Shown here piece by piece: positions 1 through 25,792 of a stretch of DNA of 25,792 nt. The notes under the pieces are model-generated. The model worked only from the letters and a program-made list of their open reading frames with translations. It was not told the DNA's origin and did not search any database. Origin of the DNA: a virus; the IMG/VR virus record IMGVR_UViG_3300017755_000090, positions 1 through 25,792 of that record. One strand, given 5' to 3'. Both the position numbers and the translations under genes were made by a program. Positions within the stretch are counted from its first letter, which is position 1; each line of letters begins with the position of its first letter.

Positions 1-15
1 GTGCTCTTCCGATCT
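1..15. other. Residual Illumina TruSeq read-2 adapter (artefact)
   Basis: The first 15 bases, GTGCTCTTCCGATCT, equal the 3' end of the standard TruSeq read-2/index adapter. The GT before GCTCTTCCGATCT separates it from the universal adapter, which has AC at that place. The match is exact and sits at the extreme contig end, so this is library sequence and not phage DNA. Biological sequence starts at about base 16, and the true left neighbour is unknown. Confidence 0.95.
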
Positions 16-17
16 GG

Positions 18-329
18 GGAACGATTGACCTATTGGCCGTACACAATGGTAAGCTTTCCCTGTTTGACTACAAGACGCGGGAGGTGGCAGAGCATCAGGA
101 CATTACCCGCAAAGCATACCACAAGGATGCTATGCAACTAGCTTCGGAATCTAGGATGGTAAAGATTGCCAGCTACCTAGACTATGACCCACCAATCCAC
201 ACCGTTATCATCAACACCAACAACGGGGACACCCATGTCAAGACGTGGACTGAACAAGCACAGGCCAAGGCACTGGATGATGCCATCAGTTGCTTCATGT
301 TCTATGACTCGGTGAACAAAATGAGATGA
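18..329 (+). CDS. PD-(D/E)XK exonuclease, RecB/Cas4-like (5'-truncated)
   Basis: This is the C-terminal part of a phage exonuclease of the RecB/Cas4 PD-(D/E)XK superfamily, expected to degrade DNA during recombination, replication or host DNA breakdown. The reading frame is open back into the adapter and starts in GTIDLL, whose Asp is the first metal ligand of the family. About 16 residues later comes DYKT, the D/E-x-K catalytic motif, and then an Ala-Met-Gln-Leu-Ala segment that fits the motif IV glutamine of RecB-type nucleases. A TTG at base 33 could be read as a start, but it would remove the GTID motif, so the gene is truncated at its 5' end. It overlaps the HNH gene by four bases (ATGA). 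Family assignment is firm; the exact exonuclease type cannot be told from this piece. Confidence 0.8.
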   Translation, partial: GTIDLLAVHNGKLSLFDYKTREVAEHQDITRKAYHKDAMQLASESRMVKIASYLDYDPPIHTVIINTNNGDTHVKTWTEQAQAKALDDAISCFMFYDSVNKMR

Positions 330-703
330 AGGTTTGGACTGAAGCTAGACTAAGATCTTTCATGATGTCCTGTGTTAGATCGGGGACTAGGAGGTGGGCT
401 CCCAAATATCAAACACTTAATGAGTCGTTTGTTGAAAGTCAGAAGAACCCTAAGACCGGAAGGATGCGGAAGATGTATCGCTGTGCCATTACCAATAAGC
501 TTTTCCCGGCAAAGGAGATGCAGGTCGATCACATCGAGCCGGTAATCCCCGAAAAGTGGGGACGCAAAACTAAATATCTTGGGTACAATTGGAACGAACT
601 TCTTCCTAGATTGTTCTGTGGGAAAGAAAACCTACAGGCAGTTAGCAAGGAAGCACACAAGGCCAAGACAAAGGAAGAGAACGCAAAGAGAAAAAAGAAA
701 TGA
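326..703 (+). CDS. HNH endonuclease
   Basis: A 125-residue HNH nuclease, a metal-dependent DNA-nicking or cutting enzyme. The Asp-His pair at residues 68-69 (VDHIEPV), Asn102 (ENLQAV) and His111 give the D-H...N...H core of the beta-beta-alpha-metal finger. Cys53 precedes the core in CAIT, but I do not see a full second CxxC pair, so a structural zinc site is probably incomplete. The C-terminus is a Lys-rich tail (KRKKK) suited to DNA contact. The ATG is in an ATGA overlap with the exonuclease, and the next gene starts in another ATGA overlap, so it belongs to the operon. It could be a free-standing homing-type nuclease, but its place in a coupled nuclease operon argues for a role in DNA processing or packaging. 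Confidence 0.8.
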   Translation: MKVWTEARLRSFMMSCVRSGTRRWAPKYQTLNESFVESQKNPKTGRMRKMYRCAITNKLFPAKEMQVDHIEPVIPEKWGRKTKYLGYNWNELLPRLFCGKENLQAVSKEAHKAKTKEENAKRKKK

Positions 704-1155
704 ACGACAATGAAAGATTCAAAAAGCACCTAGCCAAAAGTCACGGGCCAGTATGGAAAATTGCAAACCACATCAGCTCGATGGGTTATCCGGTGAACAT
801 ACCACCAACATTCGTTGCTCCATCACATGAGGAGTGGGAGGAGTTTGCCGATGACGGGGACTTGTATGTTTCCCAAAGGGTTGAGGTAAAAAAGCTAGGG
901 GTTGATTTTACCGGAAGAGCAGACTGGCCCTTCGGTTCTAAGTTTATTGTGTGTGCTAAACATTCATTTGACAGAGCAAAGCCAAGGCCATATAGGTATT
1001 TTTATTTAAACAAAAGAGAAACCCATGCAGCAATTGTAAAGGGAAGCTCACACAAGAGCTGGTATTGCGAAACGAAAAAAGACTCACGCTATGAAAATAT
1101 GGTGCAATCATTCTATATGTCTCCCATGCACTTGGTTAAATTCATAGAGTTATGA
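700..1155 (+). CDS. Conserved phage protein, possible PD-(D/E)XK nuclease fold
   Basis: A 151-residue soluble protein coupled to the genes on both sides by ATGA overlaps. Its centre has Asp54 (DDGDL), then Glu62-Val-Lys64 (RVEVKKL), followed by a hydrophobic strand (KFIVCA, residues 81-86). That spacing resembles the D...ExK core of PD-(D/E)XK nucleases. Ahead of it lies a helical N-terminus with many charged residues. No transmembrane or signal segment is present. The neighbours are an exonuclease and an HNH enzyme, which fits a nuclease or resolvase-like role. This assignment is inference from three residues and context; the cautious label is a hypothetical protein of the DNA-metabolism operon. 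A structure prediction would decide. Confidence 0.6.
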   Translation: MNDNERFKKHLAKSHGPVWKIANHISSMGYPVNIPPTFVAPSHEEWEEFADDGDLYVSQRVEVKKLGVDFTGRADWPFGSKFIVCAKHSFDRAKPRPYRYFYLNKRETHAAIVKGSSHKSWYCETKKDSRYENMVQSFYMSPMHLVKFIEL

Positions 1156-1472
1156 TTTTCAGATCTAATCCACAGTACAAAGTTAGCATCTTGCCCAAGG
1201 ACAGTGGCGAGAGGAAGAAGTGGCCCATCTATTCTGGTGTACTATCTCCTTTCCCGAACGCGATTGCGGCGGTGGCGAGACAATCTTATGAGGGCAACGA
1301 AAAGCATTGCGATCCTCTTGAGCCTCTGCACTGGGAACCAAACAAATCTAACGATCACCATGACTGCCTAATGCGACACCTCCTGGAGGAGGACTATGTA
1401 GCTGTGGCGTGGAGGGCTCTGGCTCTCCTTGAAACTAAAATACAACAAGATAAATATAATGGACCTAGATAA
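1152..1472 (+). CDS. dATP/dGTP diphosphohydrolase-like protein (DUF5664 family, shortened)
   Basis: A 106-residue protein resembling the DUF5664/MazZ-like dATP/dGTP diphosphohydrolase group, which hydrolyses purine dNTPs to dNMP and pyrophosphate. Seen in order: a basic N-terminus, YSGVLSPFPNAI (27-38), SYEGNEKHCDP (45-55), PLHWEPNKS (58-66), and a helical block with Asp71, Arg75-His76 and VAWRALALLE (85-94). The last three match the usual D..RH and AWRALALL signatures. In relatives I remember, a stretch containing an Asp-Gly and a His normally sits between the RH and the AWRALA helix; here RHLLEEDYVAVAWRA joins them directly. The protein may therefore be a reduced or inactive form. Its start is in an ATGA overlap with the previous gene, and it shares 14 bases with the next. 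Confidence 0.65.
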   Translation: MIFRSNPQYKVSILPKDSGERKKWPIYSGVLSPFPNAIAAVARQSYEGNEKHCDPLEPLHWEPNKSNDHHDCLMRHLLEEDYVAVAWRALALLETKIQQDKYNGPR

Positions 1473-1692
1473 ACTAAAACAAGATTACTCAAACTACCTG
1501 ATCAACACAGCAACGATAGACCAAGTGAAAGATTTACTAACTTCTTCGTTGACTGTTGTGGGATGTGCCAATGTTCTAAAAGCACAGGCTGCAAAAGCCA
1601 TCGACGAGATGAGTGAAGAGCAGCGTGAAAAACTAGACGATCAACTAAATCCTAAAGAGGAAGAAAATTTAGACGGTAATCCAGACGAGTAA
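1459..1692 (+). CDS. Small acidic hypothetical protein
   Basis: A 77-residue protein, last gene of the plus-strand operon. I start it at the ATG at 1459, inside the end of the previous gene; a TTG at 1429 in the same frame is possible but less likely. The sequence is helical, with Asp/Glu-rich C-terminus (EEQREKLDDQL, then PKEEENLDGN). A middle segment with hydrophobic residues, SLTVVGCANVLKAQAAK, looks amphipathic rather than membrane-spanning. The Shine-Dalgarno site is poor, so it is probably translated by coupling. I do not recognise a family. The strong terminator begins 48 bases after the stop. Confidence 0.6.
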   Translation: MDLDKLKQDYSNYLINTATIDQVKDLLTSSLTVVGCANVLKAQAAKAIDEMSEEQREKLDDQLNPKEEENLDGNPDE

Positions 1693-1740
1693 TCTCTGGA
1701 AATGGTGTTTAATCTTTTTCACCTTTCATTAAACCCGTCG

Positions 1741-1772
1741 GGGCCGAGGTTATTCTCGGCCCTTATTTTTTA
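1741..1772 (+). terminator. Rho-independent terminator ending the plus-strand operon
   Basis: GGGCCGAG (1741-1748) and CTCGGCCC (1755-1762) form a perfect GC-rich 8-bp stem with a six-base loop (GTTATT). It is followed by TTATTTTTT at 1763-1771. The T-run lies only on the plus-strand side, so it acts on the DNA-metabolism operon; a matching T-run for the minus strand is absent. The stop codon of the convergent 55-residue gene lies in the T-run. Confidence 0.92.
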
Positions 1773-1937
1773 GTAGGAGATGCGTTTCCTAGAACTAGCA
1801 ATCACCCGGTCCTGCCTAACCAGTGGTTCACTGGATGCAGTGTGTGTTCTCCCAGTAAACCAACGACCATCTTTGAAGTGTTTGTGCTTCCCGGTGTAGT
1901 TCTTACCGTCCAGCATATATATGGTTTTAGTTTTCAT
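1770..1937 (-). CDS. Small basic hypothetical protein (55 aa), last gene of the structural operon
   Basis: A 55-residue open frame starting MKTKTIYMLDGKNY and ending KRISY. Its ATG overlaps the last 11 bases of the 1214-residue gene, and its stop lies in the T-run of the convergent terminator, so it fills the gap exactly. It is rich in Lys, Arg and His, with an aromatic FKDGRWFTGRT segment in the middle that looks like a two-strand beta unit. No family is recognised. A small inverted repeat (CACAA/TTGTG, loop TCAG) lies directly before the ATG where a Shine-Dalgarno site would be, so expression probably depends on ribosomes finishing the upstream gene. Reality rests on position, composition and overlap, not on homology. 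Confidence 0.6.
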   Translation of the reverse strand: MKTKTIYMLDGKNYTGKHKHFKDGRWFTGRTHTASSEPLVRQDRVIASSRKRISY

Positions 1938-4900
1938 TCACAACTGATTGTGGAGCGATTGCTTGTAATACGCTTTTAAGCTTTATTTGATTCTCTACGT
2001 TCTTGGTTAGGATTCCCTTGTCTTTTTGCTCCTGCAAAAACTCATTGATAAAACCAGGAGGCATCTTTTCAATCTGAGCATCATAAAACCTAGCTCGGTT
2101 ACCGTTCTGGACGCCAAGCTTTCTTATCATCTTATCAGATCTAGTAATTCCACGCTCTTGGTCTTTGACCATTTTTTTGACACGCCTTTGAACGGACTTG
2201 TTTGCATTAGATAATTCATTCTGCAAAGCAAGTTGGCGATTAAGCGGATCATCTATTCTTTTAAGCTTACTCATTATATCAAAAGCCTCCTGTGAGTTAA
2301 GAGAGTCCTGAGTGTTCTGCTCAAACTCAAACAATTCCAGATCGGGCTCTATACCGGTGCGTTGTTCAAACCCATCTGCATAAGTTGAACCAAAGAATCT
2401 TCGGAAGATGGGGTAGTCATTAGCCCTGAGTTCTTGATTATTGTGTATCTTACTAAAAACCTCAAACAAACGTTTTAGATCCATTGCACCTCCACCTAAA
2501 CCGCTCTCAAATAAATGAAGTAGTTTTTCTGGGGATACAGGAGCACCAAGATTTTCTAGTTCCTTGGAAAGCTCAATTGCAATTTCACCACCTAGGGTTT
2601 TAGCAGTCCAAGGATTCACCTTGGCGTATGCCGCCATGTTCTGCTCCAATAGATACCCAGGAACAATCTCCCTGCCTAGTCCATCCTTGTTGCCCCAAAC
2701 AATTTCGTGAATCTTCTTTGGTACGGTAGGAATAAGGCTTCCACCAGTAGGGTTGTAACTATCTAATATATTTTGACCTATACCTTTGATGATCTTACCT
2801 GGAGAATCAAATCTTCCAGGCATTGCAGCCACTTCCTCTGGGGAAAGCATACCTGCCGCCGCAGCCGCTCTCATTGTCTGATTGGTAAGCATTCTTGCAC
2901 CACCACTAACGGCAGTCCAGATGGGTGCGGCTTCATAAGCCAATGGAAACTGAGCATAAGAAAGACTCCCATCATCATTGGGAAATGGATTAAGCACTAC
3001 CAGATTCTTGTTTAGCCTCCAGTCACTCTTATCAGGACCGCCCTTTACTTTGTTCCTCCAGTCTGGATCGATCATGGAGTTGTATGTTTCTAGTAATACA
3101 GCCGTTCCAAGAGTACCTGCCAAAACTGGTTTGAAAACCTTTGGGTCTTTTAGGCTCCTCCAAAAATTCTTTGCCGACTGAATACTGGGATTGGAAAACA
3201 AATACAAAGCTTTAAGCTGATCTCCTCTAGAACCTTTTTTAGTTGGATCAAAACTAGCATTCCTAGCCATTACCGCAGCATCTTTGCCACTCCTACCCGC
3301 AGTCCTAGCCGCTCGGTAAACACTGAACCTAGTTGAATCCTCAACCACTTCGTTCATTCTTCTCACAACGTCGTTCCAAGCGGACAGACGTTCTTTAATT
3401 GTTTTATTATTTGAGAAATCAATAGTTTTTATATTCTTAGATAGATTCCTGAGACTGTCAGTAGCAACACCACCAGTAGAACCCCCGTCTCTAACGAAGG
3501 CATCATAATCATCCATCATTTTTTGTTGATCAGGATTACTTGCTTTACCATTAAAAAGTTTTTTCCTGATAACATTCATTTCTTTGAAAGCAGAGACTGG
3601 ATTAGCCACCGAAAGAAGCGCGTTAGAATCTAAATTCTTAAAAGTGTTCAATGCACTAACAACACGGTCACGCATTAAGTTGACCGCAGCATAAGAAGGA
3701 TTGTAGCCGGTATATACAGCACCAAGCCATTTGTTTACTCCATAGCTAAGTTTCAATACCCCTTTGACTTGGTGTTTATTGACTCCACGCACTGCTGCTC
3801 CCAGCTCTGGAACCACGCCATCACTAAAATCTAAGTAATATTTATTTGATGTTCCTACTATCTCCTTTTTGCCATCAACAACCTTATATATGTTGTATGA
3901 ATTATCGGGATCAAAAACTGTTATTACCGGAGAATCCTTGCCGACGTTTATTGCTCTTGAGGATGTCGCCTTTCTAATCTTAACAATTTCACCAGCTCTT
4001 TCTTTGTTTCTAGGATCTTCCAATAGTCTTTTGAAAACTAAGTTGGCCTTGTTGGCCTCGGCTAATTTTGCAGCCTCAACATTTCCATCTATTAAATTTT
4101 TAATTACAGAAACCTGAAGGTCTTCATCTCCCTTGGCCTTCTTTAATGTTTTAGGATTGAAGACCGACCTACTGAAAAAGAAATTGTCAGCATCATCAGC
4201 ATCAACAGCATCATCAAACAAACGCTGAAGCGGAACATAGTTTGGATTTTCATCCCTTAAAGCTTTTGCTCTTTTTGCTGTTACAATACCACCCTCTTCA
4301 AGTGTATTTAATATTTTATTAGAAAGTTGTTTTGCGTTATCTACCAGTGGTGCTGCAATTGGTAGAATGTCTGCTTCAAATTCATCAACTATTTTTTTTG
4401 CATTTTTGTCTGTCAATGAATTACCAAGAATACTAACTCCCGCTGCTCCATCAGGTTTCTTATTCTTACCAGTACCCCTAAATTCTGTAGCGTATTTTGC
4501 GTGTAGATACTCGTCCAACCTTTTCATTAACGATTCGGTTGATGTACCCGCCGAGGAAGCAATTGTTCTAGCACCTTCTATCAAGCTATTAACTTCGGTT
4601 CGCGTACTATCAATTCTGTTTTGAGTTAATTTCTTTGATAGAGTTAAAGCTCTATACGCGTCGTTACCTTCTGAAACTACATTTCCATTTTTATCAACGA
4701 CATCCTTCTCTACTATAAGCTTTCCCTTTTCTGAAAACATATTTCCAGAAGATTGGTTTTGTTCTTTTTGTAGACGTATTAGCTCATCATCAAGTTGCTC
4801 TCTGGCTAAAATAGATTTTTGACTAAGATCTTTATTTCTCTTTTGAATGTCTTCTACAGCAGCTCTTTCTGCTGCTGTAGCTAGGTCTACGGCATCAGGA

Positions 4901-5571
4901 TCGCCCTTCTTCACTGCATCCATAAACCTATCAACCTTACGGCCAGCAAATTTTTCATAGGATTTAGAGAACTTATCTGCTGACATACCAAATCCAAGAG
5001 AGAGCACTCCTCCCGTCAACCCGGCTTTGCCCAGTTCTTCTAAAGTAGGAAGGGTTCCTTCTTCAATTACTGACTCTACAGCTACAGCACCTGCCGTTGT
5101 CGTTCCCCCTAGTGCCAAATGCTGTGCGGTTCTTGTAACCGCTCCTGCTCCTTTTCCTACTCCCGCAAAAGGAACAAGATTAAGAAGCGTGTCGGCAACC
5201 AGTTCTCCTTGAGAAAGATCTTCTCCTGGTCTAGATACCTTCTGTCTTACATATGAGCCTGAAAGACCGCTAACAACGCCTCCAACTAAGTATCCCGCAG
5301 CAGCACCTACTGCCGTACCTATAACCGGAACGGCAGAACCTATTGCGGCTCCAGCAGCAGCACCCGCTAGCTTGCCTCCTTCACCAATGGCTATTTCAGA
5401 AGCAAGACCTACACCGGTCCTAGCAAGAGAACCAGACTTCTCTGGTGAAGCAGCTTCTGCCGCCGCTTTTTCTCTGGCAAGTTGTAGGATCTCTTCTTCA
5501 GTAGCATCCTCCGAATGCTCAACCCTAACAGACTGCCCAGTAGAAGATACATTAACTACAGTAAATGGCAT
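1927..5571 (-). CDS. Large internal virion / ejection protein with LPD38-like region
   Basis: A 1214-residue protein, the largest of three probable ejection proteins. After a short N-terminal beta segment (MPFTVVNVSS) there is an Ala/Gly-rich hydrophobic stretch at about residues 58-106 with GxxxG-like spacing (AAGAAIG, GAAAGYLVGG), able to insert into membranes. A long helical middle contains LDEYLHAKY (about 350-360) and NPNYVPLQR (about 440-450), pieces I know from phage polyvalent proteins. From about 620 to 860 comes a region like LPD38 (large polyvalent protein associated domain 38): YNPSYAAVNLMRD, WNDVVRRMNEVVEDSTR, YLFSNPSIQS. The C-terminus is helical and charged (QRRVKKMVKDQERG). 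It follows the 492-residue virion protein by 11 bases. A role like T7 gp16 or P22 ejection proteins is inferred from size, position and the membrane-active segment; I see no lysozyme or transglycosylase motif. Confidence 0.75.
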   Translation of the reverse strand: MPFTVVNVSSTGQSVRVEHSEDATEEEILQLAREKAAAEAASPEKSGSLARTGVGLASEIAIGEGGKLAGAAAGAAIGSAVPVIGTAVGAAAGYLVGGVVSGLSGSYVRQKVSRPGEDLSQGELVADTLLNLVPFAGVGKGAGAVTRTAQHLALGGTTTAGAVAVESVIEEGTLPTLEELGKAGLTGGVLSLGFGMSADKFSKSYEKFAGRKVDRFMDAVKKGDPDAVDLATAAERAAVEDIQKRNKDLSQKSILAREQLDDELIRLQKEQNQSSGNMFSEKGKLIVEKDVVDKNGNVVSEGNDAYRALTLSKKLTQNRIDSTRTEVNSLIEGARTIASSAGTSTESLMKRLDEYLHAKYATEFRGTGKNKKPDGAAGVSILGNSLTDKNAKKIVDEFEADILPIAAPLVDNAKQLSNKILNTLEEGGIVTAKRAKALRDENPNYVPLQRLFDDAVDADDADNFFFSRSVFNPKTLKKAKGDEDLQVSVIKNLIDGNVEAAKLAEANKANLVFKRLLEDPRNKERAGEIVKIRKATSSRAINVGKDSPVITVFDPDNSYNIYKVVDGKKEIVGTSNKYYLDFSDGVVPELGAAVRGVNKHQVKGVLKLSYGVNKWLGAVYTGYNPSYAAVNLMRDRVVSALNTFKNLDSNALLSVANPVSAFKEMNVIRKKLFNGKASNPDQQKMMDDYDAFVRDGGSTGGVATDSLRNLSKNIKTIDFSNNKTIKERLSAWNDVVRRMNEVVEDSTRFSVYRAARTAGRSGKDAAVMARNASFDPTKKGSRGDQLKALYLFSNPSIQSAKNFWRSLKDPKVFKPVLAGTLGTAVLLETYNSMIDPDWRNKVKGGPDKSDWRLNKNLVVLNPFPNDDGSLSYAQFPLAYEAAPIWTAVSGGARMLTNQTMRAAAAAGMLSPEEVAAMPGRFDSPGKIIKGIGQNILDSYNPTGGSLIPTVPKKIHEIVWGNKDGLGREIVPGYLLEQNMAAYAKVNPWTAKTLGGEIAIELSKELENLGAPVSPEKLLHLFESGLGGGAMDLKRLFEVFSKIHNNQELRANDYPIFRRFFGSTYADGFEQRTGIEPDLELFEFEQNTQDSLNSQEAFDIMSKLKRIDDPLNRQLALQNELSNANKSVQRRVKKMVKDQERGITRSDKMIRKLGVQNGNRARFYDAQIEKMPPGFINEFLQEQKDKGILTKNVENQIKLKSVLQAIAPQSVVNEN

Positions 5572-5582
5572 CAGCGTTAAAA

Positions 5583-7061
5583 TTAGCGTGGTCCTGAAAA
5601 TGAAGGTTGATCGGCATAAGGTCCAGGACGCATCTGACCTGTATTTAGTGTTTCTACATTCAGACTAGCATCTCCTAAATTACTTCTTGGCTGAAAGGAT
5701 TGTATCCCATCTTCCATAACCTTCATGTCATCAATGACTAAATCAAGATCAAAAAAGTTCACAGTTTTTCTGGCTATAAGACCAGTCCCGTCTATTACCC
5801 CCTTTAACCATCCGTCTTGAATATCATATTTCTTACCAAACTCCTGTAAGTATTTTTTGTTTTTCCCAGGATCGTCTGGGAAAAGTTCACCTTGAGAAGC
5901 TAATAAGAAAAATCCGTATTGAGCCTCGGCACTATGCCTTTCGTTATCCTTTAAAACACCTTTTAAAATCCTAGGTATATTCTCTTCATTCCAAGTATTA
6001 TTGCTTATTCTATTACTCAAGTCATTCATAGAAAACACAAACTTATCAAGGTTTGGAACAGCAAGACCAATTTTTTCAGCTTCGGCTTGCAGTTTTTGTT
6101 CTTCAAAGTCTCTCGTGGATGGGTCTCCTATTTTTCTAGCTTCCCTAAATCTATCCATTAAGTCATTTGATTTCTTTGTCTGTCTTTCTATGATTTCTTC
6201 ATCTATAAGCATAATGTCTCTTCGTATAGCTTTTTGCCTAGCTACATCGTTATTGCTCTTTGCTAAATCAAATTCCTTTTGAAGGTAAAGCATATTGCCA
6301 TAAAGATTGTCTGTTTCAGATTTTTTCAAATCAGACCGTCGTTTATCTTGCAGCCTTTCGTATTCTTCCCTAGCCTTCCTTTGGAAGTCTGTAAAAGACT
6401 CACCCTTCCTTGCTTGGGAATCTAGGAATTTTTCTTTTCCTAGCCTCTCACTGGTTATGAACTTTTCTTCTCCTAGCCTTTCACTGGTCAGGAATTTTTC
6501 CTTTCCGCGCCTTTCCTTGGTCTGTTGCCCAAACCCTCGTCCTTGAAATAGTAGACTGTGGTCTTGTGTATCATCTAGAATACGTCGCTCATACTGGTCT
6601 GCAATATTTTTGTTTTCTTTAAGATACTTATCTGCCACATCCATTGTTTCCTGAGTAAGAGTTTCAGCAAAGTCCATTCTTTCTAGGGTGTTTTCAAAGT
6701 CTTTTTGCTTCTGTAAGGCTTCTCTGTCTGCACCATAGTCTGCCTTTAGAAATCCGGTAAAGGTATCTTGGAGTTGACGCAAAGCGGGAAGACCATTTGC
6801 CCTAGCGGCCTCCAACATTGAAGTTACAGCATTGCGATCAACTCCAGTAGCTTGAGATACATCAAAAACAGATTCTCCCAAGGCTTCATAAAGATTGTTA
6901 GATATTTTGCGATCTTGTGCATCACTAACCACTCCTTTAATAGACTGACCAAGATTTTGGTACATCTGTCCCGTCGCCGCTCCAGCTTGTGAGAGTGCCT
7001 GTATTGCCGCAGGGCTTACGGCCCCCAACCGGGGATCAACTGTGCTACCTAATACTGCCAT
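5583..7061 (-). CDS. Internal virion protein with 11-residue repeats
   Basis: A 492-residue, mostly helical, hydrophilic protein between two other large virion proteins; likely packaged in the head or ejected with the DNA. The N-terminus (residues 1-60) is Ala/Gly/Gln-rich and mildly hydrophobic. Residues about 178-250 hold tandem 11-residue units, clearest in KEKFLTSERLG, EEKFITSERLG and KEKFLDSQARK, and fading into GESFTDFQRKA and REEYERLQDKR. Such hendecads predict a long coiled coil or straight helical rod. The C-terminus becomes Pro/Gly-rich and disordered (PGPYADQPSFSGPR). The start has AGGTAG a few bases upstream. No enzymatic motif is seen. The functional call is inference from position and composition. 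Confidence 0.7.
   Translation of the reverse strand: MAVLGSTVDPRLGAVSPAAIQALSQAGAATGQMYQNLGQSIKGVVSDAQDRKISNNLYEALGESVFDVSQATGVDRNAVTSMLEAARANGLPALRQLQDTFTGFLKADYGADREALQKQKDFENTLERMDFAETLTQETMDVADKYLKENKNIADQYERRILDDTQDHSLLFQGRGFGQQTKERRGKEKFLTSERLGEEKFITSERLGKEKFLDSQARKGESFTDFQRKAREEYERLQDKRRSDLKKSETDNLYGNMLYLQKEFDLAKSNNDVARQKAIRRDIMLIDEEIIERQTKKSNDLMDRFREARKIGDPSTRDFEEQKLQAEAEKIGLAVPNLDKFVFSMNDLSNRISNNTWNEENIPRILKGVLKDNERHSAEAQYGFFLLASQGELFPDDPGKNKKYLQEFGKKYDIQDGWLKGVIDGTGLIARKTVNFFDLDLVIDDMKVMEDGIQSFQPRSNLGDASLNVETLNTGQMRPGPYADQPSFSGPR
6327..6530 (-). repeat. Tandem 33-bp repeats (11-residue hendecads)
   Basis: Three adjacent 33-bp units at 6426-6458, 6459-6491 and 6492-6524 are closely alike at the DNA level. 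Diverged copies continue on the lower-coordinate side. They encode the EKF(L/I)TSERLG-type repeat of the 492-residue virion protein. Because the unit is a multiple of three, copy-number change would lengthen or shorten the helix without a frameshift. Confidence 0.8.
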
Positions 7062-7074
7062 AACTGCTACCTAT

Positions 7075-9843
7075 CTATTTGTAATGCTTCTTTACTATTG
7101 AGGTCATCCACTTGCGAATGAAAGATTTTATAAATGGTTTGTTGCTAATGAACTCAGCAAACCGCTCACCATGCTTGATGTAAATTTTGCGGAACCAAGA
7201 AGGAGCTTCATCAAAAAGCCAACCTCTGAACAATAACCACATTGGATTGTTTTGTCCATACACTTCTCTGGCTACCCAGCAACCTTGCTTATTTCCAAAC
7301 AATGCTCCCCCTAGTGCAGAGCCAAACCCTCCAACCGGGCCACCCAAAGCAGCACCAGCTATAGATCCAAGACCACTCATCAATCCACCTTGAGCTTGAG
7401 CTGATGCACTCATTGCTCCAGCATCAAGAGCTGTCTGATTAGCCTGTTGCTGTAGAGCCATATTGACACCCAACATTGGATCGGTTGCTTGTGGAGTGGT
7501 TCCGTACATTGCTTGTTGCTGACCCATACCAAGAACTTGCAGTCCTTCAGCTTGAGAAGCAGGGCGACCAAAGAACGCTCCAATTTCTGGACCCATAGCC
7601 CTTTGCATTTGAAATGCTTGACCTAAACGAGCGTCGGCTTGTCCGGCCAATGCTTGCTGTTGAGCAAATTGCTGTTGTTCAAGACCAGCTTGTGCTCCAA
7701 AAATACTAGCCAATGCTGAGTCTCTCTGAGCCTGTTGCTGAAACTGTTGCTGCTCAATGCCAGCTTGCTGTGCAAATTGTTGTCCAGCAAGACGAGCCTC
7801 TTCCCCCGCAAAGGCTGCTTGTTGACCGGCAAGACCTGCTTGCTGCCCTATAACCTGGGCTCGCATTGCATCCTGTTGAGCCTGCTGCTGTGCAAAACGA
7901 GCTGCCTCTTGTGCTCCAACACCAAACTCCCGAAGCTGCTGCTCTCTTCCGGCCATATCTGAAGCAAAACCAGCTTGAGCAATGTTCTGAGCTAGTCCGG
8001 TTCCTTGTAGCTGCTGACCCATGCGAGCTTGCTCCAGTCCACCAGCAGCCTGCAAAGCTTGCTGCTGCAAACCAGCTTGCTGGGCTTGTAAACCCGCAGC
8101 AGTTCCAGCGGCTCCAACTCCCATTTGCTGCATGGCCCTCTGTTCAGCTAAACGCTGTTGAGCCAATGCTTCAGTTTGTCCTGCAAACTGACCACCCATT
8201 CCCATGCGTTGCATTTCCTCGGCTGTCCTAGCCTGTTGCATGGCTTGTTGCTGACCAATAAGTTGTTGTGCGGTCATAAGATCTTGGACCTCATCAGCTT
8301 TACGGGCTTCGGCCAAGCGATCTTGAACATTAGCCAAAGTAGACAGATCCCTGACCCTTCCTTGTCTTACACCAAGAGCTAATCCCTCCTGTTCACCTTG
8401 GCGTCTTTGCGCCGAAGAAAGTGTTCCTGCATCTGCAACTAAACCACCAATACGTTGTTGGATAGCCTGCTCTTCTGGAGAAGCCCCAGCAGCTTGAAAT
8501 CCTAGTTGCTGTAACGCCTGCTGTTGTAACGCTTGCTCCACATCCGAAGCTGCACGTTGATCAGCACCTAAAGCTTGTTGTCCAAACTGACCAAGAGCTT
8601 GAGCCTCAGCCGAAGGATCTTTACCAGCCGCTGCCAACAAAGCCTTTTCCGCATCTCCAGCCTGTCGCCCTGACAACAGGTTTTGAATTTGACTAGCAAC
8701 TTCTCTTTGCTCTGCTGTTTGGCCCATCGCTGGGCCGCCTATAAGCTGTTCCAGTCCTCCTCTAGCAGCAGCACCAAGAGTGCCGTCTCCGCTTCTTCCC
8801 CCAATAACGTCAGCTAGATTTGCAAGAGCACCTTGAGCTTGACCAAGATCGGCTCCAGCAGCCTGAAGGCCCTCCCTTGCTGCACCATCTCCAGCTTGTG
8901 CTTGTGTAGTGGGATCTCCACGTTGAGACAAAGTGTCAGCAAGAGTTCTAAAGCTTGCTTGTGCTTCTGAAGGGCTTTGAGTGCTTATTTGCTCCGCTCT
9001 TTGAGAAGCAATATCTGCAAGGTTTTGAGAACCGGGATCAGACTCTCTATAAAGTTTTACAAGATCGGGAGCCAGCTCGCTTATTGTCTGAAACTCACCC
9101 TTGGCAGCAGCGTCTTTTAGTTTTCTGCCTACCTCTGCTTGGCTTTCAACTGCCCTTCTGGACAGTTCAATCATTCCTGGATTTTCTCCTAAAACTTTAT
9201 TGGCAGCGTCATCAAAAGTGGTTTGCAATGTTGCAATGGCATCATCGCTCAGATCGCCGCTTTCCTTTAATGACTGAAGACTTGATGCAAGATTTTCAAC
9301 CTCTCTGGCGCGAGTTTCTTTTTGACCCGCACCAAAACGCCCTTCTCTTTGTTCAGAAGTATATCCTTTACCAAGATTACCAGTTCCATGAAAGTCGGGT
9401 ACATCTTCACCAAGCTCTACCCTTACGGTTTGTAAAGCTTTTTTGAGCTCCTCGTTCTCACTATCACTAGCAAGTGCATCTGCGTACTCATCTTTTAGAT
9501 TTCGCAAACGTGCTAATTCATCACTGTCATTATAGGCATCTCCCTTATCAGAAAGCCTCTTAATGTCACCCTGTATTCTTGATTCGGCAGAACGTCTTTC
9601 TTGTTGTGCTTGTTCAAGGTTTTGTTGAGCCGTGTCTCTGGCCTCAGAAGTTGCCCTAGTAACACCGCCCATCAAAGCAGTTTTAGCATCATCCAAAGCG
9701 AGCTGCTGCATTTCTGGACGAATTCTGGCTTCAGCAGCAATGATGTCTGGAGCTGCTTCCCTGTAAGCCCTAGAAGTGTCCTTTATTTGTTGAGCTACAT
9801 TTATTGGATCAATCTGTGGAGCGTCTATTCTTGTGCTACCCAT
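7075..9843 (-). CDS. Gln/Ala-rich internal virion protein with CFI-box-like C-terminus
   Basis: A 922-residue protein, probable ejection or internal virion protein. Residues 1-300 are helical and charged. Residues about 400-780 are extremely Gln/Ala-rich (AQQQAQQDAMRAQ, GIEQQQFQQQAQ) and predict long helices or coiled coil. Residues about 815-852 are a Gly/Ala stretch (SIAGAALGGPVGGFG) with glycine-zipper spacing that may insert into the membrane. The last 69 residues (from Gly854) begin GCWVAREVYG and continue through LFRGWLF, then ERFAEFI, with a basic end. This resembles the CFI-box C-terminal module (CFIATAAYG...LR.FRD) of bacterial proteins. It lies 8 bases after the GNAT-like gene's end and 13 bases before the 492-residue gene. 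The internal virion role is inferred from the gene trio and composition. Confidence 0.72.
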   Translation of the reverse strand: MGSTRIDAPQIDPINVAQQIKDTSRAYREAAPDIIAAEARIRPEMQQLALDDAKTALMGGVTRATSEARDTAQQNLEQAQQERRSAESRIQGDIKRLSDKGDAYNDSDELARLRNLKDEYADALASDSENEELKKALQTVRVELGEDVPDFHGTGNLGKGYTSEQREGRFGAGQKETRAREVENLASSLQSLKESGDLSDDAIATLQTTFDDAANKVLGENPGMIELSRRAVESQAEVGRKLKDAAAKGEFQTISELAPDLVKLYRESDPGSQNLADIASQRAEQISTQSPSEAQASFRTLADTLSQRGDPTTQAQAGDGAAREGLQAAGADLGQAQGALANLADVIGGRSGDGTLGAAARGGLEQLIGGPAMGQTAEQREVASQIQNLLSGRQAGDAEKALLAAAGKDPSAEAQALGQFGQQALGADQRAASDVEQALQQQALQQLGFQAAGASPEEQAIQQRIGGLVADAGTLSSAQRRQGEQEGLALGVRQGRVRDLSTLANVQDRLAEARKADEVQDLMTAQQLIGQQQAMQQARTAEEMQRMGMGGQFAGQTEALAQQRLAEQRAMQQMGVGAAGTAAGLQAQQAGLQQQALQAAGGLEQARMGQQLQGTGLAQNIAQAGFASDMAGREQQLREFGVGAQEAARFAQQQAQQDAMRAQVIGQQAGLAGQQAAFAGEEARLAGQQFAQQAGIEQQQFQQQAQRDSALASIFGAQAGLEQQQFAQQQALAGQADARLGQAFQMQRAMGPEIGAFFGRPASQAEGLQVLGMGQQQAMYGTTPQATDPMLGVNMALQQQANQTALDAGAMSASAQAQGGLMSGLGSIAGAALGGPVGGFGSALGGALFGNKQGCWVAREVYGQNNPMWLLFRGWLFDEAPSWFRKIYIKHGERFAEFISNKPFIKSFIRKWMTSIVKKHYK
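7600..8640 (-). repeat. Gln/Ala-coding low-complexity region
   Basis: On the plus strand this stretch is dominated by TTG, CTG and TGC triplets, the complement of CAA/CAG and GCA codons. It encodes the Gln/Ala-rich part of the 922-residue protein. The bias opens long spurious frames on the other strand and in other frames. It is a diverged low-complexity tract, not an exact tandem array. Confidence 0.75.
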
Positions 9844-9851
9844 ATCTATTA

Positions 9852-10205
9852 TTATTTAAAGTCTCTATAGTACATTACACCTTCCCACATCTTCTTGTTA
9901 CCAAGACGTTCCATGTTGGGAAAAAAATTACTACCCTTGTCACACATTATAAAAGCTCGGTGTATACCGTTTGCAGCATACTCATCTTCAAGTTTCTTGA
10001 TGGCCCTAACACTGTCCAACGCCTTTGCCCTCTTGCTGTCCATCCACCACCAAACAAGTGGTGCAGCACCAACACTGGCAGAGCCAATGATGTCGCCATC
10101 CTTGCGGAAGATGTGAGTTGGCATAACCACATTGTGATCGTCAGCCAACATACGCTCTGACAAGTTAGGCAAAGATTGATGTGTTACGTGTTCTATTGTT
10201 ATCAT
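9852..10205 (-). CDS. GNAT-like small protein (T7 gp13-type position)
   Basis: A 117-residue protein beginning MITIEHVTHQ. A short N-terminal segment is followed by THIFRKDGDIIGSASVG (residues about 30-46), a strand-turn-strand as in the central sheet of GCN5-type acetyltransferases. Then come WWWMDSKRAKALDSVRAIKKLEDEY (helix) and GIHRAFIMCDKGSNFFPNMERLG, like the late strand and helix before the GNAT 'neighbour similar' end. I do not see a clear Q/RxxGxG/A acetyl-CoA loop, so it may not be catalytic. T7 gp13 is a small GNAT-like virion protein next to internal core genes, and this gene sits just before the large internal proteins. The start is an ATGA overlap with the fibre gene, preceded by GAAGG. 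Assignment is by fold pattern and position. Confidence 0.55.
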   Translation of the reverse strand: MITIEHVTHQSLPNLSERMLADDHNVVMPTHIFRKDGDIIGSASVGAAPLVWWWMDSKRAKALDSVRAIKKLEDEYAANGIHRAFIMCDKGSNFFPNMERLGNKKMWEGVMYYRDFK

Positions 10206-13200
10206 CCTTCTAATGTTTGCACTCTAGCTTCCAAAGCCTCTATCTTATCTACAGCCTCTTGCAATGCTGCGGTCAAAAGCGGTACTAGTTTAGATTGGTC
10301 AATGCCCTGATAGTCAGGAACACTGCGAGTATCCATCACCGCTTCAGTAACTAGTACACTTTCTGTCCACTCTTCTACAGCAGGAGTAAGCTCATTGCCA
10401 TCTTCATCATAAGTGGCTTCCGCTGCTGGGTGAACAACATCTTCATAGACCGCGGGAGACACCTCATACTCCTCCTCCTTCATGCCGTCCTTAGTTCCTG
10501 TTATTGCTTCTGGAACAATATCTGAAACTTCGTGAGCAAAGAACCCATCTACCGTTTTATCTGGATCTACTTTAAAGTTAAAGCGATATGGACTAAGCTG
10601 CTTCAGCCGATCAATTCCGTCTATAAGGTTTGTTTCGTTTTCTTTAAGCCTGTAATCGGATGAGGTGTTAAAAGCTGTTGCTGAAGTTGACGTTGTTATG
10701 CTACCAACCACTGAAGAGCCATTGTAAAAAATAGCATGAGTCGCAGAGCCAGATGCTCGTGCAGAGTAAATAATACCGTTTGAAGCAACACCAAAACTAT
10801 CCGCTTGGGCAAGAGCAGTGCCACCCACCAACAAACTGCCTGATGCGTCTATACGCATCGCTTCTGTGCCTGAGCGTGTTGTAGTATTTGCCGCTGTATT
10901 AAATGTTATTGCAGTAGCGGCGTTGTATGTCGAGGCAGCACCGCCTATATCTATTCTATTTAATGATGAGTTTGCAAAGTATTGTAATACCTGAAAACCT
11001 TCTGCCTCTGTTCCAGAGTCATATTGACGGGCTAATAAATGTCCTTCTTTATTAGTATCGTCAGTATTGTTGTTGGCGAATGTCACGTTCCCCGCTACGT
11101 CTAAAGCTGTACTTGGAGCCGCCGTGCCAATGCCAACGCCCGTAGCGTTAATACGCAGCTTCTCGTTACTAGATCCATCACTGTTTACATGGAAGCGAAT
11201 GTCTGTACCATTGTCTTCCGTAAACAACCTCAATGATCCATCTGAAAGAATTTGTGCAGGATTAGATGAATTTGTCTGCCTAAAGAAAATGCTCTTGGTT
11301 GTGTTTGATGAACCATCCAATTTAATACCAACCCCATCTGCGTTAACTATTAAGCGATTTAGTGACTCATCCCATTGCATATAAGAACCACTAGTTGCCC
11401 CGAAGAACTTAACATCATGACCAGTATCATCTACACCTACGGTAAGCGTTGAGTCTATTTGAACAGCACCATTTATTGTAGTAGCACCGTTAAAATAGGC
11501 AGTCCCCTGGTTATAAAAATCAAGTGAAGGATGTACCGCCGATATACCTACAGCAAACTTACCCGTAACATTTCCTGAAGGCATTCCTACATGACCACCA
11601 ACTGCCAGCGTAGATGCCATGTCAACAGCTCCATCAATGTCTACAACATCAAGGTTAGTAGTGCCATCAACGTCTAAATCGCCGTTAAAATCAACATTAC
11701 CAGCAACCGCCAGTGTTGTTGCCATGTCTACCGCCCCATCAATATCTACAACATCTAAATTAGTAGTTCCATCAACATCTATAGCTCCAGAAATATCTAA
11801 GCTTCCACCCGTCAACTTACCAACCTGCAAGTCAGCATAGCTGTTGATTGTGACATTTCCTGCGGTCGTTCCGTCTTCTGTATTACAGGCTATTGCGGCA
11901 AACTCGTCAGCAGACTCGTCCCATATAAATCCCTTGTTTGCAGTGTTACTAGCAGAGCCGTTGCCTCGCGTAACAATAAACCCTTCATCAAATGCCGAGC
12001 CCGTGTACCCCTCACCAAATTTTACTAAGGGATCAGTAACGGTAAGGTTAGTTGTGTTTACTGTTGTGGTTGTACCGTTAACAGTAAGGTTGCCCGTAAT
12101 AGTTACATTGTCACCAAAAGTAGCTTCAGATGTAGAATGTCCTATTGCAATGGCTATACCAGAAGTTTCTGTAGCAAGCTTTAACTCTCCTGTAGAATTA
12201 GTAATGTATGAATTACTACCATCATGGTAGACTTGCATATCAGAACCTGTACCAAATTTAAACTTGTCACTGTCTGGTACAAGCAGATCACCGCTTGAAT
12301 CTACTGTTACGGCTTTTGATGCCTCGGATGTACCTAGTGTAGTAATATCTAAGTAGTTTAATTCAGCAGCAGTAGAAGTAACCGTTGTCCCTCCTATGGA
12401 AAGAGCGTCTGTTTCAAGAGTGCCATCAAAGTCTCCATCTACAGCATCAATGTTGCCCTTAAAAATTGTAGCACTAACCGTTCCTGTACTTGGATTATAT
12501 GCAAAATTGCCATCCATTTCCAAGCCAACATTGCCTGTGCTTGAGGTTGCCCCCTCTACAAAAGTAATTAGGTTTTCTTCGTTAGTGCTTTCGTTGTCAG
12601 TTACTAAAACATGAGCAGAGTTTGTTGCGTTTGTAACTGTTGTTCCTGCAATAACTGTAGCTAAAGCTGTACCATTAACCGTTATTGCATCGGCCTCTAG
12701 AGTTCCATCTACATCTACATCTCCAGATATGTCTAGTGAACCAAATGAACCAACTCCAGTAGTGGTTATTGCAGAAGATCCATTATCAATGGCTCCAAAA
12801 CCAGAAGATATTGATCCTGCTCCAAGTGTGCCAACAGAGGTAATCTGAGTCTGGGAAGCATCTACAGAAAGAACACTGCTAGAAGCTGATAATCCTGTGC
12901 CAGCAAAAAGAGTAGCGATGTCTGCTATTGCTTCTTTTTTTGTTGTGCTATCCGTAGCATCGACAAAAGGAATAAAGTCTCCATCAGCTATAGCAGCATT
13001 ACTAATTTCATTAAAATCTAAAGCTATTGTAAGAGTTTGGCTGCTTGCTGAGGTATCTAATCCAGCAGATCCAGCAATGGTAAATGTTTGACCATCTAGG
13101 TCTACAGAACCAGTTCCACTATCTCCAGCAAAGTCTAAGTCTTCAGCAGTTAGTTGAGTGTCAACATACGCCTTAATGCTCTGCTGAGTAGCAAGAGACG

Positions 13201-13603
13201 TGGCAGAGTTGGAAGACATATTGTCCTCATCCAATATTGCCACTTCCGCAGGAGCAGCAGACCCACCAGAAACATTACCAAGAACCTTGTAGTCTGCTAA
13301 GTTTTCTATCTTAGCCTTTGTGACATTGCTGTCTGCAATAAGAGAGGTGGTAATGTTGGCGGCAGCAATCTTAGCTGTAGTTACGTTACTACCTGCAATT
13401 TTAGCAGTGGTCACTGCACTTGTTGCAAGCTTGCCAGCACTAATACCAAGATCCTTTACAATTATTTTCCCACTAGAAAGCTGGGTCGTGGAGTCATCAA
13501 CTGCTCCAGATGCAAATGTTGCACTATCTACAAGTGCATTAAGATTGGTAGACGTTACTTGATCGCCATCTGAATATGTAGTACCTTTGCTTAAAATAGC
13601 CAT
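10202..13603 (-). CDS. Tail fibre/spike with C-terminal S74 intramolecular chaperone
   Basis: A 1133-residue receptor-binding fibre. Residues 54-103 are five 10-residue repeats (VTTAKIAGSN type). A long beta-repeat shaft follows, rich in Asp, Gly and Thr (LDISGDVDVDGTL, VDGTTNLDVVDIDGAVDM), including a near-perfect 35-residue duplication. The C-terminal 152 residues form a Peptidase_S74 chaperone: Ser982 in TSSDYRLKEN is the likely self-cleavage serine with its Lys dyad partner at 987, followed by DGFFAHEVSDIVPEA and the final coiled coil (KLVPLLTAALQEAVDKIEAL). In this family the chaperone trimerises the fibre and then cuts itself off. An acidic insert of about 50 residues (EEEYEVSPAV to MDTRSV) splits the chaperone. 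The start is a TAATG overlap with the nozzle-like gene. Confidence 0.9.
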   Translation of the reverse strand: MAILSKGTTYSDGDQVTSTNLNALVDSATFASGAVDDSTTQLSSGKIIVKDLGISAGKLATSAVTTAKIAGSNVTTAKIAAANITTSLIADSNVTKAKIENLADYKVLGNVSGGSAAPAEVAILDEDNMSSNSATSLATQQSIKAYVDTQLTAEDLDFAGDSGTGSVDLDGQTFTIAGSAGLDTSASSQTLTIALDFNEISNAAIADGDFIPFVDATDSTTKKEAIADIATLFAGTGLSASSSVLSVDASQTQITSVGTLGAGSISSGFGAIDNGSSAITTTGVGSFGSLDISGDVDVDGTLEADAITVNGTALATVIAGTTVTNATNSAHVLVTDNESTNEENLITFVEGATSSTGNVGLEMDGNFAYNPSTGTVSATIFKGNIDAVDGDFDGTLETDALSIGGTTVTSTAAELNYLDITTLGTSEASKAVTVDSSGDLLVPDSDKFKFGTGSDMQVYHDGSNSYITNSTGELKLATETSGIAIAIGHSTSEATFGDNVTITGNLTVNGTTTTVNTTNLTVTDPLVKFGEGYTGSAFDEGFIVTRGNGSASNTANKGFIWDESADEFAAIACNTEDGTTAGNVTINSYADLQVGKLTGGSLDISGAIDVDGTTNLDVVDIDGAVDMATTLAVAGNVDFNGDLDVDGTTNLDVVDIDGAVDMASTLAVGGHVGMPSGNVTGKFAVGISAVHPSLDFYNQGTAYFNGATTINGAVQIDSTLTVGVDDTGHDVKFFGATSGSYMQWDESLNRLIVNADGVGIKLDGSSNTTKSIFFRQTNSSNPAQILSDGSLRLFTEDNGTDIRFHVNSDGSSNEKLRINATGVGIGTAAPSTALDVAGNVTFANNNTDDTNKEGHLLARQYDSGTEAEGFQVLQYFANSSLNRIDIGGAASTYNAATAITFNTAANTTTRSGTEAMRIDASGSLLVGGTALAQADSFGVASNGIIYSARASGSATHAIFYNGSSVVGSITTSTSATAFNTSSDYRLKENETNLIDGIDRLKQLSPYRFNFKVDPDKTVDGFFAHEVSDIVPEAITGTKDGMKEEEYEVSPAVYEDVVHPAAEATYDEDGNELTPAVEEWTESVLVTEAVMDTRSVPDYQGIDQSKLVPLLTAALQEAVDKIEALEARVQTLEG
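11600..11809 (-). repeat. 105-bp tandem duplication in the fibre shaft
   Basis: Two adjacent 105-bp (35-residue) units encode VDGTTNLDVVDIDGAVDMA followed by (T/S)TLAV. For example GCCATGTC recurs at 11616 and 11721. The copies differ by scattered, mostly third-position changes while the protein is nearly identical, so the duplication is old and held by selection or gene conversion. Confidence 0.85.
13295..13444 (-). repeat. Decapeptide repeats near the fibre N-terminus
   Basis: Five units of 10 residues (30 bp) cover fibre residues 54-103: ISAGKLATSA, VTTAKIAGSN, VTTAKIAAAN, ITTSLIADSN and VTKAKIENLA. The alternating Thr/Lys/Ile/Ala pattern suggests a short beta-helical or coiled neck between the virion-binding N-terminus and the shaft. 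Confidence 0.7.
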
Positions 13604-15783
13604 TATTCTGCTTTTTGTATGCTTCTAAAGGTTATAGCTCCTGCTACCTTCAATGCTCTTAGTCTGGGTCTCCCCTTAGTTGTTGTTAATTTAAATTGTA
13701 ATCCGTAGGCTCGTTTGTTGCCAAATCTTCCCCGAAGAGACACATCTTCATCAATAGCAAGCTCTTCACCGTTTATGTTAGCAACTGTTCCAAGATCTAT
13801 AATAGCATCAATGTTCTCTGTTATTGCTTCCAAATTTGCATCAGAAACATTGTTTTCAGAAGATTGAAGATGCAGTTCAAAGTTATTCCATTTCTTTCTG
13901 TCAATAGATCCAATGGTAAACATCCTGCTTGTTGCTGATGCTGCAACCAAAATAGATTCTGTTGAAGCCCCAATAGCACCAACATACAGATCTATGTCAT
14001 CTGCTCTGGATTCATATTTGTGAACTCCACCATTTCGGTTGATAGCATAAACACCTCTCTGAACACCTGATCCACCAGTCAATAAATATGTATACTCCCA
14101 GTCTGAATCATTTATGGAATCCAACGACTCCCATTGTTTGTTAAGAAAGTTGTAAACCAAAAGAGCGTTGTTTGTAGTGGAGTCATCCAAAGGAACAGCA
14201 ATGTAATACCTGTTATCAAAGTAAGCAGAAACTGCCTTATCTGCATAATCCTTGTTGATTCTTGAGATGGTTCCTTGAATGGAAGAAGACAATGGTACGT
14301 CTTGCCCTCTCAAGTTGTAAAGATCAACGAAGTCTAGTGCGTACACTCCATTGTCGGATAGGAACATTAGCTTGTTTCCTATCTGCTGTATGCTGTTTCT
14401 GGCCGAACACCCTATATCGCTTGTGATAACTTGTGATACACTGCTTCCCAGATCTAGGCTATTCTTTACTGTGTGAATGCTATTGCGGTTGAATACTACC
14501 AATTGGTCATCAGAGAAAGAATGAAAACCTACAATAAAATCTGCTTCTCCGGCATTAAATCTAAACTGACCGTAAATTCTGTCATACGTGTTTTGATCTA
14601 GTATATCCGAAAACAAAGCCTCATCCAAAATATTTCTATTGGTAATTGTAGCAGATCCAGAAGACCCGGTAATATCAAACTGATATGGAACAACCAACCT
14701 ACGTTGATGTGGTACACCAAACTCTGGAGCCGGCATATGGCTAAATCCTAGACCAATAGATGTTTTCTTTTCAACGGTAGCACTTTTGTTTGTAGCATCA
14801 GCTTTGTCCGTAACAAAAGTAAAAGTTGTTGAGTTTGTTATAGATCTAACCCGAACGGTGTCACCAACAGAATAACCAGAACTTCCTGCGGTAGTCACTG
14901 TAAGTTCATCTCCAACCAATAAAGAACTGGTGCTAGAAACTGTAGCTGTTGCTATGCCTGATGCAAAATCGAGATCAGTAATTGCTAGAGGTGTAGGCTG
15001 AGTGTACGCTCCGTTAGAAACTAAAGCAAAGGTAGTGGTACTAATGTCTCCATCCCACTGTAAAGCTATCTGCCCCTTGCGGAATATAAACAACTTGTTA
15101 AATGCCTGAACCACATTGCTTCCCCTTGGAACCGTTTCTCCAGAAGGATATGTAAGAGTAACTGTTGTTGCCCCACTATCTAAAGTTTTTACCAATACTG
15201 TCTTGTTGGTTCCGACAACAGCAATGTAAGATGTTGCATCGTTATTAGGATCTGAAAATTCACAAGATGCTTCTATAAAGTTTGAAGCACTATCTAGCAG
15301 TCTCATTCCCTTAACCACCATAGTTCCACCCGGCGTTTCAGCTAAATCAGTAACTGTGTAAGTTATTGTATCTGCATCTACAACTGTAGCAATAAAATTA
15401 CCGTTTGGATCAACACTACCAGAAAACGTCAATCCACTAATATTTACCCCAGTGTTAGTTGTAATGTTGTGAGCTGAATTAAAATTAACTTGGATTGTTG
15501 AATCAGTCCTAGAAAATGAAGCAACTCCACCACCTATATTGGTTGAGTCATACAACTTAAATGGAAGAGCAAGAACCGCAGCAGAAAATGGAGCAGAGAA
15601 TATATCCATGCCTTTTCTTGGTTGCCACTCACCGTTCAAATCCATTCGGCCATTTTCAGAAACAGACAACACTCCAGAAGGAAGCTGGTCGGGTCTAAGC
15701 TTATTGTTAAAGCCAGAAAAGCCTTGGTCTAGGTCTTCTACAACCCGATCATCGGCCTGCCCATATGTATCATATCTAGCCAT
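13603..15783 (-). CDS. Tail nozzle-like / tail tubular protein B-like protein
   Basis: A 726-residue, beta-rich protein with no membrane segment. The N-terminus contains DQGFSGFNNKLRPDQLPSG, NGRMDLNGEWQPRKG, a signature I associate with podovirus nozzle or stopper proteins (the T7 gp12 role). Later come many short hydrophobic strands and turns (LVVFNRNSIHTVKN, LMFLSDNGVYALDF, YYIAVPLDDST), like blades of a beta-propeller. The gene lies between the small basic proteins and the fibre, and its stop overlaps the fibre start (TAATG). Expected role: distal tail tube joining the adaptor ring to the fibres and closing the DNA channel. Exact family not certain; a different tail-surface protein is the main alternative. 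Confidence 0.7.
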   Translation of the reverse strand: MARYDTYGQADDRVVEDLDQGFSGFNNKLRPDQLPSGVLSVSENGRMDLNGEWQPRKGMDIFSAPFSAAVLALPFKLYDSTNIGGGVASFSRTDSTIQVNFNSAHNITTNTGVNISGLTFSGSVDPNGNFIATVVDADTITYTVTDLAETPGGTMVVKGMRLLDSASNFIEASCEFSDPNNDATSYIAVVGTNKTVLVKTLDSGATTVTLTYPSGETVPRGSNVVQAFNKLFIFRKGQIALQWDGDISTTTFALVSNGAYTQPTPLAITDLDFASGIATATVSSTSSLLVGDELTVTTAGSSGYSVGDTVRVRSITNSTTFTFVTDKADATNKSATVEKKTSIGLGFSHMPAPEFGVPHQRRLVVPYQFDITGSSGSATITNRNILDEALFSDILDQNTYDRIYGQFRFNAGEADFIVGFHSFSDDQLVVFNRNSIHTVKNSLDLGSSVSQVITSDIGCSARNSIQQIGNKLMFLSDNGVYALDFVDLYNLRGQDVPLSSSIQGTISRINKDYADKAVSAYFDNRYYIAVPLDDSTTNNALLVYNFLNKQWESLDSINDSDWEYTYLLTGGSGVQRGVYAINRNGGVHKYESRADDIDLYVGAIGASTESILVAASATSRMFTIGSIDRKKWNNFELHLQSSENNVSDANLEAITENIDAIIDLGTVANINGEELAIDEDVSLRGRFGNKRAYGLQFKLTTTKGRPRLRALKVAGAITFRSIQKAE

Positions 15784-16032
15784 TTAACAATTCCAAGCTC
15801 TCCTGCTCCAGTAGTTTGCAGACAGTTTATTACTCTTACCCTTTATCCCACCTGACCTAGCACAGTAACTTTTCTTACGTGCCGGGTTATTCTTTTTGAT
15901 GCTCATGTTAGCATCACCAAAGCGTACAATTTTTTCCTTACCACCCTGACAAGCTTTCACGACAAACTTCTTCCCCCCAGATACTTCTCTGCGGGGCTTG
16001 TTGCACTTCATCTTGGATTTATCTATTGCCAC
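15784..16032 (-). CDS. Small basic Cys-containing protein (82 aa)
   Basis: An 82-residue protein with a GTG start at 16032 preceded by AAGG at good spacing, overlapping the upstream gene by 14 bases. It is strongly basic. Visible blocks: KMKCNKPRRE, KKFVVKACQGGKEKIVRFGD, MSIKKNNPARKKSYCARSGG and NKLSANYWSRRAW, ending in Cys. Four cysteines (10, 28, 57 and 82) could bind a metal or form disulfides. The pattern 'VVKAC..GKEKI.RFGD' and 'KLSA.YWS..AW' recurs, from memory, in small proteins of aquatic viruses without a known function. It is the last of four consecutive small basic genes and its stop touches the nozzle-like gene's start. Confidence 0.8.
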   Translation of the reverse strand: MAIDKSKMKCNKPRREVSGGKKFVVKACQGGKEKIVRFGDANMSIKKNNPARKKSYCARSGGIKGKSNKLSANYWSRRAWNC

Positions 16033-16267
16033 TTCTTACCTTTGCTTTTGGTGTGTTAGCTACAACCGTTTGCCCGGTTGCTCCTGCTCTTTTCTTTTTC
16101 TTTGCAGTGGCAGCTCTTTCAGCTTTAGTCAGGCTTATGGCTTTGCGTCTAGGTAAGCATCTGTCCGGCCTCTTCTTATTAGCAGAAGTGCCACACTTGC
16201 CCTTGATAGATCCATCTGTACCTATCCTTACCCAGTCTTCCTTTAGCCACTGTTTGAGTTGAGCCAC
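16019..16267 (-). CDS. Small basic Cys-containing protein (82 aa)
   Basis: An 82-residue, Lys/Arg/Ala-rich protein. Blocks in order: WLKEDWVRIGTDGSIKGKCG, then ANKKRPDRCLPRRKAISL, then KAERAATAKKKKR, and a C-terminal GQTVVANTPKAKVRSGNR. Cys25 and Cys37 are the only cysteines. The order W.R....G.I.GKCG..RCLP..KA.SL is one I associate with short proteins of marine phages and large algal viruses; function unknown. The GTG start overlaps the previous stop by one base (TAGTG) and has AGGA five bases before it. A DNA-binding or condensing virion role would fit the charge but is inference. Confidence 0.8.
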   Translation of the reverse strand: MAQLKQWLKEDWVRIGTDGSIKGKCGTSANKKRPDRCLPRRKAISLTKAERAATAKKKKRAGATGQTVVANTPKAKVRSGNR

Positions 16268-16440
16268 TAGCGTCCTTTCCTTTTGCCTCCTTTAGACTTC
16301 TTAGCGTAGTTAGGATCTTTGCAATACTTAGATGCAGCCAAGTTAGCGTAAGCAGAAGGATATGTATCAAACGTCCTTCTGGCCCAAGCCTTGCCCTCCG
16401 GGCAAATTTTGCCTCCGCTCTTAGCTTTTTTCTTTGGCAT
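16267..16440 (-). CDS. Small basic peptide with CPxGK and YPSAYA motifs (57 aa)
   Basis: A 57-residue open frame between the 23-residue gene and the 82-residue gene. It begins MPKKKAKSGG, then has KICPEGKAWA (11-20), TYPSAYANLAASKYC (26-40) and a Lys/Gly/Arg tail. Two cysteines (13 and 40) flank the conserved-looking helix. The 'PSAYA' core recalls a small motif in proteins of algal viruses and marine phages. Its stop TAG overlaps the next gene's GTG, and it starts two bases after the previous stop. Shared K.CP.GK..A with the preceding 23-residue peptide suggests the two are related. Confidence 0.75.
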   Translation of the reverse strand: MPKKKAKSGGKICPEGKAWARRTFDTYPSAYANLAASKYCKDPNYAKKSKGGKRKGR

Positions 16441-16442
16441 GA

Positions 16443-16514
16443 CTAATAACTTTTTCTTTTACCCTTAGCCTTGCCTTTGCCCGTTGGGCATGGTTTGCGT
16501 GTTCCATACTTCAT
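16443..16514 (-). CDS. Tiny Lys-rich peptide with CPxGK motif (23 aa)
   Basis: A 23-residue frame, MKYGTRKPCPTGKGKAKGKR followed by three more residues. Its ATG lies one base after the stop of the spanin-like gene and it ends two bases before the 57-residue gene, so it fills the gap exactly. Nine of 23 residues are Lys or Arg. Residues 7-16 (KPCPTGKGKA) match residues 11-20 of the next protein (KICPEGKAWA) at six of ten places. It may be a real microprotein or a leader that keeps ribosomes coupled. Length alone cannot prove coding; position and the shared motif support it. Confidence 0.5.
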   Translation of the reverse strand: MKYGTRKPCPTGKGKAKGKRKSY

Positions 16515-16515
16515 A

Positions 16516-16866
16516 TTATTCCTTTACGTCTAGGTAGTTCTTGTCGCGTAGTTCAAAATTAACACTACCATAGGTTTTAAGTTTTTCTACAGTGCTGCCA
16601 ATTTCCTCCATGTTTTTTTCTAAATACTGAAGTCTAAGATTTTGTTCTGCGTCATCAGGCAAAGCTCCCAGTTCTCCTCTAGGCCATTTAATTCGGAACT
16701 CTGTGTTCATTCCAATTTCAACGTCCCTAATGTTCTGAGCGTTCTCTAAGCTAGCTATACGGCTCGTCATATTAACGTACCCTGTCACACTAACTACTGT
16801 AAACCCAATCAACGCAATCAAGTTGCGAAGAGGTATCGTTACTGCCGTCTTGTCGCTTATATCCAT
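16516..16866 (-). CDS. Membrane-anchored coiled-coil protein, spanin-like
   Basis: A 116-residue protein with one N-terminal membrane segment (about residues 10-31, IPLRNLIALIGFTVVSVTGYV) after a short charged cytoplasmic tail. The rest would be periplasmic: a heptad-like helix (MTSRIASLENAQNIRD), a loop with WPRGELGALPDD, and a second helix (LRLQYLEKNMEEIGSTVEKL). This layout matches i-spanins (Rz type), which link inner and outer membranes in the last lysis step. No overlapping lipoprotein (Rz1-like) frame was recognised. It directly follows the 136-residue holin candidate with a TAATG overlap, supporting a lysis role. A structural membrane-bound protein is the alternative. Confidence 0.5.
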   Translation of the reverse strand: MDISDKTAVTIPLRNLIALIGFTVVSVTGYVNMTSRIASLENAQNIRDVEIGMNTEFRIKWPRGELGALPDDAEQNLRLQYLEKNMEEIGSTVEKLKTYGSVNFELRDKNYLDVKE

Positions 16867-17276
16867 TACTTAACTTGAGAACTGCCAAAGTAAAATCCTA
16901 GTAAGGCTAGCATTCCTTGCCTTACTTCGGGCAATAACACAAAGCCCTCTAGGTGTTTCCATTTGTCTGCTCCGATTCCTAAAAATTTAAATATACCCAG
17001 TTTGTTTGCCTCGATGGTTACTGGTATGTCAAAGAAGGCCATGACGAAGGGAGCAAATACCACCGAGAACAATATGCACATAGCGATGAGCTTTCTAACC
17101 CATGCTCCGTTTTCATCAGATCTATTAGCTGCTTTGTCTGCTGAATTATCCGCTACCTCCTGCTTCTGAATCATGGACTTAATGGCATTGGCTTGGATGT
17201 TCATTTGAGCCGAGATTAGTTTCATTACAAATCCCGTGACCCCACCTCCAAGCATTGCCACTAGTTCACCACTCAT
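16866..17276 (-). CDS. Holin, GTA_holin_3TM-like
   Basis: A 136-residue membrane protein. It has a weakly hydrophobic N-terminus (LVAMLGGGVTGFVMKLIS), a charged helical middle (KQEVADNSADKAANRSDENG), a strong membrane segment at about 61-83 (KLIAMCILFSVVFAPFVMAF), and a third hydrophobic piece near the C-terminus (GMLALLGFYFGSSQ). The closing GFYFGS is typical of the three-segment holin family first seen in gene transfer agents. Holins form membrane lesions that time lysis and let endolysin out. The ATG overlaps the preceding 54-residue membrane peptide (ATGA), and the following gene is spanin-like, giving a compact lysis cassette. Confidence 0.72.
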   Translation of the reverse strand: MSGELVAMLGGGVTGFVMKLISAQMNIQANAIKSMIQKQEVADNSADKAANRSDENGAWVRKLIAMCILFSVVFAPFVMAFFDIPVTIEANKLGIFKFLGIGADKWKHLEGFVLLPEVRQGMLALLGFYFGSSQVK

Positions 17277-17437
17277 CGCTTTCTTAATTCTATTATTGTT
17301 TTATATACCCAAAGTCCCATGTACGCAATGGTACACACCGAAGCGACGATAGACATTACCTCGCTAATTCCTTGAAAAGAAACAGCCAGTATTGATCCTG
17401 TCGCTCCTAGTCCAAGCTTGTTCAGCTCGGGGTTCAT
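17273..17437 (-). CDS. Small membrane peptide, holin-like (54 aa)
   Basis: A 54-residue frame, MNPELNKLGLGATGSILAVS onward, with one clear membrane segment (EVMSIVASVCTIAYMGLWVYKTII, described here as residues 26-49 in two parts) and a basic C-terminus (ELRKR). The ATG overlaps the upstream stop by one base (TAATG), and the stop overlaps the next ATG (ATGA). Two overlapping junctions make coding very likely even though it is short. Small one-segment membrane peptides next to a holin usually act as holins, pinholins or antiholins. It may be a second holin or regulator of the 136-residue protein; the sequence cannot tell which. Confidence 0.75.
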   Translation of the reverse strand: MNPELNKLGLGATGSILAVSFQGISEVMSIVASVCTIAYMGLWVYKTIIELRKR

Positions 17438-17745
17438 TACACAAATTGTGAAACGTGAATTACTGAAGCACCCGATACACCCAAAAACTTAGCAGCCTTA
17501 GCGGCTCTAGCACTAAGTGTAATAAGTCCCTTCTCCTTTACAAGAAGATGACCATTAGATGCGGTAGGAGCGCTACCATCAAACGTCACGATAACATTGT
17601 TATCTTGAACGTCGATCATTACATATTTGGTGTTGCTATCAAATGCAGCAAATGAGACTCCAGATCCTGATGTTGCACAGGATAGGTTTTCTCCAGATAC
17701 CGTTCCATTTGGGCGTGGATATAGGTTTGTTACTAGACTATTCAT
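17437..17745 (-). CDS. Small beta-rich virion protein
   Basis: A 102-residue protein with strands separated by turns: SFAAFDSNTKYVMIDVQDNN, VIVTFDGSAPTASNG, HLLVKEKGLITLSA, and a C-terminal SGASVIHVSQF. It looks like one beta-sandwich with a short helix (RAAKAAKFLG). No signal peptide or catalytic motif. It lies directly after the adaptor with a TAATG overlap on both ends, so it is probably a virion component at the neck or tail. I recall similar small proteins in the same place in aquatic phages without a named function. Confidence 0.7.
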   Translation of the reverse strand: MNSLVTNLYPRPNGTVSGENLSCATSGSGVSFAAFDSNTKYVMIDVQDNNVIVTFDGSAPTASNGHLLVKEKGLITLSARAAKAAKFLGVSGASVIHVSQFV

Positions 17746-18371
17746 TATCTCGATTGTTGGCTGACATACGTTTTAAAACGCTGTCCTACTGTGTTATTGT
17801 TATAAACTTGCTGGGGATTGTCTAAAGCCTCAGCTAAAAATTGATTGGCAATTTCTTCTTCAAAACCTGCCTTTGAGTGCTGCCCGTCCATACGCAAGAA
17901 ATCAGCGTAAGTTGCATGGGTCATAAACAAAAAGTATTCGTTAGGAACTTCAGTTTCTCCACCCGTCCCATTATTGTCTAATGTTGTTAGGAGAGTGATC
18001 GGTTTTCTGTAAGTGACAAAAACGCTTGTAGCATCAGAAGCTGTAAGGTTAATGACGTGAGCCCCGTCGCTCTCTACAAAGAACTCAAAATCAATAGTTG
18101 AGTTTCTCAATAAAGGTTGCTCTCGATTTATTCTAAGAAACTCTCCTATGTCAGTTTTGCTTGTTTGAGTAAAAGGAACTACTGAGTTTGATATAGTTCT
18201 TTCTTCACCAACAGTTAAATACCTAACCCAATATGGGGTGGTGTTGTAGGCTTGAGAAAACCTTCTGTTAGCTAAGGCCAACAACTGAGATATTTCCTGC
18301 GTAGTAAAATCTGAATTACCAGCAAGCGCGGAAATTAAATCAAATAAATCTTTGTTGGCTCTATTTTGCAT
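17745..18371 (-). CDS. Head-tail adaptor (connector) protein
   Basis: A 208-residue protein. The N-terminal half is helical (LFDLISALAGNSDFTTQEIS, LLALANRRFSQAYNTTPYWV) and is followed by strands (RYLTVGEERTI, DFEFFVE, VFVTYRKPITLL) and a C-terminal helical stretch with charged residues (GFEEEIANQFLAEALDN). This helix-rich N-terminus plus beta insertion resembles the adaptor proteins that bind below the portal in SU10/T7-type tails, with a length in the usual 190-220 range. It precedes a small beta-protein and the lysis genes with TAATG overlaps. Expected role: ring of twelve subunits linking portal to nozzle. Confidence 0.7.
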   Translation of the reverse strand: MQNRANKDLFDLISALAGNSDFTTQEISQLLALANRRFSQAYNTTPYWVRYLTVGEERTISNSVVPFTQTSKTDIGEFLRINREQPLLRNSTIDFEFFVESDGAHVINLTASDATSVFVTYRKPITLLTTLDNNGTGGETEVPNEYFLFMTHATYADFLRMDGQHSKAGFEEEIANQFLAEALDNPQQVYNNNTVGQRFKTYVSQQSR

Positions 18372-18676
18372 TACGCTTTATTAGGGCTAAGTTCTGGAAA
18401 CTTCTTGTTATAATATTTTAAAAACTCTTTGCTGTGTACGTGATCTACTCCGTACTTCTTGACTAGTCTGAAGTAGTCTCTTGCAGGAATGTTGGCAACG
18501 CATTTGCCTAACACCGGGTGAGTTTTACCCACATTTGTTTTTGCTTCTTTAGCAGTAGCATTGATGCGATCTTGCTCTTTGGCTCGCTCCATCTTGAAGC
18601 CAGTTTCAATCTCACGCATAAACGCTCGATTAACCTCACCGTCATCATACTTGGGTACTGATGTAATAATATTCAT
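18371..18676 (-). CDS. Small hypothetical protein (101 aa)
   Basis: I start this gene at the ATG at 18676, not at a TTG further upstream, because the ATG overlaps the stop of the 53-residue gene in an ATGA junction. The 101-residue product begins MNIITSVPKYDDGEVNRAFM, is charged and helical (ETGFKMERAKEQDRINATAK), and ends with an aromatic basic segment (IPARDYFRLVKKYGVDHV, LKYYNKKFPEL). No family is recognised. It lies just before the adaptor with a TAATG overlap, so a head-tail joining or assembly role is likely from position only. Confidence 0.75.
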   Translation of the reverse strand: MNIITSVPKYDDGEVNRAFMREIETGFKMERAKEQDRINATAKEAKTNVGKTHPVLGKCVANIPARDYFRLVKKYGVDHVHSKEFLKYYNKKFPELSPNKA

Positions 18677-18834
18677 TTCTTTTTTAGGAACAAACAACTT
18701 TTAAAAAATTTATGAAGGCTTTTTGCTACAACAACAAACGATTGTTCTTCGTCAACAGATACCCCCAGGGGGTAATATCTACTGCACGATAACTTAACAT
18801 TGCAGCTCACTCCTTGGCATTTAATAATATTCAT
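18673..18834 (-). CDS. Cys-rich small protein (53 aa)
   Basis: A 53-residue frame that joins two neighbours by ATGA overlaps at both ends (ATG 18834 inside the upstream TGA, stop at 18673-18675 inside the next ATG). The N-terminal half has Cys6, Cys11 and Cys17 in CQGVSCNVKLSCSRY, spaced C-x4-C-x5-C before RYY; a fourth, Cys48, sits in a hydrophobic basic end (FFKSCLFLKKK). This looks like a small zinc-binding or redox peptide. I recall similar C-x4-C-x5-C-x-RY peptides in aquatic phage head genes, function unknown. Double coupling is strong evidence that it is expressed. Confidence 0.75.
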   Translation of the reverse strand: MNIIKCQGVSCNVKLSCSRYYPLGVSVDEEQSFVVVAKSLHKFFKSCLFLKKK

Positions 18835-19121
18835 GGTCTACCTAGTCTTTTTGTAGTTGGCCCGGGTTTTCTGCGTTTTTTGAAGTTAACAGTCAAAGGA
18901 GGAAGCTCTAAAGGCTTTCTGTTTACTGTTCCTTCGGTGCGATCTACAAGACCATCTTTTCTAGCTTTTCTAGCTGTTTTGCGATCAGCTTTGCGAGCAG
19001 CTTTGCGATTAGCTCTAATCTGTTTTTTTACAACAGATCTGTTTCCACTTAGCTGCTTACCAGTTGTAGGATCGTTAGTAACAAGATAAGGTTCCAATGT
19101 AACTGTGGGCATATTTGGCAT
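18831..19121 (-). CDS. Very basic small protein, first gene after the internal terminator
   Basis: A 96-residue protein starting MPNMPTVTLEPYLVTNDPTT; Met4 is another possible start. The middle is an alternating Lys/Arg/Ala helix (KKQIRANRKAARKADRKTAR, continuing KARKDG), and the C-terminus is Pro/Lys/Arg-rich (FKKRRKPGPTTKRLGRP). No cysteines. It is expected to bind DNA or RNA or an acidic partner such as the scaffold, but no family is recognised. It follows the intrinsic terminator by 22 bases without a clear own promoter, so read-through transcripts would supply it. Confidence 0.75.
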   Translation of the reverse strand: MPNMPTVTLEPYLVTNDPTTGKQLSGNRSVVKKQIRANRKAARKADRKTARKARKDGLVDRTEGTVNRKPLELPPLTVNFKKRRKPGPTTKRLGRP

Positions 19122-19142
19122 AATTAAAAAATGTAAAAGGTT

Positions 19143-19178
19143 AAAAAAAAGGGAGGCCAGAACTGGCCTGACCTCCCC
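19143..19178 (-). terminator. Rho-independent terminator between head and tail modules
   Basis: Read on the minus strand, GGGGAGGTCAGG is followed by CCAG-TT-CTGG and then CCTCCC, giving a stem of CCAG/CTGG plus GGGAGG/CCTCCC with a five-base bulge. It is followed by eight T residues (19150 down to 19143). It lies 23 bases after the stop of the decoration-like gene. It should reduce transcription of tail genes relative to capsid genes. The other direction lacks an immediate T-run. Confidence 0.88.
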
Positions 19179-19200
19179 TAGATAGTTTTATTTTAAAGAA

Positions 19201-19662
19201 TTATGATGCGAATAACTCTCCTGCTGTAGGATAGTATTTCATCAAAAGACGAATCTTTCCTTCAGTAGCAACGTCTGGTCCTTCACCTGTGAAGTTGTAG
19301 GTGAGATCAACAGCACTAACAAGATGAAAACCTACAACAGAAAGTGCTCCTGTGTTGGCAAAAATCTTGCCGAGGTTTCCACTGTCACTGAACACGTCAA
19401 CTTCATCGACGAAACCATCAGCGTCACCATCATCGCCAATAGCAATAGTGGCATCCGTGATGCTGGTTCCAACGACAAGCTCGTCAACAATGATTGCAGC
19501 TCCGAAGACACCTCCAGCCATAGCAGCTCCACCAACTTGAATGTCTACAGCAGTCGCTGAACCAGCGGTTGTGCCGAGAGTAGACAGGTCAATAGAAGCT
19601 TCATAATTGAATCCCAATGCTAGGGTTTCAACGTTTTGTACTTTCTTTAGTTCAATAGCCAT
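19201..19662 (-). CDS. Beta-rich head protein, decoration or head-fibre-like
   Basis: A 153-residue, cysteine-free, acidic protein right after the major capsid gene. It has the best Shine-Dalgarno site in the window: AGGAGG about 8 bases before the ATG. The start MAIELKKVQNVETLALGFNY is followed by Ala/Gly/Thr/Asp-rich strands (VDIQVGGAAMAGGVFGAAII, DATIAIGDDGDADGF) and a C-terminal FTGEGPDVATEGKIRLLMKY. No membrane segment. Small, abundant beta-proteins directly after capsid genes are usually head decoration or cement proteins. The strong ribosome site and the terminator right after it suggest high expression together with the capsid. Confidence 0.65.
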   Translation of the reverse strand: MAIELKKVQNVETLALGFNYEASIDLSTLGTTAGSATAVDIQVGGAAMAGGVFGAAIIVDELVVGTSITDATIAIGDDGDADGFVDEVDVFSDSGNLGKIFANTGALSVVGFHLVSAVDLTYNFTGEGPDVATEGKIRLLMKYYPTAGELFAS

Positions 19663-19682
19663 TTTAATGTACCTCCTATGGT

Positions 19683-20675
19683 TTAGCTAAGTGCTGTGAT
19701 TTTACCGTGTGCACCAGGGTGGAATACTGTCAGCGTCAATGCGCAGTCAACAAATCCACGCTCGCCACCACCTTGATTGGGGAGACGGGCACTGCCCATT
19801 GGGATCAACTCGGAAACACCGTAGTATTCTGGGTGAACCAGATAACCAGTGTCCTTGTTAGTCGTGTCGGGCATACAGTCAGGGTTTCCGTTAACGATAG
19901 CAACCGTGCCGTGATCAGACTCATAAAGCTCAACAGAGAGCTTAATCTGAGCAACGTCACCGTTGTAGTTTACGTTACGGATAGAAGTTCCAGCACCGGA
20001 ACCATCTGGATCAAGGCGAGCAAAGTCGCTGATCTCACGACGCAGAGCAGTGTCAGCAACCAACGTCAAACCATTGCTCATTCCGGTAACACGGAAGATC
20101 GAGGTGATGAGGTTGTTGAATACTGTTTCAGTGAAAGCACCAGTTGAGTGGATGCTGTCAGCAGGAGTGCGGAACGCAGCAGGAACGTCAGACGGCCCTG
20201 CGGAATCAATCCAGTCACCAAGTCCACGCAACTTGTAAACCGTTCCAGCTCCATCTTCCGCAGCGCGGTCGTTGGTAGAGCAGAGAGTGGCTTCAATGTC
20301 ACGTTTTAGTTCGCGGATTGCCTTTGCTTCGGCTTGTGCTACTTTAGCAGGACCAACGGAGTCAACAGCTTCCTGTAAGTCGGAAACCATGTAGTCGCGG
20401 CGGAACTTCTGAACGTAGTTGCCTAGACGAGCGCGGCCACTGAATTGGTCGGTGAACGTAGTAACGTCAGCTCCTTCAGCTATCCCAGTGGTACTGGGAG
20501 ATGAAAGACTGTCTACAGTCCACTCAACAAACGTAGCGTTTGCTCGTGATTTAGATGCGGATGAAAGTACGGGAGTTTCTTCGGGGGCCAAGATGGTCAA
20601 AACGTCCATCAGGTCCTCACGATTGGAAACAGCCGAACCGGGATTTGTGGTATCAAATGTATCTGAGAATGCCAT
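19683..20675 (-). CDS. Major capsid protein, SU10/DUF5309-like
   Basis: A 330-residue HK97-fold capsid protein of the SU10-type group (DUF5309). The N-terminus AFSDTFDTTNPGSAVSNRED leads into LMDVLTILAPEETPVLSSA, then FVEWTVDSLSSPSTTG (a 'nREDl...isP.eTP...EW..D.L' pattern). The E-loop/spine region (RARLGNYVQKFRRDYMVS, EAKAIRELKRDIEATLC) and the C-terminal domain (YLVHPEYYGVSELIPMG, GFVDCALTLTVFHPGAHGKI) follow. Length fits the family. The scaffold gene ends three bases before it, and no strong ribosome site is visible, so translation probably depends on coupling. Assembled virions would use many hundreds of copies. Confidence 0.85.
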   Translation of the reverse strand: MAFSDTFDTTNPGSAVSNREDLMDVLTILAPEETPVLSSASKSRANATFVEWTVDSLSSPSTTGIAEGADVTTFTDQFSGRARLGNYVQKFRRDYMVSDLQEAVDSVGPAKVAQAEAKAIRELKRDIEATLCSTNDRAAEDGAGTVYKLRGLGDWIDSAGPSDVPAAFRTPADSIHSTGAFTETVFNNLITSIFRVTGMSNGLTLVADTALRREISDFARLDPDGSGAGTSIRNVNYNGDVAQIKLSVELYESDHGTVAIVNGNPDCMPDTTNKDTGYLVHPEYYGVSELIPMGSARLPNQGGGERGFVDCALTLTVFHPGAHGKITALS

Positions 20676-20677
20676 GA

Positions 20678-21700
20678 TTATTTACTTTGTAATTGTAATG
20701 TTCTTAGAGTGATGAAATCGTCTTTTCGTCCAGATGATTTAAATCGGGTTTTATGTTCTTTTAAAGCCTTGCCTAAAGGTCTTTCAGTTTTTTCAGACAT
20801 TGCAGAAACTGGAGTTGAGCCACTAGAAGGAGTGAGCTTTAACGATTTTTTTGAAACCGGTGTACCTTTTCCCTTTATTGGTTTTCTCCCGTATATGCTA
20901 TTTACAGCGTGAGACATGAAGTAGGGAATCTGAGAATATAAATCTGGAGAAGAACTCTCCAAATCTTGTAGTCTAGGATCACTCATAATTGATAAGAACT
21001 GATTCTTTAACTCATTCTGATTCTCGTCCCTTAGCCATTCAAGTTCCTCTACGGCTTTATTGCCGAGCTGCTGACGCATTGTTTTTGCGTTTTCCAAACC
21101 TTGAAGTTTTTTCAATTGGTCTGGAATATATGAGTCACGCGATTTTCTGGCACTTTGAAGAGCTTTACGCACTTCGGCCTTAGTCATCGGGCGACCTTCT
21201 ACAGTAGTTATTTCATCGTCAGCAGAATAGTCATCGGACTCAAACAACAAATCTTCAGCCCAACTAATAACATCACTCACCTCATCAGACTTCTTTTGGA
21301 GGTCTTCAAGATTTGATAAATTAGATAGTGGGTTGTCTTTAACTTCTGGCTCCTTGATTGTTAGTTGCATAGTTTGCAACTCTTCCTCAGCAGCTTTCCG
21401 TCTTGCCGTAAGTTCACTAATACGTGACTGCGCGCCGGGAATGAGTTGCTGACGCAAAGCGTCTTTTTCCTCATCCGACAAACTGTCTAAATTAAACTGT
21501 GAAAGAACATTATCCTCAGTTGCTTGCTCTGGAATTTCTTCCTCACTAGCTTCCTCGGCCAATTCTTGAGACTCTTCCTCGGACTGTTGTCCTAGTAAAG
21601 CCTCGCTACGTCTCTGAACAAAGTCAGACGCAGATATGTTTTGGTTGTCCACTGATTCTGGTTCAGCCTCAGCGACGGCTGTATTGATTTCATCGTTCAT
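20678..21700 (-). CDS. Scaffolding protein
   Basis: A 340-residue, acidic, helical protein placed between portal-associated genes and the capsid gene, the classical scaffold position. The N-terminus is Glu-rich (EEESQELAEEASEEEIPEQA). The middle predicts coiled coil (RISELTARRKAAEEELQTMQ, LENAKTMRQQLGNKAVEELE). The C-terminus is basic (KALKEHKTRFKSSGRKDDFI), as scaffolds often are where they touch the capsid. I choose the ATG at 21700, preceded by GGAAA; a GTG at 21712 in frame is an alternative. Composition and place support the call; no sequence family is asserted. Confidence 0.75.
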   Translation of the reverse strand: MNDEINTAVAEAEPESVDNQNISASDFVQRRSEALLGQQSEEESQELAEEASEEEIPEQATEDNVLSQFNLDSLSDEEKDALRQQLIPGAQSRISELTARRKAAEEELQTMQLTIKEPEVKDNPLSNLSNLEDLQKKSDEVSDVISWAEDLLFESDDYSADDEITTVEGRPMTKAEVRKALQSARKSRDSYIPDQLKKLQGLENAKTMRQQLGNKAVEELEWLRDENQNELKNQFLSIMSDPRLQDLESSSPDLYSQIPYFMSHAVNSIYGRKPIKGKGTPVSKKSLKLTPSSGSTPVSAMSEKTERPLGKALKEHKTRFKSSGRKDDFITLRTLQLQSK

Positions 21701-21704
21701 AACT

Positions 21705-21740
21705 GTTTCCACTATTTACGCCTAGCGATTGCGCGGAAAC
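21705..21740 (-). promoter_or_regulatory. Inverted repeat upstream of the scaffold start
   Basis: GTTTCC (21705-21710) and GGAAAC (21735-21740) are perfect 6-base arms around 24 bases. On the minus strand the arm nearest the gene contains GGAAA, the probable ribosome site for the ATG at 21700. A transcript hairpin here could cover that site or serve as an RNase processing point. Short arms make chance possible. Confidence 0.3.
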
Positions 21741-21753
21741 ATATTATCATGTA

Positions 21754-21972
21754 TTAAATAAAATCTTTGTGTCTTTTTTGTAGTTTTTTCACGTCAACCA
21801 TTTGTAATATCTGATCATAGGTAATTATCCTTCCAGATATTTGCTGAAGCTGCTCTGTTGGAGCCTCGTGCATATCTCCTATGCACTCCTCACGCAAAGC
21901 TGATATTACATTTATAAAACGAGCAAAAGACTCGTGGTTGTGTAGCGATTGTATGTCTTTCTCTAAACTCAC
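21754..21972 (-). CDS. Small hypothetical protein next to portal (72 aa)
   Basis: A 72-residue helical protein (MSLEKDIQSLHNHESFARFI, then NVISALREECIGDMHEAPTE). It starts with GTG overlapping the portal stop (GTGA). It has no membrane segment or known motif; the C-terminus is basic (KKLQKRHKDFI). Short helical genes directly after portal genes recur in aquatic podoviruses without assigned function. A gap of 41-53 bases with a weak -10-like TATAAT-type run follows before the scaffold. Confidence 0.75.
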   Translation of the reverse strand: MSLEKDIQSLHNHESFARFINVISALREECIGDMHEAPTEQLQQISGRIITYDQILQMVDVKKLQKRHKDFI

Positions 21973-24059
21973 TGAGCCATGTTTTGGGTTTGAACTCCAC
22001 CCATCTGAGCGGGTGCTGTACCAATTTTACCTATTTGAGCGTTCTCAGCTTGTTGCATAGAGAACTGATATTGGCCCATATACTTTTGCAAACGCTGCGA
22101 GAAAGCAGGATCAGTTTGCATACGTTGGGCAATATCCGGTTGCTGCAAATATTGCTGAATGATACCCATAGCCGCTTGAGCACCGTTTGCGCGTGCCGGC
22201 ATCTCGATTCCCGCATAAATTTTTGATAAGTCATCTGTAATGTCTTTGAGCATTTGCTGCTGTGCAGCTTCTACTGGTTGAAGAACACTATCAGCCAAAA
22301 CCGGATCTACGCTTCCAGCAATTAGTGTTACTAAATTATCTACGTTTATTCTTCCATTCCTGTCCAACTGAAGCAAAGAAATCATGGAGTTTAGTTTGTT
22401 CTCCTGTTTTTCTGGGTCAGTGTTCTGAACATCATAGGAAATTGTTATATCAAAACTTTCGTCTGGGCTTCCCTTGCTAAACATTTGAGGATCTGGAACA
22501 CCAGTAACCTGAAAGAAAACACTGTCAGGGCCAAAACGCTGAAAGCATTTGTAGCACATCCCTATGACGTTAGAGCAATGGGTTAAAAATTTGTCTACCA
22601 AGAACTGCTGTCTTATCTGGCTAACTGGACCTTCACGATCCAAACCAACAAGCCTATCGGCCTGAGCCTCTTGGGTTTTCTCCATCTCAAGAGATCCTTG
22701 ATTGTAAACAGGAGTTGGACCAAATTCAAAATCACCCTTACGGCGATATGGTATCATTCTACCTGGACCCCAATCTGTAGGAGCTTGACCGACTGGGTGC
22801 ATTATTGGTGGCACCGTAGAAAGACTATTACGGTCAATCCGGCTATCGCGTTCAATTTTTACTTGGTTCTGTATGCCACGAAGCAAGTCAGGAATGGTCA
22901 TCGTGTCATACAACCTTTTGCTATCCTCGGACAGCTTAGTAACTACTACTGGGTAGTCTTCATACCCGTTTAGCAGTTCAAACTTTGCATAACCCGGTAT
23001 ACCAGGCATTCCACTAAACTCACGATGGAACACTGTGCAATATATGCCTTCGGAACCATCTTCTTTGTCTATCAATCTTTGGTAACCGTAAACAATTTCA
23101 ATAAGCTCCTCAGCCTCATAGGCATTATCGGTAAGACTAAGAGATCTACGTCCTTCTTGCTCGCGCTCGATAGAGTCTATGTTCACTCCACGGTAACGAT
23201 CAATGACGTGTTCTACAAAATTTTCATCCCAACCATCAGTAATCACTTTGTTCTGCAACTCCTGTGGCGTGTAATAGGTTTTCCAAAAACAATATGGAGC
23301 CCGCTGCGGATCGGTAACATACGGAGGAAAGATAAAGTCTCCGTCTGGGGCTAGTGTCTTTACCTCTGGAGCGTTCACTTGGCGACGCACTATTGGTAAC
23401 TCAGCACTTCCATTTTCTTTTAAATCTTTAAGAGCTTTCTTAGCTCTTTTCTCGGTAACCCCTTGAAAACTATTTTGAAGCATTGCCAAAACATCATCAT
23501 CTGCTTCACCTTCAGAAATTAGTTCTGCCAAGGCGGGATCAATAGATGCTATTTGTTCTAGGCTAAGACGTTGAAGGAAAGATCTGTCCTCCATGTGCCA
23601 ACCAACGTAGGTAATCAATATACCACGTTCCAACATATAGTTGGCTCCTAGTTCCATCTCCTGTTTAAAGCGAGGAATGTAACCACTTTTTACCATCCAT
23701 TTTAGAAAATTTGTAACTACCTTGCTTCGTGCAACGTCTGCCACCTCTACAGGAAATGCTCGGATGTTTGCCCTGTTCATTGCAGACAAAAACAAAGAAA
23801 CCAATCTGGTTATACGTTCGTCAATAACATGGCTCTCCATGTCCGAGGCTCCCTCCCAAGGAAAGGCGTCTGCTCCGTGCTTGCGAAGATCCCTACTCTT
23901 GCCGGGCCACCAGTTGCGGCGGTCATCATAGCTGCTTCGGCATAAATCAAAATATGCTTCAAGCTCAGTTACGGATTGGTCATAAGCGTAACGTAAAGAC
24001 GTAATGTCAGGATCGTCACTAACGTATGTTAGAGACTCGGAAATAGAATCATTTTGCAT
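21969..24059 (-). CDS. Portal protein
   Basis: A 696-residue portal, close to the length of P22-type portals (about 725). The N-terminal part carries RRNWWPGKSRDLRKHGADAF, PWEGASDMESHVIDERITRL, typical 'WPG...FPWEGASD' entry of short-tailed-phage portals. The middle (LELGANYMLERGILITYVGW as the stem start; DGDFIFPPYVTDPQRAPYCF in the wing) and the clip/stem helix (TIPDLLRGIQNQVKIERDSR, DRLVGLDREGPVSQIR) follow. The C-terminus is a Gln/Met/Ala-rich helical barrel tail (QQMLKDITDDLSKIYAG, QQYLQQPDIAQRMQ). Twelve copies form the DNA gate bound by the terminase. It starts within the end of the upstream small gene and overlaps the next by four bases. Confidence 0.88.
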   Translation of the reverse strand: MQNDSISESLTYVSDDPDITSLRYAYDQSVTELEAYFDLCRSSYDDRRNWWPGKSRDLRKHGADAFPWEGASDMESHVIDERITRLVSLFLSAMNRANIRAFPVEVADVARSKVVTNFLKWMVKSGYIPRFKQEMELGANYMLERGILITYVGWHMEDRSFLQRLSLEQIASIDPALAELISEGEADDDVLAMLQNSFQGVTEKRAKKALKDLKENGSAELPIVRRQVNAPEVKTLAPDGDFIFPPYVTDPQRAPYCFWKTYYTPQELQNKVITDGWDENFVEHVIDRYRGVNIDSIEREQEGRRSLSLTDNAYEAEELIEIVYGYQRLIDKEDGSEGIYCTVFHREFSGMPGIPGYAKFELLNGYEDYPVVVTKLSEDSKRLYDTMTIPDLLRGIQNQVKIERDSRIDRNSLSTVPPIMHPVGQAPTDWGPGRMIPYRRKGDFEFGPTPVYNQGSLEMEKTQEAQADRLVGLDREGPVSQIRQQFLVDKFLTHCSNVIGMCYKCFQRFGPDSVFFQVTGVPDPQMFSKGSPDESFDITISYDVQNTDPEKQENKLNSMISLLQLDRNGRINVDNLVTLIAGSVDPVLADSVLQPVEAAQQQMLKDITDDLSKIYAGIEMPARANGAQAAMGIIQQYLQQPDIAQRMQTDPAFSQRLQKYMGQYQFSMQQAENAQIGKIGTAPAQMGGVQTQNMAQ

Positions 24060-24276
24060 TGAGCTTGCCCTTGATGTTGTGGAAAACGTGATAAAAATAT
24101 TGCTCGTTAGCTCCTATCTTATCACATAACTCGCTGGATTTTATTGAGTAAAGCTCATCGTGGGTAGCTACTTTGCACAAAATCTCCCAAGCAAGCAGTC
24201 GATCTATCTGCTCACATATCCATTGACGGTTCATTGTGATGTCATCTGACGTATCTGTAGGACACTCCAACTGCAT
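24049..24276 (-). CDS. Small helical hypothetical protein between terminase and portal
   Basis: A helical protein of 75 residues if begun at the ATG at 24276, which has GAGG nine bases upstream; an ATG at 24234, giving 61 residues from MNRQWICEQIDRLL, is also possible. The core is WICEQIDRLLAWEILCKVAT followed by YSIKSSELCDKIGANEQYF, three cysteines, and a basic end (IKGKLNAK). It overlaps the portal start by 11 bases. No family recognised; the helix-turn-helix-like ELCDKIGANEQYFYHVF could bind DNA. Position suggests packaging-related function. Confidence 0.65.
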   Translation of the reverse strand: MQLECPTDTSDDITMNRQWICEQIDRLLAWEILCKVATHDELYSIKSSELCDKIGANEQYFYHVFHNIKGKLNAK

Positions 24277-24616
24277 CTTCAATAGCCTCTATTTTAATAT
24301 TTTTACCAACCAAGGCTTTTCTTAATTTTCTAGGAACACACACCGGAACCTTCTTATCAATTTCCTTAATTAAAGCGTATATGTATCTAGGATTTGCAGC
24401 AGACTTTATAACATACCCTTTGTAGTGCTTGGGAACAATTTCAGGAATGTCTACAGCCATACGCAATATTTCTTGTCCATCTTCATTAATCCACAATGCC
24501 TTGCCGCCTTTTCCCGTAATCATCGAGGAACACAACTTTGATTTAGCTAAACTAACTAAATCATCTACATCAGCATCAAGCTCCTCAGCTAATGCTCCTA
24601 TCCTAATCTTCGGCAT
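24242..24616 (-). CDS. Small protein with HTH-like N-terminus, next to terminase
   Basis: A 124-residue protein that begins MPKIRIGALAEELDADVDDL, which resembles the short helical DNA-binding module at the N-terminus of IF-2 and MerR-like proteins. The middle (GGKALWINEDGQEILRM) and end (PKHYKGYVIKSAANPRYIYA, KVPVCVPRKLRKAL, KIEAIEDAVGVSYRY) are strand-rich. Its start shares one base with the terminase stop (TAATG) and sits after AAAGGAGG, a strong ribosome site. It could be a packaging co-factor such as a small terminase-like DNA binder, but it follows rather than precedes the large terminase, so that stays a guess. Confidence 0.7.
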   Translation of the reverse strand: MPKIRIGALAEELDADVDDLVSLAKSKLCSSMITGKGGKALWINEDGQEILRMAVDIPEIVPKHYKGYVIKSAANPRYIYALIKEIDKKVPVCVPRKLRKALVGKNIKIEAIEDAVGVSYRYVR

Positions 24617-25792
24617 TAATATCCTCCTTTTGATTTGCTCGTTGTTAGCAAGCTTCTGTTCTCCATGTAGTCCGGGCCTTCTCCCCCATTCGCCATTCGT
24701 AAATAGCGTATAAGATCAAAGAAATCTTTAAGAGCCTCATCCGCTTTACCTTGTGAATTATAATTTAATAAACTGTCAATCAAATTCCCACATTCCCTGT
24801 GTATGTAACACAATGGCCTGTTTGCAGCATCTATTGGATCGTTTGGATTGTAGGTAAACCACTCGTCAACCGCACTAATACCAACCTCTTCCATGCGGCC
24901 ATCTGATGGATGGAAAAGCATTCCATATTCATCAAACAACATAAACAAATCTTCATTGTTGTCATTCTCTCTAGCAAAATACCTAGAGTCACCTATACGC
25001 TCAAAAACTTCTATACCAATATCGTCTTCAATCTCTCGGAACAGCTCAGCATATCTTTCTACGTTTAGTCCTAGTTTCTTGGTTGCTGGCCCCACCTTCC
25101 ATTTAGGATCACCAAACATAGCCCACTCTCCATAGGTATCCCTATCGGGCCATTCCCGGCGAATGTAAACATAACCGTCCCGATCCACAGCAGCCCATAT
25201 AGCAGTGAAGTTGCGAGCCCCAGCTGGGTCAACCACCTGATAACAAGTAAACTTGCTTTTGTCCGATATGTCAGGAAAGGACATACCATACTTATTCTTT
25301 TCCTCACCAAGAACATTAACCTCTGTATTGAAAAGCGGAAGCAACGATGTCACACTTTTTACAGGAACACCATAAGCTCTAACCAATATTTCCTCTTCTG
25401 GTCTGTCCCGCAAATCCTTAGCTATACGTTCATAGCCACCAAACGGGTTTTCATCCGAATGCAGGTAGACCACCGATGCGTCCCGTTTCGGGCTATATTG
25501 CTGCACTGGAAGTTCTCGGTTAAGAAGCTCTGCCCTTCTAGTCTTTAAGGTTTCAGAACCCTTTAAATATTCTGCTATAAACGGAGTGTACCCATTAATA
25601 GGAGTGAAGGCTATTAACATCTTGGAATTCCTAGTAGCCAACCGAAAACGCAAAGTGTTTATCAAGGCATCGTCACCAAGATATTCGTCTAACCACGTTC
25701 CAATGTTCAAATTGTCCCCAGACCTAAACCCAAATTCAAAACCCTCCAAGATGGTTTGGTTATTGGAAAACTGGGTGTAGGTTTTAAAATCA
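24616..25792 (-). CDS. Terminase large subunit (5'-truncated at contig end)
   Basis: The C-terminal 391 codons of a DNA-packaging motor; the frame stays open to the window end, and a TTG at 25749 is not the true start. Walker B-like Asp-Glu is in TWLDEYL (25684-25689), followed by the coupling motif in LIAFTPINGYTPF. The RuvC-like nuclease has its three acids: Asp in QVVDPAG (about 25229), Asp in RIGDSRYF (about 24989) and Asp in FFDLIRYLRM (about 24716). The Walker A part lies beyond the contig. It pumps DNA into the procapsid through the portal and cuts the concatemer. The stop overlaps the next gene's start (TAATG) just after a strong ribosome site. Confidence 0.9.
   Translation of the reverse strand, partial: DFKTYTQFSNNQTILEGFEFGFRSGDNLNIGTWLDEYLGDDALINTLRFRLATRNSKMLIAFTPINGYTPFIAEYLKGSETLKTRRAELLNRELPVQQYSPKRDASVVYLHSDENPFGGYERIAKDLRDRPEEEILVRAYGVPVKSVTSLLPLFNTEVNVLGEEKNKYGMSFPDISDKSKFTCYQVVDPAGARNFTAIWAAVDRDGYVYIRREWPDRDTYGEWAMFGDPKWKVGPATKKLGLNVERYAELFREIEDDIGIEVFERIGDSRYFARENDNNEDLFMLFDEYGMLFHPSDGRMEEVGISAVDEWFTYNPNDPIDAANRPLCYIHRECGNLIDSLLNYNSQGKADEALKDFFDLIRYLRMANGGEGPDYMENRSLLTTSKSKGGY

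Follow-up and report, generated by a model that had tools for sequence, protein, structure and literature searches.

Tlr6F proteins, catalogued as DUF5754, have no known function; they have been described as conserved in almost every polinton-like virus, in several virophages and many giant viruses (Megavirales), and in some phages (PMC4642659). A domain of this kind is also contained within XkdF-type prohead proteases, including ICP1 ORF125. The small, basic internal proteins IPI, IPII and IPIII of phage T4 are packaged in the head; in IPI*, a fold of 76 residues, helices flank two beta sheets, and the T4 internal proteins contact DNA phosphates through lysines (PMC3012670). A capsid-targeting sequence directs proteins into the T4 prohead core (PMC9026906). 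The genes ipII and ipIII adjoin the lysozyme gene e. Finally, T4-GC119 of the cyanophages S-SM1 and S-SM2 is one large polypeptide, encoded between the terminase genes gp16 and gp17, and is probably a virion protein.

Here, a cluster of four small genes was analysed in a stretch of viral DNA of 25,792 nucleotides (positions 1 to 25,792 of IMG/VR record IMGVR_UViG_3300017755_000090; referred to as the window), designated P4, P3, P2 and P1 in order of transcription. P1 resembles Tlr6F/DUF5754 proteins in its core motif, and searches by profile and by predicted fold paired it with phage members and with a marseillevirus protein, whereas it scores below the Pfam gathering score and its cysteine set is unlike that of most relatives. 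Compared with the XkdF-type proteases, P1 is free-standing, with no protease in its gene. T4-GC119 harbours the same P2 and P3 domains together with DUF6321, the alternative of P1, whereas the window encodes three separate small proteins in which Tlr6F replaces DUF6321. P1-P4 share small size and basic character with the T4 internal proteins, but no sequence relation was detected, P1-P4 lack a targeting sequence and they are far more conserved; as judged from their sequences, they are not members of the T4 internal protein family.

The four-gene cluster and its genomic setting

The preliminary description of this DNA had reported four consecutive tiny, basic, Cys-containing genes between lysis and tail genes. 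The coordinates, joints, charges and cysteines of the four ORFs, all of which are located on the minus strand, were verified in the window sequence (Table 1). P4 and P3 are separated by a 2-base gap, P3 and P2 overlap by 1 base (TAGTG) and P2 and P1 by 14 bases, while the stop codon of P1 is immediately followed by the ATG (15783) that starts the next gene. The direct flanking genes encode proteins with net charges of -23 to +8, and most genes flanking the cluster were shown to specify near-neutral or acidic products.

Table 1. Coordinates and properties of the P1-P4 genes and of adjacent genes in the window
Feature	Coordinates	Strand	Length (aa)	Start	Net charge	Cys	Description
P4	16443..16514	-	23	ATG	+9	1	K/R-rich peptide, motif YGkRKxCPxGK
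P3	16267..16440	-	57	ATG	+14	2	phrog_27331 'YPSAYAN' protein
P2	16019..16267	-	82	GTG	+18	2	phrog_23735 / DUF5872-like
P1	15784..16032	-	82	GTG	+19	4	Tlr6F/DUF5754 superfamily
Next downstream gene	13603..15783	-					Head-closure (Hc3-like) / virion structural protein; phrog_3287 6.6e-15, phrog_578 Hc3 2.4e-8
Upstream gene	16516..16866	-					Small membrane-anchored protein, possible holin/spanin-type lysis gene; phrog_20984 2.5e-16, weak phrog_1296 holin E 0.046
Upstream gene	16866..17276	-					Membrane protein, lysis-region gene; phrog_38283 1.4e-42, no function assigned

Full-length relatives were recovered for P1 (205), P2 (165), P3 (140) and P4 (13) from contigs fetched from IMG/VR. Median dN/dS values (Nei-Gojobori, own script) were 0.074 for P1, 0.108 for P2, 0.032 for P3 and, from 12 short comparisons, 0.197 for P4, as compared with 0.095 and 0.071 for two neighbouring genes. 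P1-P4 were thus confirmed to be real genes under purifying selection. Every non-redundant relative of P1-P3 carries a net charge of at least +10.

The window has the appearance of a late region of a marine tailed phage. It encodes a terminase, a portal protein and an SU10-type major capsid protein (PF17236, 4.6e-49; acidic, net -17), along with the P1-P4 cluster, a head-closure protein and tail fibres, and almost all of its genes lie on the minus strand. No gene for a prohead protease was recognised in it. The gene next downstream of P1, whose counterpart in the phage C75C1 record is annotated as head closure Hc3, shows that P1-P4 lie in a late structural context. Its best profile matches are to head-closure and virion structural proteins, so that the tail label of the preliminary description did not hold, while the lysis label given to the upstream side is only weakly supported, by a holin match of the adjacent gene (dN/dS of 0.024). 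A homologue of the second upstream gene adjoins the P2 homologue in C75C1.

Two further proteins of the window were observed. Beside the capsid genes, positions 18831-19121 (minus strand) specify a small basic protein of 96 aa (net +19, without Cys), a possible further virion DNA-contact protein. Positions 10202-13603 (minus strand) encode a tail-fibre-like protein of 1133 aa, the C-terminal region of which, by eye only, resembles an S74-type intramolecular chaperone (YRLKENE...FFAHEVSDIVPEAI).

Family membership and predicted structures

P1 was shown to match the profiles phrog_7595 (2.6e-14) and phrog_9979 (1.6e-7). Against PF19058 (DUF5754/Tlr6F) it scored 21.0 bits (E 3.4e-4), below the gathering score of 27.4, and this profile was matched (E <= 0.01) by only 8 of the 62 aligned P1 relatives. 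P1 contains the core common to Tlr6F (NKP...VxxK...vxFGD...AR...YWs..xW), and its core motifs and fold, as assessed by phrog_7595, alignments and BFVD, are those of Tlr6F/DUF5754; P1 is a member of this superfamily. The match to DUF6321 (PF19846; 14.8 bits, gathering score 28.5) was confined to the RRKSxxAR segment.

The AlphaFold2 model of P1 (pLDDT 85.7, pTM 0.71) consists of a three-stranded sheet followed by two helices, a compact predicted fold that carries conserved aromatic and Arg residues. Matches to this model in BFVD included an XkdF protein, a ChaB protein, ICP1 ORF125 and a Tunisvirus (marseillevirus) protein; the last, a comparison between predicted viral structures, gave a probability of 1.00 and a TM score of 0.54, but an E value of 0.03. 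No PDB chain resembling P1 or P2 was identified by sequence or structure search. AP2 and arm-type integrase DNA-binding domains were also considered for P1 and rejected, being low-ranking matches with a probability below 0.1.

The preliminary description had further proposed zinc knuckles. For P1, neither a zinc knuckle nor a zinc ribbon is supported, since its four-Cys set is not conserved: its cysteines are present in 14-16 of the 62 relatives, a different HxC...C set occurs in 44 of the 62, and ICP1-type and some pelagiphage members have none. In P2, only C25 and C37 are conserved, each being kept in 45 of 46 relatives. Two cysteines are too few for a complete metal site in one chain, and could form a disulfide or an inter-subunit metal site.

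P2 matches phrog_23735 (4.1e-22). While P2 itself scored 15.6 bits against PF19197 (DUF5872; gathering score 27.5), 23 of the 46 aligned P2 relatives matched this profile (E <= 0.01; best 6.9e-17), placing the family within DUF5872, of which P2 is a relative; its conserved motifs are W-x(4)-W and CG...PxCxP. The P2 model (pLDDT 75) is weaker than that of P1, and its best viral matches include many DUF6321/GC119-type proteins of T4-like cyanophages, one of which is named 'Virion protein'. P3 belongs to phrog_27331 (1.2e-23, residues 10-56 of 57), and 7 of its 39 relatives are devoid of Cys. P4, the motif of which is kept in approximately 20 loci, is a lineage-specific peptide: no family match was obtained with Pfam and PHROG profiles, and tblastn against phage records returned nothing. 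No NCBIfam match was obtained for P1-P4, and papers bearing on these DUF names contain passing mentions only. The earlier remark that no function is known therefore applies to every family involved, though the genes are not novelties but conserved members of virus-wide families.

As a separate observation, a Tlr6F gene that lacks annotation was located in the roseophage SIO1 genome, with gp22 on one side and the phoH region on the other (L005:4974-5237; NC_002519 24080-24301).

A recurring module and its fused forms

P2 was found directly downstream of P3, on the same strand, in 66 of the 67 usable P3-anchored loci, and P3 upstream of P2 in all 70 usable P2-anchored loci. Loci holding both P2 and P3 also contained Tlr6F or DUF6321, never both, in 69 of 73 (P2-anchored) and 68 of 73 (P3-anchored) cases, about 94% overall. 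Across all 235 loci with P2 and P3, counts that, like those above, are drawn from related marine phages and do not represent independent events, 76 carried Tlr6F, 150 DUF6321, nine neither and none both, with P2, P3 and Tlr6F or DUF6321 all on one strand. Conserved gene order and low dN/dS, which the preliminary description had named as support for its reading, were thus both found. DUF6321 and Tlr6F share an RRKSxxAR...W segment and each scores in the other's profile, so that on sequence grounds Tlr6F (here P1) and DUF6321 look like alternative versions of one component.

In certain genomes the three parts are joined. A single 380-aa ORF on a phage-like contig binned with a Chitinophagaceae MAG (L512) was shown to contain P2-like (E 7e-8), Tlr6F (3.5e-26) and P3-like (4e-12) domains, and the T4-GC119 proteins SSM1_115 (S-SM1) and SSM2_109 (S-SM2) combine P2-like, P3-like (VWPSAYAS) and DUF6321 domains in one chain. 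The tiny P1-P3 genes are thus the split form of proteins that are single molecules elsewhere, and these fusions constitute the strongest evidence that P1-P3 act together.

Among named phages, the module was located in HTVC106P (P1 as gp30, P3 as gp26 and P2 as gp25) and CRP-2 (gp71, gp70 and gp69, respectively), as well as in C75C1, HTVC023P, P-SCSP2 and DSL-LC04. Tlr6F is among the most widely shared virus proteins and has long lacked an assigned function; through the phage module it becomes linked with the virus head and with two further orphan families, and small phages that can be cultured are identified as direct test systems for what it does. A search of open-licence literature returned neither this module nor the three-way fusion nor the convergent links to the head; while the families are already known, the module and the head link appear to be new.

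Additional domains were noted in such proteins. Some P2/P3 homologues carry extra Gly-rich C-terminal tails (ARGCGAVMNGRRKRTKGS or SRGGGAAVRGMGFKGVF; L116:4572-4955, L219:4146-4532 and L170:4995-5378, the last being HTVC023P gp51). These tails give the impression of a recurring C-terminal tag, possibly a signal for packaging or docking. A tiny basic domain, 'LYANIHAKR...GSGEKMRKPG', located beside or fused with DUF6321 or Tlr6F (L173:5234-5395, L175:5570-5722, L177:4794-5219 and L505), seems to be another part of the module repertoire. DUF5824 (RRGAGAFSSSHRP...W.MARVN) was seen together with Tlr6F within single proteins, by Pfam match in L500, L505 and L514 and by eye in L501 and L504; L501, although assigned to the bin of a Lokiarchaeota MAG, is probably viral.

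Links to the virus head

We lean modestly towards the view that P1, P2, P3 and probably P4 are late, basic, head-internal proteins that are packaged with DNA in the manner of the T4 internal proteins. Their entry into the head would take place while the procapsid is being assembled, leaving them positioned against the packaged DNA. P1-P3 would act as one unit, given their persistent association, whether as adjacent genes or as domains within a single polypeptide, would probably neutralise or organise capsid DNA, and may be ejected together with the DNA when a cell is infected, just as happens with T4 internal proteins, with any role after injection being equally conjectural. Of the candidates listed in the preliminary description, that of small virion proteins, possibly DNA-condensing, is the best supported, on account of the fusions, the placement next to genes for capsid, portal, terminase and head closure, the probable detection of GC119 in S-SM1 virions and the positive charge; delivery to the host, also listed there, is possible.

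This detection is deduced from GenBank remarks. S-SM1 virions were analysed by MS, with gp21 and GC190 among the newly detected proteins (PMC3037559). The S-SM2 record carries the remark 'similar to Synechococcus phage S-SM1 protein' on the virion proteins gp3, 6, 13, 14, 15, 18-21, 23, GC190 and VrlC; the same remark is absent from the replication genes, gp16, gp17 and gp22, and present on GC119. Since gp21 and GC190, newly detected in S-SM1, both carry it, the remark was read as marking the S-SM1 virion list, indicating that T4-GC119 was probably detected in S-SM1 virions. A further Tlr6F protein (L514) is fused to a GC190-type cytidylyltransferase that is 43% identical to S-SM2 GC190, and a cytidylyltransferase is among the S-SZBM1 virion proteins. 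S-SZBM1_190 was considered as a GC119 virion protein and rejected, as it contains no module domain; the DUF6321 gene of that phage is _192, which was not listed by MS.

Tlr6F is also fused to the XkdF prohead protease (PF14550, above the gathering score) in ICP1, Vibrio phage 1.101.O and L331, the domain order in ICP1 being opposite to that in Vibrio phage 1.101.O; in L331, a Tlr6F, XkdF and ChaB fusion is encoded two genes before a major head protein gene. Free-standing copies are located between scaffold and capsid genes in HTVC041P and P-SCSP2, by terminase genes in P-GSP1 and CRP-2, and by capsid and cement genes in DSL-LC04. The protease fusion, the positions between scaffold and capsid or beside head closure, and the compact predicted P1 fold with its conserved aromatic and Arg residues would also suit shell or portal/neck parts (cement, portal plug or scaffold partner) whose binding partners are capsid proteins and not DNA, their positive charge docking on an acidic capsid protein such as that of the window (net -17). 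We consider this unlikely: T7-like and T4-like phages, whose capsid genes are unrelated, harbour the module or components of it, and Tlr6F extends to eukaryote viruses, a distribution that suits a DNA partner better than a single capsid partner, and searches among solved structures returned no capsid or cement protein.

Several module copies adjoin lysis genes, including those near peptidase M15 in HTVC106P and HTVC023P, an arrangement that could alternatively be explained by co-expression with lysis. P1-P3 might accordingly be late cytoplasmic nucleic-acid-binding or lysis-associated proteins that remain outside the particle, in line with their location in the window after membrane lysis-type genes and with the absence of the DUF6321 protein SSZBM1_192 from the 30 reported S-SZBM1 virion proteins. 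Small K/R-rich proteins are, however, easily missed in virion proteomics. Proximity to lysis genes is not general, as copies elsewhere neighbour scaffold and capsid, terminase, or capsid and cement genes, while the protease and GC190 fusions and the GC119 remark point to the virion, making a non-virion role improbable.

In T4-like contigs, IPIII-like capsid-targeting starts (MKTYQEFIAE) were identified in 11 of 86 DUF6321 ORFs, as compared with 23 of 1828 other ORFs. P1-P4 lack such a sequence, with scores of -6, 12, -6 and -3 against an N-terminus of the MKTYQEFIAE type. That P1-P3 are head-packaged effectors injected with the DNA to act on the host, through anti-restriction or take-over like T4 IPI or Alt, appears slightly more improbable still: the targeting-like starts of some DUF6321 proteins and the T4 internal proteins as closest working analogue, IPI* inhibiting a restriction enzyme (PMC3012670), would agree with it, but an arms-race effector should diverge, whereas P1-P3 exhibit dN/dS values of 0.03-0.11 and belong to families found across phages that infect SAR11, roseobacters and cyanobacteria, IP proteins being poorly conserved between relatives (PMC9026906). 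Such strong conservation of P1-P3 argues for a general structural task over that of a host-specific effector.

A broader and more tentative proposal, which we regard as possible rather than probable, is that a single, widespread virion nucleoprotein system draws interchangeably on Tlr6F, DUF6321, DUF5872 and the YPSAYAN domain. Small phages would encode these components as separate tiny genes and larger phages as fusions, and the task of the system would be to package or protect DNA inside capsids whose folds are unrelated, in bacterial and eukaryote viruses alike; its reach across the bacteria-eukaryote divide derives from the Tlr6F proteins shared with polinton-like and giant viruses. If the head-internal reading of the phage module is right, a role would be assigned to many tiny 'hypothetical' genes of abundant ocean phages, and long-unassigned cyanophage virion proteins such as T4-GC119 would be explained.

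Other proteins encoded near T4-GC119 in T4-like cyanophages display capsid-targeting-like starts (MKTLKQFLKE, MLSFKAYLAE and MKSFKSFLSE; L172:2868-3296, L171:2273-2863 and L418:38312-38629), including members of a widespread 'SESVNISGDFNGNLY' family, and these may, to judge from their N-termini, represent further head-internal proteins.
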